NCBI RefSeq assembly: GCF_900636965.1
Contig: NZ_LR134331.1
Span: 2,480,001 to 2,544,000 of the forward strand
Direction of reading: 5' to 3'
DNA length: 64,000 nucleotides
DNA from: Lacticaseibacillus rhamnosus
GTDB lineage: Bacteria > Bacillota > Bacilli > Lactobacillales > Lactobacillaceae
Part shown: one piece after another, positions 1 through 64,000 of the stretch
Layout of the letters: every line of letters begins with the position of its first letter
How positions within the stretch are numbered: the stretch's first letter is position 1
The notes under the pieces: model-generated
Databases searched by the model: none
Told to the model about the DNA's origin: nothing
The model's input: only the letters and a program-made list of their open reading frames with translations
Translations under genes and position numbers: made by a program

Positions 1-157
1 CCTTGATCAAACCTAGAATAGCTTTGATCAAGGTCGATTTACCTGCTCCGTTAGGCCCAATGATCCCGGTGATCTTACCTGCGTTAAAATGAACGGCAAC
101 ATCAGCAAACACCGGTGTGTCAGCGTAGGCAACGGTCAGGTTCTTGACTGTTAACAT
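1..157 (-). CDS. Metal ABC transporter ATP-binding protein, N-terminal fragment
   Basis: Reading minus from 157, the first 52 residues start MLTVKNLTVAYADTPVF and contain a Walker A motif GPNGAGKS; the gene runs off the left edge. A strong GGAGGTT ribosome site lies just upstream of the ATG. This is the ATPase N-terminus of an ABC importer; style and context (metal-regulator palindrome upstream, zinc-type binding proteins nearby) suggest the Mn/Zn family (MntB/ZnuC-like), an inference because the permease and binding protein of this transporter are outside the window. Confidence 0.8.
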   Translation of the reverse strand, partial: MLTVKNLTVAYADTPVFADVAVHFNAGKITGIIGPNGAGKSTLIKAILGLIK

Positions 158-171
158 AAGAACCTCCAATT

Positions 172-201
172 TTAGGGTGACCTAATTCGCTTTCACCCTA
201 A
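172..201 (-). promoter_or_regulatory. DtxR/MntR-like operator palindromes
   Basis: Directly upstream of the ABC ATPase start there is TTAGG-GTGA-CCTAA (172-185). In addition, a perfect 9-bp inverted repeat TTAGGGTGA/TCACCCTAA spans 172-201 with a 12-base spacer. TTAGG-N4-CCTAA dyads resemble DtxR/MntR family operators, so manganese-responsive repression of the transporter is plausible. The regulator assignment is inference from motif shape and target. Confidence 0.55.
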
Positions 202-375
202 GCTTACAGAAAAGAAGAGAGACTGGCAAGTGTTTTTTAAGGCATACTTAAAATTTTTATACGCGGTACATTTTGGCCACCAACGCTTTATCGTGTCCGT
301 CTCAAGTCATAGTTATAAATCCCGATAAATCAAAAATGTAATCGCATGCAGTTATTGGAACTTATTTGAGACTAT

Positions 376-413
376 AAAAAGACCTATGAGTAATTTCATT
401 AATTACTCATAGG
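376..413 (-). terminator. Intrinsic terminator after the S14 paralogue
   Basis: The stem CCTATGAGTAATT (383-395) pairs with AATTACTCATAGG (401-413). On the minus strand it is followed by a T-rich TTTTTATAG tract, fitting termination of the rpsN paralogue transcript. Confidence 0.8.
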
Positions 414-496
414 CCTTTGTTTATCTTCCCGTTATTTAAGTTACAAATCAGTCGCAACTTTTTAAAAGGCCGGTTGTTATTTTTTCTGCGTACGTA

Positions 497-766
497 TTAC
501 CAACTGGCTTTACGAACACCGGGAATCTGGCCTTTGTGTGCCAACTCGCGAAAATTAAGTCGCGAGATGCCAAATTTACGCATATACGCGTGCGGACGAC
601 CATCTAAAGCGTCGCGATGATGTAATCGTACTGGGCTGGAGTCACGTGGCAACTTGCTGAGTCCGATATAATCGCCTTTTGCTTTCAGTTCTGCGCGTTT
701 TGCTGCATATTGTTGAACTAACTTCTCTTGCCGTTTTGCCTTGGCAATTTTTGACTTTTTGGCCAT
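497..766 (-). CDS. rpsN2: Ribosomal protein S14, zinc-independent (C-) paralogue
   Basis: 89 residues starting [15 protein letters not shown] and ending [11 protein letters not shown]. The start at 766 is chosen because GAAAGAGGAAGC precedes it; the frame is open further upstream without a ribosome site. Its C-terminus matches the S14 at 43456, but the two CxxC zinc pairs of that protein are absent (no cysteine at all). It is also the longer form, with an internal insertion. Known biology: C- S14 replaces C+ S14 in the 30S subunit when zinc is scarce and is usually Zur-repressed. A small ORF and a Zur box lie directly upstream, supporting that here. Confidence 0.93.
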
Positions 767-850
767 AAGCTTCCTCTTTCTATAAAATGTGACGAGCCAT
801 CTCATTAACCAACCTATTTTCCGACACCGACAATAGGCGTATACGAACGC

Positions 851-970
851 TTATCTGGATTTTTGCTGCTTGCGCTTCGTATCGTGTAGAATTTTTAATG
901 CTCGTTTGCGCGTTTTAATGTTGGGACTCTTCATCCGGCGCCGCGCACTTGCTAAATCCGTTTTTTCCAA
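851..970 (-). CDS. 39-residue basic protein, putative metal-homeostasis peptide
   Basis: A short ORF missed by length cut-offs. With a TTG start at 970 it encodes 39 residues beginning (M)EKTDLASARRRMKSP and ending KRKQQKSR, very rich in Lys and Arg. An AGGGAGAGGG ribosome site sits about 8 bases upstream and the Zur box 18 bases further. It is about 85 bases upstream of the zinc-independent S14 gene and probably co-transcribed with it. Small proteins of this type are annotated in lactobacilli as putative metal homeostasis proteins; that recollection is not verified here. It contains no Cys and one His. Function unknown. Confidence 0.65.
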   Translation of the reverse strand: MEKTDLASARRRMKSPNIKTRKRALKILHDTKRKQQKSR

Positions 971-987
971 AATTTCCCTCTCCCTTT

Positions 988-1008
988 AAATCGTAATCAT
1001 TACGCTTA
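988..1008 (-). promoter_or_regulatory. Zur box upstream of the small ORF and rpsN2
   Basis: The inner core CGTAAT-C-ATTACG (992-1004) is a perfect dyad, flanked by AAAT on the left. It matches the known Firmicutes Zur consensus (AAATCGTAAT-N-ATTACGATTT) except for minor right-flank changes. Placement upstream of a zinc-free ribosomal protein gene supports zinc-dependent repression. Confidence 0.88.
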
Positions 1009-1128
1009 ATGACGAATTTAACCGTATCATGCAGCTGTTTTGACTGTCAATAACTTTTTCAGGACGAACGCTTCTTTGACCCAATTCAAAAAAAGACTTG
1101 TCAAGCCGGTTTTTTTGCTTTAGAGTTT

Positions 1129-1149
1129 AAATCGTAATGATTACGTTTT
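1129..1149 (+). promoter_or_regulatory. Zur box upstream of zinc-type binding protein gene
   Basis: The core CGTAAT-G-ATTACG (1133-1145) with flanking AAAT and TTTT sits 18 bases before the start codon at 1168 and overlaps the expected promoter/5' end. It diverges from the box at 988 by about 140 bases, so one region controls both directions. Confidence 0.88.
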
Positions 1150-1167
1150 GGAAGGAAGCGGGTATTT

Positions 1168-2085
1168 ATGATGAAGCGATTACTTGCAGGTATCAGTGTC
1201 GCACTCTTAGCAGTTTTTGCAGTCGCGTGTGGCAATAATGGTGCCGCAAAGCAATCCAGCGCTAGCAACGATAAAATTCAGGTAGTGGCTAGCGTCGATT
1301 TTTATGGTGAGGTTGCCAAAGCAGTTGGCGGTGATAAGGTCGCGGTGCAGTCGGTGATTAACAATCCGGCTGTTGATCCGCATGATTATGAGCCAACCAC
1401 CAAAGTCGGCAAAGCAGTTGCAACATCCGATTTCGTCATTGCCAGTGGCATCGGCTATGACGGCTGGATGGACAAAGTCGTTAAATCGGAAAACAAATCG
1501 AAAAGCTACTTAAGAGTTGCCGATGATCTGATGAACAAAAAGGAAGGCGACAACGAACATATCTGGTATGATCCGCGGACAATGCCAAAACTGGCAAATG
1601 CGCTGGCGGATAAATTTGCCAAAAAAGACCCGGCCAATAAAGCCAAGTTCAAAGCCAACGCAAAGAAATACATCGCTTCATTAGATGACCTCAATGCACT
1701 TGTTAATAAACTCAAATCAAACGCAAACGGTCAACTTGTTGACGTCTCGGAACCAGTCTTCGGTTATGCCTTAGATTACCTAGGCTACAAGATCAACGAC
1801 GCCCACTTTTCTAACTCAACCGAAGAAGGTACCGATTACAGCGCCAAGGATATTCATGGTATTGAAACCGACATCAAGGAAAAGAAAATCGCCTTTTTCG
1901 TTAACAACATTCAAGCGACATCTAAAACAGTTTCACGCCTTGTTAAACTTGCCAAGCAAAATAACGTGCCAGTTTTGAATGTCACCGAAACACTTCCTAA
2001 AGGCAAAAACTATCGCACATGGATGATGAGCCAATACCAACAACTCGAAAAGATCCAAAATCAAGCAACAACAAGCAGTAAGTAA
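1168..2085 (+). CDS. Zinc-type ABC transporter substrate-binding lipoprotein
   Basis: 305 residues. Signal peptide MMKRLLAGISVALLAVF followed by lipobox AVAC gives an N-acyl-cysteine anchor. The body is the cluster 9 (TroA/ZnuA) fold: candidate metal ligands are His in DPHDYEPT (about residue 73) and His in EHIWYDP, with an EEGTDYSAKD segment near residue 215. There is no His-rich zinc loop. GGAAGGAAGCGGG precedes tandem ATGs, so the start may be 1168 or 1171. A Zur box upstream makes zinc the likely substrate (inference). No permease or ATPase is adjacent; it probably feeds a transporter encoded elsewhere. It is a close paralogue of the protein at 3983. Confidence 0.88.
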   Translation: MMKRLLAGISVALLAVFAVACGNNGAAKQSSASNDKIQVVASVDFYGEVAKAVGGDKVAVQSVINNPAVDPHDYEPTTKVGKAVATSDFVIASGIGYDGWMDKVVKSENKSKSYLRVADDLMNKKEGDNEHIWYDPRTMPKLANALADKFAKKDPANKAKFKANAKKYIASLDDLNALVNKLKSNANGQLVDVSEPVFGYALDYLGYKINDAHFSNSTEEGTDYSAKDIHGIETDIKEKKIAFFVNNIQATSKTVSRLVKLAKQNNVPVLNVTETLPKGKNYRTWMMSQYQQLEKIQNQATTSSK

Positions 2086-2095
2086 TCAAACTCGT

Positions 2096-2232
2096 CTGAC
2101 CACAAGGGTTTGTTACACTTCCCTTTACTTCGGTATCACTCACCCTGTACCGAAAAAATCCATCAATGGTTTAGCATTGATGACCCAACAAACCATAAGT
2201 TCGAGTCAAAAGCATCGAACAGTCTGGTCAGG
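2096..2232 (+). ncRNA. Five-stem structured RNA downstream of the binding protein gene
   Basis: Complementary arms fold into one nested architecture. P1 pairs CTGACCA (2096-2102) with TGGTCAG (2225-2231). P2 pairs GGTTTGTT (2107-2114) with AACAAACC (2187-2194). P3 pairs TTCGGTA (2129-2135) with TACCGAA (2148-2154). P4 pairs CATCAATG (2161-2168) with CATTGATG (2175-2182). P5 pairs GTTCGA (2199-2204) with TCGAAC (2215-2220). P2 encloses P3 and P4; P1 encloses P2 and P5. All arms are perfect and an intrinsic terminator follows at once. It begins 10 bases after the stop at 2085, so it is either a 3'-UTR RNA or an sRNA with its promoter inside the gene. I do not recognise the family. Confidence 0.65.
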
Positions 2233-2234
2233 AA

Positions 2235-2260
2235 AAGTCCGCAAATTGCGGACTTTTTTT
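2235..2260 (+). terminator. Intrinsic terminator ending the structured RNA
   Basis: AAGTCCGCAA-ATTGCGGACTT followed by a run of T residues (2254-2260). It directly abuts P1 of the structured RNA and serves the transcript of the binding protein gene. Confidence 0.9.
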
Positions 2261-2261
2261 A

Positions 2262-2322
2262 GTGAGCGCGACCCGGCGCGGTTAGAGACCGGAGTGTAAG
2301 TGGCCCCAGGCGTTTTAAATCG
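2262..2322 (+). repeat. Terminator-associated repeat, copy A (half element)
   Basis: GTGAGCGCGACCCGGCGCG followed by a GGAGTGTAAGTGGCC segment corresponds to the left arm of the palindromic repeat seen in full at 30196-30316. The right arm is missing. It starts one base after the U-tract of the terminator at 2235-2260. Confidence 0.75.
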
Positions 2323-2357
2323 GAAGTGTTACACTAGAGCCGGCACAAGAAAGGAAG

Positions 2358-3005
2358 ATGAGTATGGCAAATGTGATGATTCTAGGAGCACACGGCCAAA
2401 TTGCGACCTTGGTGCGCCACCGCTTGCTAAAAGAAACTCAGCATCATCTCAACTTGTTTTTACGCCATGCCAAGCGCATCACTGATGTTGACCGCCAACG
2501 AGAAACGGTTTACGACGGTGATGTCACTGATACGGACAAACTGACAAAAGCAATGAGCGGTAGTGATCTTGTTTACGCCAACTTAGGGAACTCAGGGATT
2601 GAGGATCAAGCCAAGTCGGTCGTCAAAGCGATGGATGCCAATCACATCAAACGCTTAATTTGGATTTCAACACTTGGTATTTACGATGAAGTGCCAGGTG
2701 CATTTGGTCGCTGGAACCATAAGATGTTAGACGGCGGTTACCTTGAAACCTATGCTGCAGCGGCTAAAGTCATCGAAAATTCCGACTTAGCCTACACCAT
2801 TATTCGCCCTGCTTGGCTATCCAATAAAGCCATTGTAAGTTATGAACTCACGCAAAAAGGGGAACCCTTCAAAGGCACAGAAGTCTCCCGAAGTAGTATT
2901 GCTGATCTGGTTGTTAACTTAATCAATCATCCGCATCAACACATCGGTGAATCGCTTGGCGTTGACCAGCCGCATACGCAAGGCGATAAACCTTCCTTCT
3001 ATTAA
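2358..3005 (+). CDS. NAD(P)-binding Rossmann-fold protein (atypical SDR)
   Basis: 215 residues. The N-terminus VMILGAHGQIATLV is a GxxGxxx dinucleotide-binding loop. Later segments LIWISTLGIYDEVPG, AKVIENSDLAYTIIRPAWL and SRSSIADLVVNLI are typical of NAD(P)H-binding, NmrA/epimerase-like SDR_a5 proteins that lack the YxxxK catalytic pair. Tandem starts at 2358 and 2364 follow AAAGGAAG. Substrate cannot be predicted. Single gene, bounded by a repeat upstream and a bidirectional terminator downstream. Confidence 0.85.
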   Translation: MSMANVMILGAHGQIATLVRHRLLKETQHHLNLFLRHAKRITDVDRQRETVYDGDVTDTDKLTKAMSGSDLVYANLGNSGIEDQAKSVVKAMDANHIKRLIWISTLGIYDEVPGAFGRWNHKMLDGGYLETYAAAAKVIENSDLAYTIIRPAWLSNKAIVSYELTQKGEPFKGTEVSRSSIADLVVNLINHPHQHIGESLGVDQPHTQGDKPSFY

Positions 3006-3030
3006 TCTTAGCGTGAAGTTTTTCCACCAC

Positions 3031-3103
3031 AAAAAAATTTCATCTTCATTAGCGTGACCGCTCTACAAAAAGCATCACCGGCACATGAGGATGAAATTTT
3101 TTT
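3031..3103. terminator. Bidirectional terminator between convergent genes
   Basis: AAAAAAATTTCATC (from 3031) pairs with GATGAAATTTTTTT (ending 3103), giving a U-run on both strands between the convergent genes at 2358 (+) and 3133 (-). Confidence 0.85.
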
Positions 3104-3132
3104 ACTAGTCAAACCGTTTTGGCAGTTCGACG

Positions 3133-3645
3133 CTATTTACTACTTTCAGTTGTGACAGCTTGTTGATTGTTGGCAAAATTGCGAATTGATTGGGGAATTT
3201 GATCGCCAAAATACTTTTCACCGACACTCACGGCCTGTTTGAAGAAGCCTTGACCGTTAGCCTGATAAGTTTTCGCATCATTATTTATTGCGCTGGTTAA
3301 GAGCTCGCTGCCAAGCTTATTGTAATCAGTCAAGGCTTTGGTTAAACCGTCCTCTGTTTTATTGTTTGCTAATTCGAGGCGAATATCATCCAATTGCCCA
3401 AGCCCTTTTTTGGCTGTCTTGCTAATTTCCTTACTATCACTTTGCAACGATACTTTTGTCATCGTTTTCATGACAATATCAGAAATGCGCGTGTACCGCT
3501 TTTGCAGGTCGTTTTTGGTATAGTGATTTGTTTTAATCATCGTTGACCCCGCATCCTGTGACGATTTAGACGCCTTGGACTGACAACCGGTGGCCCCGAC
3601 CATTGTCAAACAGATTACGGTGATCAATAGCCATTTTCGCAACAC
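3133..3645 (-). CDS. Small uncharacterised lipoprotein
   Basis: 170 residues from a GTG start at 3645, chosen because GAGGGGG lies 4 bases upstream; the frame extends to 3693 without a better site. Signal peptide (M)LRKWLLITVICLTMVG then lipobox ATGC gives a membrane lipoprotein. The mature part starts with a Ser/Lys-rich linker and is a helical, charged domain (for example DLQKRYTRISDIVMK, KKGLGQLDDIRLEL) ending near VTTESSK. No catalytic motif is visible and no family is recognised. Monocistronic, between the two zinc-type binding protein genes but convergent to the first. Confidence 0.75.
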   Translation of the reverse strand: MLRKWLLITVICLTMVGATGCQSKASKSSQDAGSTMIKTNHYTKNDLQKRYTRISDIVMKTMTKVSLQSDSKEISKTAKKGLGQLDDIRLELANNKTEDGLTKALTDYNKLGSELLTSAINNDAKTYQANGQGFFKQAVSVGEKYFGDQIPQSIRNFANNQQAVTTESSK

Positions 3646-3944
3646 AATTCCCCCTCGATCAAACTGTTCACAACCATTCTTCATTAAGTTCATTCAACCA
3701 CAGGCGTGATACAGCGTCAAACAAGTCACCGCAAATGACAAATATGATTGCAGATGCTTTTGGATAAAAAGTTCACCATGACTTCATGACCATCAAAAAT
3801 AGTCCCAGAACTACCGGCATCATGTTTTCAATATTTTTCAATCTTATACAAATGGATATATTATGCCAGATTAGCGTTTCCTACGATTAGTCATCAATAT
3901 GGCATCTTTTAGCTTGCGTCAATATCGCCAGTACGCTACGCTTA

Positions 3945-3965
3945 AACGCGTCATCATTACGGTTA
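3945..3965 (+). promoter_or_regulatory. Degenerate Zur box upstream of second binding protein gene
   Basis: Core CGTCAT-C-ATTACG (3949-3961) differs from the Zur dyad CGTAAT-N-ATTACG at one position. It lies 18 bases before the start codon at 3983, the same spacing as the perfect box before the paralogue at 1168. Confidence 0.65.
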
Positions 3966-3982
3966 AACGAGGAGATTCAGTT

Positions 3983-4885
3983 ATGTTAAAACGGTTATTA
4001 ACAGTCATCAGTCTGCTACTACTAACAACAGTTGTTACCGCATGCAATACGAATACCAAATCATCAGGAAATCATGAAAAGATCCAAGTCGTCGCAACCG
4101 TTGATTTTTATGGCGAAGTTGCCAAAGCGGTTGGCGGCAAGCAAGTACAAGTCACGTCCATTATCGACAATCCTGCCATTGATCCGCATGACTATGAACC
4201 AACCACCCAAGTCGGCAAACAAGTGGCCACAGCTGATTTAATCATCGCTAACGGCATCGGTTATGATGGCTGGATGGATAAGCTGATCAAGTCGGAAAAC
4301 AAATCCAAACAGTATTTACGCGTTGCTGATGATCTGATGGCTAAACATGAAGGCGATAATGAACACATCTGGTATGATCCACGCACCATGCCTAAACTTG
4401 CCAATGCGTTAGCCAGCAAATTTGCCAAAGAAAAGCCGGCAAAAAAGGCGATTTTTAAAGCCAATGCCAAGAAATACATCGCCTCGCTTAACTCCCTCAA
4501 TGCCTTAATTACCAAGCTCAAGCAAAATGCTCATGGTCAAAAAGTCGATGTGTCCGAACCCGTCTTCGGCTATGCCCTCAATTATCTGGGCTACAAAGTC
4601 AACAACCGTCATTTTGCCCAGGCAACTGAAGAAGGTACTGATTACAGCGCCAAAGATATCCATGCGATTGAAACCGACATCAAAGAAAAGAAAATCGCCT
4701 TCTTCGTCAACAATAGCCAAGCCAGTTCAAAAACCATCGATAGTTTCATTAAGCTAGCCAAGGAAAACAAGGTACCTGTTCTGAACGTCACCGAGACACT
4801 GCCTAAAGGAAAAAACTACCGCACTTGGATGACTGATCAATATCGACAACTGGAAAAAATCCAAAATCAGACGGACACTAAGTAA
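3983..4885 (+). CDS. Zinc-type ABC transporter substrate-binding lipoprotein, paralogue
   Basis: 300 residues from the ATG at 3983, chosen for the GAGGAG ribosome site 7 bases upstream; 28 further in-frame residues upstream have no site and no signal character. Signal MLKRLLTVISLLLLTTVV with lipobox TAC. It shares long identical stretches with the 1168 protein (VDFYGEVAKAVGG, NEHIWYDPRTMPKLANAL, EEGTDYSAKDIH, LNVTETLPKGKNYRTWM), so it is a duplicate with the same metal-ligand positions. Also without adjacent permease or ATPase, and behind a weaker Zur-like box, suggesting a different derepression threshold (inference). Confidence 0.88.
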   Translation: MLKRLLTVISLLLLTTVVTACNTNTKSSGNHEKIQVVATVDFYGEVAKAVGGKQVQVTSIIDNPAIDPHDYEPTTQVGKQVATADLIIANGIGYDGWMDKLIKSENKSKQYLRVADDLMAKHEGDNEHIWYDPRTMPKLANALASKFAKEKPAKKAIFKANAKKYIASLNSLNALITKLKQNAHGQKVDVSEPVFGYALNYLGYKVNNRHFAQATEEGTDYSAKDIHAIETDIKEKKIAFFVNNSQASSKTIDSFIKLAKENKVPVLNVTETLPKGKNYRTWMTDQYRQLEKIQNQTDTK

Positions 4886-5011
4886 CCTTCTTGACCGCAA
4901 AACCTACGAGTAGCATGCGTTTAAAACATGATAGTTTGTGAAGCCATGTGACATATGAAACATTTTCGTAAACTTTTTGAAATGAATTCGTTTTCATACC
5001 CCTTATACCAA

Positions 5012-5039
5012 TTGAATTTTTGACCGGTTGAACTACAAT
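5012..5039 (+). promoter_or_regulatory. Promoter of the 49-residue ORF
   Basis: TTGAAT (5012-5017), 16-base spacer, TACAAT (5034-5039), about 40 bases before the start codon at 5080. Confidence 0.6.
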
Positions 5040-5079
5040 AGAGTTGTAAACAGGAGCAACCAAAGGGGAGATGTTTTAA

Positions 5080-5229
5080 ATGTCATTGTTCAAACATACT
5101 TTTAAACGCGTTGAGCACTTGATCGCCGCACCACGCGATCCCCACGAAGAAGAACAAGCACGCTTGCAGGAGGACTTGTTCTATACAAACCTCAGTAGCC
5201 TCCAACCAAAAACAAATGCAAGATTTTGA
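5080..5229 (+). CDS. Small hypothetical protein, 49 residues
   Basis: An ORF below the usual length cut-off: ATG at 5080 after AAAGGGGAG, stop TGA at 5227-5229. It starts MSLFKHTFKRVEHLIAAPRD, continues with an acidic PHEEEQARLQEDLF stretch and ends KTNARF. The first half is basic and amphipathic, the middle acidic. It has its own promoter upstream and a strong terminator 21 bases downstream, so it is a compact stand-alone transcription unit. No family recognised. Confidence 0.7.
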   Translation: MSLFKHTFKRVEHLIAAPRDPHEEEQARLQEDLFYTNLSSLQPKTNARF

Positions 5230-5250
5230 TTGATGGTTACTATACCAAAA

Positions 5251-5281
5251 GCCGTCTCATCTGCAGGTGAGGCGGCTTTTT
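5251..5281 (+). terminator. Intrinsic terminator of the 49-residue ORF
   Basis: GCCGTCTCA (5251-5259) pairs with TGAGGCGGC (5268-5276), followed by TTTTTA. A run of A residues precedes the stem, so it could also act on the minus strand. Confidence 0.9.
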
Positions 5282-5870
5282 ATGTGTCCAGAAACCAACT
5301 GTCTTCCCTAAGATAATCCGATCATCATACTGCAAAGTACCCAGCAATTTTTCTGACCTTTCTTCTTCACTATAAATTTGGGCGAGCCTTCCATCATTCT
5401 TGACGTTATTTTTCCAAAAAATAGCCAGCTCGCTAATAAAAATGCAAACTGACTACTTAAGGCCATCGATAAACTTAGTGCTGTGACCTTTTTTATATTT
5501 TAAATGGCGACTAGACGCTGAGCAACCACTCCCACAGCGATTGAACCCTCTGTCTAGGTGTTTTTTCATCGCCAGTCTGCCTCACATTTGGATGAAAGGA
5601 ATAACGAGACCCCCACGATCCGTTGATTCCTGGTTTCCTTACGACTGACCTATATGAAAGAATCCAGCACCTTTTTGAAGACCATAAACCTGAAATAATA
5701 TCGGCTTTCGGTCTGCTCATGCTGCGCCGATTTCTCCGATGTGTCTACCCTTATCTCTAACTACCAAAACCTTGCAATAGCACTCTCACAAGCGAGAGTA
5801 TAAAAGCCATTTTTTCATCATAATTGTCTCGCCTGCTAATCATCCCACATGTTTAGCAGGCTAATATCAA
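5282..5870. other. Non-coding or decayed stretch of about 590 bases
   Basis: No convincing gene. A 69-codon minus-strand frame at 5511-5720 has Trp/Arg/Ser-rich composition, no ribosome site and no recognisable family, and is not called. A hairpin GCCTGCTAA (5831-5839) / TTAGCAGGC (5853-5861) lies just after the pseudogene stop on the minus strand and may be its terminator, although the T-tract is poor. Confidence 0.5.
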
Positions 5871-6605
5871 TTACTTTGCATGACGCGCTTTACGAACGCC
5901 AGCGAACCCAAGAGCAGCGATGATAGCGGCACCGGCTTCGGCTAAAAGAAGACCCGTTTGCCCTTCACCTGTAGCTGGATAAGCGTGCTTGCCATTCTTC
6001 TGGACCATCCGACTCATAGGTTGTGGATTGGTTGACTGAGTGGTTCCTAGTGGTGCCACGGCAGCACTTGAAGTTGAGGAGCCGGAAGTGCTTGATGATG
6101 CTGTGGCACCTGCACTTGAGGCTGATGAACTTGAGGCACTAGAAGATGCTGAACTGCCTGTACTTGAGGCCGATGAGCTGGACGCGCTTGAGGAAGCAGA
6201 ACTGCCTATACTTGAGGCTGACGAACTCGAAGCGCTGGAAGATGCTGAGCTGCCCGCACTTGCAGCAGCTTATGTAGCAGCCGCTGAACTTGAACCCGCT
6301 TTGGCCGTATTCTGCACTGCTGCCGAGCTAGCTACCGTATTATCAGCTCTTCCTGTTGCGGTTGCCCCTGCACTGACTGAGGAGTTGCTACTTTTGATGC
6401 CCGCGATTCATTTTGCTGACTTTGCAGGGCTACAGGTGCCTTTTGACTTGCATTTCCATTTTTAGAAAGCGTTACATTGGCAACGCCTAAAGTTGTCCTG
6501 CCAAAAAGTACGACAAACGCTGAAGCAACAACCCATTGACTACCGCGCTTGTACATTTTCTTCTTGTCATTGACGACATGTTCTTTGAAGCGGTTATATA
6601 AACAT
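5871..6605 (-). pseudogene. Decayed Ser/Ala-rich cell-wall-anchored protein
   Basis: Read on the minus strand, the parts of one surface-protein gene are present but broken. An ideal GGAGGAG site precedes ATG at 6605, yet that frame stops after three codons. One base out of frame lies a KxYKxGKxW-type secretion signal, NDKKKMYKRGSQWVVASAF. The frame is lost again at a T4 tract (6392-6395). Restoring one base there joins it to a frame rich in Ser, Ala and Gly, which is interrupted by TAA at 6270-6272. It then runs through about 60 Ser/Ala-rich codons to a YPATGE sorting motif, a hydrophobic segment and a RKARHAK tail ending at 5871. Three independent lesions argue for a true pseudogene rather than sequencing error, though the homopolymer lesion alone could be error. 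Confidence 0.75.
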
Positions 6606-6755
6606 ATTTACTCCTCCAATAGCATCAATATTGTATCTGCTAAAGCTTGGTACAAAACTTATTATATTTTTGAATTAGGAGTATTATGCCTATGCAATAC
6701 GGCGCTTCTTGAGATGACTCGTCAAGCAAAGTATTTTACAACCTTTTTGATAGTT

Positions 6756-7106
6756 TCATATAAGTAATGAAACCCTTAACCCCGCTACCATCGCCACCAC
6801 CCCCAGCAACACACTCCCCAAAAAATACCCAACAAACACGCGCCACTGCCGATTACGAATCAAAATAAACGCGTCTGCCATAAACGTTGAAAAAGTTGTA
6901 AAGCCACCGCAAAATCCAGTCAGCAACAACACCCGAAAAGCAGAAAACGCGGGCAAGCCAGCTAAAAATCCCGCCAAAAATGCCCCAAGCACATTAATCA
7001 TCATTGTGGCAACCGGTTTTCCGGGCCACAGCATCCGCCCTAACACCGTCAGCAAATACCGACAAACAGCTCCCACACCAGCACCAATTCCGACCAAAAT
7101 TACCAT
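6756..7106 (-). CDS. crcB: Fluoride channel CrcB/Fluc, second subunit
   Basis: 116 residues, four hydrophobic helices. It carries the Fluc signature GFCGGFTTFSTFMAD around residue 65 (the phenylalanine box and TTFST polar track) and an early ARG-type region GAGVGAVCRYLL. Fluc proteins export fluoride passively as dual-topology dimers. When two genes are adjacent, as here, they usually encode opposite-facing halves of a heterodimer. Its start overlaps the upstream gene by 7 bases and AAAGGATAAAAGCTC supplies a ribosome site. Confidence 0.93.
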   Translation of the reverse strand: MVILVGIGAGVGAVCRYLLTVLGRMLWPGKPVATMMINVLGAFLAGFLAGLPAFSAFRVLLLTGFCGGFTTFSTFMADAFILIRNRQWRVFVGYFLGSVLLGVVAMVAGLRVSLLI

Positions 7107-7510
7107 GAGCTTTTATCCTTTCGTGGTAGCCATTTTGCAACAAAGAATCCGCCAGCTGCTGCCAGCAGTCCGCCGATAAGATTTAAGCTTAGCAACACGA
7201 ACGCATAGACCGCATGCGTTGCCACCAAATTAACAAAGTCCAGCATAAGCGTCGAAAAGGTCGTAAACCCACCGATTACCCCTGTTCCAATGCCTAACAA
7301 CAGCCACTCTGGCAAGTCAAATCTCATGTCTAGCCCATAAGTCGTAAACGCCAGCAGAAAACTGCCCAATAAGTTCACAATTGTCGTACCCACCATGGTT
7401 TGACCGTCCATCGTGACTGAACTAAGGCCATATCGCATGACCCCGCCGAAAAAACCACCGACAAATACTGCCAGCACCCAACTAAGCCTTACTTGTTCCC
7501 GTTGTTGCAT
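7100..7510 (-). CDS. crcB: Fluoride channel CrcB/Fluc, first subunit
   Basis: 136 residues, four helices. Signature GTGVIGGFTTFSTLMLD near residue 75, Asn in TTIVNLLGSF in helix 2, and GGFFGGVMRYGLSS near the N-terminus. Ribosome site GAAAGGAGC before ATG at 7510. It leads the two-gene operon directly below the fluoride riboswitch, which assigns the substrate with high confidence. Confidence 0.94.
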   Translation of the reverse strand: MQQREQVRLSWVLAVFVGGFFGGVMRYGLSSVTMDGQTMVGTTIVNLLGSFLLAFTTYGLDMRFDLPEWLLLGIGTGVIGGFTTFSTLMLDFVNLVATHAVYAFVLLSLNLIGGLLAAAGGFFVAKWLPRKDKSSW

Positions 7511-7553
7511 AGATTGCTCCTTTCTTCATCCGCGCGTTGCCGTACATGTGTCC

Positions 7554-7625
7554 AAAAAAAGACACCTACCCCGTTAATTACAAGGTAGGTGTCATCAACT
7601 TACGTATAGGCGAACACCATCGCCA
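7554..7625 (-). promoter_or_regulatory. Fluoride riboswitch with intrinsic terminator
   Basis: On the minus strand GGCGATGGTGTTCGCC (around 7624-7609) is the hallmark of the crcB-motif fluoride aptamer, followed by TATACG. The sequence then enters a terminator: GACACCTACC/GGTAGGTGTC arms (7561-7570 and 7584-7593) with seven T residues (7560-7554). The layout fits a transcriptional ON switch, where fluoride stabilises the aptamer and prevents termination before the crcB pair. Confidence 0.93.
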
Positions 7626-8013
7626 TTTAATTCATTGAAATTATATCAAATAATTGCATGGGAAAACAGCGCCGGAAAGTGATTGATTTTCCACTGTAGA
7701 CAAACATGACGCAGATTAGCTTATACCCAGCTGACCGACTGCCAACCCAAAATACTTGCCACAGTAAAAAGCCCGCGCTGCAACAAACAGTCCGGACTTT
7801 TTAATTTCAGTCGAAGTCAGTGAACGCGCACTGACTTTCGGCTTTAAAATGGTACCCGCTTATCACGGGAAAGTCATTCAGTCGAAACTAAGAAAACATG
7901 GGAGTGTTGTCACTATCGACATGACTTAAAAACGCTATTTTGGAGAAATGACGTTAGCAGCATTATTTGATGTTGTCACCATGGTTAGTCTACCAAGTCG
8001 AGCGATCGCTTGG
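7626..8013. other. Intergenic, contains terminator-like hairpins
   Basis: Between the riboswitch and the GPH transporter stop there is an AAAAAGCCCG / CCGGACTTTTT hairpin (about 7765-7803), a plausible bidirectional terminator. A second dyad AAGTCAGTG/CACTGACTT (7814-7837) follows. The plus-strand frame starting at 7948 is the antisense shadow of the transporter. No gene seen. Confidence 0.55.
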
Positions 8014-9528
8014 TCACACAATATTATTGTGCCCCCAGAGTTGGTCGTAACCAAAGCCAGTCAGATCTTCAACTTTTGCTTTGACGGCGGGATCAACATC
8101 CGCCATCTTGCCGCCTGCCTTCAAGCGATCGATTTCATCACGAAGGATCTTGTGATTTTCACGATCCAACTTAAAGAAGTAGGAAGTAACAAACGCGAGT
8201 AACAGCATTAACGTTGTACCAACTAACATCCAGATGATTAAACCGTTTATCGCAGCGGCACTTTGCGTCTTGGCGCCTTCATTGAATCCAAATGCTGATA
8301 AAACAATCCCGGTTAAAAATGGTGCCAGCGCGGAAGTTGTCTTCCGAGCAAAGGTCATAATACCGGCAAAGATACCTTCGCGCCGTTGCTTGGTGACCAT
8401 TTCGTCCACATCAGGAATGAACGTGTAAACAGTCCATGGCACATAGCCGGTACCGGAGTTTGAAATGCCCCAAGTTACCTGAAGTGCATATAAGGTCATG
8501 ATGCCCCAGCTAGTCGCAGCTGCTTGGCCATAGTACAAACCGGCGTAGCAAGCAACCGTGAAGAACATCATTGCATACATAATCCGCAATAACTTGGAAG
8601 GTCCAAGTTTGCTCATGATCTTTGGCCATACCAAGTTACATGGGATCCCGATAATGGAACCAAACGTCAAAATATTGGAAGCTTCAGTCGGATTGCTCTG
8701 CATGGCATAGACAATGTAAAACACATAGGTTGCCCCGACAATATCACGTGCTGTAAATGAACTCAGATAAATAACTAAGTGAAGTGCAAAGGATTTAATC
8801 CGGAAGACCGAACCCATATCCTTAATCATGTTCCAAAGCGATACTAAAGGATTTTCGCCTTTATGACTGCTTTCTTCAATAATAGCTTTACGTTCTTCCG
8901 GCGTTCCATCTGTCTCACGTTCAAAGGTTGAGAAGTACGTCAAGCCAATGGCAAGAATGAAGACGATAGCAAGAATGATCCCGATGGTTAAGAATGCGTT
9001 TGGATTATTTTTACCCATAATGGCAAAGACGCGACCTGGCAGCCATGAAGCAAGGAAGGTTGCTAAAGCTGACCAAAGCATCCGCGAACTGGATAAACGT
9101 GACTTCATATCATAATCATCTGTCATTTCAGCGGCCAGCGTCTCGTATGGAATCATAACCAACGCTGTGAAAGCTTCCATGAGCAGGTATGTGAAAAGAT
9201 AAAACCAGAAGCCCATATGTGAAATCCAGATAATGACATAGATAAACATCAGCGGAATGGAAATTAGCAGGAAGAATCTTCTGCGACCAAACTTCCGTCC
9301 TAATTTAGTTGCACCGAAGTGATCCGTTAAGTAACCCATCAAAGGACTAATAAAGGAATCAGCCACACGTGCAATCGCAAGGATCGTACCTCCAAGCACT
9401 GGAGATAATCCGCCAAAGGATGTGTAGAAAAACAACATCCATGTGGAGGCAACGGTTAGGGCCCCATTACCAAATAAATCTGCGGCACCGTAACCAATAA
9501 CATTACGCCACCTGACTTTTCTCTTCAC
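8014..9528 (-). CDS. GPH-family sugar:cation symporter (MFS)
   Basis: 504 residues from GTG at 9528, chosen for the GGGAGG site 8 bases upstream; ten upstream in-frame residues lack one. About 12 hydrophobic helices. The segment SPLMGYLTDHFGATKLGRKFGRRR between helices 2 and 3 is the diagnostic glycoside-pentoside-hexuronide:cation signature. A further loop FIPDVDEMVTKQRREGIFAG is also typical. It is divergent from the alpha-L-rhamnosidase gene, so a rhamnoside or rhamnose-containing glycoside is a likely substrate (inference). A cre-like site lies just upstream. Confidence 0.88.
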   Translation of the reverse strand: MKRKVRWRNVIGYGAADLFGNGALTVASTWMLFFYTSFGGLSPVLGGTILAIARVADSFISPLMGYLTDHFGATKLGRKFGRRRFFLLISIPLMFIYVIIWISHMGFWFYLFTYLLMEAFTALVMIPYETLAAEMTDDYDMKSRLSSSRMLWSALATFLASWLPGRVFAIMGKNNPNAFLTIGIILAIVFILAIGLTYFSTFERETDGTPEERKAIIEESSHKGENPLVSLWNMIKDMGSVFRIKSFALHLVIYLSSFTARDIVGATYVFYIVYAMQSNPTEASNILTFGSIIGIPCNLVWPKIMSKLGPSKLLRIMYAMMFFTVACYAGLYYGQAAATSWGIMTLYALQVTWGISNSGTGYVPWTVYTFIPDVDEMVTKQRREGIFAGIMTFARKTTSALAPFLTGIVLSAFGFNEGAKTQSAAAINGLIIWMLVGTTLMLLLAFVTSYFFKLDRENHKILRDEIDRLKAGGKMADVDPAVKAKVEDLTGFGYDQLWGHNNIV

Positions 9529-9577
9529 GATGAAAACCTCCCATTTAATTAGCAACAAATAGTGATTCGGTTCTTTT

Positions 9578-9591
9578 CGTAAACGTTTACA
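9578..9591. promoter_or_regulatory. cre-like / LacI-family operator upstream of the symporter gene
   Basis: CGTAAACGTTTACA (minus: TGTAAACGTTTACG) is a near-perfect palindrome matching the CcpA cre consensus TGWAANCGNTNWCA at all but one position. It lies about 50 bases before the transporter start. A local LacI-family regulator could bind instead; none is encoded here. Confidence 0.7.
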
Positions 9592-9668
9592 AAAATGAGG
9601 TTAACACCACTTTCGTAAAATCGCTATCTAAATTTGACTATTTTAGTAAAATCAGCGCGATTGCTAAT

Positions 9669-9694
9669 GATATGTCCCAAAATAAGGACATATC
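9669..9694. promoter_or_regulatory. Perfect 9-bp inverted repeat in the divergent promoter region
   Basis: GATATGTCC (9669-9677) and GGACATATC (9686-9694) with an 8-base spacer, in the 637-base region between the divergent symporter and rhamnosidase genes. No T-tract follows, so an operator for a pathway regulator is more likely than a terminator. Regulator unknown. Confidence 0.5.
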
Positions 9695-10075
9695 TACAGA
9701 ATCAGAATTAGTTTTGGCCTTTTAACCCTCTTCATGTTCTCGTCGCTTATCAATACCATTATACAAATCGGAATCACCTATTTGTGTTCTTGATCGTTGT
9801 ATATGCTGTTGTAGATTTTTGTGAAATTTACAGCAAATGAAAAATAATATCTAGACCAGTTTTGCAAACGATGACGCTTTTTCTTTGTATATTCAGGATT
9901 TCGTGACGTCCATCTGATCGATTCAGTAGTACTTTTAACGCATCTTTATTAGCAAAATGATTTTTAGGGACATCAATCTAGCAAGTTTGGGACAAATCTC
10001 CATCTATGAAAAGGCAAGATTTTAAGCAATAACTGATATCACGCATTTCATAACTTCATATTAAAAGCGACTTTT

Positions 10076-10089
10076 AGTAAACGCTTAAA
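10076..10089 (+). promoter_or_regulatory. Second cre-like half-palindrome before the rhamnosidase gene
   Basis: AGTAAACGCTTAAA retains the central AAACGCTT core of cre but has imperfect ends. It lies about 77 bases before the rhamnosidase start, suggesting that both divergent genes are under catabolite control. Confidence 0.45.
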
Positions 10090-10165
10090 TACCATATTGC
10101 ATTTTCAATTTTTAAAAAGTACGCTAAAAAAAAGAGCGTTTTACTTAAAAAGGAGCTAATTAGAC

Positions 10166-12889
10166 ATGCCAAATATAACACCATCGTTACTCGCGCCGGA
10201 TCATCTGCGCGTTAACTTGCAACATTTTGCTTATAACGTCCAAACGCAACCGCATTTCAGCTGGTGGAACCACAGCAATCGCACCGGAGCATCGCAAAGC
10301 GCGTATCAGCTTACGGTCTTTCAGCGCCTTCAGGATCGTCAGGATCATAAATATTTGTACGATAGTGGTTGGGTAACGAGTTCGAATAATACCGCGGTGA
10401 CGGCTGCAAAGTTATCCGATCAACTCGTTGCTGGTCAATTGTATTATTGGCAAGTGCGCATCAAAGACAACGCCGGAAATATCAGTGACTTCTCCCAGCC
10501 TGCCAAACTGATCTGTGCCGATCCGTCGCTACCGGTTAAGCATGGCATCTGGCGCCAACCTCAACCCAAAACGGCCCAAGAGCTGGCACACATCGGTCAG
10601 GTTGTCTTTTTGCGCAGCCCTCAACTCAAAATCAATCTGAGCGAGGTTGATACTGCCGTCATTGTTGCGGTGGCCCGGGGTAATGAACCGGTTTTTGCTC
10701 AAAGTTTCGATCTTTATCTCAATGGTCATTGTCTGGGGGTTGGCTCGGCTCGCCAACAGGAACACGATCATGGAACAGAAAAAACAGCTATTTACTATAA
10801 CGTTTATGAAGCTACCGATTTTTTGCAAGACGGGGCGAATACCGTTGCAGCCTTGGCCACTGCAAGTTCAGATAGGCAGGCATTCTGGTGCCAGCTGATC
10901 CTGTATAAACATGACGGAACGAAAGAAGTTGCCACGACCACTGACAACACCTGGCGCGCATTAGATGGCAGCAGTGCCTTTGGCGATTATGGCGTTAAGA
11001 TCAGAACCCAATATTTCGGTATGGTCAGTGAAAATATCGACATGCGTTACTATCCTCAGAACTGGACCAGCAGCGCATTTGACGATCATAATTGGCCGCT
11101 TGCATGGCAGAATCCTCACCAAATGATTGCCGACAATGAAGTGCTGGTGCCATTTCGAAGCGAAAATACCGAACGCGTGGAAGTGCATGATCGCAATAAA
11201 CGGGTGCTCACTTTTTCCGATCAAAACTATCTGTTGGACTTGGGAAAAGAGATCATTGGCGGGCTAAAGGTCAATCTGTTCAGTGCCTTCGATCAGCGTG
11301 TCACCGTGATGATGGGTGAACAACTAAATGAAGACGGCCACGTCCGGCATGAGATGGCGTGCGGACCTGATTACATCGAAAACTGGACGCTTGTAAAAGG
11401 ACAGAATCAATTCACCACTTTACAAATGAAAAACTTCCGCTATGTTGAACTGTTAGGATTTGAAGGTGATTTGCCGCTTGATGCCATTAATGGTTGGGCC
11501 CTGCAACAAGCATTTCCGGATAATGAGAGCCAGTTTGATAGTGACAGTGAGTTGTTAAATCGTGAGTACGAGTTGTCGAAGTATACGATCAAGGCGACGA
11601 ATCAGGATGTTTTTGTCGACTCACAAGCACGCGAACGCCGGCCGTATGAAGGCGATCTCCTTGTCAATGCCAATACGAGTTATAGTGTCTCCTCAAACTA
11701 CTCACTGGCTAGGCATTCTCTGGATTATTTAATTGACAATCCAACCTGGCCCGAAGATTACAAACTGTTCGCAATTGAAATGGCTTGGCTTGATTATCTC
11801 TATACCGGTGATGATGATTTACTGCAGACTCGTTACACTGACTTGCAGTACAAGCTAAATCGCGGTAAGTCCGCAGAAAGTTTTGACGGCGCTTCGCAAA
11901 GTTTCACTGGTTCGCTGAAGAACAGCCAAGGTGTCGACAATTTTGACGCTGCAGTCGGCTTGGTCACCAACGATGGGCTGGTGGACTGGCCGATTTCCGA
12001 ACGTGACGGCTTTGTGGAAGGTACTTACAATACGCCATTTAACGCGATTTTCCATGGTGCTTACGCGACGATGGCCAAAATTGCGCGCGTCCTTCATCAT
12101 CCTGATGACGCTGACCGTTACCAAAAACGAGCGGAAATCATTAAGACGAATCTGATTGATAAATTATATGACCCGCAAACAGGCCGGTTCTTCGATTCGT
12201 TAACCGCGGATCTATCTGTCAATCGCCATACATCACATCACGCGTCTGCTTACGCGCTTTGCTATGGCGTTTATACTGATCAGAATATGGCCGATCGGTT
12301 AAGTCATTTTGTCGCCAATAATGGTCATTTTGTCGGTAGTATCTACTTTATCTACTTCATGCTCAAAGGACTCTTTGAAGCCGGTCACGCAGCCGACGCC
12401 ATCACGCTGTTGACCGACCCTGACAACCACAAGGATCATAAGTCATTTGCGGCGATTTTAGACAGCTTAAAAGCAACCATTGCCCCGGAAGCTTGGAGTA
12501 ATGCGTACAAGCCAAATCTCACCTTATCCCATCCGTGGGGCGCCACTCCCGGCTTAACGATTGTTCAAGGGGTCTTTGGCATCGTGCCGCTCGCGCCTGG
12601 ATTTACAACCTTCAGAGTCAAAGTTCGCCCTGGCAATTTGAAGCACTTAGATCTCACGACGCCATCAGTCAAGGGACTTATCACCCTGCATTATCGTCAC
12701 GAGCCAACACACCAGATGCTTGACGTAACCGTGCCAATGAATACCACCGCACAAGTTGAATTACCTGATGATGCCCAGGCCATTGTCGTTCACGACCAGT
12801 ACGGAAAAGACTGGACCGCTTCGATCGAACATGACCACGACACCTTAACCATCCCCATGGGTCGCTATCAGATTCAATATCAAGCTTAG
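10166..12889 (+). CDS. Alpha-L-rhamnosidase, GH78 family
   Basis: 907 residues, a usual length for the family. An N-terminal beta domain carries YDSGWVTSSNNT and YYWQVRIKDNAG (residues about 65-110). A carbohydrate-binding beta-sandwich follows, with IYYNVYEATDFLQDG and YFGMVSENIDMR (about 200-300). The (alpha/alpha)6 catalytic domain starts near 440; DSQARERRPYEGD at about 485 corresponds to the acidic active-site strand of GH78. The C-terminal part has LSHPWGATPG and GIVPLAPGF. No signal peptide, so it should act on imported rhamnosides, matching the divergent GPH symporter. Ribosome site AAAAGGAGC. Aglycone specificity cannot be told. Confidence 0.92.
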   Translation: MPNITPSLLAPDHLRVNLQHFAYNVQTQPHFSWWNHSNRTGASQSAYQLTVFQRLQDRQDHKYLYDSGWVTSSNNTAVTAAKLSDQLVAGQLYYWQVRIKDNAGNISDFSQPAKLICADPSLPVKHGIWRQPQPKTAQELAHIGQVVFLRSPQLKINLSEVDTAVIVAVARGNEPVFAQSFDLYLNGHCLGVGSARQQEHDHGTEKTAIYYNVYEATDFLQDGANTVAALATASSDRQAFWCQLILYKHDGTKEVATTTDNTWRALDGSSAFGDYGVKIRTQYFGMVSENIDMRYYPQNWTSSAFDDHNWPLAWQNPHQMIADNEVLVPFRSENTERVEVHDRNKRVLTFSDQNYLLDLGKEIIGGLKVNLFSAFDQRVTVMMGEQLNEDGHVRHEMACGPDYIENWTLVKGQNQFTTLQMKNFRYVELLGFEGDLPLDAINGWALQQAFPDNESQFDSDSELLNREYELSKYTIKATNQDVFVDSQARERRPYEGDLLVNANTSYSVSSNYSLARHSLDYLIDNPTWPEDYKLFAIEMAWLDYLYTGDDDLLQTRYTDLQYKLNRGKSAESFDGASQSFTGSLKNSQGVDNFDAAVGLVTNDGLVDWPISERDGFVEGTYNTPFNAIFHGAYATMAKIARVLHHPDDADRYQKRAEIIKTNLIDKLYDPQTGRFFDSLTADLSVNRHTSHHASAYALCYGVYTDQNMADRLSHFVANNGHFVGSIYFIYFMLKGLFEAGHAADAITLLTDPDNHKDHKSFAAILDSLKATIAPEAWSNAYKPNLTLSHPWGATPGLTIVQGVFGIVPLAPGFTTFRVKVRPGNLKHLDLTTPSVKGLITLHYRHEPTHQMLDVTVPMNTTAQVELPDDAQAIVVHDQYGKDWTASIEHDHDTLTIPMGRYQIQYQA

Positions 12890-12939
12890 TGTCTACCAAT
12901 CTTAAGTTTTCACGACTTTTGTCAATTTTACATTAAACA

Positions 12940-12980
12940 AAAACCAGCTAGGCAGCAATTGACTGTCGAGCTGGTTTTTT
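12940..12980 (+). terminator. Intrinsic terminator of the rhamnosidase gene
   Basis: AAACCAGCT (from 12941) pairs with AGCTGGTTT, followed by a T-run ending at 12980. Confidence 0.88.
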
Positions 12981-12985
12981 GTGTG

Positions 12986-13065
12986 GTGAGAGCGAGCCGG
13001 CGCGATTAGAAGTCGGAGTGTAAGCGTCCTTACACGCAGATCCCTGAGCTGGTGAACGCGTTATG
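12986..13065 (+). repeat. Terminator-associated repeat, copy B (shortened)
   Basis: Begins GTGAGAGCGAGCCGGCGCG and has GGAGTGTAAGCG. It jumps directly to CTTACACGCAG and ends CGCGTTATGG, so the central palindrome present at 30196-30316 is deleted. It starts 5 bases after the U-tract of the rhamnosidase terminator, in the same polarity. Confidence 0.8.
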
Positions 13066-13095
13066 GTTGTTGCCGACTGAATCATCTAGCTGGTT

Positions 13096-14070
13096 TTAAT
13101 TGGAATCGCTGACCAAAGTTGTCTTCATATCAACCTTCGTCGTGATAACCCCATCCTGATAAAACACATCGGCAATGGCGTTTTCTTCTGCCACAATGCT
13201 ACTGTTGGCACTAATCAGCGTCATGGAATAGGTGCGCCGTTCTACCATCTTTTTAATCACTTCATCGGAGAGATTCAGGGTTTTACTGAGCATCGCAATG
13301 AGTTGCGTATGATGGCTATTGGCCCAAGTCATATCGTCATTTAGTTCAGTCGTCAGTAACTTACTTAATGATGTATGGGTCTTGGCATAGCTCTGGGTTG
13401 AAATCAGGAAATCACGGTTCTTGGTCAAGCCGGTGCCGTTGGTCAACAGCTTAGCACCTTGATTGACTTGGGCCGTTGACGTATATGGATCCCAGGTAAC
13501 CCATGCATCGACGCTACCTTTAGCAAATGCAACCGAGGCCGAACTTTGATCCATGTTCACCAGTTTCACATCACTGGTGCTGAGTCCGGCTTTCTTGAGC
13601 GCCTGGATGATAAGGTACTGGGCGGCAGTGCCTTTTTGATACGCAATGGTCTTGCCCTTTAATTGCTCAAGACTGGTGATGCCGCTATTTTTACCAACCA
13701 AAATACCACTACCATATTCTTTGGTGGCCCCAGCGGCAATTAGTGCAATGTCCGTGCCAGTTGCTTTGGCAGTTACAGGCGGCGTATCCCCGACCCGCGC
13801 ATAGTCGATGGCACCGCTTTTAAGTGCCGTCATCAAGGCTGCCCCGTCAGAGAACTCCTTGAACTCAACCTGATAGCCTTTAGCTTTCAACTTTTTGGCT
13901 AATTCGCCGCGCTGCCGGGCAATGTCGACAGGATCGGCTTTTTGATAGCCAATCGTGACGGTCTCAAGGTTGCTCGATGCCGTGGTGGTTTGAGTATAAC
14001 CGTAAACCGCCACGCTCAGCCAAGCAACTAAGCCCACTAACAATAAAACCAGTCGTAACTTACGCTTCAT
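13096..14070 (-). CDS. ssuA: ABC transporter substrate-binding protein, SsuA/TauA type
   Basis: 324 residues. N-terminal hydrophobic segment RLVLLLVGLVAWLSVAVYG without a lipobox cysteine, so it is probably membrane-anchored rather than a lipoprotein, which is unusual for a Gram-positive binding protein. The body has VTIGYQKADPVDIARQRGEL, ALMTALKSGAIDYARVGDTPP and ASVAFAKGSVDAWVTWDPY, typical of the aliphatic sulfonate/nitrate/taurine (NMT1-like) family. It is the last gene of a five-gene operon and overlaps the ligase stop by 11 bases. The substrate is not established; the embedded ligase suggests an organic acid or acyl compound may be handled. Confidence 0.87.
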   Translation of the reverse strand: MKRKLRLVLLLVGLVAWLSVAVYGYTQTTTASSNLETVTIGYQKADPVDIARQRGELAKKLKAKGYQVEFKEFSDGAALMTALKSGAIDYARVGDTPPVTAKATGTDIALIAAGATKEYGSGILVGKNSGITSLEQLKGKTIAYQKGTAAQYLIIQALKKAGLSTSDVKLVNMDQSSASVAFAKGSVDAWVTWDPYTSTAQVNQGAKLLTNGTGLTKNRDFLISTQSYAKTHTSLSKLLTTELNDDMTWANSHHTQLIAMLSKTLNLSDEVIKKMVERRTYSMTLISANSSIVAEENAIADVFYQDGVITTKVDMKTTLVSDSN

Positions 14071-15592
14071 ATAGCTTCCCGCCTTGCATTAATTGTTTGC
14101 GGAGTTTCGGCCGCAGCACCTTACCAGTAGCATTCACCGGAAAAGCTTTGACAAAAACGACTTCGGTTGGGCATTCATAAGCGGCTAAATGTCGACGGGC
14201 AAAATTGAGTAAATCAAGCTTGGCCTTTTGCGGGTCTTCCGTGGCATCTTGGCGAATGACAACGGCTGTGACCGCTTCACCATATAAATTATCCGGTAAG
14301 CCGATAACCGCCACTTGGGCAACCCAGTCCAGTTCGTTTAGAACATTTTCGACTTTGGCTGGGGCCACTTTTTCACCACCGCGGTTAATCATTTCTTTGC
14401 GTCGGCCTTTGACAAACAGATACCCATCCTGATCCAGATATCCGAGGTCGCCGGTTAGAAACCAGCCATTTTCAAAAGATTCCGGGTGTGGCTCAAGATA
14501 ATCATGAATAACGTGATCGCCACGCAGAACGATTTCGCCTTCAACAAATGGCTTTTTGGTAAAGGTGCCATCCGCTAATTTGATTCGCAACTCAGTCCCC
14601 ACCGGCTTACCGGCTGAACCGATTTTCGGGGCATGAATCGGATTAAGCGTACTTTGACTAGCCGTCTCAGTCATGCCGTAGCCTTCCAGAACCTGAGTGT
14701 GAAAATGCGACTGAAAGGCGACCAGTTTATCTTCTGGTAATGCAAAGGACGAGCTGCGGACAAAGCGTAAATGAATGTTGCTGTGATAAGCCGCTAACGC
14801 CTGTTGATTCATCAGCAAGATTGAAATGATCGTCGGAACCACCGAGACCCACGTGACATGATTGGTTTCAATCGTCGGCCAGAATCCCGAGGCGGAAAAC
14901 TTCGGCGCAATCACCAGCTTACCGCCTGACAACCTAGTAGCAAGTACCGAGATGACCTGGGCATTAATATGAAACATCGGCATGACCACCATCGCGGTAT
15001 CATCCGGCGATAGTTCGTGACTCTTGGCATCATGAAGCGCAGCATTTAATAACATCCGGTGCGTCAAGCCGACTCGTTTAGGTTTGCCCGTGGTCCCGGA
15101 AGTGTTGAGGATTAATGCCAAGTCGTCCTCTTGTGGTCGTGCTTGAGGGGCATTAATCCGATAAGCCAACTGACTCGCATCGGTCAGGATTGCCAACTCG
15201 GAAATGGTATGCAGTTGCACTTTCTCCCATGGAACTAACGGGGCTTCTAAGGATTTACCCACTGCTGGCAATGTGATGACGGCTTGATAGTGGTAGGTTT
15301 CCCATTCTGCCAACAATTCCGGTAGCGGGGTTTTGGCAGCAATCGGATGAGCAACAGCCCCAATTTCCCAGAGCGCCTGATTAAGCGGTAAAAAGACCGG
15401 CGAATTCGGTAAAGCAATTAAGACTTGGTCACCTGCGCCAATTTTCTGCTCAGCAAACTGATCACGTAACGCGGCAACATCTTCTTCCAAATCGCGTCCG
15501 GTGTACCAAGTATTGGCCTCAACGGATTTGACTAACGGGTAATCACGATGATTGATGAGATTCTGAGATAACTGATCGGTGAGTTTGCTCAT
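14060..15592 (-). CDS. Acyl-CoA synthetase / AMP-dependent ligase
   Basis: 510 residues, complete ANL-superfamily enzyme. The P-loop-like motif ILNTSGTTGKPKRVGLTHR is near residue 165, GYGMTETAS near 303, and WFLTGDLGYLDQDGYLFVKGRRKEM-type A7/A8 motifs near 380-405. The A10 lysine motif VNATGKVLRPKLRK is near residue 490. It should activate a carboxylate with ATP and pass it to CoA or another thiol; the acid is unknown (oxalate/medium-chain ligase-like in style). Start at 15592 has an excellent AAAGGAG site even though it overlaps the acyltransferase gene by 50 bases, showing tight co-evolution. Sits inside a sulfonate-type importer operon, which is unusual. Confidence 0.88.
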   Translation of the reverse strand: MSKLTDQLSQNLINHRDYPLVKSVEANTWYTGRDLEEDVAALRDQFAEQKIGAGDQVLIALPNSPVFLPLNQALWEIGAVAHPIAAKTPLPELLAEWETYHYQAVITLPAVGKSLEAPLVPWEKVQLHTISELAILTDASQLAYRINAPQARPQEDDLALILNTSGTTGKPKRVGLTHRMLLNAALHDAKSHELSPDDTAMVVMPMFHINAQVISVLATRLSGGKLVIAPKFSASGFWPTIETNHVTWVSVVPTIISILLMNQQALAAYHSNIHLRFVRSSSFALPEDKLVAFQSHFHTQVLEGYGMTETASQSTLNPIHAPKIGSAGKPVGTELRIKLADGTFTKKPFVEGEIVLRGDHVIHDYLEPHPESFENGWFLTGDLGYLDQDGYLFVKGRRKEMINRGGEKVAPAKVENVLNELDWVAQVAVIGLPDNLYGEAVTAVVIRQDATEDPQKAKLDLLNFARRHLAAYECPTEVVFVKAFPVNATGKVLRPKLRKQLMQGGKLYEA

Positions 15593-16784
15593 GATTCAGG
15601 ACTCCTTTCGTAGCTAACAACAATGACTGCGGACGACCAATGAGCCATCCAAACGGGGAAACTTTGTAACAAAACCAAGCGATGGCAAAGGAAATGCCGA
15701 GAATGCTGAGATAACCCAGCGGCAACAGCAGCATTAACATGAGATTACTAAGATGAACCAGTCCCAAGACACCACCTAATAGCGTGATGGCAATGGTTTG
15801 GCAAAGATAGACACCAAACGAAACTTGTGCGCCATGACCAACCAAACGAGCAATCCAGTGCGTTGGCTGTTTGGCGTGCCAGCTGGCATACTTTTGACCA
15901 AGGATGGCAACAAAGGCAATCATCACCACGTCATATACCAACATATACGGCTGATGAGGTGAAACCGCAGCACTGTGAGTCAGTCCAAGAATCTGTTTGT
16001 TGAAGCCATAAAGACCAACTGTTCCTAAGCTGAGAAACAAGGTGCTCCAGCCGATCAGGCGCTGATGGGACATTAACCAGGTTTTAACCGCTTGGGCGTG
16101 TAGGCTGAATAAACCACCGGCAATGAAGAAGAATTGGTAGGTCACAACATTGACGCCATATGCTCTAAACCACCATAACCAGTGGCTCGTGTCGACATGC
16201 GGCAGGCCGTACTTGATACCTGCGACGATGAGTAACTGCAAAGTAAAACTAGCTAGCAACAAGGCGCCGTGATGCTTCTCCGTTCTTTTGAATAGCCAAA
16301 GCATCGCCGGAAATAACAGATACAGTTGTAAGGTTACCAAGACGTAATACAGATAAAATTGATCACCATGCAATAAGGCACTGAGATAATCCGGCCAGAA
16401 GTTGGCAACGGTGAACCCGCCAATACCCAGTAGCACGGCGCTGATCATTAAGATTGTGTTCCACAAGACATAGGGAACGCCAACTGTTGTGAAGCGTTTT
16501 TTGAAGAACCGCGGCCAGTTACGTTGCCGGGAGTAGTAGACCATCGTCAGCACCAGCCCCGTCATGAACATGAAGCCCATGCGTGTGAAGTGAATCATGA
16601 GGTGGGTGGCGAGCAAAGCCGTGCTGGCAAAACCAGAAGACATTTGATGTTGAAATGCCGTGGTGGTGTGGTTCAACAAAACGCCGGCAATGAAGATCAA
16701 TCGCATTAAGTCAATCTCATAAAGGTAGCGATGCTTAGTTGGCTTTGCCGTCGTAGCATTCGCTGTTGCCTGTACCTGTTTCAT
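15543..16784 (-). CDS. Integral membrane acyltransferase, acyltransferase_3 family
   Basis: 413 residues with about ten hydrophobic helices. The N-terminal motif YEIDLMRLIFIAGVLLNHTT has the Arg and His spacing of acyltransferase family 3, whose members O-acylate glycans, lipids or small molecules at the membrane. Start at 16784 overlaps the ssuB stop as ATGA. Its C-terminal tail overlaps the ligase start. The neighbouring ligase could make its acyl donor (inference). No carrier protein gene is present in the operon. The acceptor is unknown. Confidence 0.83.
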   Translation of the reverse strand: MKQVQATANATTAKPTKHRYLYEIDLMRLIFIAGVLLNHTTTAFQHQMSSGFASTALLATHLMIHFTRMGFMFMTGLVLTMVYYSRQRNWPRFFKKRFTTVGVPYVLWNTILMISAVLLGIGGFTVANFWPDYLSALLHGDQFYLYYVLVTLQLYLLFPAMLWLFKRTEKHHGALLLASFTLQLLIVAGIKYGLPHVDTSHWLWWFRAYGVNVVTYQFFFIAGGLFSLHAQAVKTWLMSHQRLIGWSTLFLSLGTVGLYGFNKQILGLTHSAAVSPHQPYMLVYDVVMIAFVAILGQKYASWHAKQPTHWIARLVGHGAQVSFGVYLCQTIAITLLGGVLGLVHLSNLMLMLLLPLGYLSILGISFAIAWFCYKVSPFGWLIGRPQSLLLATKGVLNHEQTHRSVISESHQSS

Positions 16785-17482
16785 ACGGTCACCGGCTCTG
16801 CTAAAATGGCCTTCAATACCCGCGCTGCCGTTTGGGCAATAACTTCTGGTGACTCACCACGAGCACCCGCTGTTTCAGCGACCAACTGACCATCTTTAAC
16901 CACGATAATCCGATCTGCCATCCGCGCCGCTTCATTAACATCATGCGTGATCAACATCGTACTCAGCTTTTGGGTAGTGAAAATGTGTAAGATGAGATCT
17001 TGCATCCGTTGACGGGTCAATGCATCCAAGGCGCCCAGCGGTTCATCAAGCAAGAGCAGTTGGGGCTTGGCCAACAATGCTCGTGCTAATGCCAAGCGTT
17101 GTTTTTGACCACCAGACAGTTGTGCCGGATAGCCATCACTTTTATCGGCCAAACCGACTGCTTTTAACAGTGACTTAGCCTCCTTAACCACTGCCGGATC
17201 ATGATTTTTGAACGAAACATTATCGAGATTGGTTAACCATGGTAAAAGCCGATCATTTTGGAACATCACGCGCATTACCAAGTCGTTTGCGCGCGTCAGT
17301 TTGCCAGCAGTCGGGGCTTCAAGTCCGGCGATTAAGCGCAGAATCGTACTTTTACCGCCGCCACTCATCCCGACTAGTGCTAAAAATTCGCCGGGATAAA
17401 GATTGAGTTGAATGTCATGAAGAACGGTTTTATCACCATAGACTTTTTCAATATGTTGAAGTTTGACGATTGGGTTAGTCAT
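16781..17482 (-). CDS. ssuB: ABC transporter ATP-binding protein, SsuB type
   Basis: 233 residues. Walker A GMSGGGKSTILRL near residue 40, Q-loop VMFQNDRLLPWLTNLDNV, signature [16 protein letters not shown] near 123, Walker B LLLLDEPLGALD near 145, and H-loop ITHDVNEAARMAD. The RLLPW and LGALD features are typical of SsuB/TauB/NrtD ATPases. Ribosome site AAGGAGGGA before ATG at 17482; the start overlaps the permease stop by 8 bases. Confidence 0.92.
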   Translation of the reverse strand: MTNPIVKLQHIEKVYGDKTVLHDIQLNLYPGEFLALVGMSGGGKSTILRLIAGLEAPTAGKLTRANDLVMRVMFQNDRLLPWLTNLDNVSFKNHDPAVVKEAKSLLKAVGLADKSDGYPAQLSGGQKQRLALARALLAKPQLLLLDEPLGALDALTRQRMQDLILHIFTTQKLSTMLITHDVNEAARMADRIIVVKDGQLVAETAGARGESPEVIAQTAARVLKAILAEPVTV

Positions 17483-18293
17483 TTTCAGTCCCTCCTTGCC
17501 GCCAACCGAGGAATAGGCGCTCCAAGCTTTTTGCGATCATATCGGAGAGCTTGCCCAGTAAGGCGTAAATCAAAATGCAAAGTAACACGGTATCCATCCG
17601 CATAAGTTCCTGTGCATTGGTGGCCATGTAGCCTAAGCCGGATGTGGCGGAGATCGTTTCGGCAACAATCAAGGTTGTCCACATCACCCCTAGCGCATAC
17701 CGCACGCCCATAAGAATATTGGCTAAGGCACCCGGGAAAACAACGCGGGTGAACAATGCGCGTCGGGATAAGCCATAAGCACGGCCCATTTCCAATAACT
17801 CCGGATCTGCGCCGACAATGCCTTGATACGTGTTGATATACATCGGGAACATAACCCCGATGGCAACCAACGCAATCTTGGCCGGTTCGCCAATGCCCAT
17901 TAAGATAATCATGAGCGGAATTAAGGAAAGGTGCGGGATATTCCGCAACATTTGAATCGGACTATCAAGCAAAGCACGAATCGGTTTGACTAACCCGTTG
18001 ATCAGGCCGAGTGCGAAGCCGACACTACCGCCAATCGCAAACCCAGCCGTGGCTCGATAAAGACTAATGGCAATATTCTTTGGCAATTCACCGCTTTGCC
18101 ACAGCGAGATTCCGTCTTGAATGACCGTTGACGGTGCGGGAATCAAGGAACTCGTCACCCAGTTAAAACTGACCGCCGCCTGCCAGCTCATCAGGAACGC
18201 GAGCGGTACCAGCCAAGGCAGGATCTTTAACCAATTCACAGACGGTTTAACCCGTTTTTTCGGCTCCTGCGTCAGTGTCGTGACTTCTTGCAT
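17475..18293 (-). CDS. ssuC: ABC transporter permease, SsuC type
   Basis: 272 residues from ATG at 18293, chosen because AAGGGAG lies 9 bases upstream; an in-frame ATG at 18326 lacks a site. Five to six hydrophobic helices and the BPD_transp_1 EAA loop around EMGRAYGLSRRALFTRVVFPGALANI, as in SsuC/TauC/NrtB permeases. First gene of the operon ssuC-ssuB-acyltransferase-ligase-ssuA, all five overlapping. Confidence 0.92.
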   Translation of the reverse strand: MQEVTTLTQEPKKRVKPSVNWLKILPWLVPLAFLMSWQAAVSFNWVTSSLIPAPSTVIQDGISLWQSGELPKNIAISLYRATAGFAIGGSVGFALGLINGLVKPIRALLDSPIQMLRNIPHLSLIPLMIILMGIGEPAKIALVAIGVMFPMYINTYQGIVGADPELLEMGRAYGLSRRALFTRVVFPGALANILMGVRYALGVMWTTLIVAETISATSGLGYMATNAQELMRMDTVLLCILIYALLGKLSDMIAKSLERLFLGWRQGGTEND

Positions 18294-18390
18294 CAGCGCC
18301 ATCTCCCTTAAGTTGATGATGTTCATACTAGTAGCGGTAACTTAAAGCTGACTTAAGCAAGTTTGAAGAGTTCGTGACGAAAACGGCATG

Positions 18391-18432
18391 AAAAAACGCC
18401 CGCTTCACTGTCAATAACAGTTAAAAGCGAGC
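18391..18432 (-). terminator. Intrinsic terminator between the B3/B4 gene and the ssu operon
   Basis: On the minus strand GCTCGCTT pairs with AAGCGGGC around a spacer with AACTG/CAGT, followed by six T residues (18396-18391). It separates the B3/B4-domain gene from ssuC, so the ssu operon probably has its own promoter in the remaining 97 bases, unless the hairpin is itself regulated. Confidence 0.8.
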
Positions 18433-18533
18433 ATTCCCGTGGATCAGATGTATTTTTAAAAAGAAAAATGGGCCATTGATAACAATTGGCGTCATTTAAA
18501 AAGAAGCCGGTGAAGCAAATTTCCTCAGCAAGA

Positions 18534-19202
18534 TCAATTAAGCAGTTTGCCTTGACCACCTAAATATTTGGTTGTTAAGTCAATCACGCGTTGGGCCGTT
18601 TGGTCAACCAACGCTTGGCTTGTGTTTTCATTTCCTTGGGCGATGTAATAAAGATGGGTGGTTTCAGGCGTCACTTTCGTTTTTTCCACTTGCCGGGTTT
18701 CTAAGTGGCAAATGATTTCGTTGCTGTCATCAACATAAGCATACTCGCCTGCTTTAACCGGTTCCGGCTGGTCGTCTGCACCGATGGGAACGAAGCGCTC
18801 GGTGCCATCAGTCAGCCGTAAATTGACATTGCCATCAATGTGTTCAATATCGTGGGCGCCAAGTGCAAGGTGACTTTGAATCGAAATGAGGTTGTATAAG
18901 TCAACCACTGGATTAATGGGTACAAGCTCCCCGCGTTTCAAAATTAGCTTCAATAATGTTGCTGGCGCCGGGGTGTTGTTGCGCTTAGGCAGATGAACAG
19001 CGCGATGCAAGTCCCAAAAGCCCTGAATAATCGGATCCTGCTTAATCTGATCGCGATTCAATGTTTCCAAAACCGTTGCAATCTCTGTGGAAATGGCTTG
19101 TTTTAGAGCTTGCGGGTAGTGGTGATTGTCGATGCCGGTTAGCTCAACGCCGCGGATTTTGACGCCTAGTGCTAGTACTTTGGGATCGATGATGAAGTTC
19201 AT
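18534..19202 (-). CDS. B3/B4 tRNA-binding domain-containing protein
   Basis: 222 residues. It resembles stand-alone B3/B4 domain proteins related to the editing domain of PheRS beta. Recognisable parts include GFWDLHRAVHLPKRNNTPAPATLLKLI near residues 70-95, VPINPVVDLYNLISIQSHLALGAHDIEHID near 100-130, and ICHLETRQVEKTKVTPETTHLYYIA toward the end. Proteins of this class may bind or deacylate mischarged tRNA or free aminoacyl species; the exact role is unclear. Start at 19202 follows GTGAGGAAT. It is the first gene after a T-box leader, so its expression probably responds to uncharged tRNA. Confidence 0.8.
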   Translation of the reverse strand: MNFIIDPKVLALGVKIRGVELTGIDNHHYPQALKQAISTEIATVLETLNRDQIKQDPIIQGFWDLHRAVHLPKRNNTPAPATLLKLILKRGELVPINPVVDLYNLISIQSHLALGAHDIEHIDGNVNLRLTDGTERFVPIGADDQPEPVKAGEYAYVDDSNEIICHLETRQVEKTKVTPETTHLYYIAQGNENTSQALVDQTAQRVIDLTTKYLGGQGKLLN

Positions 19203-19295
19203 GGCTATTCCTCACTTTCTGGGGGTGTGCTGGCTGCTTTTTTAGGCGGGAGGGAGTTCTGTTTTTCGGTTGGTTTTGGGGGCGACTTTGCGTTC

Positions 19296-19642
19296 TATAA
19301 CGCGATTCCTGGTGCAGAAATTTGCGTGTAAGGGCCTTAGTTGCAATGGCTAAAGCTCGGCCATTGTGACTGAGGCCGCTTATGTTCCGGCTTACTCCCA
19401 TAACGCGCTCGCCAGCCCAGAAACCTGCGTGTAAGGACCTCAGGCGCAATGGCCAAAGACCGGCCATCACGCCTGAGGCCACTTACACTCCGACTTCTAA
19501 ACGCGCCGGCTCGCGCTCACATTAACGCGCTCGCCAGCCCAGAAACCTGCGTGTAAGGACCTCAGTCGCAATGGCCAAAGACCGGCCATTGCAACTGAGG
19601 CCGCTTACACTCCGGTTTCTAACCGGGCTGGCTCGCGCTCAC
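19296..19642 (-). repeat. Terminator-associated repeats, three tandem copies (C1-C3)
   Basis: Three consecutive inverted-orientation copies of about 105-121 bases: 19296-19399, 19400-19521 and 19522-19642. Each begins (plus strand) ATAACGCG, contains TGCGTGTAAGG and a central palindrome around GGCCAAAGACCGGCCAT, and C2 and C3 end GGCTCGCGCTCAC. C2 and C3 are almost identical outside the central stem; C1 is more diverged and lacks the GCTCGCGCTCAC end. The array starts two bases after the U-tract of the T-box terminator. A minus-strand frame at 19144-19482 within it is not a gene. Confidence 0.9.
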
Positions 19643-19644
19643 TC

Positions 19645-19916
19645 AAAAAACAGCATCCATCCCTGTTTTGCCAAGGGACGAATGCTGCAGCGCGGTACCA
19701 CCCAAATTTACATTACCTTCACAAGCAATGCCTCAACGACGCCGAAATTCATGATCTTTCGAGGTCCGGAAAGTTAACGGCTCCGACCGACTAGTCTGCG
19801 TTAACAAGCTAGTGACATGGCAAAGCTCATCTTCACAGTGTTTGCAGTCATCCTTTTCCACCAGCCGGATTCTCTGCGGACCGAAATCACTGTTACTCTT
19901 CCTTGCGTCTTTAACG
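19645..19916 (-). promoter_or_regulatory. T-box riboswitch, probable methionine specifier
   Basis: On the minus strand, stem I closes with CGTTAA (19916-19911) against TTAACG and carries CAGAGAATCCGGCTGGTGGAAAAGG, a T-box AGAGA-type distal region. The conserved T-box TGGGTGGTACCGCG lies at 19704-19691, followed by a terminator CAGCAT...ATGCTG with TTTTTT (19650-19645). Pairing GCAAGG/CTTTGC below and ACAGTG/CACTGT above leaves the specifier loop GAAGATGAG. By analogy with GAA-N-XYZ-A loops the specifier is ATG (19830-19828), i.e. Met; reading GAT (Asp) is the alternative. The controlled gene is most likely the B3/B4 protein, 440 bases downstream beyond the repeat array. Confidence 0.88.
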
Positions 19917-20047
19917 ATTTTGAATTAACCCTATGCTAATTCGAGTATTAGGAAAAGTCAATCCATTCACCTGATAGCCATTTACTGACAATTCAAACAT
20001 ATTTGATGTTGATGGACTTTGTACGGTCACAGTCACTGTAACGAAAA

Positions 20048-20395
20048 CTAAAATTTAAAATCAAAATTCATTTTGGTGAATTGAGCGACTGTATAAAAAT
20101 CTTCAATGTTCATTCTTTCAATAAAATCGATTTTTCGGTTGCCTTGTTCAGTGACATCCAGAGAATAAACCTGCGAAGTGACAACCTGACCACGAATTTT
20201 ATTGGATACAATATCAACATAACCAGGTAGTGTCCGAATTGTTGAGGTAATTGGTGCGACAATCACAAATCCGGTTGCACGATTGTATGCGTTACTGCTT
20301 AAAACAACAGCTGGGCATCTTTTTCTAATTTCATGACCCTCGGACGGATCAAAATCAAGCCACACCACATCACCTTGCTTAGCCTTATATGTCAT
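20048..20395 (-). CDS. MazF/PemK-type endoribonuclease toxin
   Basis: 115 residues, usual family length. QGDVVWLDFDPSEGHEI at residues 7-23 and KRCPAVVLSSNAYNRATG carry the PemK/MazF signature (the conserved Gly/His-Glu region and the PAVV strand). VAPITSTIRTLPGYVDI and GQVVTSQVYSLD follow as in the family. MazF toxins cleave mRNA at short sites. The start overlaps the antitoxin stop as TAATG, the usual translationally coupled antitoxin-first order. Confidence 0.92.
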   Translation of the reverse strand: MTYKAKQGDVVWLDFDPSEGHEIRKRCPAVVLSSNAYNRATGFVIVAPITSTIRTLPGYVDIVSNKIRGQVVTSQVYSLDVTEQGNRKIDFIERMNIEDFYTVAQFTKMNFDFKF

Positions 20396-20613
20396 TATTC
20401 AATATCCTCATAGTCAAAATCCGGCCAAGCTTCTTCTTGATGGAATGATAATGGTTTTGCTTTGGTATAGGGATTTTTTACCTTTGGGATCAACAGATAA
20501 CCACCTTTTTCATCTGAAATCAGCAAAAACGCCTCGCCTCGTTTGAAACCCGCACTGCTCGGAAGTGATAAAGCTAACGAGTTTCCACGTTTTACAACTT
20601 TCACATCCATCAT
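20395..20613 (-). CDS. MazE-type (AbrB-fold) antitoxin
   Basis: 72 residues from ATG at 20613 (a second ATG at 20610 is equally possible); GGAGG lies 5 to 8 bases upstream, whereas the longer frame to 20646 has no site. VKVVKRGNSLALSLPSSAGFKRG is the swapped-hairpin SpoVT/AbrB DNA-binding motif; the acidic tail EEAWPDFDYEDIE should wrap the toxin. It probably autoregulates the pair with the toxin. Only about 90 bases separate it from the ABC exporter stop. Confidence 0.88.
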   Translation of the reverse strand: MMDVKVVKRGNSLALSLPSSAGFKRGEAFLLISDEKGGYLLIPKVKNPYTKAKPLSFHQEEAWPDFDYEDIE

Positions 20614-20706
20614 AATCGCCTCCTTCTGCCCCTTGAGGTATACCATGTATTACACGTATCACAAAGCGGAAAGAAAAGCCATTAATCAACGTCAAATGTT
20701 AGCGCC

Positions 20707-22542
20707 TTATCTATCTCGCAGCACATGCACATCACCATACAATTCAGCTTGGCTCTGCCATAATTCGCGGAAATAGGCCGAACGTTGAAGAAGCTCTTCT
20801 CGCGTTCCGATATCGTCAATTCGTCCAGCTTTTAATAAAATAATTTGATTGGCTAATGTCACCGCGCCGATACGATGCGTAATGAATAGTGACGGGGTTT
20901 CCTTAGACAGCCGTTTGATTTTTGTAAATAAAGCCAACTCTTTTAACGGGTCCATCGCCGCGGAAGGTTCATCAAGGATTTGATAAATGCCTCGCTTGTA
21001 CTGTGCTCTAGCCACTGCAAGCTGTTGGCGTTGCCCGCCGCTGGGTTGAAAGTTGTCTTGCTGATAACTTCCGATTTCAGTGGCGGCTTGTTTTGGCAAG
21101 TGCGCCACCAAACTGTCAATCCCATTGGCTGCCATCACCTGTGCGAGCCGATCCGTATCTGGTTGAGTGCTGGCAGTAATATTTTCAGCAATTGTAAAAT
21201 CAAAAATGGCATAGTCTTGGAATACTACTTTGAATAGTCCTAAGTAAGCAGCCGCTGATATTTCAGCAATATCATGACCGTTAAATAAGATTTTCCCGGC
21301 AGTCGGTTGATAAAGTCCCAGCAACAATTTGACTAAGGTGGTCTTGCCACTGCCATTTACACCAATCAACGCAGTCACACCGGTTAAGTCGAGGGTAAAG
21401 GAGATATCATGCAAGACCTCCTCGCCATCCGGGTAGGCAAACGAAACATGATCAAAAACAATGGTATTTTGACGCTGAACTGGCGGGGTCTCACTTGTTG
21501 GCGTTGTTGTTTGGCCGTTAGTGGTCAAGATCTCATTGACGTACCCCATCTGATTCTCAAAGCGCAGGAATCGTTGCCAAGTCGCTACGATCAAACTAGC
21601 AGCACTGGTCATTTGAACCACGCTGCCAAATAAGGTATTAAGCTGCCCCACCGGCAACAAGCCGCGATAAATTTTAAACACAATTAATAGAAACAAAGCC
21701 ATCGTCGCAAACGCCGCCATTAAAGCAGTGATCATTTGCGAACCACTGTCGTTAACTACCAGCTTATGATTGGCAGTCTTTTCCTCAGTCCACGTTGCTC
21801 GATAGCGTTGTTGAATCGGCGTACCTAACCCCCACATCTTAATAGACTTAAGTCCTTCATAGGCGTTGACGACATTCATCAGAAAATAGTTCATTTTTCT
21901 TTCCAAGCCCATCAAATCCTTGAACAACTTAAAACTTGTGCGCGTCAGAGATTGATAGACGTGAATGAGCAATGCTTCGCCCAAAAATAATGTAAGAACC
22001 GTCACTAAAACTACCGCGGTAATCTCTTGACTGCGTGTCGTCCCGGCAACCACCAGCCAACTAATCAAGCCTAAACCGACAATCACGGTCACAACCCCTT
22101 GAATCAGGTTTTGTAATTGGCTAAAGAAAACCGGAATCCCGCCTGAGTAACGAAATGACGCCTCACTTTTCATCATCTTGGCAAAATAGCGCTGAGTCTC
22201 AAGTGTTTGAAAATCAACCTGCTCCCAAGCTTCATACATTGCCAGTTTTAGCTGCTCATTGGCCTGAAGCGTTTTGACTTCCAAATAGCGCTGAATGCAT
22301 ACAGCCATCAGGTAAGCCCCGCCAGCCATCCCATAAAAATAGCCAATAAGTGTCGGTACCGTTTCTAGATGACCTGCCAAAATAGCATTAATGATTTGGG
22401 TATTACCCAGAATAATCAGAAGCGGCGCAATGGCGTTCAGTGTGCTCGTGAATACTGCCAGCACAAAAAGGCTTTTCCCAAACCGAGCAATCAAGCGTCC
22501 TGTTGCCAAGGCTTCTTGGAGCTGGTCTTTAAGCTGTTTCAT
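20707..22542 (-). CDS. ABC exporter half-transporter (permease-ATPase fusion)
   Basis: 611 residues from ATG at 22542, chosen for GGAGGTGG 8 bases upstream. N-terminal membrane domain with about six helices (residues 20-320). The C-terminal nucleotide-binding domain has Walker A GVNGSGKTTLVKLL, signature SGGQRQQLAVARA, Walker B YQILDEPSAAMD and switch ITHRIGA. There is no peptidase C39 domain. It overlaps the partner gene by 14 bases, so the two most likely form a heterodimeric multidrug/lipid/peptide-type exporter. Cargo unknown; no precursor-peptide or immunity gene is visible next to it. Confidence 0.85.
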   Translation of the reverse strand: MKQLKDQLQEALATGRLIARFGKSLFVLAVFTSTLNAIAPLLIILGNTQIINAILAGHLETVPTLIGYFYGMAGGAYLMAVCIQRYLEVKTLQANEQLKLAMYEAWEQVDFQTLETQRYFAKMMKSEASFRYSGGIPVFFSQLQNLIQGVVTVIVGLGLISWLVVAGTTRSQEITAVVLVTVLTLFLGEALLIHVYQSLTRTSFKLFKDLMGLERKMNYFLMNVVNAYEGLKSIKMWGLGTPIQQRYRATWTEEKTANHKLVVNDSGSQMITALMAAFATMALFLLIVFKIYRGLLPVGQLNTLFGSVVQMTSAASLIVATWQRFLRFENQMGYVNEILTTNGQTTTPTSETPPVQRQNTIVFDHVSFAYPDGEEVLHDISFTLDLTGVTALIGVNGSGKTTLVKLLLGLYQPTAGKILFNGHDIAEISAAAYLGLFKVVFQDYAIFDFTIAENITASTQPDTDRLAQVMAANGIDSLVAHLPKQAATEIGSYQQDNFQPSGGQRQQLAVARAQYKRGIYQILDEPSAAMDPLKELALFTKIKRLSKETPSLFITHRIGAVTLANQIILLKAGRIDDIGTREELLQRSAYFRELWQSQAELYGDVHVLRDR

Positions 22543-24319
22543 GATCGCCACCTCCAACGTACATTGAACGCTGTGCTTCCCATAAAGCGCGATAATCAGC
22601 AGAATTTTCCAGAAGCCAATGATGCGTTCCCGCTGCCACCACGGTTCCGTCTTTCATCACAAAGATTTTGACATTCCGAACCGCAAGCGCACCAAGCCGA
22701 TGAGCGACAATAATCGTGGTTTTATTGACGAGTTTTTCATCGATTAAATCGTAAAATTGTTTCTCACTCAAAGGATCAAGCGCGGCTGTCGGTTCATCAA
22801 GAATATTGAAGTCGGCTTGACGATACAGTACACGGGCAAATAACAGTTTCTCTTTTTGCCCGCCTGACAATTGAATCCCATCATCCGCCAATTCGTTACC
22901 GATAAAAGTCTGCACGCCTTGAGGAAGCCCAGCGACAAAAGTACCTAACCCCACTTCATCAAGCACCGTTTTAACCCGACCCAAGTCGATCTTTTCAGGT
23001 GTGGTGCAAGCAACGTTTTCTGCAATGGTGAAGTGAAGTATCACGTCATCTTGAAACTCAACGGCCACCCGACGCTGAATAGCGGCAGGCGTCCAGTCCG
23101 AAATTGCTTGGCCATCCATGACAACCGATCCGGCTGTTGGCACGTAAAGTCCGCAAAGCAATTTGATGAGTGTCGACTTGCCGGCACCATTTTCCCCTAC
23201 GATTGCGATTAACTCACCTGGGGCAATGGAAAGATTGGCATCGTGCAAAATAGGCGTCTTGTTGACTTGATAATCCACATGCGTCACGTTGATTGCGCCA
23301 GAGCCGCTAAAATGATCGGTATTTTTTCGTTGGTGGTGGCGATAGGGAAATGCCATAAATTTTCGAAAGTTATCGACAAATACCAGATTTTTCCCTACCG
23401 CCGCATACGCATCTCTGAGTTGACCAAAGTTAGAATTAAGCGTTTGAATCGCCGTGATGAAAAACAGCAGACTGGCAACAGAAATATTACGGGTTGCCAG
23501 CAAAATCAGTAATGACAGCGCTAGGCCGCCGACATTCACGATACGCTGACCGAGATTCACCATTAACGTGATATTGGCATAATGTCGCTGCCATGCCACT
23601 AAGCGCTGAATTAAATCGCTAAAGTGCTGGTGGAAAACCCCAAGCATCGCAAACAAGCGAATATCTTTGCCGGTCGAACGCTTCATCAACGTTCGAACAA
23701 AATAATTTTGATAACTAGTGATACGATTCTGGCTTTCTTTATGCTTGAAATACCACTGATTACTCAACCGCTGAAACAGGTACTGCAAGACATTAAGTCC
23801 AAAAACCACTGCAGCCGGCCAAAAACTCAGTGTCCCCATCATCACCAGTAACACCGCAATCTGACAACCCGTGCGCACCAAAATAATAGTCTGATCGACA
23901 ACCGCCCCGATACCAACATTAGCCCCATTATAGATAGCTTCATACGCCTGATCGATGACCGTTTTTCCCGCCACCGAATCAATCAAGCGCTGATCCCAGC
24001 CGAAAATATGCTCCGAAAACACCGGTACATAATCAAAACGGAAATCAAACGTCAATATTGACAGGCGCTGCTGCAAGAATAGATCCAAAATTCTGATACC
24101 ATAGACAATAACACCAGAAATAAAGATAACTAATATCGTCAACCCGACATTCAACTGCTTGGTTTGTAACAAAATGACTGCGAGCGGCGGCAGCAATGAA
24201 ATACCGACCACATAAACGATTTCGACCAAACACAGCCCGCCCAATAAGGCTCCGAACTTGAAGCGATATTTGCCAATAAATTTAGCAAGTACATAGCGCC
24301 AGTTGCCGGCTTGTCCCAT
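22529..24319 (-). CDS. ABC exporter half-transporter, partner subunit
   Basis: 596 residues. Start ATG at 24319 has GGGGG 8 bases upstream; the GTG at 24328 overlaps that site. Membrane domain residues about 20-310. Nucleotide-binding domain with Walker A GENGAGKSTLIKLLCG, Q-loop VEFQDDVILHF, signature LSGGQKEKLLFARVLY, Walker B FNILDEPTAALD and switch VAHRLGAL. First gene of a two-gene operon with the 20707 gene. Confidence 0.85.
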   Translation of the reverse strand: MGQAGNWRYVLAKFIGKYRFKFGALLGGLCLVEIVYVVGISLLPPLAVILLQTKQLNVGLTILVIFISGVIVYGIRILDLFLQQRLSILTFDFRFDYVPVFSEHIFGWDQRLIDSVAGKTVIDQAYEAIYNGANVGIGAVVDQTIILVRTGCQIAVLLVMMGTLSFWPAAVVFGLNVLQYLFQRLSNQWYFKHKESQNRITSYQNYFVRTLMKRSTGKDIRLFAMLGVFHQHFSDLIQRLVAWQRHYANITLMVNLGQRIVNVGGLALSLLILLATRNISVASLLFFITAIQTLNSNFGQLRDAYAAVGKNLVFVDNFRKFMAFPYRHHQRKNTDHFSGSGAINVTHVDYQVNKTPILHDANLSIAPGELIAIVGENGAGKSTLIKLLCGLYVPTAGSVVMDGQAISDWTPAAIQRRVAVEFQDDVILHFTIAENVACTTPEKIDLGRVKTVLDEVGLGTFVAGLPQGVQTFIGNELADDGIQLSGGQKEKLLFARVLYRQADFNILDEPTAALDPLSEKQFYDLIDEKLVNKTTIIVAHRLGALAVRNVKIFVMKDGTVVAAGTHHWLLENSADYRALWEAQRSMYVGGGDHETA

Positions 24320-24542
24320 AACGGCCACCCCCTGATATCACCCAAGGTTCACGTTTGTTAAAAGCAAAAGTCACCATTCGCAGTAAAAATAAGCGCCAAC
24401 AACAGGATTGCTTTGTACAAGTTTTGGAGCAAATTTTCACATACATATACCATTCGATAAATGATTAAATCATAATTTACACCCAAAATAACACCGCCGT
24501 AAAGCATGTCGTCCTTTTGTACCAAAAACAGTCTCGACATCA

Positions 24543-25727
24543 CTAGTCTAGCTTTCGAATAAATCGCATCCAAATAAGCAATGACGACAACGCCAGCCCA
24601 ATCGCACTAAGGATCAAGGCATTCCACCCCAAGATTGGAATCACACGGCCAAATAAAAAGTCAGCTGGTGGGATCAAAAGCGCACTAAAAATAAACAAGA
24701 TTGAAAAAACGCGACCCAGATAATCATTCTCGGTGATTATCTGTAGCGCGGTGAATACCTTGGCATTGAATCTCGTACCAAAGAAGCCATTGATAAACGC
24801 GGCAAAAAGTAACGCAGGATAAACTCTAAAGATCCCGGGAATGAGAATGGACAACGCAAGCAAAAGTACATCTATGTAGTAACCATTCTTCCCACTTTTT
24901 TGGTTAAACAGTGCCAACAACAAGCCTCCGGCAATGCCGCCAATCGCCTCGATACTGATCACTGCGCTATACCAATCACCATTTAAATCTAACGAAACCT
25001 TGACCAAATATGGTAGTGAAAGCGTGTAAGCTTCAGCGAAAAAATTAATCGTGGCAATTAATATCAGCAACCCCAAGATCGTTTCTTTCTTTCGTACATA
25101 CGCCATGCCAGACTTTAATTTGGGCAAGATCTGCAATTTTTCTTTATGATTGTTTTTTTCGGTATACCGGATGGTTGAGATTAATAAAGCGGACAAAACA
25201 AACGAAACCCCATTGATTAAAATAAAGCCATTAATGTTACTGTGAAGCTTCAATAACAATGCGCCAACCAACGGGCCAACCACTTTGATCGTACTTGACA
25301 ACGTATTTTGAACCGAATTAAAAGGCTCGATTTGGCTTTCATGAATGACATTAGGCACAACGGCTTTTGCTGACGGCGAATTAAATGCCAACGAAACGTT
25401 AAGCACCGAACTCGTCAGAATCAATAGCAGTTTGCCTGCCACAACATCGCGAAGCAAAAAGGCGCACATGAAACAGGTCAGGCCGCTTAACAGATCAGCA
25501 AAAATCATCATATGTTTGCGGTTAAACGAGTCAACAATCGGGCCAGCAAAAACATTGGCAGCGATAAGGACCATGCCGCTGATACCGTTAATCAATCCCA
25601 AAAGTTCTGTTTGATGCGTTTGCTCAACTAAGAACCAGTTCATCCCGTAGATATAGACCATGTCGCCCAGTAAGGAAAAGCCGTATCCAAGAAGCAAAGG
25701 GAGCGCGTTTTGCATTCGCTTAATCAT
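24543..25727 (-). CDS. MFS transporter, putative efflux permease
   Basis: 394 residues from ATG at 25727 after GCGAGGAA; the longer frame to 25778 has no site. About 10-12 hydrophobic helices. GPIVDSFNRKHMMIFADLLSG is the MFS loop 2-3 motif (G-x-x-x-D-R-x-x-R/K variant), as in MFS_3 macrolide-type efflux pumps. The C-terminus RFIRKLD is short. It lies 220 bases upstream of the ABC exporter on the same strand, so possibly co-transcribed. Its DNA is more AT-rich than its neighbours. Substrate unknown. Confidence 0.8.
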   Translation of the reverse strand: MIKRMQNALPLLLGYGFSLLGDMVYIYGMNWFLVEQTHQTELLGLINGISGMVLIAANVFAGPIVDSFNRKHMMIFADLLSGLTCFMCAFLLRDVVAGKLLLILTSSVLNVSLAFNSPSAKAVVPNVIHESQIEPFNSVQNTLSSTIKVVGPLVGALLLKLHSNINGFILINGVSFVLSALLISTIRYTEKNNHKEKLQILPKLKSGMAYVRKKETILGLLILIATINFFAEAYTLSLPYLVKVSLDLNGDWYSAVISIEAIGGIAGGLLLALFNQKSGKNGYYIDVLLLALSILIPGIFRVYPALLFAAFINGFFGTRFNAKVFTALQIITENDYLGRVFSILFIFSALLIPPADFLFGRVIPILGWNALILSAIGLALSSLLIWMRFIRKLD

Positions 25728-26038
25728 AATGCAATTCCTCGCTGTCCGAATATTCGATGGTATTTGTATGTAATGCACTTATCATTTTAATGACCTCGCC
25801 AGATTGAATTGTCGTCATTGTTCGCGATCAATCACGCTGACTTCAGACGCCTATCACTAAAAGGACACCGTGAAATTTCTTTGAACAAACACATGCTTTT
25901 CATCATAAGGGTTAAGCTAAAATTTATCAATCGTTAATTTTGCTCTTCAATTGCTAGGCGCTGGATCAAAATGATAAATTTGCAAGTAAACCGCGAAAGT
26001 TTCCAAATCTCCTAAAAATGAAACGTATTTTGGACAGC
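25728..26038. other. Intergenic region, no gene seen
   Basis: About 310 AT-rich bases between the MFS gene (minus) and the rpsI terminator. It should hold the MFS promoter on the minus strand, but no clear -35/-10 pair or operator stands out. Confidence 0.4.
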
Positions 26039-26075
26039 AAAAAAACCACCCGAACAGATAACTGTCCAGGTGGTT
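26039..26075 (-). terminator. Intrinsic terminator of rplM-rpsI
   Basis: On the minus strand AACCACC-TGGACAG...CTGTTCG-GGTGGTT ends in seven T residues (26045-26039). Confidence 0.9.
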
Positions 26076-26126
26076 CCAAAGTTGATGCATATAACATGCA
26101 CCGTTTTGCCGGTCGCTCTCGGCGAA

Positions 26127-26519
26127 TTAACGCTTGGAGAACTGACTAGCCTTACGAGCTTTCTTCAAGCCATACTTCTTCCGTTCCTTCATACGAGGGT
26201 CACGGGTCAGCATGCCGGCCTTCTTAAGCGGGCCGCGGAAGTCAGGATCAACGGTCAACAAGGCACGGGCAATGCCGTGACGAGTTGCGCCAGCTTGGCC
26301 AGAGAAACCGCCGCCATTAACGTTAACAAGCACGTCATAGCTGCCTGTAGTTTCAGTGATGCCAAATGGTTGGCTTAAATCGGTGATCAGGTTTTCATAT
26401 GGAAGGTAGTCGCGAACGTCTTTACCGTTCATCGTGATCTTGCCGGTACCAGGAACCAAACGGACCCGGGCAACGGAGTTCTTGCGACGACCTGTACCTG
26501 CGTATTGTACTTGTGCCAC
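26127..26519 (-). CDS. rpsI: 30S ribosomal protein S9
   Basis: 130 residues, [19 protein letters not shown] at the start and a C-terminal [17 protein letters not shown] tail whose terminal Lys-Arg reaches the P-site tRNA in known structures. Contains [23 protein letters not shown], the S9 core. Follows rplM by 13 bases in the usual rplM-rpsI pair. Confidence 0.97.
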
Positions 26520-26532
26520 AGTAATTGCCTCC

Positions 26533-26979
26533 TTAGATTAAGTTTGAAATGTCGAGTACTTCTGGCTTCTGTGCCAAATGTGGGTGTTCCTCCCCAGCAT
26601 AGACATGAAGCTTCAAGAATTGCTGATGACCAAGAGTGTTCTTGGTCGGGAGCATCTTCTTAACAGAGTATTCAACCAGACGAGCCGGGTTGTCCCGCAA
26701 GAGATCCCCAGCGATTTCATGTTTCAAACCACCTGGATGCTGACTGTGACGATAGTAAATCTTGTCTGAGGCTTTTTTGCCAGTCAACTTTAACTTAGAA
26801 GCGTTGATAACGATCACATTGTCACCTGTATCAACGTTTGGGGTGAATTGCGGCTTGTTCTTACCACGCAAGATCGAAGCAACGACAGATGATAAACGGC
26901 CCAACGCGATATCCGTTGCGTCGATCACATACCATTTACGTTCGATTTCACCTGGCTTAGCCAAAAATGTTGTACGCAC
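26533..26979 (-). CDS. rplM: 50S ribosomal protein L13
   Basis: 148 residues; [21 protein letters not shown] at the N-terminus, [21 protein letters not shown] and [21 protein letters not shown] are L13 hallmarks. Ribosome site GGAGGAAAC before the start. First gene of the operon; its leader carries a probable L13 autoregulatory element. Normally truA precedes this pair closely; here a 4.5-kb block intervenes. Confidence 0.97.
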
Positions 26980-26984
26980 GATTT

Positions 26985-27058
26985 GTTTCCTCCATAATTC
27001 TGTGCTTGTTTGAACACGTTAAGTTTCCGGGGCTTATCGTGGGGCAAACAATACCAGC
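26985..27058 (-). promoter_or_regulatory. Probable L13 leader element
   Basis: The minus-strand leader contains CACGATAAGCCCCGGAAAC followed by TTAACG, resembling the L13 leader motif known from Bacillus and relatives, in which L13 regulates its own operon. The match is from memory of the motif, not from a covariance search. Confidence 0.5.
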
Positions 27059-27062
27059 TACT

Positions 27063-27091
27063 AGAATACCAACGATTAGCGCTCAAGTCAA
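27063..27091 (-). promoter_or_regulatory. rplM promoter
   Basis: On the minus strand TTGACT (27091-27086), 17-base spacer, TATTCT (27068-27063). Confidence 0.75.
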
Positions 27092-27260
27092 TGTAAAATT
27101 CAGTATCCTACTATAAAGTTGCACTCGCAGTTCGCGTTCTTTTAACTTCAAGATGTTGCTTGTCCCAAATGCGCTTGCGTACATCAAATACTTCTTAAAA
27201 ACGGTGCTTTAATTTTACTGCTTCCATTAGTACCGTGTCTGCAACAGCCCACTCGATGCT

Positions 27261-27878
27261 TCAATCCTCGTATCCTTCCCCATTGGCTTCGGGCCGCAAA
27301 ACACCGGTACAAAACATCTGCAAAGCGCGATCAAGCGACAATTGATTTTGAAAAGTGTTCCCGCGACCGGTACCTACAGTTGGTTGCAGATAAGCGGCTA
27401 AAACGGTTAAAAAATAGAGGGTCACGTCACGAACGCGATATGTCGGCGCCAGCTGTTCGTCAAAGGTGCTAAAAAACCGATCTAACGGCGACAACAAGCC
27501 GACTTGCCATGCCTGAAAAACATCCGCCTGCGCCTTAGAACTTAAATTCCCGACATCATGTAAGACGAGTTGCAAGTTCATCATGTTGTCATCGGTGAGT
27601 AAATGTCCGAGGCGCTTGACTTTTTTGCCAAAATTTTGGGCATCTATTTGTTCATGGGCAATTTTACTTGCCATGTCTTCACTTACCGCCATGACAACAG
27701 CAAGATACAAGGCCTCTTTGGTTTTAAAATAGTGATACAGCAGCGGTTGGCGAACGTCAGCCGCTTCAGCGATCATTCGGGTGGTCACCGCTGTGTAACC
27801 GTGATTCATAAATAATACCTGAGCGGCGGTTAAGATCCGCTGCACGGTCGCTTTCTTCTGGTCATTTCGTTGTGTCAT
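27261..27878 (-). CDS. TetR-family transcriptional regulator
   Basis: 205 residues. N-terminal helix-turn-helix RILTAAQVLFMNHGYTAVTTRMIAEAADV followed by the YHYFKTKEALYLAVV helix, residues 12-60, is unmistakably TetR. The C-terminal ligand domain is not family-specific. It is divergent from an ABC permease/ATPase pair across 80 bases containing a palindrome over the -35 region, so it most likely represses that transporter and possibly itself. Confidence 0.92.
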   Translation of the reverse strand: MTQRNDQKKATVQRILTAAQVLFMNHGYTAVTTRMIAEAADVRQPLLYHYFKTKEALYLAVVMAVSEDMASKIAHEQIDAQNFGKKVKRLGHLLTDDNMMNLQLVLHDVGNLSSKAQADVFQAWQVGLLSPLDRFFSTFDEQLAPTYRVRDVTLYFLTVLAAYLQPTVGTGRGNTFQNQLSLDRALQMFCTGVLRPEANGEGYED

Positions 27879-27896
27879 TTTTCCAAGCCCTTTTCA

Positions 27897-27925
27897 TTTA
27901 TCAACTGATAAACAAGTGATATACT
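27897..27925. promoter_or_regulatory. TetR-type operator overlapping the ABC promoter
   Basis: TTTATCA-AC-TGATAAA (27897-27912) is a 7-bp-arm palindrome. It overlaps the -35 (TTATCA, 27898-27903) of a promoter whose -10 TATACT lies at 27920-27925 with a 16-base spacer. Confidence 0.65.
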
Positions 27926-27958
27926 GATTGTGCAAAATCAAATATGGAGGTGATCGTG

Positions 27959-29017
27959 ATGTTCCTTGCGTATAAAGAGATTATTCACAACAAAGCCCGC
28001 TATCTGCTCGTCATGGCGACCTTTGTTTTAATTGCCTATCTGGTCTTTTTTCTAACCGGTTTGGCTACAGGTTTAGCGCGTAACAATCGCACCGCCATTG
28101 ACGCATTGCCGGGTAATTACGTTCTCCTGTCAAAATATGCCAACAAGAATCTCCTGAGTTCGACATTGAGCGCGGATCAAATCACCAAAGTCAGCACCAA
28201 GCACACCGCCGTCCTCGGTCAAGTTGCGGTTGTAGCGGAAAGTACCGCGAATAATAAGAAAGTCAATAGTAACGTCTTTGGCATCAACCTCAACGGCAAG
28301 CTGAAGCCGACTGTCACAAGCGGACGCCTGCCAATCCATCACAACGAGGTGCTCGCGGATGACAGTGTGACCATTTATGGTTTGCACCAAGGTGATCGCA
28401 TCACTTTAAACGGCAGCAGTCAAACGTATCGGATTGTCGGGTTGACGCATGACCGGCGCTTTTACACGGTACCTGTATTTTACACAACTTTAGGCACTTT
28501 TCGGCAGCTAAAGTTCGGACAGCGCCAAGTTAAACAGGCCTCCGCGGTGATCAGTACAAAGCCGTTTAAAAATGTCCCGACCAAGACCCAATCCATTTCC
28601 AAAGCAACCTTAGTCGAAAACATCCCCGGCTATACAGCTGAAACTTCGACTTTTGCCTTAATGATCGGAGCAATGATTGGCATTATGCTCTTAATCATTG
28701 GCATCTTCATGTACATTTTAACCATTCAAAAAATTGCCATGTACGGGGTCATGCGGGCACAAGGCATTCGCACGCGGGCAATTATTGCTGCTTTGTTCTG
28801 GCAAATCCTGATGCTTGCGGTCACCGGCGTTGCTATCGGTGCCGGACTGTTGGGATTAACGCAATTTATTTTACCAAAAGCCATGCCATTTTATGCTAAT
28901 CCGCCGCTTTTTATCGCGATCGCTGCCGCCTTAATTTTAATGTCCCTGGTTGGCGGGTTATTCTCACTACGCCGGATTTTGCACATTGATCCTTTAGCTG
29001 CGATTGGAGGCGAGTAA
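27959..29017 (+). CDS. ABC transporter permease, FtsX/MacB-like
   Basis: 352 residues from ATG at 27959 (GGAGGTGATC upstream). One N-terminal helix (YLLVMATFVLIAYLVFFLTG), a large extracytoplasmic domain of about 200 residues, then three helices. This includes ALMIGAMIGIMLLIIGIFMYIL and a KIAMYGVMRAQGIRTRAIIAAL loop typical of FtsX-domain permeases. Works with the ATPase that starts 2 bases after its stop. Such pairs export peptides, antibiotics or lipids; substrate unknown. Confidence 0.87.
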   Translation: MFLAYKEIIHNKARYLLVMATFVLIAYLVFFLTGLATGLARNNRTAIDALPGNYVLLSKYANKNLLSSTLSADQITKVSTKHTAVLGQVAVVAESTANNKKVNSNVFGINLNGKLKPTVTSGRLPIHHNEVLADDSVTIYGLHQGDRITLNGSSQTYRIVGLTHDRRFYTVPVFYTTLGTFRQLKFGQRQVKQASAVISTKPFKNVPTKTQSISKATLVENIPGYTAETSTFALMIGAMIGIMLLIIGIFMYILTIQKIAMYGVMRAQGIRTRAIIAALFWQILMLAVTGVAIGAGLLGLTQFILPKAMPFYANPPLFIAIAAALILMSLVGGLFSLRRILHIDPLAAIGGE

Positions 29018-29018
29018 C

Positions 29019-29729
29019 ATGACCACACTAGTTCAACTCAAGCAAGTCAGCAAAGTTTACGGCAGTGGCCATACGGCGGTAGTCGCCTTGCACCCCACCG
29101 ACTTTACGCTGCATGCCGGTGAATTTGCCGCCGTCATCGGGCCATCCGGTTCAGGTAAAACAACTTTGTTAACGATTATCGGCAATCTCCAGCAACCCAG
29201 CGACGGTCAGATTGTGATTAACAGTCAGGACACCACGCATTTTAATGAACGTCAGCGGACCGATCTGCGGTTTAATACGTTTGGCTTTATCTTACAAGCC
29301 AGCAACCTAATTCCTTTTTTGACCGTTAAAGATCAGCTAGCCTTAGTAGACCGTTTCAATCATCATCGCCAACACAAACGCTCCATGACCGAGCTCTTTA
29401 ACCTACTCGGTATCAGCGACCTGACCACCAATTATCCGTCCGCTTTATCCGGTGGCGAAAAACAGCGGGTTGCAATTGCCCGTGCGTTATACAACGACCC
29501 GAAGATTATCTTAGCCGATGAACCGACCGCCAGCCTCGACACCAAACGGGCACTGCAAGTCGTGGCACTTCTGGCTGATATTGCCCACAAAACCAAGCGC
29601 GGTGTCATCATGATCACCCACGACACGCGTTTGCTGGATGACGTGGATACGCTATATGAAATGCGCGATGGTCAGCTCAAGCAACTCAGAGACAGAGCGG
29701 CCAAAAAAGTCACACCGAATCCAGCGTAG
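29019..29729 (+). CDS. ABC transporter ATP-binding protein, MacB/LolD-like
   Basis: 236 residues from ATG at 29019; its GGAGG site lies inside the end of the permease gene. Walker A GPSGSGKTTLLTIIG, Q-loop FILQASNLIPFLTV, signature LSGGEKQRVAIARALY, Walker B IILADEPTASLD, H-loop ITHDTRLL. Signature and LIPFLTV style match MacB/LolD ATPases that partner FtsX-type permeases. Confidence 0.92.
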   Translation: MTTLVQLKQVSKVYGSGHTAVVALHPTDFTLHAGEFAAVIGPSGSGKTTLLTIIGNLQQPSDGQIVINSQDTTHFNERQRTDLRFNTFGFILQASNLIPFLTVKDQLALVDRFNHHRQHKRSMTELFNLLGISDLTTNYPSALSGGEKQRVAIARALYNDPKIILADEPTASLDTKRALQVVALLADIAHKTKRGVIMITHDTRLLDDVDTLYEMRDGQLKQLRDRAAKKVTPNPA

Positions 29730-29808
29730 ATTTAATCTTTTTTTAATATTTTAAGCTTGCCGCTATTCCGCATAGCAGCAGCATCTAAGCGCTATCAGAT
29801 AGGCCGAA

Positions 29809-29835
29809 TTAGCACTCTTTTAAAAACAGTGCTAA
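29809..29835 (+). promoter_or_regulatory. CIRCE element (HrcA operator)
   Basis: TTAGCACTC (29809-29817), exactly 9 bases, CAGTGCTAA (29827-29835). The CIRCE consensus is TTAGCACTC-N9-GAGTGCTAA, so 17 of 18 arm positions match. It lies just upstream of a TATAAT (29865-29870) and of the small gene at 29914. Confidence 0.85.
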
Positions 29836-29889
29836 AAATTTGCATCATCGCCCAGCAAAAGGCTTATAATGAATTTGTATCAAAAATGA

Positions 29890-30135
<246 letters not shown>

Positions 30136-30156
30136 GATCACAAAACTAAACATCAT

Positions 30157-30193
30157 GAACCGCGCCCCCACAAAAAGGGACGCGGTTCTTTTT
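30157..30193 (+). terminator. Intrinsic terminator of the small acidic gene
   Basis: GAACCGCGCCCC pairs with GGGACGCGGTTC, followed by TTTTT to 30193. Confidence 0.9.
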
Positions 30194-30195
30194 GG

Positions 30196-30316
30196 GTGAG
30201 CGCGAGCAGGAGCGCTTAGAAGTCGGAGTGTAAGCGGCCTTAAGCGTGATGGCCCGCACTTGGCCATTGCGCTTAAGGTCCTTACACGCAGACTTCTGCG
30301 ACTGCGAGCGCGTTAT
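30196..30316 (+). repeat. Terminator-associated repeat, copy D (full length)
   Basis: The reference copy. The left arm begins GTGAGCGCGAGC, then TTAGAAGTCGGAGTGTAAGC and GGCCTTAAGCG. The centre is TGATGGCCCGCACTTGGCCA. The right arm is GCGCTTAAGGTCCTTACACG, CAGACTTCTGCG, CGAGCGCGTTAT. The arms are imperfect complements of each other, so transcripts would form one long hairpin. It starts 2 bases after the U-tract of the preceding terminator. Confidence 0.9.
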
Positions 30317-30477
30317 AGAAAGTACGGCAAGACATGCTAATTGCCCCTAATAGCATGTCCTCCGCAACCCACCAACCTCAAAACCACAAAACCTCAAACT
30401 CACTATCCACCTTCCCCCCTTGACCCTAACCCCACGTCACCGTTTAAAGTTATAATTGATCCAAGGGAGGCCAGTCA

Positions 30478-31239
30478 ATGACATACTCAACCAAGCAACT
30501 CGCTGACTTAGCTGGTGTGACCATCCGCACACTACGCTACTACGACAAAATCGGCTTACTAAAGCCAACCCGCAATCCCAACAACGACTACCGCCAATAC
30601 ACGCAAGCTGAGGTCAATCGCCTGCAGGTCATCCGCTTCTTACAACTTTTCGAAATGCCACTCAGCCAAATCAAACAACTGCTTGACGGTCCAACCGACC
30701 AATTAACCGCCACGCTCATCCGGCAACGGCAACGCATCACCGCCAAACGCGACCAACTTAGCTTACTACTTCAAACCTTGGATCAAACTTTAGAAAAAGG
30801 GGTTAACACCATGACAGACAACGAAAAATTTGCTGCTTTTAAGCAACAAGCCATTCAGCACAATGAAGAACATTTTGGTAAAGAAGTCCGCGACCAATAC
30901 GGAGAAGATGTCGTCGAAGCCAGCAATGAGAAGTTTCGCAAAATGTCCCAAGCACAAGTCGCACAACTGACCGCACTGCAACAGAAGATTCTTGAGGAAC
31001 TAAAGCCACTCGTTGGTACGACCGATTACAACACCGCCGCCGCCAAGCATCTTTTCAAACTGCACAAACAGTTTCTCCAACTCACCTGGCCATCTGAACA
31101 ATATTCCGAAAAAGCTCACCGCGGTCTGGCAGCCATGTACGTCTCCGATCCGCGTTTCACCAAGTACTATGAAGACGGCACAGGTAAAAAAGGTGCTTCC
31201 AAAACTTTGAACGCCATCATTCGCCATTACACGCGTTAA
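30478..31239 (+). CDS. MerR-family regulator with TipA-like ligand domain
   Basis: 253 residues. N-terminal winged helix TKQLADLAGVTIRTLRYYDKIGLLKP (residues 5-30) and DYRQYTQAEVNRLQVIRFLQLFEMPL are classic MerR. A coiled-coil dimerisation helix follows to about residue 100. The C-terminal TipAS domain (YGEDVVEASNEKFRKMSQAQ, YVSDPRFTKYYEDGTGKKGASKTLN) binds bulky antibiotics in known relatives. Start after AAGGGAGG. Monocistronic with a terminator; no obvious target gene next door, so it may regulate itself or a distant pump. Confidence 0.9.
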   Translation: MTYSTKQLADLAGVTIRTLRYYDKIGLLKPTRNPNNDYRQYTQAEVNRLQVIRFLQLFEMPLSQIKQLLDGPTDQLTATLIRQRQRITAKRDQLSLLLQTLDQTLEKGVNTMTDNEKFAAFKQQAIQHNEEHFGKEVRDQYGEDVVEASNEKFRKMSQAQVAQLTALQQKILEELKPLVGTTDYNTAAAKHLFKLHKQFLQLTWPSEQYSEKAHRGLAAMYVSDPRFTKYYEDGTGKKGASKTLNAIIRHYTR

Positions 31240-31326
31240 CGCACCAAGATTTCATTTCGTGTGCGCTGTTTAAGCATTTTGGCGTGACTAACCAGCTGTC
31301 AATTTCAGCAGGATGAATTCATTTGC

Positions 31327-31370
31327 AAAGAGGCTCTAAAGACTGACCTACCAGTCCTTAGAGCCTCTTT
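31327..31370. terminator. Bidirectional terminator between merR-type gene and truA
   Basis: AAAGAGGCTCTAA (from 31327) pairs with TTAGAGCCTCTTT (ending 31370), with GACTG/CAGTC extending the stem inward. It is placed between convergent genes. Confidence 0.9.
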
Positions 31371-31458
31371 TGGTTGCATAGTTTGTCAACTCGGTACTTC
31401 AAAATGCAAAAGATCAGGGAAATACCACAAAGCCAATAAAAAAGTTTGTGTGTGAGGG

Positions 31459-32202
31459 TCAATAATAAACTTCCTTCAAGTACAATCCCGAAGCAGGGGC
31501 CGTGCCTCTTGCCTGCTGCCTATCCTTAACTTCAAAAAGCCGTTGAAAATCATGAACATCGCGCCGGCCGTTGCCAATCTCCAAAGCCGTCGCCACCAAA
31601 ATCCGCACCATGTTGTACAAAAAGCCATTACCATAAAACTCAAAAATCAATTCATTGGTAGCCGGATCTTCTTCAACCGTTGCCTCATAAATCGTCCGGA
31701 CCTTATCTTTAATCACACCGCCACTAGCTGCAAAACTCGTGAAGTCATGCGTACCAACTAGATCTTTCAACGCAACCTCAATCCGCTTGACATCCAACTT
31801 ATAAGGATAGTGTCCTGTGTAAAGGCGATTAAACGGATTCGTATAATAGCCACGCGCCACCCGATACCGATATCGCTTTCCCTTCGCTGAATAGCGCGCA
31901 TGAAAATCCGCCGCGACAATTTCAGCTTTTAGGATTTCAATATCCAGTGGCATCAGTGAATTCATTGCCCGCAACATCGACTCAGCCGGAATATTTCCCG
32001 GGTAATCAAAACTAATGACCTGTCCTAGCGCGTGCACGCCTGAATCTGTCCGGCCTGAGCCATCAACATGCACCGGTTGCCCTTTTGCCATTTTCGTCAG
32101 AGCTTTTTGCAGAACACCTTGAACCGTTCGCTGCTTGGGCTGAACTTGATAGCCGGCAAAGTTGGTGCCATCGTAAGCCAGTGTCACTTTATAATGCGTC
32201 AA
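31459..32202 (-). CDS. truA: tRNA pseudouridine(38-40) synthase TruA
   Basis: 247 residues from a TTG start at 32202 (AAAGGAAC upstream). [20 protein letters not shown] at residues 10-29 and the catalytic motif [14 protein letters not shown] with the nucleophilic Asp at residue 53. Also [14 protein letters not shown] and [14 protein letters not shown] are TruA hallmarks. It converts uridines 38-40 of the anticodon stem. Last gene of the ecfA1-ecfA2-ecfT-truA run. Confidence 0.96.
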
Positions 32203-32217
32203 TACAGTGGTTCCTTT

Positions 32218-33015
32218 CTAATACGCGCGCAGTAACAGCAAAAGTCCGGTTAAAACAAGCATACCGCCCGCAGCAATCCAGTCACGCTGATGATAACGTA
32301 AGATCCGATACTTGGTTCGATTGTCGCCGCCTTGATACCCACGGGCTTCCATCGCTGTTGCTAACTCGTCAGCGGTGGTGAAGCTAGAAACAAACAACGG
32401 GATCAGTAGCGGAACAACAGCTTTCATTTGCTGAAAAATATTACCTTCACCAAAGTCAACGCCACGCGCTCGTTGGGCATTCATAATTTTAGTGGTTTGA
32501 TCCATCAATGTCGGCACGAATCGCAAGGCAATTTGCAAAACCAAGGCCAGCTCGGTCACCGGCACGTGAATAACCCGTAACGGTTTTAACAGACTCTCGA
32601 CCGCATCAGCCAGTGAAAGCGGCTGGGTTGTTAGCGTCAGCAAGGTTGACATAAAGATGATGAGCACAAAACGAACGAAAATAAAGGCCCCATTAATCAG
32701 CCCTAGCTTCGTGATCCATAACCAACCCCAATGCCAATAAACCGTACCGCCACGAACAAACAATACCTGCAAAGCGACGGTAAACAAGATCAGCCAGATT
32801 AACGGCCGGACGCCTCGCAAGAAGAAGCCAAGTTTAATACCGGACAGCCAAATCATGAACAAAGTCGCCACAAACATCATTAAATACGTTTGCCAGTTGT
32901 TGGCTAGAAAAACAATCCCGATATAATAGAAACTCGCCATCAACTTGGTGCGAGGGTCAAGCTCGTGAATCCATGAATGGCCGGGAATATAGCGTCCAAG
33001 TAATAGTTTATCCAC
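32218..33015 (-). CDS. ecfT: ECF transporter transmembrane component EcfT
   Basis: 265 residues from a GTG at 33015, chosen for the CGGAGG site 8 bases upstream; another GTG at 33024 overlaps that site. Five to six helices. The two Ala-Arg-Gly coupling motifs [11 protein letters not shown] and [10 protein letters not shown] bind the ATPases EcfA1/A2. EcfT is the shared scaffold for vitamin-binding S components encoded elsewhere. Confidence 0.95.
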
Positions 33016-33874
33016 GCTGGCCACCTCCGATCTGTGGCAGCAATTGATCCGCCAACTCGGCTTCGGTTAACGGCTGCGGATCAAAGTGAAACCCTTTTGC
33101 AGTCAATTGTTGTGCCATTTGAGCGGTTTTAGGTAACCCTAGCTGATTCGCCTTCAACCAAGCCGAGTCGGCAAAGATCTCCCGCGGCGTTCCGGTTTTG
33201 ATCAAATGTCCCTTTGCCATCACCCAAACCGTGTCGGCATAATCCGCCACATCGTCCATCTGGTGGGTCACGAGCACAATTGTCTGCCCTTCTTCACGAT
33301 GCAGGCGTTCAAACATTTGCATCATTTCGTGCCGCCCAGCCGGATCCAGACCGGCTGTCGGCTCATCCAGCACCAAAACTTCCGGTTGCATGGCCAACAC
33401 ACCGGCAATGGCCACTCTTCGCATTTGCCCGCCAGACAGATCAAATGGCGACTTTTCTAATACATCATGCGGCAGACCGACCATCGTAATCATTTTATCC
33501 GCCAACGCTAAAGCATCCTGCTCGCTCACACCAAAGTTTTGCGGTCCAAAAGCAATGTCCTTAGCCACGGTTTGTTCAAACAGTTGATTCTCGGCAAACT
33601 GAAAAACCATACCAACTTTTTGCCGCAACGGTTTCAGATTCTTATTACTCGTTTCATTAGTGATGACCTTATCGCCAATCGTGACAGTTCCGGAAGTCGG
33701 CTTTAGTAATGCATTCAAGTGTTGCAAAATGGTCGACTTACCCGAACCGGTGTGGCCGATAATCGCCGTATAACTGCCATCATGGATGGTTCCGGAAACA
33801 TCTTTGATCCCGTCACCAGCGAAAGGCGTACCTGCCTGATACGTAAAGCTCACATGGTCGAATGTAATGTCCAC
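33008..33874 (-). CDS. ecfA2: ECF transporter ATPase EcfA2
   Basis: 288 residues from GTG at 33874. Walker [20 protein letters not shown]-loop [23 protein letters not shown], signature [16 protein letters not shown], Walker [13 protein letters not shown]. The FAENQLFE and GGQMRR variants distinguish A2 from A1. It overlaps ecfA1 by 25 bases and ecfT by 8; with only a weak ribosome site it is probably translated by coupling. Confidence 0.95.
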
Positions 33875-34686
33875 AGGTAGTCTACCAACCTTTCATTGTC
33901 CAAATATGCTTCTGGCATTGTGACACCGCGCTGAATCAAGGCGTCTTTTAACCGCTCGGAATACGGCACATCAAGCCCTAAGCGCAATAGGTCTGTCCCA
34001 TGTGCAAAGATCTCGCTAGGCGTTCCGATTTCGTTAATCTTCCCGTCATTAAGTAAAATAATCCGATGCGCAGATGCCGCTTCATCAATATCATGGGTAA
34101 TTGACAAAACGGTGAGCCCCAATTCATCTTTGAGTTCACGAATCACACCCAACACTTCCTGGCGACCGGCCGGATCTAGCATTGATGTTGATTCATCCAG
34201 AATAATAATCTCCGGGCGCTGGGCAATAATGCCGGCAATCGCCACCCGTTGCTTCTGGCCGCCAGACAACCGCGCCGGCTCCCGGTCAGCAAAAGCCGTC
34301 ATGCCAACGCGTTTGAGGGCTTCATCCACCCGGCGAATCATGTCATCTCGTGGGACACCGCGATTTTCCAGTCCGAATGCCACATCATCGGCAACCGTCG
34401 CACCCACAAACTGATTGTCCGGATTCTGGAAAACAATCCCAACCTTGGCGCGAATATCCCACACGGTTTCTTCGCTAAGCGTCATCCCGGCAACTTCAAC
34501 CGTGCCCGATTCTGGCGCCAGCAGTCCATTTAAATTTTTCGCCAGCGTACTCTTACCGCTACCATTATGGCCGATAATTGCCAGCCACTCACCTTTAGCC
34601 ACATCAAACGACACATCTGTCAGTGCTTGACGTTTTGCTTCCGGATAAGTGTAATTCAAGTGTTGAACATGAATGACGTTGCCCAC
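33850..34686 (-). CDS. ecfA1: ECF transporter ATPase EcfA1
   Basis: 278 residues from GTG at 34686, preceded by AAGAAGGGG; 15 further in-frame codons upstream lack a site. Walker [20 protein letters not shown]-loop [24 protein letters not shown], signature [14 protein letters not shown], Walker [21 protein letters not shown] is characteristic of EcfA1. First gene of the module energising micronutrient uptake. Confidence 0.95.
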
Positions 34687-34822
34687 AATGCCCCTTCTTC
34701 CTACGCTTTGTATACCGAACAATGATACCATATTTTACCGAATTGTTGGACGATCCCTACTTCAAATACGAGATGTACCGCTAGTCGTTTCAGTGACCGC
34801 CGGGACTAATTAGCCAATTCAA

Positions 34823-35488
34823 TCATCTTTTCGTAATATCCGGATCGGTACAAAGAAACCCGAAAAAGACCGTAAAAATCAACGCAATCAGCCCTAGAAG
34901 CCATGCCTGTACTTGCACCATTCCAACATGAGACATCACAATCCCAAACCGACTCTGGCCATTGACAACCAATTGCCGATAGAATTGACTTTGGATAAGG
35001 AAAATGAGCCAAAACATGAGGGCTACGCGTCCACCTTTTGCCGATAAACCCACAAGTAGCGAAATACTACCGGCAGGCATCACCCAGCTAAAGTTAAGAA
35101 TCACCTGTAACAAAAACCCATCCAATGAGTGGGGATACATCAGATTGGCAAGCGGGTACCACTGCGCCAAAACCACCACGAGGAACCATAAAACAATAAG
35201 CGGTGTATAGGCCTTCATTAAAGAAAATGGTGTCTTGCTTCGTCTAAAGCGTGCCCCCATTAAGTAGCCACATAAAGCCGCAAAAAGCCACAGATACGAA
35301 GACCAGTCAATGGCCACCGCCCCATTGTCCAACCGATAAACAGTGGGAATAAACAGCCCACCTATACTCGTACTTGCAGGCGTAAATGCGAGTATCAAAA
35401 CGACAAAGAGGATTGAAAGGATTGTCCAGCCGCTAACCAACAATAAGCCAAGTTGCAGCGGCGTTCGATAATGAAACCAAGTACGCAT
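34823..35488 (-). CDS. Hypothetical integral membrane protein
   Basis: 221 residues with about six hydrophobic helices: residues 12-34, 65-80, 95-110, 125-145, 150-170 and 190-210. One example is WTILSILFVVLILAFTP. An internal charged loop FRRSKTPFSLMKAY follows helix 2. No catalytic or transport motif is visible and no family is recognised. It is a single gene between rplQ and ecfA1. In many Firmicutes the ecf module follows rplQ directly, so this gene and the repeat copy E are additions. Confidence 0.7.
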   Translation of the reverse strand: MRTWFHYRTPLQLGLLLVSGWTILSILFVVLILAFTPASTSIGGLFIPTVYRLDNGAVAIDWSSYLWLFAALCGYLMGARFRRSKTPFSLMKAYTPLIVLWFLVVVLAQWYPLANLMYPHSLDGFLLQVILNFSWVMPAGSISLLVGLSAKGGRVALMFWLIFLIQSQFYRQLVVNGQSRFGIVMSHVGMVQVQAWLLGLIALIFTVFFGFLCTDPDITKR

Positions 35489-35643
35489 ATTAGCATGACC
35501 TCCATTATGTCGCAGTATACAGGAAAAATCGGATTAGTAGTGCGATGGAGCTAGAAAGTTTGGCGAATTGAGGACCAATTTACCGCGCGTCATGGCTGGC
35601 TTTGTTTTAAGGCTAATGCTTTTTTAACTCGACCCCAGTATTT

Positions 35644-35686
35644 AAAAAGAATTCTCTTCCGCGTGTCGGCGAAGAGAATTCTTTTT
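35644..35686. terminator. Bidirectional terminator
   Basis: AAAAAGAATTCTCTTC (35644-35659) pairs perfectly with GAAGAGAATTCTTTTT (from 35671), giving T-runs on both strands. It lies upstream of the membrane protein gene and downstream of the rplQ element. Confidence 0.85.
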
Positions 35687-35756
35687 AGTTGATAGATTTA
35701 ATTACGGCAACAAGCTTGGTTACGCTTGCTTTCGAGGCGCTGGTTCATACTTCATC

Positions 35757-35877
35757 ATAACGCGCTCACCAGCCCAGCAATCCACATGTAAGAGCCATGA
35801 ACACCATGGTCAAAACGGGTATCACGTCCATGGTCGCTTACATGCCGACTGCTGATCGCAATAGTTTGCGATTGCAC
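35757..35877 (-). repeat. Terminator-associated repeat, copy E (diverged)
   Basis: Inverted orientation: ATAACGCGCTCACCAGCCCAG, then CACATGTAAGAG, a central palindrome around CCATGGTCAAAACGGG...CCATGG, and CGCTTACATGCCGACT. It has clearly drifted from the other copies. Its right end touches the U-tract of the rplQ-downstream element directly. Confidence 0.7.
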
Positions 35878-35982
35878 AAAAAAATCATTTAATGATGGAG
35901 ACACCGGTTGCCCGGTGCTCTCAAGCTAGACTAAGCAGGATTATACCTGCCATCATCGTAACGCTCCATCGATCAAATGATC
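35878..35982 (-). ncRNA. L17 downstream element (L17DE)-like structured RNA and terminator
   Basis: On the minus strand an outer stem ATCATTTGATCGATGGAG (about 35982-35964) pairs with CTCCATCATTAAATGAT (35900-35884). It encloses a GCAGG/CCTGC hairpin (35950-35935) and a CACCGG/CCGGTG hairpin (35917-35902), and ends in seven T residues. Position directly 3' of rplQ and the three-stem form match the L17DE motif known from Lactobacillales. It ends the whole S10-spc-alpha transcript. Confidence 0.75.
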
Positions 35983-36022
35983 AAAGTTGGTTGACCTCGA
36001 GGGCCAGCCCTTTTAACTGAAT

Positions 36023-36403
36023 TTAGACGAGCTCAATGATAACCATTGGTGCACCGTCACCGCGACGTGGCGCAGTCTTCAAAATGCGGGTATAGCCGCC
36101 TTTGCGATCTGCGTATTTTGGTGCCAAGTCACTGAACAGTTTTTGTAAAGCGGACTTCACAATCACACTGTCTTCTTGTTCTTCGACACTCGCAATTTCG
36201 TTGCGCACATAAGCTGCTGCTTGGCGGCGTGCATGTAAATCGCCACGCTTGCCCAAGGTGATCATTTTTTCAGCAGTTGAACGAACTTCCTTAGCGCGGG
36301 CTTCGGTTGTAACGATTCGTTCGTTGATCAGCAGATCCGTTGTCAAATCGCGTAGCATTGCCTTACGCTGTGAGCTGGTCCGCCCTAATTTACGGTAACT
36401 CAT
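36023..36403 (-). CDS. rplQ: 50S ribosomal protein L17
   Basis: 126 residues, [20 protein letters not shown], then [30 protein letters not shown] and a C-terminal [23 protein letters not shown]. Last gene of the alpha operon, 21 bases after rpoA. Confidence 0.97.
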
Positions 36404-36424
36404 GGATTGGCCTCCTTTTCGAAA

Positions 36425-37363
36425 TTAGTCTTCTTTACGCAATCCTAAGCCAAGATCTGCCAACTTGTTTTTAACTTCTTCAAGTGACTTGCGGCCTAAG
36501 TTACGAACTTTCATCATATCGGCTTCTGTTTTGTTGGTTAACTCCTGGACCGTATTAATCCCGGCACGCTTCAAGCAGTTGTAGGAACGAACCGACAAGT
36601 CAAGCTCTTCGATGGTCATCTCAAGCATTTTTTCCTTGTGCGTTTCTTCTTTTTCAACCATGATTTCAGCGTTCTTAGCTTCATCCGTCAAATTGACGAA
36701 AATATCCAGGTGTTCAGTCAGGATCTTCGCTGCTAAGCTGATGGCCTCACGTGGCGAGATTGAGCCATTAGTCCAAACATCCAGCGTTAACTTGTCGAAA
36801 TCATTCCGACGGCCAACACGGGTGCTTTCAACTTGATAGTTAACCCGGCTGATCGGGGTGAAAATCGAGTCGATCGGCAAAACACCGATTGGCATGTCAT
36901 CAGACTTATTCTGGTCAGCTGCCACATACCCGCGACCCTTTTTAACGGTCATACGTACATGGAAGTGCCCGCCGTCTGCAACAGTACAGATATACTGTTC
37001 AGGATTTAAGACCTCAACATCAGGATCAGCGACGATATCAGCAGCAGTTACCTTAGCCGGACCGTTGACATCAATTTCGATGTTCTTATCTTCATCAGTG
37101 TTCATCTTGAGTGCCAATTTCTTGATATTCAAAATGATCTGAGTCACATCTTCCAATACACCATCAATTGTGGAGAACTCATGAAGTACCCCATCAATTT
37201 GAATGCTGCTGACAGCTGCGCCCGGTAATGAAGAAAGAAGGATCCGCCGCAACGAGTTACCTAACGTAGTACCGTAGCCGCGTTCCAACGGTTCAACCAC
37301 AAACTTGCCATAGTTGGTGCTTTCGTCAACTTTGGTAATGTTCGGCTTTTCGAATTCGATCAT
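36425..37363 (-). CDS. rpoA: DNA-directed RNA polymerase subunit alpha
   Basis: 312 residues. N-terminal assembly domain with [24 protein letters not shown]-terminal domain with [22 protein letters not shown] and [19 protein letters not shown], which contacts UP elements and activators. Typical length; standard position between rpsK and rplQ. Confidence 0.98.
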
Positions 37364-37437
37364 CTAGTTTGTACCCCTTTCAAAACGAGAAGTGAAGATT
37401 TGTCTGCCTGACCGCCATAACGGTCGAAGGGTAACAA

Positions 37438-37827
37438 TTAAACACGACGACGCTTTGGAGGACGAGAACCGTTATGCGGAACCGGTGTAACATCACGGAT
37501 CGCAGTAACTTCAAGACCTGTTGCCTGAAGTGAACGGATTGCAGCTTCACGACCAGAGCCTGGGCCCTTAACCGCAACTTCAACCGACTTCATGCCATGT
37601 TCCATTGATTCCTTCGCCGCAGCTTCAGCAGCCATCTGCGCAGCAAACGGTGTTGACTTACGACTACCTTTAAACCCGAGTGCACCAGCAGAGGACCAAG
37701 CGATCGCATTGCCGCGAGGGTCCGTGATCATTACTAAGGTGTTGTTGAAGGTTGAGTGGATATGAGCCACGCCAGATTCAACGTTTTTGCGGACACGGCG
37801 CTTCCGCGTAGTTTTTCTACCTGCCAT
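37438..37827 (-). CDS. rpsK: 30S ribosomal protein S11
   Basis: 129 residues. Begins [46 protein letters not shown] and the tail [16 protein letters not shown] are S11 signatures. Platform protein near the mRNA exit; second gene after rpsM, 20 bases apart. Confidence 0.98.
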
Positions 37828-37847
37828 CGATCAATGACCTCCTTTAA

Positions 37848-38213
37848 TTATTTTTTCTTACCTGCCATCGTTGCTTTTTTCCCTTTACGGGTACGAGCAT
37901 TGTTCTTGGTATTTTGTCCACGAACCGGCAAGCCACGACGATGACGGATGCCGCGATATGAACCGATTTCCATCAATCGCTTGATGTTCAAGTTCACTTC
38001 ACGACGGAGATCGCCTTCAACTTTGTATGAGTCCAAAGCTGCACGAATCTTGTCTTCTTGTTCTGGGGTCAGGTCATCTTGACGAACATCTTCCGGAACA
38101 CCGGCAGTCTTGAGAACCTTTTGAGCGGTTGTCTTGCCGACACCATAGATATAAGTTAAGGCAATGACAATTTGCTTACCACGTGGTAAGTCGACACCTG
38201 CGATACGAGCCAT
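37848..38213 (-). CDS. rpsM: 30S ribosomal protein S13
   Basis: 121 residues from ATG at 38213 ([14 protein letters not shown]). In-frame GTG and TTG codons upstream overlap the GGAGGTG site and are rejected. [42 protein letters not shown] is the S13 C-terminal helix/tail that touches P-site tRNA. Confidence 0.97.
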
Positions 38214-38245
38214 GTACAATGACACCTCCTATTTTTTAATTTATA

Positions 38246-38362
38246 TTATCCCTGGCGTTGCTTATGCTTTGGGTTTGCAGAGCAGATAATCATGACCCGA
38301 CCCTTACGACGGACCACTTTGCAGTGCTCGCACATCTTTTTAACAGATGGACGTACTTTCAT
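38246..38362 (-). CDS. rpmJ: 50S ribosomal protein L36
   Basis: 38 residues, below the usual length cut-off: [20 protein letters not shown] then [18 protein letters not shown]. The CxxC...C...H zinc ribbon is intact, so this is the zinc-binding form. ATG at 38362. It lies between infA and rpsM in the expected order. Confidence 0.97.
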
Positions 38363-38389
38363 GAGAATTTAGCCTCCTTGAGTTGGCAA

Positions 38390-38608
38390 CTACTTGAAAC
38401 GGTATGTGATCCGGCCCTTGGTCAAATCATAAGGTGAAAGTTCAACCGTCACCTTGTCACCTGGTAAAATGCGAATGTAGTGCATCCGAATTTTACCGGA
38501 AACATGGGCGAGGATCTCGGCACCATTTTCAAGCTTGACTTTGAACATCGCGTTGGGTAGGGTATCCGTCACGGTGCCTTGGATCTCAATTACATCGTCT
38601 TTTGCCAC
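38390..38608 (-). CDS. infA: Translation initiation factor IF-1
   Basis: 72 residues, exactly the family length, from GTG at 38608 with AGGAGGAAAC upstream; a longer frame to 38677 is not supported. (M)[21 protein letters not shown] and [28 protein letters not shown] define the OB-fold. Binds the 30S A site during initiation. Confidence 0.97.
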
Positions 38609-38751
38609 GAAGTGTTTCCTCCTAAAAATTATTGGTTCTATTAACGCGCGAAAAGGGTGAGGCCGATTGGCACTCACCGCATACCGCGATATTGTACCAT
38701 AATTCTTCGACTTTGAAAACAGTCATGAGGGGCGTGCAATCGTCCAAGCAC

Positions 38752-39408
38752 TTACTTTGCCACAGCAGCCAAAATCGTCTTAATATCTGCAAACACCTTA
38801 TCGATGTCTTGATCACCATTAACAGTGTGGAGCAACCCCTTCTTTTGGTAGAAGTCTAATAATGGCGTATTCATCTCGATGTTTACTTTAAGACGGTTTT
38901 TAACGGTTTCCGGCTTATCATCTTCGCGTTGGAAGAATTCGTGGCCGCCACAGCGATCACATGTGCCGGCAACCTTTGGCGGGTTGTAGATTTTGTGATA
39001 AGTTGCACCACATGTCTTACAGATAAACCGACCAGACAAGCGGTCAACTAACTTTGCAGGCGCAACATCAATATTGATAACAGCATCTAACGGCTTCTTA
39101 AGATCAGCTGTGATCGTTTCGAGTGCCTCTGCTTGTTGGATGGTGCGCGGAAAGCCGTCAAGCATGTAGCCCGCATCGGTATCGGACTCAGCAAGGCGTT
39201 CCTTGACAATGCCATTGGTAACCGAGTCGGGTACCAGTTGACCTTTATCAATAAAGCCTTTTGCTTCCTTACCTAATGCTGTGCCAGCAGCCATCGCGGC
39301 TCGGAACATATCTCCGGTGGAAATATGTGCTATCGGATAAGTATCCTCAATCCGTTCTGCCTGCGTGCCTTTCCCTGCACCGGGAAGTCCCATTAAAATG
39401 AGATTCAC
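38752..39408 (-). CDS. adk: Adenylate kinase
   Basis: 218 residues from GTG at 39408 (GGAGG 7 bases upstream). P-loop [14 protein letters not shown] at residues 7-20, LLDGFPR-type motif [15 protein letters not shown] near 85. The long lid has four cysteines, [10 protein letters not shown]...[10 protein letters not shown] (about 130-155), i.e. the zinc-stabilised Gram-positive form. It interconverts ATP+AMP and 2 ADP. Located between secY and infA as usual. Confidence 0.97.
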
Positions 39409-39555
39409 GTTGCATCCTCCTCTAATTGTACGCGCTGGCATGTATTTAAAACTGCTGTGAACAGCTTCTAAACAATTTAACGCTGAAACTACTTGCCAGT
39501 TTGTACGCTGCTTTTAACGCGTCAACCTTTGAAAATGGCTGACTTCTGATATCGT

Positions 39556-40878
39556 TTACTTCTTATCGTTCTTAACCAAATCGCCGCGAATAAATCCGAC
39601 GTACTCACGCTTCATGAGTAAGCCGTCCAATTGGCGAACCAATTCAATAGCGGTCATGACAACAATCAACAGGCTCGTACCACCAAGTCCGATTGATTGC
39701 GGCAGCCCCCAAATGTTGGCAGCCAGTTGTGGCAGTAAGGCAACCAAACCAAGGAACAAAGCACCCACTGTTGATAAGCGCATGAGTAGCCGTGAGATAT
39801 AATTCTCGGTTTCCTTACCCGGCCAAACACCGGGAATATAGCTGCCTTGTTTGGTTAAGTTTTCTGCGACCTTCTCGGGATTAACCTGAACGAACGCATA
39901 GAAGAACGTGAACAGAATAATCAAAAGCGTATAGATCGCAGTTCCGGCTGGCTTTTGCATATTGAAGATATTAGTCATGACTTGATACCATCCGTCAGTC
40001 CCATGATTCTTCTGAAAAGCCATTAAAATTGTTTGCGGCGTCACAATAAAGGAACTCGCAAAAATAACCGGGATAACACCGGCAACGTTAACTTTAAGCG
40101 GTAGGTAACTGTTGCTGCCCGCGCTGGTAACGCGCCGAGTGTACTGAATTGGAATTTTATAATTAGCTTGCTGCACCCAGGTGACAAACGTGATAACCAG
40201 GATCACGATGACTGCCAAAGCTGCTAAAAATGCAATTCCTTTCCAGATTTCAGAACCAGAGTATACCTGAACGTTATCTCGATATAACTCTTGGAGACCT
40301 GAAGGCAGGCGTGCCACAATCCCGGAGAAGATCAACAGCGAAACCCCGTTACCAAGGCCTTTATCAGTAATCTGTTCACCCATCCACGTTAGCAACATTG
40401 TGCCGCCGGTAAGGATGATACCGATTGTGATATAGGTACTAACGGACGGATTTTTAACCAAGCCCATCGAACTTAACGTTTGAAAGCCGGCCGTAATCCC
40501 AATTGCCTGAAAGAACCCAAAAGCGATGGTCAGATAACGAGTAACTTGATTCAGCTTACGCCGACCGACTTCCCCTTGCTTGCTCCACTCGACAAATTTC
40601 GGAACGATATCCATCTGCAGCAGCTGAACCACAATTTGTGCCGTAATATACGGCGAAACCCCCATCGAAAAGATGGAGTATTGTGCCAATCCGCCACCAC
40701 TGACAGTATCCAGCAGTGAGATCAAGCCTGTCGAGCCGATTGACTGCAGCGCCTTGGCATTAACACCGGGAACCGCAATCAGTGTACCTAATCGATAGAC
40801 CAATAAAACCGCTAAAGTGAAGAGGATCTTGTTACGGATGTCTTTGACCTTGAGCGCGTTTTTTAGGGTCCTCAGCAT
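39556..40878 (-). CDS. secY: Preprotein translocase subunit SecY
   Basis: 440 residues, ten helices. AVPGVNAKAL near the N-terminus, SGGGLAQYSIFSMGVSPYITAQIVVQLL (plug/TM2 region), GVSLLIFSGIVARLP, and the cytoplasmic loop QGSYIPGVWPGKETENY are SecY hallmarks. Channel of the Sec pathway. Start overlaps the rplO stop by one base (TAATG). Confidence 0.98.
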   Translation of the reverse strand: MLRTLKNALKVKDIRNKILFTLAVLLVYRLGTLIAVPGVNAKALQSIGSTGLISLLDTVSGGGLAQYSIFSMGVSPYITAQIVVQLLQMDIVPKFVEWSKQGEVGRRKLNQVTRYLTIAFGFFQAIGITAGFQTLSSMGLVKNPSVSTYITIGIILTGGTMLLTWMGEQITDKGLGNGVSLLIFSGIVARLPSGLQELYRDNVQVYSGSEIWKGIAFLAALAVIVILVITFVTWVQQANYKIPIQYTRRVTSAGSNSYLPLKVNVAGVIPVIFASSFIVTPQTILMAFQKNHGTDGWYQVMTNIFNMQKPAGTAIYTLLIILFTFFYAFVQVNPEKVAENLTKQGSYIPGVWPGKETENYISRLLMRLSTVGALFLGLVALLPQLAANIWGLPQSIGLGGTSLLIVVMTAIELVRQLDGLLMKREYVGFIRGDLVKNDKK

Positions 40879-41318
40879 TAGATCACCTCAATCGAACCGC
40901 CAGCTGCTTCAACGGCAGCTTTTGCTGCGGTTGAAGCTTTTGCAACCTTAATGGTCAATTTTTTCTCAAGTTTACCGTCTGCCAGCAACTTAACACCGTT
41001 CTTTTCGTTCTTAACAATACCGGCATCGATCAAGGCTGCTGGTGTAACTTCAGCGCCGTCATCGAAGCGATTAAGATCGGAAAGGTTAACGATTGCATAT
41101 TCTTTGCGGTTAATGTTGTTGAAACCGCGCTTTGGCATCCGGCGGAATAATGGCATCTGGCCACCTTCGAAGCCAAGACGCGTCTTGCCGCCTTGTCGTG
41201 CCAATTGACCTTTTGTCCCTTTACCAGCTGTCTTACCTTGACCGCTAGAAGTACCACGGCCCAGACGCTTGCGGGCATGACGGGAGCCGACACTCGGCTT
41301 TAATTCGTGCAATTGCAT
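40878..41318 (-). CDS. rplO: 50S ribosomal protein L15
   Basis: 146 residues from ATG at 41318 ([14 protein letters not shown]); an upstream in-frame GTG is part of the AGGAGGTG ribosome site. [21 protein letters not shown] and [15 protein letters not shown] are L15 signatures. Confidence 0.97.
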
Positions 41319-41350
41319 ACTCTTGGGCACCTCCTTGTCGAAATAATGTA

Positions 41351-41536
41351 TTAATCTTTGATTTCTTCAACCGAAACCAAGTGTGAAATCTGGAAAATCG
41401 CACCACGAGTGGCTGCGTTGTCTGGTTTAATCACCGAGCTGTTCACCCGATTTAAGCCTAATTCCTTCACAATTTTACGTTGCTTAGGAAGACGGTGGGC
41501 AGCACTACGGGTCAAAGTAATCTTCAATTGAGCCAT
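41351..41536 (-). CDS. rpmD: 50S ribosomal protein L30
   Basis: 61 residues, [20 protein letters not shown] and [20 protein letters not shown] define bacterial L30. Between rpsE and rplO. Confidence 0.97.
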
Positions 41537-41547
41537 GTGTTTACCTC

Positions 41548-42051
41548 CTAGTCTTCAAGCGATGACGCAGAAACGCCGCGTAATTCAGCAACTTGTTCGC
41601 GGGTGCGCAACTGTGTAAGTCCATCCATTGTTGCCCGAATCATATTGATTGGCGTGTTACGGCCAAGGGATTTGCTGGTGATATCAGCAATTCCGGCAAG
41701 TTCCATAACGGAACGGATAGCGCCACCAGCAGCAACCCCAGAACCTTCTTCAGCAGGCTTCAGTAAAACTTCACCAGCGCCGAAGTGGCCGATTACTTCA
41801 TGAGGAATCGTGGTGCCGACAATTGGCACTTCAATGAGGCTCTTCTTAGCTGCGTCAACAGCTTTACGGATTGCTTCAGGTACTTCTTGGGCTTTGCCGG
41901 TTGCGAAGCCGACGTGACCGTTCTTATCGCCAACGATTGCAATTGCTGCAAACCGTAGACGGCGACCACCTTTAACAACCTTTGTAACCCGGTTGATGGC
42001 AACGACCTGGTCTTCTAAGTCCAATTGGTTTGGATCGATAAATGATGCCAT
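41548..42051 (-). CDS. rpsE: 30S ribosomal protein S5
   Basis: 167 residues from ATG at 42051 ([15 protein letters not shown]). A longer frame to 42096 reads through the intergenic ribosome site and is rejected. [39 protein letters not shown] and [15 protein letters not shown] are S5 motifs; the GGRRLR loop region is where spectinomycin-resistance changes occur, and nothing unusual is seen. Confidence 0.97.
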
Positions 42052-42073
42052 GTGTTGGTTATCCTCCTTTTTT

Positions 42074-42433
42074 CTAGAATTCGAGGCCATTTTCACGTGC
42101 TGCTTCAGCTAAAGCGGCAACGCGACCATGGTACAGATAACCACCACGGTCAAAGACCACAACTTTATGACCATCTGCAACTGCACGCTTGGCGATTAAT
42201 GCACCAACCTGAGCAGCCGCGTCAGTCTTGTTTTCAGGATCTTTAATGTCCTTATCAAGAGTGGAGGCACTTGCTAGCGTCACACCCGCTACGTCATCAA
42301 TTAATTGCGCGTAGATGTTTTTATTGGAACGGAAAACGTTCAAGCGTGGGCGCTCGCTCGTACCAGAAATCTTGCCTCGTACGCGGGCGTGACGCCGTTG
42401 CCGAGTCTTATTCTTATCTGGCTTTGAAATCAC
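42074..42433 (-). CDS. rplR: 50S ribosomal protein L18
   Basis: 119 residues from GTG at 42433 ((M)[19 protein letters not shown]), preceded by AGAGGTG; an earlier GTG lies within that site. [20 protein letters not shown] and [23 protein letters not shown] are typical. Binds 5S rRNA. Confidence 0.96.
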
Positions 42434-42470
42434 AATGTTCACCTCTTGTTAAATTTGTTGAAGGTTACGA

Positions 42471-43001
42471 CTACTTACCAGTCTTACCTTCCTTACGACG
42501 GACATGTTCGTCAACATAACGAATACCTTTACCCTTATAAGGTTCAGGTGCACGGACGGAACGAACAACGGCTGCGAATTGACCAACAACCTGTTTTGAG
42601 ATCCCACTGATGATGATCTGAGTGGTGCTTGGGACTTCAACAGTAACACCTTTTGGCGCGGTCATTTCAACTGGATGTGAGTAACCGACGTTCAAAACAA
42701 GTTTTTCGCCTTGCTTCTGCGCACGGTATCCAACACCAACCAGCTTCATTTCTTTCTTATAGCCTTCGGTAACCCCAACGACCATGTTGTTTAAGTTGGC
42801 ACGCATCGTACCATGGATGGCCTTGTAGGAATCATCGGGACGGGTGAAATTAATTTCGTCGCCTTCCTGATGTAATTCGATTTCCGGGGCAAAATGACGG
42901 GTCAATTCGCCTTTAGGGCCCTTAACCGTAATATTGTCACCATCTTTGGTAACAGTAACACCGGCTGGGACTTTGATGACTTTATAACCAATACGACTCA
43001 C
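42471..43001 (-). CDS. rplF: 50S ribosomal protein L6
   Basis: 176 residues, [17 protein letters not shown] at the N-terminus and the C-terminal [24 protein letters not shown] signature. Two-domain L6 fold near the GTPase-associated centre. Confidence 0.97.
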
Positions 43002-43031
43002 TTATCGGCACCTCCTTTTTGATGTTATGAA

Positions 43032-43430
43032 TTACCAAACGTAAGCGAGTACTTCGCCGCCAACGTTTTTGGCACGAGCTTCCTTATCGGTGATAACACC
43101 TTCGGAAGTTGAGATAATTGCAATCCCTAAACCGTTTAAAACCTTAGGAACAGCATCACTCTTAACGTATGAGCGCAAACCCGGTTTGGAAATCCGCTTC
43201 AAGCCGGAAATAACCCGTTCATTGTTCTTACCATACTTCAAGAAAATGCGGATCACGCCTTGCTTGTCATCATCGATAACTTCGTAGTCACGGATGAACC
43301 CTTCACGTTTAAGAATCTCAGAAATGTCTTTCTTCATCTTTGATGCAGGTACGACCAAGGATTCGTGACGCACCATATTAGCGTTACGGATCCGGGTCAA
43401 GTAATCTGCGATTGGATCGGTCAAGACCAT
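43032..43430 (-). CDS. rpsH: 30S ribosomal protein S8
   Basis: 132 residues, [22 protein letters not shown] and the C-terminal [32 protein letters not shown]8 is the known translational repressor of spc operons in other bacteria. Confidence 0.98.
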
Positions 43431-43455
43431 TGATTTAACCTCCTTTGTCTAGTGA

Positions 43456-43641
43456 TTACCAGCTAGCTTTGCGCATGCCTGGAATTTGGCCGGCATGTGC
43501 TAACTCACGAAGGCAAATCCGGCAGAGTTTGAATTTACGATATACGGAATGCGGACGGCCACACCGTTGGCACCGCGTATATTCCTGGACTGCAAATTTT
43601 GCAGGCCGTTTGTTTTTAGCGATCATTGACTTCTTAGCCAA
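43456..43641 (-). CDS. rpsN: 30S ribosomal protein S14, zinc-binding (C+) type
   Basis: 61 residues, the short type Z form: [21 protein letters not shown], then [17 protein letters not shown] and CRICLREL, a complete four-cysteine zinc ribbon. Main S14 in zinc-replete cells. Compare the cysteine-free paralogue at 497-766. The C-terminal half ([16 protein letters not shown]) is nearly identical in both. Confidence 0.97.
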
Positions 43642-43655
43642 GTAGCGGACCTCCC

Positions 43656-44198
43656 TTATTTGGCGAATGGCATCCCGACTTGCGTGAGCAACTCGAGTGC
43701 CTCTTCATCAGTATTTGCCGTTGTAACAATCACAACATCCAACCCACGAACCCGATTAACCTTATCGTAATCGATTTCTGGGAAGATCAGTTGTTCTCTA
43801 ACACCCAATGTATAGTTCCCGCGGCCATCGAAGGACTTTGGGGAAATACCGTGGAAGTCACGAACACGCGGCAGGGAAACATTGATCAGCTTATCTAAGA
43901 AATCATACATGCGTTCGCCGCGCAATGTTACCTTGGCGCCGATTGGCATACCTTCACGTAAGCGGAAACCGGCAATACTCTTCTTGGCCTTGGTGATCAG
44001 CGGATGCTGGCCAGAGATTAGCGTCAATTCTTCTACCGCTTCATCCAATAACTTAGCATTCTGAGTTGCATCACCAACACCCATGTTCAAAACGATCTTT
44101 TCAATCTTAGGTGCCTGCATGGTGCTCTTATAGTTGAACTTGCTTACCAATGCAGGGGCGATTTCTTTGCTATAACGTTCTTCAAGACGATTCTCCAT
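43656..44198 (-). CDS. rplE: 50S ribosomal protein L5
   Basis: 180 residues, [66 protein letters not shown]. Binds 5S rRNA with L18; stands before rpsN as usual. Confidence 0.98.
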
Positions 44199-44222
44199 GA
44201 AAAAGTTTGTCCTCCTTCCCTA

Positions 44223-44534
44223 TTATTTATCGATTGCGGTGCCAGACTTCTTAGCAATCCGCACTTTATTGCCATCTTTAACTTCAGAACCGATGCGAGT
44301 CGGCTTGTTGGTTTCAGGATCCAGAAGCATCACGTTTGAAACGTGAATAGGTGCTTCTTTGTCGATGATACCGCCTTGCGGATTCGTATTGTTCGGCTTC
44401 TGGTGCTTCTTGATCATGTTGATGCCTTCAACAACGACTTTGTCAGCGCTCTTGAGGACTTTCGTGATCTGGCCTTCTTTGCCGGCATCTTTGCCGCGCA
44501 TGACCCGCACTTTGTCACCAGTTTTGAACTTCAT
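44223..44534 (-). CDS. rplX: 50S ribosomal protein L24
   Basis: 103 residues from ATG at 44534 ([22 protein letters not shown]); the upstream in-frame codons lie within the GGAGGTGCG ribosome site. KOW motif at residues 4-30. Assembly-initiator protein. Confidence 0.97.
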
Positions 44535-44563
44535 GTATCGCACCTCCTATTTGGTCAGAATGA

Positions 44564-44932
44564 TTAAAGCACTTCGGGCGCTAAGGAGACGATCTTCATG
44601 AAATCGCCGTCACGCAATTCACGTGCCACAGGTCCAAAGATACGAGTCCCACGTGGGCTCTTGTCAGCATTGATGATGACAGCTGCGTTCTCATCGAACT
44701 TGATGTAGGAACCGTCAGCACGGCGAGCGCCTGACTTGGTACGAACAATCACAGCTTTAACAACATCAGCCTTCTTGACAACGCCACCTGGTGTTGCTTG
44801 TTTTACAGTTGCGACAACAACGTCCCCGATATTACCGGTCTTGCGGTATGAACCACCAAGTACCTTAATGACAAGGATTTCGCGCGCGCCTGAGTTATCT
44901 GCTACTTTAAGACGACTTTCTTGCTGAATCAC
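44564..44932 (-). CDS. rplN: 50S ribosomal protein L14
   Basis: 122 residues, [27 protein letters not shown] and the tail [23 protein letters not shown], exact family length. Confidence 0.98.
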
Positions 44933-44963
44933 GGATTTGGTCCTCCTTTCACTCTAAAAATGA

Positions 44964-45227
44964 TTAGATGATAACTGCCTTTTCGACAATATTCAATAAA
45001 CGGAAACGCTTATTGCGTGATAAAGGACGAGTTTCCGCGATTTGGACAATATCGCCAACTTTAGCGCTATTGTCTTCGTCATGCGCATAAAACTTCTTGG
45101 AATACTTAACCCGTTTGCCATAAACAGGGTGTGTTTTATATGTGCTGACTTCCACGGTGATGGTCTTGTCCATTTTATCCGAGACCACGCGGCCTTGATA
45201 AACTTTACGAGAATTACGTTCTGCCAA
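44964..45227 (-). CDS. rpsQ: 30S ribosomal protein S17
   Basis: 87 residues, [21 protein letters not shown] and [29 protein letters not shown], the S17 OB-fold with its conserved C-terminal motif. Confidence 0.98.
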
Positions 45228-45247
45228 GGTAAATGTCTCCTTTCCGA

Positions 45248-45442
45248 TTATTTATTGAGTTCCTGTTGCCGAAGGACCGTTTTGATCCGTGCAATGTTTT
45301 TCCGAACTTGCTTCAAGCGAGCGGTGTTTTCCAATTGGCCAGTCGCCTGTTGGAAGCGCAAGTTGAACAGTTCTTCTTTATATTGCTTCTCTTTGTCGAG
45401 CATCTCAGCAGTGGTTAATGCAGTAATTTCTTTAGCCTTCAT
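45248..45442 (-). CDS. rpmC: 50S ribosomal protein L29
   Basis: 64 residues from ATG at 45442 ([15 protein letters not shown]). [34 protein letters not shown] is the L29 helical hairpin. Its 5' end overlaps the 3' end of rplP by 11 bases. Confidence 0.96.
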
Positions 45443-45866
45443 TTGATTGCCCACCTACTTCCTCGCGTGAAACGATCTTGGTGCGGATTGGGAGTTTGTT
45501 GGATGCTAAACGCAAAGCTTCCTTTGCGACTGCCTCGGACACGCCGCCGACTTCAAACATGATCTTTTCACGTTTAACGACTGCAACCCATCCAGTTGGT
45601 GCACCTTTACCATTACCCATCCGGACGCCGACACCTTTACTGGTGTAGGACTTGTGAGGGAAAATGCGGATCCATACTTTCCCACCACGCTTCATATAAC
45701 GGGTCATTGCAACACGCGCTGCTTCGATCTGGCGGTTGGTGATCCAATGGGATTCCAATGCTTCCAAACCATATTCGCCGAAGTCAACGTTCTTGCCGCC
45801 CTTGGCTGCACCGCGCATCTTCCCACGGAATTCACGACGATGCTTGACACGCTTAGGTACTAACAT
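45432..45866 (-). CDS. rplP: 50S ribosomal protein L16
   Basis: 144 residues, [49 protein letters not shown], and [15 protein letters not shown]. Near the A-site tRNA elbow. Confidence 0.98.
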
Positions 45867-45869
45867 TGA

Positions 45870-46532
45870 TTATTTCCCTCCTTTCGCATTATTTTGCTGT
45901 GGCTTTTCAGGTAAAATTTCACCACGATTGATCCAGGTTTTGATCCCGATCCGGCCATAAGTCGTTGCTGCTTCTTCCCATGCATAGTCGATATCGGCAC
46001 GCAAGGTATGCAGCGGAACTAAACCTTCATTGTAATGTTCACGACGTGCAATGTCAGCACCGTTTAAACGACCGGAAGCTTGGGTTTTGATTCCCTTAGC
46101 ACCGGCACGCATGGTACGTTGCATTGCTTGACGCATTGCACGACGGAATGCGATCCGTTGTTCAAGCTGACGCGCGATGTTTTCGCCGACAAGCTTGGCA
46201 TCCAAATCAGGTTTTTTGATTTCTACAATATTGATGTGAACTTGGCGACCAGTCAGCTTATTGAGCTGCTTGCGCAAGTTTTCAACTTCAGAACCGCCTT
46301 TACCGATAACCATACCCGGTTTAGCAGTATGAACGGAAATGTTGACGCGCTTTGCAGCACGTTCAATTTCAATACGTGATACTGAAGCATCTTGCAGCTT
46401 CTTATTGATGAAGTTTCGGATTTCAATGTCTTCATGCAAGTAGTCAGCAAAGTCTTTGTCTGCATACCACTTGGCATCCCAGTCACGGATGACACCGACA
46501 CGGAAACCGGTTGGATTAATCTTTTGACCCAC
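45870..46532 (-). CDS. rpsC: 30S ribosomal protein S3
   Basis: 220 residues. [27 protein letters not shown] domain [19 protein letters not shown], and C-terminal [32 protein letters not shown]. Starts 3 bases before rplP, tightly coupled. Confidence 0.98.
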
Positions 46533-46545
46533 GCGTTATCCCTCC

Positions 46546-46899
46546 TTATGCTTCTTTTTCGGATACAACCACGGTAACGTGGCTTGTCCGTTTATTGATC
46601 GGTGATGCGCTCCCCTTAGCACGAGGACGGAACCGTTTGAGGGTCGGGCCTTCGTTGACATAAGCTTTGCTTACATAAAGGTTTTGTGCATCTAAGTCAT
46701 AGTTATGTTCTGCATTAGCAATAGCAGACTTGAGTACCTTTTCGATGATCGGAGAACCGGAACGAGGTGTGAACTCAAGAATCGCCAGTGCTTCAGCAAC
46801 ATCGCGACCACGAATCAAGTCGATTACCAAGCGCGCTTTGCGAGCAGCAATCCGAACCGTCTTGGCCGTTGCCGTTGCAGACGTAATTTGATCAGCCAT
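46546..46899 (-). CDS. rplV: 50S ribosomal protein L22
   Basis: 117 residues; [20 protein letters not shown] and the exit-tunnel beta-hairpin region [29 protein letters not shown], with no insertion or deletion of the type linked to macrolide resistance apparent by eye. Confidence 0.98.
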
Positions 46900-46916
46900 G
46901 AATGTTGTGCTCCTTT

Positions 46917-47198
46917 CTAGCGTGCTGTTGTCTTCTTGTCATCGGTGTTGTGACCGCGGAAGGTACGCGTAGGAACAAATTCGCCTAACTTGTGACCAAC
47001 CATGTCTTCACTCACGAAAACCGGGACATGCTTGCGACCATCGTAAACGGCGATGGTGTAGCCAATGAAACTTGGAAAAATAGTAGAACGACGCGACCAT
47101 GTACGAATAACGGTCTTCTTGTCGTTATCTGCCTGCGCTTCAATCTTCTTCAGGAGATGAGCGTCGGCAAAAGGTCCTTTTTTAAGACTGCGACCCAT
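46917..47198 (-). CDS. rpsS: 30S ribosomal protein S19
   Basis: 93 residues, [50 protein letters not shown], and [15 protein letters not shown]. Located between rplB and rplV. Confidence 0.98.
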
Positions 47199-47237
47199 TG
47201 TGTGACCTCCTTTAATCGATGTAACACTTCAATGTGT

Positions 47238-48074
47238 TTACTTCGTCTTGCGGTGACGAACGATGAATTTCTCGGATTTAGCCTTGTGATCCCGGGTCTT
47301 CTTACCCAAGGTCTTCTTGCCCCAAGGTGATAATGGTGACGGACGACCGATTGGTGCTTTACCTTCACCACCACCATGCGGGTGATCGTTAGGGTTCATA
47401 ACTGACCCACGAACAGTCGGACGGAAGCCCAACCAGCGCTTACGGCCAGCTTTACCAATGCTAATCAATTCGTGTTGTTCGTTACCAACCGCACCGATAG
47501 TCGCACGGTTCTCGGCTAATACCAAGCGAACTTCGCCGGAAGCAAGTTTGATGGTAACGTACTTATCATTATCCTTACCCAGTAACTGAGCGGAAACGCC
47601 GGCAGAACGTGCTAGTTGTGCGCCTTTGCCAGGTTTAAGTTCAATGTTATGGATGGTGGTACCAGCTGGGATATTCTTTAACTTCAATGTGTTGCCGACT
47701 TTGATGTCAACATCGTCACCGGAGTAAACCTTATCGCCAACCTTAAGTCCCTTTGGTGCCAAGATGTAGGACTTAACCCCATCTTCATAATGCAATAATG
47801 CAATGTTAGCGGTCCGATTTGGATCGTATTCGATTGCTTTAACCGTTGCGGCCATATTGTCTTTATTGCGCTTGAAGTCGATCACACGATAAAACTGTTT
47901 GTGACCACCGCCACGATGACGCACTGTGATGTGTCCGTGAGCATTGCGCCCTGCTGTATGGCTTTGGCTGACCAGCAAAGTCTTTTCAGGCTTTGTCTTG
48001 GTGATTTCAGCAAAGTCTGAGCCGGACATGTTGCGCCGGCCATTGCTTGTTGGTTTGTACTTAATAATCGCCAC
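47238..48074 (-). CDS. rplB: 50S ribosomal protein L2
   Basis: 278 residues. [21 protein letters not shown] and the peptidyl-transferase-proximal motif [22 protein letters not shown], with the conserved histidine in HPHGGGEG near residue 231. Confidence 0.98.
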
Positions 48075-48102
48075 GTGTTTAACCTCCTATAACAAATTTT
48101 TG

Positions 48103-48405
48103 TTACTTGTTATCGTTATCTTCATCAGCGAAGATCTTGATTTCTTTTGAATCGGCGCTCAAGGCAACCAAGGCCTTACGACGACGACGCGTCATGCCTT
48201 CGTAACGACCTTGGCGCTTCTTCTTGCCGCGAACGTTTGCAATGTTGACATTAACAACCTTCACGCCGAAGATTTCTTCAACTGCTTTGCGAACTTGGGG
48301 CTTTGTTGCATGAATTGCAACTTCGAATGTGTATTTACGGTTGTCCATTTCAGCCATCGATTGCTCGGTGACGATCGGACGTAAAATGATATCGCGTGCT
48401 TCCAT
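48103..48405 (-). CDS. rplW: 50S ribosomal protein L23
   Basis: 100 residues; [29 protein letters not shown] at the start. Exit-site docking protein for trigger factor and SRP. Its ATG overlaps the rplD stop (TAATG). Confidence 0.98.
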
Positions 48406-49028
48406 TATGCAAGCACCTCCTCAATCTTTTGGAGCGCAGATTGGGTTAAGATCAATTTCTTGTAGTTAACAGCGTCCAAGACGTTGATACCCTCTGCAGG
48501 AACAACTTTCACATTCGGCAGGTTACGTGCAGCTTTGGCAGCAACATCATTGCCATCTTCAAGCACAACCAGTGCCTTATCGTTGACTTTGAGTCCGTCC
48601 AAGACATTTAAAAATGCCTTGGTCTTTGGAGCATCAAAGCTCAAGCCATCAACAACGACCAGATCGCCATCGAGAACTTTTTGTGAAAGTACGGATTTAA
48701 TCGCCAAGCGCCGAACCTTCTTAGGCAGCTTGTAAGCATAGCTGCGTGGTGTCGGGCCAAAGACGATCCCACCGCCGCGCCATTGTGGACTGCGGATTGA
48801 ACCTTGGCGGGCACGACCGGTACCCTTTTGGCGCCAAGGCTTACGACCGCCGCCTGAAACAGCGGAACGGTTTTTAACGGCGTGAGTACCCTGACGAAGG
48901 GAAGCGCGTTGCATCACAACTGCGTCAAACACGACGTTTTCATTTGGTTCGACTGCCCAGATTGCATCGTTGAGTTCAACCGTGCCGTTTTCTGAGCCGT
49001 CTTGCTTATATAAAGTAACGTTAGCCAT
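48405..49028 (-). CDS. rplD: 50S ribosomal protein L4
   Basis: 207 residues. The tunnel loop [33 protein letters not shown] and [19 protein letters not shown] are diagnostic. L4 is an autoregulator of S10 operons in several phyla; whether it acts on the leader here is unknown. Confidence 0.98.
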
Positions 49029-49050
49029 TAGTTATTGTCCTCCCTTCGTA

Positions 49051-49683
49051 TTATTTAGCTGCTTTAACAGCAGAACGGATTGTAACAAAGGACTTGTTAG
49101 CACCTGGGACATTGCCTTTGATCAACAGGACATTGTGTTCTGTATCGGCGGCAACGACTTGCAGGTTTTGCATGGTGCGGGTATGGTTACCCATCCGGCC
49201 AGGAAGTTTCTTACCCTTGAAGACTTTGTTGATGATAGCTCCAAGTGAACCTGGACGACGATGGTAGCGAGAACCGTGTGCCATAGGGCCGCGGGACTGA
49301 CCATCTTTCTTGATATTACCTTGATAACCATGACCTTTGGAAGTACCGGTGACGTCCACAATGTCGCCTGCTGCGAATTCGTCAGCTTTAACTTCGCTGC
49401 CGACTTCATAATCACTAAGCGCTACATCGCGGATTTCGCGAACGAAGCGCTTAGGGGTCGTGTCAGCCTTTTTGGCGTGACCGACGCTTGGCTTATTCGT
49501 CAAGACTTCACGCATATCGCCGTAGCCCAACTGAACTGCTTCGTAACCATCAGATTCAACGGTCTTGACTTGCATTACAACGTTGGGTGTTACGTCAATT
49601 ACAGTAACGGGAACAAGTTCGCCGTTATCGGTGAAGACCTGCGTCATGCCAACTTTTTTGCCTAAGATTCCTTTACGTGCCAT
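49051..49683 (-). CDS. rplC: 50S ribosomal protein L3
   Basis: 210 residues, [58 protein letters not shown] and [20 protein letters not shown]. Confidence 0.98.
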
Positions 49684-49708
49684 GGGTACACCTCCTATTT
49701 TCTAAGAA

Positions 49709-50017
49709 TTATAATTTAATTTCGATATCGACGCCGCTTGGCAAATCGAGCTTCATTAAAGCATCAACTGTCTTCGGTGTTGGGTTAACAATATCAATCA
49801 GACGTTTGTGCGTCCGCATTTCGAATTGTTCACGTGAATCCTTGTACTTATGTGGGGAACGTAAAACCGTGTAAATTGTACGTTCCGTTGGCAGAGGGAT
49901 CGGACCTGAAATTGTTGCGCCTGTACGCTTTGCAGTGTCAACGATCTTGTCTGCGGATTGATCGAGAATCCGGTGTTCATAAGCCTTAAGCCGGATCCGA
50001 ATCTTTTGTTTTGCCAT
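49709..50017 (-). CDS. rpsJ: 30S ribosomal protein S10
   Basis: 102 residues, [55 protein letters not shown]. First gene of the S10 operon; ribosome site GAAGGAGG. Also the NusA/NusG-linked antitermination factor NusE in other bacteria. Confidence 0.98.
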
Positions 50018-50039
50018 TGTGTGACCTCCTTCGTCTATT

Positions 50040-50189
50040 ATCAGTTAGTAGACTAGCTCCGTGAAAATTACCAACTCGCCACCGTGGCAAAGCGGCCGGG
50101 CGTGTCGCAACCTCTCACATCCACGCTACTCTGGTTCATCTCTGGAACCAAGTGCATAGTTATCCCCTTTGAGAAACAGCACTCTTGAT
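50040..50189 (-). promoter_or_regulatory. Structured leader of the S10 operon
   Basis: About 150 transcribed bases before rpsJ. On the minus strand they include TTGGTTCCAGAGATGAACCA (a hairpin) and AGAGGTTGCGACACGCCCGG, followed by CCGCTTTGCCACGGTGGCG. Length, GC-rich stems and position suggest an autoregulatory or antitermination leader. I cannot assign an Rfam family from sequence alone. Confidence 0.5.
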
Positions 50190-50218
50190 AGTATACAAAA
50201 ACTCCCCCGCCATTACAA
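50190..50218 (-). promoter_or_regulatory. S10 operon promoter
   Basis: Minus strand TTGTAA (50218-50213), 17-base spacer rich in G, TATACT (50195-50190). A strong housekeeping promoter before the structured leader. Confidence 0.8.
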
Positions 50219-50347
50219 GGTTTTCTTTCGATTTGCACAAAAAAGTTTGTGCGCTTGATGCTGAGAAAAGCAAACTTGTTTTACTGATCAGCTGTATGTG
50301 CTACATTCAAATTAAATCCAGTATTCGATTTGATTAAGGAGCATGCC

Positions 50348-50785
50348 ATGAAATTCGATCACTATAAAAAGTTTATCAACGTAGCCTTGGATCTTTTGCT
50401 CGGTCTGCTCGCTATTGTTGTCGTCATCTTCATGTTACGCTACATTATCGACATTGGGAGTTTAATCCTTCGACCGTTATCGGCTGACCTATTCGGCAAG
50501 GTCATTCAGGAAGTCACGAGTTTCTTTATGCTGTTTGAATTTGTCATTATGCTGATTCGCTACATTGAAGAGGGGCACCATATTCCGATTCGTTATCTCA
50601 TTCTCATTTCGATGACGGCCATTTTACGGCAGCTGTTGGTCTTACACGATCGTGGTACCGAAACCTTGCTTTTGACATTGGCAATTCTCGTTTTAGCAGG
50701 CGTTTTGACGGTCTTCTCCTTTGTTAGTGGCGATTTCAAACACTCGCGCGGAGAACAGGATATTGATATCGATCAGCACTTTTGA
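50348..50785 (+). CDS. psiE: PsiE-family membrane protein
   Basis: 145 residues from ATG at 50348 (AAGGAGC upstream). Four helices: VALDLLLGLLAIVVVIFMLRYI, the SFFMLFEFVIMLIRYIE segment, an RYLILISMTAILRQLLVL segment and a C-terminal TLLLTLAILVLAGVLTVFSF. HIPIRYLILISMTAILRQL is the conserved core of phosphate-starvation-inducible E-like proteins. Molecular role unknown in general. Confidence 0.87.
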   Translation: MKFDHYKKFINVALDLLLGLLAIVVVIFMLRYIIDIGSLILRPLSADLFGKVIQEVTSFFMLFEFVIMLIRYIEEGHHIPIRYLILISMTAILRQLLVLHDRGTETLLLTLAILVLAGVLTVFSFVSGDFKHSRGEQDIDIDQHF

Positions 50786-50864
50786 CTGTGGCGATCTTGT
50801 TTTGCCTTAGCTACTGATCCAGGCTCTGATGTATTCTTGTTCTTTAGCTCGGGTTATATGACTT

Positions 50865-50911
50865 CACGCAAAAAGGAATCGCAGCTGACCGTTGCGATTC
50901 CTTTTTGCGTG
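50865..50911. terminator. Bidirectional terminator between psiE and the peroxiredoxin gene
   Basis: CACGCAAAAAGGAATCGCA pairs perfectly with TGCGATTCCTTTTTGCGTG around a short loop, serving both convergent genes. Confidence 0.85.
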
Positions 50912-50956
50912 AATATATCCTGACCGGAGCATTCACAATTAGATAATTCCCTTTAA

Positions 50957-51520
50957 TTAAAGTTTGCCAACCAAGTCAGCACCCGGCTTCAAGGTTTTCT
51001 CGCCAGGCTGCCAGTTCGCTGGGCAAACCTGATCACCGTGAGCGGCAACAAATTGTGCTGCCTGAAGCGTCCGCAAAATTTCGTCAGCGTTACGACCGAT
51101 GCCGAAGTTGTTAACGACATAAGCTTGAATCACGCCATCCGGGTCAATAATGAAGGTGCCGCGGAACGCTTGACCACTCGCTTCATCCCGAACATCCAGC
51201 GCCGTTGCCAGTTTACCAGCCGGATCGGCAAGCATCGGATACTGAATTTTCTTGATCGTCGGACTCGTCTCTGCCCATGCCATATGCACAAATTCGGTAT
51301 CCTCAGAAGCGGAATAGATTTCGGCTCCTGCAGCTTTAAAACGATCGTAGTGATCCTGCAAATCGCCTAGTTCTGTGGGACAAACAAATGAAAAGTCAGC
51401 TGGGTAGAAACAGATTACTGCCCACTTACCTTGCAAATCCTTATTTGTCACCGTGTGAAAATCCCCATTTTGATAGGCGGTCAATGAAAAGTCCGGTAAA
51501 TGCTGTCCAATAAAGCTCAT
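50957..51520 (-). CDS. ahpC: Alkyl hydroperoxide reductase C (2-Cys peroxiredoxin)
   Basis: 187 residues, the AhpC length. Peroxidatic cysteine in FYPADFSFVCPTELGDL at about residue 48 and resolving cysteine in HGDQVCPANW near residue 166; the active-site Pro-x-x-x-Thr-x-x-Cys pattern is in the variant PADFSFVC. It reduces peroxides. AhpF is not adjacent, so the reductant is encoded elsewhere. A PerR-like box overlaps its upstream region. Confidence 0.93.
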   Translation of the reverse strand: MSFIGQHLPDFSLTAYQNGDFHTVTNKDLQGKWAVICFYPADFSFVCPTELGDLQDHYDRFKAAGAEIYSASEDTEFVHMAWAETSPTIKKIQYPMLADPAGKLATALDVRDEASGQAFRGTFIIDPDGVIQAYVVNNFGIGRNADEILRTLQAAQFVAAHGDQVCPANWQPGEKTLKPGADLVGKL

Positions 51521-51536
51521 AATATTCCCTCCATTT

Positions 51537-51551
51537 TTAGAATGATTATTA
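51537..51551 (-). promoter_or_regulatory. PerR-like box upstream of ahpC
   Basis: TTAGAATGATTATTA matches the Per box TTATAATNATTATAA at 13 of 15 positions. It lies 17 bases upstream of the ahpC start codon, fitting peroxide-inducible control. Confidence 0.65.
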
Positions 51552-51680
51552 TTTACAACTTAACGGTACCTTTTCATGCCCGCATTTTCAAGCCTAAATT
51601 GCCACGAATTACCTGTGACAGTTACCCACATAAATCAAAAATGTTGCTGGTTAGCTTGCCTTCTTTCCAAACCGCCGATT

Positions 51681-51716
51681 AAAAAAACACCATCTGTTTC
51701 AATAGACAGTGTGTTT
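51681..51716 (-). terminator. Intrinsic terminator of the WYL regulator gene
   Basis: On the minus strand AACACACTGTCT pairs with AGATGGTGTT, followed by seven T residues (51687-51681). Confidence 0.8.
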
Positions 51717-51749
51717 AAAAGTATGCTCTTAAGGCGTTATGTGAACTTC

Positions 51750-52781
51750 CTAGCGCAAACGATTCCTTTCTTCATGCCGATAATGTGCCAAACCTTCTTC
51801 TAAACCGCGAATGACATAATCACGAATATACTTTGGCGCAAGCACTTTGACTAACCCTGCCTGTCCTAGCAACCACATACGAATGCCAAAGCCATCATTA
51901 ACCGGAATGGTGATGTGGTAGAACTTTTGCGCGTAAGGATTCTTGGACGTTGGCTGCTCATCGACTTTTTCATCATGAACGATGGCATCCGGAAAACGAT
52001 CAAGGACAAAACGCGGGTCATAGCCATACAGGATTTCCAGATTAATTGGCTTGCCTAAGTATGGATACCATGTGTGTTTTTGTAACCGGCCGCCGCGAAA
52101 ACGTGCTTCATAGGCATGTTGCGGTTGACGTCCATGGTAAGTAATATGGCTCATATCATCAAGCCGAAAGCGCACAAACTGACCATTGTCCGGATCATCA
52201 GGCTGCTCGTCACTACCATCAATAATGAGATAAAAAAATAAGTCGCCAAAATATAATCCAGTTGGTAGGCGCCGATCAAAATGACGGGTTACGCCATGAT
52301 AAGTATGATCGAAGCTAATGGTCTCATGCTTCAAAATCGCCTGACTCAAACGTGCCAACCGTGCTGTGAGTGCTACTTTTGGTACCCCTTTATACTCGAA
52401 GATCGGATTTCGTACCACATCGCTTAGGCTTCGATGCTCCGGCCCTTCAGGCAGCAACTGGTGAAGTAGCGTTTTCATCTCGGAAGTTGCCAAGCCCCGA
52501 CTTGCGGTCAAAATCAGCGTCATTGCTAATAACTGCCCGTCATTTAAGGGACTGTGGCCAGTTGATAGTACAGTTGACTTGAAGCGATAATCACCCGTGG
52601 TACTTGCGACAAATACATCCGGCTCATCCATCACGTCATCGAACATCCGTTTAATGACACTAATATCACGCCGAATGGAAGACTCATCTTTATTAAACTC
52701 GTGCATTAAGGTTTGTTTGTTTAATACCTCTCCTCGCATGAGTCGCAGCATAATCGTTACAATTCGTTCCTGGCTTGACAC
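51750..52781 (-). CDS. WYL-domain transcriptional regulator
   Basis: 343 residues from GTG at 52781 (AGGAAG 9 bases upstream); the longer frame to 52823 has no site. N-terminal winged helix ERIVTIMLRLMRGEVLNKQTLMHEF and DESSIRRDISVIKRMF (residues 5-55). The central WYL-type SH3-like domain contains HYHGVTRH-like DHTYHGVTRHFDRRLPTGLYFGDLFFYLII. A C-terminal WCX-like extension follows. WYL regulators sense nucleic acid or small ligands; the target is unknown. No partner gene in the same transcript. Confidence 0.85.
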   Translation of the reverse strand: MSSQERIVTIMLRLMRGEVLNKQTLMHEFNKDESSIRRDISVIKRMFDDVMDEPDVFVASTTGDYRFKSTVLSTGHSPLNDGQLLAMTLILTASRGLATSEMKTLLHQLLPEGPEHRSLSDVVRNPIFEYKGVPKVALTARLARLSQAILKHETISFDHTYHGVTRHFDRRLPTGLYFGDLFFYLIIDGSDEQPDDPDNGQFVRFRLDDMSHITYHGRQPQHAYEARFRGGRLQKHTWYPYLGKPINLEILYGYDPRFVLDRFPDAIVHDEKVDEQPTSKNPYAQKFYHITIPVNDGFGIRMWLLGQAGLVKVLAPKYIRDYVIRGLEEGLAHYRHEERNRLR

Positions 52782-52922
52782 GTTGCGCCACTTCCTAACG
52801 TCACCTAATAATAACAGTATCATACGCGTTCAAAAAACGTGCCGTCAATCATCTCAAGAAGTCTTCCACGCTCATAATGTACTGACCAGCCTAGAGATCG
52901 GGCGAAATCACACTCACTTTCT

Positions 52923-53150
52923 ATAACGCGTTCGCCGGCGCAGGGATCTGCGTATAAGGATCTTGGGCGCAATGGTCAAATACCGACCATCACGGTTAAG
53001 GCCGCTTATGTTCTAGCTCATGCCCATAACGCGTTCGCCGGCGCAGGGATCTGCGTGTAAGGACCTTGGGCGCAATGGTCAAAGACCGACCATCACGCCC
53101 AAGGCCACTTACACTCCGATCCCTAAGCGCGCCGGTTCACGCTCACGCTC
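52923..53150 (-). repeat. Terminator-associated repeats, two tandem copies (F1-F2)
   Basis: F1 52923-53024 and F2 53025-53150, both inverted orientation: ATAACGCGTTCGCCGGCGCAG, GATCTGCGTGTAAGGACCTT (ATAAGGAT in F1), central TGGTCAAAGACCGACCA, GGCCACTTACACTCCGATCC. The proximal copy F2 starts about 3 bases after the U-tract of the fusA terminator; F1 lies distal in the same orientation and is more worn. Confidence 0.88.
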
Positions 53151-53153
53151 AAT

Positions 53154-53191
53154 AAAAAACGGTGCTGCCTTGAACAGGCAACACCGTTTTT
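53154..53191 (-). terminator. Intrinsic terminator of the str operon
   Basis: On the minus strand AACGGTGTTGCCT pairs with AGGCAGCACCGTT, followed by T residues to 53154. Confidence 0.88.
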
Positions 53192-53212
53192 GTCGTCGGT
53201 GATCACGAAAGA

Positions 53213-55315
53213 CTAGTCTTTCGTAGCAACACCGCCGCCATTTTTCTTGATAATTTCTTCTTGGATACTCTTTGGTACAGCTTCGTAGTGGTCAAAGGTC
53301 ATGGTGAAAGTACCACGGCCTTGGGTTGCACTACGCAAGGTGGTTGCATAGCCAAACATTTCGGCCAGCGGAACCATTGAGTTAACCAATTGCGCATTAC
53401 CGCGCGCTTCCATACCTTCAACGCGACCGCGACGTGCCGTGATCTGGCCCATAACATCGCCAAGGTATTCTTCAGGCGCAACGACTTCAACGTGCATGAT
53501 CGGTTCAAGGATCACGGCGCCAGCATTCTTCGAGGCATTACGTAACGCCATGGAAGCAGCCACTTTAAAGGCAGCTTCAGAAGAATCGACTTCATGGTAA
53601 GAACCATCATATAGTTTGGCCTTCACATCAATTAATGGATAGCCAGCCAAGACACCGTTTGCCATGGCTTCTTTCAGACCTTGTTCAACAGCTGGGATAT
53701 ATTCACGCGGAACAACCCCACCGACAATGGCATTTTCAAATTCAAAGCCCTTGCCTTCTTCGTTTGGTGTGAACTCGATCCAAACATCACCATATTGACC
53801 TTTACCACCGGACTGACGAACAAACTTACCTTGTGCAGACGCTTCTTTAGTAAAGGTCTCACGATAGGCAACTTGTGGTTCACCAACTTTAGCAGCCACT
53901 TTGAATTCACGCTTCAGACGATCAACCATGATATCCAAATGCAATTCACCCATGCCGGCAATTAGTGTTTCACCAGTTTCAGGGTTGGTCTCAGCCTTGA
54001 ATGTCGGATCTTCTTCAGAGAGCTTCTGCAAACCGATATCCAGCTTGTCTTGGTCTTCTTTAGAGTCAGGCTCGATGGAAACCTGGATAACCGGATCCGG
54101 AACATCCAATGATTCAAGAATCAATGGGTGGTTAACATCCGTCAAAGAATCCCCTGTGGTGGTATTCTTCAAACCGATAGCAGCAGCGATATCGCCGGAA
54201 AAGACTTCCGGAATTTCTTCACGGTGATTACTATGCATCTGCAACAGACGGCCGACACGTTCACGGTTGTCTTTTGTTGCGTTCAACACATAGGAACCAG
54301 CTTCCAGTGTGCCGCTGTATACCCGAATGTAGGTCAAACGGCCAACAAATGGATCAGTCGCAACTTTGAAGGCCAAAGCAGCAAACGGCTTGTCATCACC
54401 AGCGGTCAGCTCAACGGCATCGCCTGTATCAGGATCGGTTGCATGATACGGACGAACATCCAATGGTGACGGCAGGTAATCAATAACCGCGTCCAACAGC
54501 ATCTGAACACCCTTGTTCTTGAAAGCTGAACCAGCCAAAACCGGATAGAATTCCAAGTTAATGGTTGCTTTACGAATAGCAGCCTTTAATTCAGCATTGG
54601 AAATCTCTTCGCCTTCAAGATACTTGTCCATGATGCCATCGTCAACGTCAGCAACGGCTTCGACAAGTTCGTTGTGGGCTTTTTCGGCAGCTTCCTTATA
54701 TTCATCAGGAATGTCAACCGTATCCCACTTCGTCCCGAGTTCATCTTCATCGTACAAGTCGGCCTTCATTTCGATCAGGTCAATGACCCCTTCGAACTTA
54801 TCTTCGGCACCGATTGGCAACTGAACGGCATGGGCATTTGCCTGCAACCGATCATGCAAAGTTGACAATGAATAGTCAAAATCCGCACCAATCTTATCCA
54901 TCTTGTTAACGAAAACTAACCGCGGAACCCCGTATGTTGTCGCTTGACGCCAAACGTTTTCAGTCTGCGGCTCAACACCGGATTGGGCATCCAAAACGGT
55001 GATCGCACCATCTAACACACGCAAGGAACGTTCAACTTCAATCGTGAAGTCAACGTGTCCGGGGGTGTCAATGATGTTGACCCGGTGATCCTTCCAGAAA
55101 GCCGTGGTAGCAGCACTGGTGATGGTGATCCCACGTTCCTGTTCCTGTGGCATCCAGTCCATCTGTGAAGCTCCTTCATGAGTTTCACCGATTTTATGAA
55201 TTTTACCGGTATAATACAAAATCCGTTCAGTCGTGGTCGTTTTACCGGCATCGATGTGAGCCATGATCCCGATATTACGGGTACGGTCTAACGGAAATTC
55301 ACGTTTGTTGGCCAT
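53213..55315 (-). CDS. fusA: Elongation factor G
   Basis: 700 residues. G1 [19 protein letters not shown] near residue 20, G3 [19 protein letters not shown]4 [11 protein letters not shown]5 [10 protein letters not shown]. Later domains contain [18 protein letters not shown] and the domain V end [24 protein letters not shown]-driven translocase of the ribosome. Last gene of rpsL-rpsG-fusA; no tuf follows. No fusidic-acid-type changes can be judged by eye. Confidence 0.98.
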
Positions 55316-55404
55316 GTGGCGTATTGCTCCTCTCTTGATTCAACTGGCTTTATACAAAGAATGGCTACTATATACCAAACCGCGGATATAATAGCCAAAC
55401 CATC

Positions 55405-55875
55405 TTACCAACGATAATGTGCAAATGCCCGGTTAGCATCAGCCATCTTGTGGGTATCTTCACGCTTCTTCACTGCGGCGCCGGTGTTGTTAGCGGCGTC
55501 CATGATTTCCTTAGCCAAGCGTTCGTCCATTGTGTGTTCACCGCGTTGACGCGAATACTGAACAATCCAACGCAAGCCCAAGGTGGTCCGGCGATCCGGA
55601 CGAACTTCAATCGGCACCTGGTAGTTAGAACCACCGATACGGCGAGCTTTAACTTCCAAGACCGGCATAACGTTCTTCATTGCTTCTTCAAAAACGTCTA
55701 ACGGTTCGTTCCCGGTTTGTTTCTTAATCATATCAAATGCATCATATAAAATAGTGGATGCCTTCCCGCGCTTACCATCAATCATCAAGTGGTTGATTAA
55801 ACGGGTAACCAGCTTTGAATTGTAAACTGGATCAGGTAAAACATCACGTTTTGCGACACTGCCTTTACGTGGCAT
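55405..55875 (-). CDS. rpsG: 30S ribosomal protein S7
   Basis: 156 residues, [52 protein letters not shown] and the C-terminal [11 protein letters not shown]7 nucleates the 30S head. A 178-base gap with hairpins (GCGGATTAGCCGC on the minus strand) separates it from rpsL, longer than usual and possibly regulatory. Confidence 0.98.
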
Positions 55876-56053
55876 GCATTTTGCCTCCTCTTAAAAGTAT
55901 TCGTCTGCCCAAGCTGCTCACAAACCGGCTCGGCTAGCAACCCAAAGCGATTCCTGAGTTTCTTTTAGGCTGACGCATATTCTGTCTATACCGCACAAAG
56001 CGGATCTAAAAATTTGTTGTCATCATCATGCGGCTAATCCGCACTGATTTTGC

Positions 56054-56470
56054 TTACTTCTTCTTAGGACGTTTTGCACCGTACTTCGAGCGACCTTGCA
56101 TCCGGCCGTCAACACCAGCGGTATCAAGCGCACCACGAACGATGTGATAACGAACCCCTGGCAAGTCCTTAACACGGCCGCCACGGATCAAGACAACACT
56201 ATGTTCTTGCAAGTTATGGCCAATACCCGGAATATAAGCTGTCACTTCGATCAAGTTGGACAGACGAACACGAGCATATTTCCGCAAAGCTGAGTTAGGT
56301 TTCTTAGGTGTCATGGTACCGACACGAGTAGCAACCCCACGTTTTTGCGGTGCTGGATTACTGGTAAGGCTCTTCTTCTTGCTGTTGTAACCGAAGTTCA
56401 ACGCAGGAGAGTCTGACTTGGTTGATTTGGATTTACGACCTTGGCGAACTAATTGATTAATAGTAGGCAT
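56054..56470 (-). CDS. rpsL: 30S ribosomal protein S12
   Basis: 138 residues; [15 protein letters not shown], the Gram-positive insertion [19 protein letters not shown], and the decoding-centre loop [17 protein letters not shown] with unaltered lysines (streptomycin-sensitive form as far as visible). [28 protein letters not shown] contains the methylthio-Asp site region. First gene of the str operon. Confidence 0.98.
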
Positions 56471-56626
56471 TAAGCTTCTCCTTCCTTATATTGCATCTTT
56501 TTTAAGTCCACACATCCAGGCGGTTCATTTTTTGTGATAAAAAAACGGCCAACCGAACGGCGACGGCTCTTAACCCAGTCAGCACGTCCGGACAACCCGA
56601 ATAAACTGGAAAAAAGCACCTTTGAT

Positions 56627-56656
56627 AGTGTACTATCCTATGCGCGCTGGTGTCAA
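56627..56656 (-). promoter_or_regulatory. str operon promoter
   Basis: Minus strand TTGACA (56656-56651), 18-base spacer, TACACT (56632-56627). A 156-base untranslated leader with GC-rich inverted segments follows before rpsL. Confidence 0.8.
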
Positions 56657-56772
56657 GGAAAACAATAGAACATTCACTTGACATTTGAAATGGTGAACTT
56701 TTAACAAAAGCGTATGAACGACAACCTTTTCACGGTTATATTTCTAAATAACCGACTAACTTCAACCATAGC

Positions 56773-56821
56773 AAAAAAGTTCTGTAAAGCAACCCCGAAA
56801 GGCAGCTTCACAGAACTTTTT
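56773..56821. terminator. Bidirectional terminator between the adhesin and str promoter
   Basis: AAAAAAGTTCTGT pairs with ACAGAACTTTTT, with inner GC...GC pairing. It terminates the giant surface-protein gene on the minus strand. Confidence 0.85.
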
Positions 56822-56857
56822 CGAATCTCTAACCAAACGTAACGACCAACTTAATGA

Positions 56858-59800
56858 TTATAAACGTTTGCGCCGACGTAAAATCACGGTGCTGCCGGCA
56901 ATGGTCAGAATCAAAATACCTAATAGAACTAAGGTGACAGTATCACGATCGCCAAAGCTGCCAAAGAGCAATCGGCGTGATGGCTGTTCATGACGAACGT
57001 TATTACCATGGCTTCCAGAACCGGCAGCTTCAGATCCGGCTTCAGATCCCGATCCAGTTCCAGCTCCACCAGTTCCGTCAGTGCTTGGCAACGTGTGCCG
57101 TTTATCCGCAATGACTAATTGCATCGTGTCGCCTGCTTTGACTTCTACAGCAACTGGTTGCGCATAATCAGGGTTAATGCTGTACCCAGCAGGCGCCTTG
57201 ATTTCAGTTAACCAGTACCTTCCCAGTTTCAGATGGTTGAAGGACGCCAAACCGTTAGCATCGGTCGTGATTTCCTGACGATAACCCTGATCATTGGTCA
57301 ACCGGAAAACCGCACCGGCTAATGCATGATCGGTATTCGCCGCATCTACCTTTTTGACGACCAATGTATTGACTTGATAATTTGCCACCTGGACCTTGAT
57401 CGGCTGTTGTTGATTGAGTTTGGCCAATGCAGCGGCCGTTTGTGTCAAATCAGTTTGTTCGACTTTAAAGGTGATCTTATCGGTGTTGAGTTCATATTTC
57501 GGTAAGGTCTTCGTTTCTTCAAAGTAGTACGTTCCAATCGGTAAATTAAATGGCAACTTGATTTGGCCATTGCGATCCGTTACCAAATCCTTAGCCAGGA
57601 CCCGATCGTCACTGCCATAGAGATTAAAGGTAACCCCGCCAAGTTGCTTGTCAAAATTACCATCCGTCTTTTGCAACTGAACGGATCGAGTGAATTCAGG
57701 TTCAATGATTGGGTCAAGGCTAATCTTTTGATCGCCCTTGACGTTCACATCGATTCCTTTGGCCAAGTTGTCTGGAATGACATAACCGCGTGGAGCTTGG
57801 GTTTCAAGCAGTTGGTACTTACCTTCATATAGATCATGATCACTGAGCGTTACGATTCCGTTTTGGTTGGTAATCGTTGCATGCCAAGACTTACTATGAT
57901 CGACCGTACCATCTTCACGATAACGATACAGCGTAAACTTAGCACCGATCATTGTCATCTTACCAGGGAAGCGTTGATCACCAGTAGTGTCCGCTTTCTT
58001 CGTGATGACAACCTGACCTGCCTTCTCCTGGTTCGTTGCGGTTAACTTCACTTGGGCTTCGTCAGCCTTGATCGTAAAGTCAACGTTCCCAGCAGCCAAG
58101 CTCTTTTCCCAAGCTTCTTTCCGAGCGCCACTGGTGTGTTCCTTCTGATCAGTCGCATCGCCTTCGTAATGCTTCGGCGCTTCAGTTTCAACTAGACGAT
58201 AAGCCCGGTCAGACTTCAGGTCTTCAATGGTGTATTCGCCTGCCTTGAGTGGGGTTTCAAAGCTGCTTGCTGTTCCAAACTTCAACTGGCCGTCATCATT
58301 GGTCTTCATGTCAGCCTTCAAGGTCTTGTTGGTTACAGTGTCCACTAGTTTATACGTGGCACCTGGCAACAGATACTTCTTGAGTGTTGCTGCGTCATCC
58401 GTCTTCTTGACGCGGTTGTCGTACTTCGTCAAGGTAACCTGATAAGGATCGTCAGCGATTTGCTTATTGACCGTAATCGGTGTTGGCGTGATCGCTGAAG
58501 ACAGCGTAATTGCATGTACCGTTGGATCTAGTCGATAGCCACTTGGCGCTTTGACTTCAGTTAGCGAGTAAGTGCCCAACAGTAGATCGCCAAATGAGGC
58601 AATCCCTTTTTCATCGGTGGTGACGTCGCGACTGTAGCCTGTGCTGTTAGTGAGGCGGAAAGTAGCTCCTGCCAGCGTATGATTCGTGTACTGACGGTCA
58701 ACTTTCTGAACGTTCAATGTTTTGATCTGATAGTTTGTGACGCCGACCGTTATCGGCTTCTGCTTATTTTGTGCTGCCAAATCAGCTGCTGTTTGCGTTA
58801 GATCCGTTTGTTTAACGGTAAACGGATGTTTGTCAGTGTTTGGCCGATATGGCGGCAAGGTTCCAGTCTCTTGGAAGTAATACTGTCCGGCTGGCAGATC
58901 AAATGGTAACGTAACTTGGCCATCCTTATTTGTCACTAGATCCTTGGCAAGCTCGGTACCGTCATCCTTGTAAAGTGCATACGTGATTCCCGCAATTGGA
59001 TTGCCAAAGTCACCATCCGTTTTAGCTAGTTGGGCAGTACGCCGATAAAGTGGCTCTGTGATCGTTGGCAATGTGAGTGTCTGGTCACCAGTGATCGTCA
59101 CATCTATACCCTTAGCCAAGTCATCAGGAATGACATAGCCAGTTGGTGCTTTGGTTTCAACTAACTGGTACTTGCCTTCGTACAGATCGGCATCGTTAAA
59201 AGTGACGGTACCATCGTTACTGGTGATGGTAGTTGTCCAAGTCTTGTCCCGATCAAGAGTGCCATCCTCATCGTACCGGTAAAGCTTAAACTCAGCACCG
59301 GTCATCGGCTGTCGATCAGGGAATTTGTCATCTTTGATTGTTTCCGCCTGTTTCTTGATGGCTAGTTGTCCGGGTTTCTTTTGGTTCGTTGCAGTTAACT
59401 TCACTTGGGTTTGACTACCTTTGATCGTGAAGTCAACATTTCCGGCAGCTAAACTCTTCTCCCAAGCATCCTTCTGAGCGCCACTAGTATGCTTGGTCTG
59501 ATCAGTCGCATCACCTTCATAATGCTTCGGCGCTTCAGTTTCAACCAGACGATAGGTGTTGTCGGCTTTTAGGCCTTCAACGGTGTATTCGCCAGCTTTG
59601 AGTGGGGTGTCAAAACTGCTTGCCGCTCCAAACTTCAGCTGACCGTCATCGTTAGTCTTCATGTCGGCCTTCAAAGTCTTGTTCGTCACAGTGTCCACTA
59701 GTTTATACGTGGCACCTGGTAATAGATACTTCTTAAGTGTCGCTGCATTATCCGTCTTCTTGACACGATTATCGTACTTGGTCAAAGTTACCTGATACGG

Positions 59801-62800
59801 ATCATCAACGATTTGCTTATTGACCGTAATTGGCGTTGGCGTGATCGCTGAGGATAGTGTGATTGCATGTACCGTTGGATCTAGTCGATAACCACTTGGC
59901 GCTTTGACTTCAGTTAGCGAGTAACTACCCAACAATAGATCGCCAAATGAGGCAATTCCTTTTTCATCAGTTGTGATATCGCGACTGTAGCCAGTGCTAT
60001 TGGTGAGGCGGAAAATAGCCCCTGCCAGCGTATGGTCGGTGTACTGACGATCAACTTTCTGAACGTTCAACGTCTTGATCTGATAGTTCGTGACGCTGAC
60101 CGCAATCGGCTTCTGCTTGTTCTCGGCTGCTAAGGCATTAGCCGTCTGGGTTAGATCCGTTTGCTTAACGGTAAACGGATGCTTATCCGTATTTGGTCGA
60201 TATGGCCGTAATGTCTTGGTTTCCTTAAAGTAGTACGAGCCTGCTGGTAAATTAAACGGCAAGTTGACTTGGCCTTTTTCGTCTGTAACCAAGTCTTTAG
60301 CAAGCTCGGTTCCATCTTCACGATAAAGGGCATAAGTGATCCCAGCAATTGGGTTCCCAAAATTACCGTCAGTCTTGTTCAAGGCGATTGAGCGCCGGAA
60401 AACGGATTCCTCAATCGTTGGGAACTTCAGTGTTTGATCGCCAGTAATCTCAACATCCACGCCTTTAGCCAAGTCATCGGGAATGACATAGCCGGTTGGT
60501 GCTTTGGTTTCAACTAACTGGTACTTGCCTTCATACAGATCCAAATCCTTGAAAGTAACCGTTCCGTCGTTATTCGTGATAACAGTATGCCATGAACGAC
60601 TTTGATCAAGCTTGCCATCTTCTTGATAACGATAAAGCTTAAACTCAGCTCCTGTCATCGGCTGACGGTCAGGGAACTTGTCATCCTTGATCGTTTCAGC
60701 CTGTTTCTTAATGGCTAGTTGACCCGGCTTCTTCTGGTTGGTTGCAGTTAACTTCACTTGGGTTTCATCAGCCTTGATCGTAAAGTCAACGCTCCCAGCA
60801 GCCAGGCTCTTTTCCCAAGCATCCTTCTGAGCGCCGCTGGTGTGTTCCTTCTGATCAGTCGCATCGCCTTCGTAATGCTTCGGCGCTTCGGTTTCAACTA
60901 GGCGATAGGCCCGGTCAGGCTTCAGGCCGTCAATGGTGTATTCGCCTGCCTTAAGTGGGGTGTCAAAACTGCTTGCTGCTCCAAACTTCAACTGGCCGTC
61001 ATCATTGGTCTTCAAGTCAGCCTTCAAAGTCTTGTTGGTTACAGTGTCCACCAATTTATACGTAGCATTCGGCAACAAGTATTTCTTAAGCGTCGCTGCA
61101 TCATCCGTCTTCTTGACGCGGTTATCGTACTTGGTCAAGGTGACCTGATAAGGATCATCAGCAATTTGCTTATTCACCGTGATCGGCGTTGGTGTAATCG
61201 CTGAAGATAACGTAATCGCATGTACTGTTGGATCTAACCGATAACCACTTGGCGCTTTAATTTCAGTTAGTGAGTAATTGCCCAACAGTAGGTCGCCATA
61301 TGAGGCAATCCCTTTTTCATCGGTGGTGACATCGCGACTGTAGCCTGTGCTGTTAGTGAGGCGGAAGACCGCTCCTGCCAATACATGATCTGAATAGGTG
61401 CGATCGACTTTCTGCACGTTCAACGTTTTGATCTGATAGTTCGTGACGCCGACTGTTATCGGCTTCTGCTTGTTTTGTGTTGCCAAATCCGCAGCCGTTT
61501 GCGTTAGATCCGTTTGTTTAATGGTAAACGGATGTTTGTCAGTGTTTGGCCGATATGGCGGTAACGTCTTAGTTTCCTTAAAGTAATACGAGCCTGCCGG
61601 TAAGTTGAACGGCAAGTTGACTTGGCCTTTTTCGTTTGTGACTAAGTCTTTGGCTAATTCAGTACCGTCTTCACGATAAAGGGCATAAGTGATCCCAGCA
61701 ATTGGATTGCCAAAATTCCCGTCAGTCTTGTTCAAGGCGATTGAGCGCCGGAAAACTGGTTCCTCAATCGTTGGCAATGTGAGTGTCTGGTCACCAGTGA
61801 TCGTCACATCTATACCCTTAGCCAAGTCATCAGGAATGACATAGCCAGTTGGTGCTTTGGTTTCAACTAACTGGTACTTGCCTTCGTACAGATCGGCATC
61901 GTTAAAAGTGACGGTGCCATCGTTATTGGTGATGGTAGTCGTCCAAGTCTTGTCCCGATCAAGAGTGCCATCCTCATCGTACCGGTAAAGCTTAAACTCA
62001 GCACCGGTCATCGGCTGTCGATCAGGGAATTTGTCATCTTTGATCGTTTCCGCCTGCTTCTTGATGGCTAGCTGTCCAGGTTTCTTCTGGTTGGTCGCCG
62101 TTACCTTTAGCTGCGTCTGATCCGTCTTAATTGTGAAATTGACACTTCCAGCCCGTAAGCTTGCTTCCCAGCGCTGACGTTCAGCACCGGTTGTCAAGTT
62201 TGCTTGATCGCTGGCATCCCCGCGATAGTGCTTTGGTGCTTCAGTTTCAACTAAGCGATAAGCACGATCAGATTGTAAGCCCTCAACCGCATACTCACCA
62301 GCTTTGAGTGGCGTGTCAAAACTGCTTGCCGCGCCAAACTTCAGCTGGCCGTCACTGTTAGTCTTCATGCCAGCTTTCAAAGTCTTGTTCTTCACGGTGT
62401 CCACAAGTTTATATGTGGCACCCGGCAACAAGTATTTCTTAAGCGTTGCTGCATCATCAGACTTATCAGCGCGATTATCATACTTGGTCAAAGCCACCTG
62501 ATACGGATCATCCGCGATTTCCTTGGTCACCGTAATTGCGCTTGGGGTTTCACCAGAAGCCAAAGTGATTGGATAAACGGTTGTATCGAGTTTATAACCT
62601 GCTGGTGCTTTTACTTCAGTCAATGAATAATGACCCAGCAGCAGGTCGCCAAATGAAGCCAAGCCGTCTTTACCAGTTGTGATGTCACGACTGTAGCCGG
62701 CACTGTTAGTCAACCGGAAAGTTGCTCCGGCCAGCATGTGATCCTTATACTGGCTATCAACCTTTTTGACATTAATCGTCTTGACCTGATAGTTTGTGAC

Positions 62801-64000
62801 ATCGACAGTGATCGGCTTTTGCTTGTTCTCAGTCGCTAAGGCTGCTGCCGTCTGTGTTTGATCGGTTTGTTTTACGGTAAATGAATGCTTATCAGTATTT
62901 GGCCGATATGGTGGCAATGTCTTAGTTTCTTTAAAGTAATACGAGCCTGCCGGTAAATTAAACGGCAAGTTGACTTGGCCCTTTTCGTTGGTGACTAGGT
63001 CTTTAGCAAGCTCGGTTCCATTTTCACGATAAAGGGCATAGGTGATCCCAGCAATTGGATTACCAAAATCACCATCAGTCTTGTTCAAAGTGACAGCGCG
63101 TCGGAAAACTGGTTCCTCAATGGTTGGGAACTTCAGCGTTTGGTCACCTGTGATCTCAACGTCCACACCTTTAGCCAAATCAGTTGGAATGACATAGCCA
63201 GCTGGTGCTTTGGTTTCAATTAATTGATACTTGCCTTCATATAAATCATTGGCGTTAAACGAAACGGTGCCATCGGAATTGGTAACAGTGGCTTGCCACG
63301 ACTTATCATAGTCAAGCTTGCCATCATCCCCATAGCGATAAAGCTTAAACGCTGCCCCTGTCATCGGCTGACGATCTGGGAAGTGATCATCCTTAATCGT
63401 TTCTGCCTGCTTCTTGAGGTCCAACTGTCCCGGTTTCTTTTGATCGTAGGCCGCAACCGTTGCTGTTGGCGTTTCATCGCTAATGGCTGTCGTGACACTG
63501 CCGGCATTAAGACTGTCGATCCAAAGTTGCTTATCCGGTCCGCTGGTGACATTGGCCTGATCATGGGCATCACCGCGATAATGTTCCGGTGCTTCGCGTT
63601 CAATCAACTTATAATGCCCCGGCTTAAGCCCTTCAAGCACATATTGGCCGGCCTTCAAATCTGGCTTAAAGTCATCATTCGTGTAATTACCTGAAAAACT
63701 TGTCGCCGTGCCGACCGTGATCTGACCATCATCGTTAGTCTTCAAGTCTGTCAGTAATTTCTTCTGGGTGTCCGTATCAATCAAATCGTAAGTGGCATTG
63801 GCAAGCTGATATTGTTTGCGGTTGGCTTCTGACTGGCCTTCAGCACGGTTATCATACTTGGTCAAAATGATTTGATAAGGTTGATTTTCAACTTCTTGCG
63901 TCTGGATCGCGGTGCCACTGTCAGACGTGGTATTCAATCTAATCTTTTGTGGTGCCATTGGTTTGTAACCTGCTGGCGTATTAAGTTCTGTCAGCGTGTA
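56858..64000 (-). CDS. Giant Cna_B-repeat surface protein, C-terminal 2380 residues (5' end outside)
   Basis: The frame is open through the right edge (64000); the residues before the internal Met at 63958 read YTLTELNTPAGYKP, continuing a Cna_B domain. The protein is built of four different Cna_B (SpaA-like) beta-sandwich domains repeated as a block. Anchor motif KYDNR lies at 58413, 59766, 61119, 62472 and 63846: block lengths 1353, 1353, 1353 and 1374 bases (451 or 458 residues). Each domain ends in an E-T/V-K-A-P-x-G-Y type strand, where the Glu supports Lys-Asn isopeptide bonds in relatives. The C-terminus has a Gly/Ser/Ala linker, a hydrophobic helix and RRRKRL. The usual LPxTG position reads FGSFGD; LPSTD occurs about 49 residues earlier. 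Adhesin or stalk protein of the cell surface. Confidence 0.93.
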   Translation of the reverse strand, partial: YTLTELNTPAGYKPMAPQKIRLNTTSDSGTAIQTQEVENQPYQIILTKYDNRAEGQSEANRKQYQLANATYDLIDTDTQKKLLTDLKTNDDGQITVGTATSFSGNYTNDDFKPDLKAGQYVLEGLKPGHYKLIEREAPEHYRGDAHDQANVTSGPDKQLWIDSLNAGSVTTAISDETPTATVAAYDQKKPGQLDLKKQAETIKDDHFPDRQPMTGAAFKLYRYGDDGKLDYDKSWQATVTNSDGTVSFNANDLYEGKYQLIETKAPAGYVIPTDLAKGVDVEITGDQTLKFPTIEEPVFRRAVTLNKTDGDFGNPIAGITYALYRENGTELAKDLVTNEKGQVNLPFNLPAGSYYFKETKTLPPYRPNTDKHSFTVKQTDQTQTAAALATENKQKPITVDVTNYQVKTINVKKVDSQYKDHMLAGATFRLTNSAGYSRDITTGKDGLASFGDLLLGHYSLTEVKAPAGYKLDTTVYPITLASGETPSAITVTKEIADDPYQVALTKYDNRADKSDDAATLKKYLLPGATYKLVDTVKNKTLKAGMKTNSDGQLKFGAASSFDTPLKAGEYAVEGLQSDRAYRLVETEAPKHYRGDASDQANLTTGAERQRWEASLRAGSVNFTIKTDQTQLKVTATNQKKPGQLAIKKQAETIKDDKFPDRQPMTGAEFKLYRYDEDGTLDRDKTWTTTITNNDGTVTFNDADLYEGKYQLVETKAPTGYVIPDDLAKGIDVTITGDQTLTLPTIEEPVFRRSIALNKTDGNFGNPIAGITYALYREDGTELAKDLVTNEKGQVNLPFNLPAGSYYFKETKTLPPYRPNTDKHPFTIKQTDLTQTAADLATQNKQKPITVGVTNYQIKTLNVQKVDRTYSDHVLAGAVFRLTNSTGYSRDVTTDEKGIASYGDLLLGNYSLTEIKAPSGYRLDPTVHAITLSSAITPTPITVNKQIADDPYQVTLTKYDNRVKKTDDAATLKKYLLPNATYKLVDTVTNKTLKADLKTNDDGQLKFGAASSFDTPLKAGEYTIDGLKPDRAYRLVETEAPKHYEGDATDQKEHTSGAQKDAWEKSLAAGSVDFTIKADETQVKLTATNQKKPGQLAIKKQAETIKDDKFPDRQPMTGAEFKLYRYQEDGKLDQSRSWHTVITNNDGTVTFKDLDLYEGKYQLVETKAPTGYVIPDDLAKGVDVEITGDQTLKFPTIEESVFRRSIALNKTDGNFGNPIAGITYALYREDGTELAKDLVTDEKGQVNLPFNLPAGSYYFKETKTLRPYRPNTDKHPFTVKQTDLTQTANALAAENKQKPIAVSVTNYQIKTLNVQKVDRQYTDHTLAGAIFRLTNSTGYSRDITTDEKGIASFGDLLLGSYSLTEVKAPSGYRLDPTVHAITLSSAITPTPITVNKQIVDDPYQVTLTKYDNRVKKTDNAATLKKYLLPGATYKLVDTVTNKTLKADMKTNDDGQLKFGAASSFDTPLKAGEYTVEGLKADNTYRLVETEAPKHYEGDATDQTKHTSGAQKDAWEKSLAAGNVDFTIKGSQTQVKLTATNQKKPGQLAIKKQAETIKDDKFPDRQPMTGAEFKLYRYDEDGTLDRDKTWTTTITSNDGTVTFNDADLYEGKYQLVETKAPTGYVIPDDLAKGIDVTITGDQTLTLPTITEPLYRRTAQLAKTDGDFGNPIAGITYALYKDDGTELAKDLVTNKDGQVTLPFDLPAGQYYFQETGTLPPYRPNTDKHPFTVKQTDLTQTAADLAAQNKQKPITVGVTNYQIKTLNVQKVDRQYTNHTLAGATFRLTNSTGYSRDVTTDEKGIASFGDLLLGTYSLTEVKAPSGYRLDPTVHAITLSSAITPTPITVNKQIADDPYQVTLTKYDNRVKKTDDAATLKKYLLPGATYKLVDTVTNKTLKADMKTNDDGQLKFGTASSFETPLKAGEYTIEDLKSDRAYRLVETEAPKHYEGDATDQKEHTSGARKEAWEKSLAAGNVDFTIKADEAQVKLTATNQEKAGQVVITKKADTTGDQRFPGKMTMIGAKFTLYRYREDGTVDHSKSWHATITNQNGIVTLSDHDLYEGKYQLLETQAPRGYVIPDNLAKGIDVNVKGDQKISLDPIIEPEFTRSVQLQKTDGNFDKQLGGVTFNLYGSDDRVLAKDLVTDRNGQIKLPFNLPIGTYYFEETKTLPKYELNTDKITFKVEQTDLTQTAAALAKLNQQQPIKVQVANYQVNTLVVKKVDAANTDHALAGAVFRLTNDQGYRQEITTDANGLASFNHLKLGRYWLTEIKAPAGYSINPDYAQPVAVEVKAGDTMQLVIADKRHTLPSTDGTGGAGTGSGSEAGSEAAGSGSHGNNVRHEQPSRRLLFGSFGDRDTVTLVLLGILILTIAGSTVILRRRKRL

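Follow-up and report, generated by a model that had tools for sequence, protein, structure and literature searches.

In Staphylococcus aureus, the small RNA RsaC stems from the 3′ end of a metal-importer mRNA (mntABC) whose transcription is shut down by a metal-loaded repressor, and its distribution is lineage-restricted (PMC9438474, PMC9294342). These features liken it to the RNA described here, whereas the two differ in size and metal, RsaC measuring 584-1116 nt and answering to manganese and MntR while the Lacticaseibacillus rhamnosus RNA measures about 165 nt and is associated with a Zur-type box; the comparison of their sequences was through the Rfam scan reported below. Release of RsaC by RNase III and its repression of sodA have been shown experimentally, whereas comparable steps in the L. 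rhamnosus RNA are putative. In RsaG, a hairpin protects the RNA from 5′-3′ decay (PMC9438474). RsaX20, also of S. aureus, shares the link to zinc, as its gene carries a Zur motif and is co-expressed with the Zur regulon, but it is a small RNA gene behind its own Zur motif rather than the 3′ end of a zinc-importer mRNA (PMC5826253). Finally, s-SodF of Streptomyces coelicolor is likewise processed from a 3′ UTR under a Fur-family regulator, Nur (PMC9438474, PMC9294342), but is nickel-linked, has a superoxide dismutase parent gene and belongs to a different group of organisms. For Zur or AdcR/ZitR, no such RNA is listed in a 2022 review of small RNAs that respond to metals, which expects further metal-sparing RNAs, zinc included (PMC9294342).

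Here we analyse an RNA encoded behind a zinc-binding lipoprotein gene in a 64,000-nucleotide stretch of the L. rhamnosus genome (the window, to which positions refer unless another record is named). In the L. casei group, the adcA/znuA mRNA ends in this RNA, which is non-coding, structured and conserved.

Fold and compensatory base changes

Minimum free energy and centroid folds of positions 2096-2260 agree, and both contain the five helices and the terminator of the original prediction (Table 1), with P1 enclosing P2 and P5, and P2 in turn enclosing P3 and P4, in two nested junctions. The segment reaches -58 kcal/mol compared with -31.0 ± 3.3 kcal/mol for shuffled sequences (z = -8.1), and the RNA body without the terminator reaches -40.5 kcal/mol (z = -5.35); in both cases none of 200 shuffles was as stable. 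Unpaired letters beside P2 and within the P5 loop (ACCAUA and CAA.A.CA) are invariant. Read on the minus strand, P4 is followed by ATTTTTT (2160-2183) and scores as terminator-like, with a T run that is not kept in L. chiayiensis or L. zeae.

Table 1. Coordinates and supporting observations for the RNA, its helices and its parent gene.
Feature	Position	Strand	Observation
Five-helix structured RNA, P1-P5	2096-2231	+	Fold z -5.35; 7 doubly compensated pairs; covariance-model match 142.9 bits
P1	2096-2102/2225-2231	+	Two pairs changed on both sides (count depends on alignment placement)
P2	2107-2114/2187-2194	+	Two pairs changed on both sides
P2-P3 junction, unpaired, C/U-rich	2115-2128	+	No more than one G in any of the four compared species; possible seed region (inferred)
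P3 hairpin	2129-2136/2147-2154	+	One pair changed on both sides; loop rich in C in all four compared species
P4 hairpin	2161-2168/2175-2182	+	Only one-sided, pairing-preserving changes; some species lack two of the pairs; weakest-supported helix
P5 hairpin	2199-2204/2215-2220	+	GUCAAAAGCA loop; two pairs changed on both sides
Intrinsic terminator	2232-2260 (2232-2258 in the fold)	+	12-pair stem and T run
Zinc-binding lipoprotein gene, adcA/znuA type	1168-2085	+	Pfam PF01297 ZnuA, E 6.6e-50; parent mRNA of the RNA
Zur-type operator before the zinc-binding-protein gene	1132-1145	+	Exact palindrome TCGTAATGATTACG

The RNA forms a conserved structured family whose common fold is backed by compensatory base changes. 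The alignment comprises five distinct casei-group sequences that represent only three independent lineages, which limits its power, and 93.7% of its pair cells are canonical, a value to which L. rhamnosus contributes canonical pairs by construction because the helices were defined on its fold. Seven pairs have changed on both sides and still pair, two each in P1, P2 and P5, one in P3 and none in P4, the figure for P1 being dependent on placement, as its 3′ side was aligned with N padding. To gauge these counts, we compared them with simulations in which the observed number and type of substitutions were scattered over the paired sites. Between L. rhamnosus and the genome G023, which is probably L. 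paracasei, seven doubly compensated pairs stand against 2.3 expected (P about 5e-5) and one broken pair against 6.7 expected (P about 0.004). Between L. rhamnosus and either L. chiayiensis or L. zeae, five doubly compensated pairs stand against 1.4 expected (P about 0.002), with four broken. The common fold is the free minimum in L. rhamnosus and G023; in L. chiayiensis and L. zeae it lies within 1 kcal/mol of the minimum, and their unconstrained folds are partly different, with a stability that exceeds that of shuffled sequences only modestly (z about -1.7). The original prediction had staked itself on compensatory changes in homologues and on close relatives with the gene keeping the arms, and both expectations are borne out, no arm having been lost in the five casei-group genomes.

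Gene setting, distribution and neighbouring sequence

The zinc-binding-protein gene is preceded by an exact Zur-type box and its stop codon ends at 2085, leaving ten bases before P1 begins at 2096, both as originally described. The box lies 36 bases ahead of the start codon and is kept in all five orthologues with at most one end base changed, and the adcA/znuA unit is thereby a predicted member of the Zur regulon, with a putative Zur-type operator at its promoter. A second exact box (991-1004) occupies the same shared intergenic region towards a minus-strand S14-type ribosomal-protein gene (497-766), and the L. rhamnosus genome holds three exact sites in all. The third, outside the window (G000:C1:26260-26273), has an ABC-transporter ATPase gene on one side and an ammonium-transporter-like gene on the other. 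Farther out from the RNA, ABC-transporter genes are found on the minus strand, and the gene downstream (2358-3005) encodes an NAD(P)H-binding protein and is preceded by a conserved TACAAT-type promoter-like element. Elsewhere in the window, a fluoride riboswitch (Rfam RF01734, 7579-7633, minus strand) lies a short way upstream of two successive small genes for membrane proteins (7100-7510 and 6756-7106, likewise minus strand), which resemble CrcB/FluC fluoride channels.

Homologues were located via the host gene and a covariance model. The orthologous protein is 87-89% identical in four other casei-group genomes, namely L. chiayiensis, L. zeae, G023 and G005, the last of which is probably L. 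casei, and in all five genomes the RNA begins within about 15 bases of the stop codon and is followed by a terminator. By contrast, no match to the RNA was found behind the gene in other Lacticaseibacillus species, whose proteins are 40-60% identical, and several of these have a plain terminator or the next gene directly after the stop codon. The covariance model finds one copy in the L. rhamnosus genome, in agreement with the earlier observation that nothing similar follows the paralogue at 3983-4885. Across 398 genomes of the family its matches are confined to the casei-group five and to three members of other genera, besides two weak hits (G221 and G414, E about 0.05) that we took as chance, the one in G221 falling inside an apparent coding region. 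Among 395 genomes of the order the model returned nothing further that was convincing (a weak match in G057 has E 0.02), a DNA search of phage and plasmid records gave no match, and a DNA search of 60 relatives yielded short fragments only, mostly at the terminator.

The three genomes of other genera, which include records of Liquorilactobacillus oeni and L. mali, carry a 1.76-kb paracasei-like fragment (L094:6736-8497; L040; L041) that is 98.7% identical to G023. It contains the 3′ part of adcA, the RNA and the NAD(P)H-binding gene, and lies beside replication-initiator, transposase or resolvase-type genes. The fragment seems to have been acquired recently by horizontal transfer; contamination is a less likely source in G169, where it sits in a 2.03-Mb contig.

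While the RNA body is conserved, the sequences of the terminator stems show no relation from species to species, and even the close pair L. zeae and G005 have different ones; the DNA behind the terminator differs as well. G023 has GAAGAAATTC as its terminator loop and the copies that look transferred have GAATTTCTTC (L097 versus L040), the loop segment being inverted between the stem arms. An interspersed intergenic repeat of about 120 bp has 81 matches in the L. rhamnosus genome, many of them near full length and some in tandem at a spacing of about 122 bp (e.g., C1 136459, 136585, 136707). A remnant of it (2262-2312) stands right behind the terminator, outside the RNA, and in L. casei and L. 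zeae a fuller copy follows the terminator directly (L010:2618-2740).

Candidate functions of the RNA

A simple consensus scan of the last 200 bases of the parent gene recovered no promoter for the RNA shared by the four species, and a small-protein hypothesis was discarded, no reading frame being conserved in all species. Lacking a promoter or reading frame that the species have in common, the RNA should be produced together with the mRNA of the zinc gene, as its 3′ end, and therefore when Zur is off. Of the two known origins of 3′-UTR-derived small RNAs, a promoter inside the parent gene and processing, the second would then apply. The placement of the RNA is that of a 3′-UTR-derived small RNA, encoded at the 3′ end of an mRNA whose terminator it shares, in the same layout in five species. 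Together with the Zur-type box, this 3′-UTR position makes a processed low-zinc 3′-UTR small RNA the best-supported reading, and the precedents for release set by RsaC and RsaG support it as the leading one. Its expression, zinc control, processing and targets are what we infer, and we regard the reading as evenly poised between right and wrong.

We propose that at low zinc Zur would leave its operator and the mRNA would be made. The coding part would then decay before a 3′ fragment of about 165 nt, which P1 closes and the terminator caps, either because P1 and the junction halt 5′-3′ decay or through an endonuclease cut close to the stop codon. Once free, this fragment would work as a small regulatory RNA whose C/U-rich P2-P3 junction and C-rich P3 loop are presented to the ribosome-binding sites of mRNA targets, as part of a zinc-sparing or zinc-uptake programme. 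Gram-positive small RNAs that act by pairing with ribosome-binding sites typically carry C/U-rich unpaired segments, and two such segments (2115-2128 and the P3 loop) are present in all four species compared. Against the small-RNA reading, the sequence of these possible seed regions varies from species to species, and the compact closed fold could simply protect the mRNA end. A more specific proposal, in which the RNA would be the zinc counterpart of RsaC and RyhB, co-made as a 3′-UTR small RNA with a Zur-controlled importer and shutting down dispensable zinc-using proteins, strikes us as possible though rather doubtful. Scanning two genomes for the P3-loop complement common to two species, we found no zinc-related target conserved in both; the start site of a zinc-ribbon protein was matched only in the L. 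rhamnosus genome. Among the plus-strand matches, start sites shared by both species belong to lipoprotein-type solute-binding, small membrane, inositol-monophosphatase-like and uncharacterised proteins (named by eye), and we claim none of them as a target.

The chief rival to the low-zinc small RNA is a cis-acting 3′-UTR structure with no target elsewhere, which would protect its own mRNA, tune its decay or insulate the terminator; we consider it a serious contender but on balance unlikely. It accords with the fixed place of the RNA in all five species, flanked directly by stop codon and terminator, with the conservation of helices rather than possible seed segments and with the lack of a target in the P3-loop-complement scan of two genomes. 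A terminator alone normally suffices, however, other Lacticaseibacillus species and the paralogue manage without the RNA, and two nested junctions with invariant unpaired letters exceed the needs of a decay barrier. Those same letters, next to P2 and in the P5 loop, might instead mark a binding site for a protein such as an RNA chaperone, an RNase or a regulator, with the RNA serving as a sponge or localisation signal, an idea that we judge improbable in view of its single copy per genome and of the fact that we recognised no known protein motif in it.

The original prediction had also raised the possibility of a ligand-sensing regulator, which finds little support here. A multi-branched fold that leads directly into a terminator is indeed seen in many riboswitches, and the same gene lies downstream in the species inspected, so that a metal or metabolite sensor could in principle control termination and hence the NAD(P)H-binding gene. 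Yet the terminator is strong and its arms change freely between species with no matching change in the RNA, from which it follows that there is no conserved anti-terminator; comparison of sequences between species likewise found no conserved, mutually exclusive pairing of aptamer and terminator. Moreover, a conserved TACAAT-type element precedes the downstream gene as its own, and the repeat parts that gene from the RNA in L. casei and L. zeae, which speaks against attenuation, leaving a riboswitch-like role quite improbable. A chance fold of untranslated sequence or mobile-repeat debris, which the adjoining repeat remnant might suggest, is scarcely credible given the stability of the fold without its terminator, the single copy per genome and the position of the repeat outside the RNA, and is largely refuted by the doubly compensated pairs.

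Relation to reported small RNAs

The RNA had been described as unassigned, and in an Rfam scan of the whole window no family reached its gathering score at the locus. A permissive scan gave weak, sub-threshold leader-type matches, the best being Trp_leader with 23.5 bits against a cut-off of 41 (E 0.01), mainly via the terminator. The locus thus is a real, casei-group-specific and undescribed structured 3′-UTR RNA.

A transcript from it may nevertheless have been detected before. A survey of L. paracasei BL23 counted 307 small RNAs, the majority of them lacking an Rfam match. One of the 307, sLCB2545+, is a plus-strand, Northern-verified small RNA that was classed as intergenic and whose detection was in MRS, a rich medium (Mickute et al. 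2021, PMC8220740). In the numbering of that survey, tmRNA, RNase P and SRP RNA stand at 1161, 1642 and 2400 (PMC8220740); in G023 they lie at 1038, 1482 and 2310 kb, and our RNA at 2458 kb. Interpolation from these three landmarks gives an expected BL23 position of about 2536-2560, a range that includes sLCB2545+, on the assumptions that the small RNA names are kilobase coordinates and that synteny holds. The small RNA sLCB2545+ may therefore be the BL23 copy of the RNA, but it is listed as intergenic (PMC8220740), in contrast to the 3′-UTR position in L. rhamnosus. Were the two identical, rich-medium detection and the intergenic class (PMC8220740) would not be what a purely low-zinc 3′-UTR product predicts. 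The transcript would then have been detected before, though in the accessible part of the survey it is not described as a conserved structured or zinc-linked RNA (PMC8220740).

The RNA represents a new structured family and a possible addition to Rfam. If it proves to be the zinc counterpart of RsaC and RyhB, it would rank with the earliest Zur-linked small RNAs whose origin is defined. The locus thus offers a small, evolutionarily supported candidate for a zinc-linked small RNA in food and probiotic bacteria, and a concrete handle on whether zinc starvation has its own RyhB.
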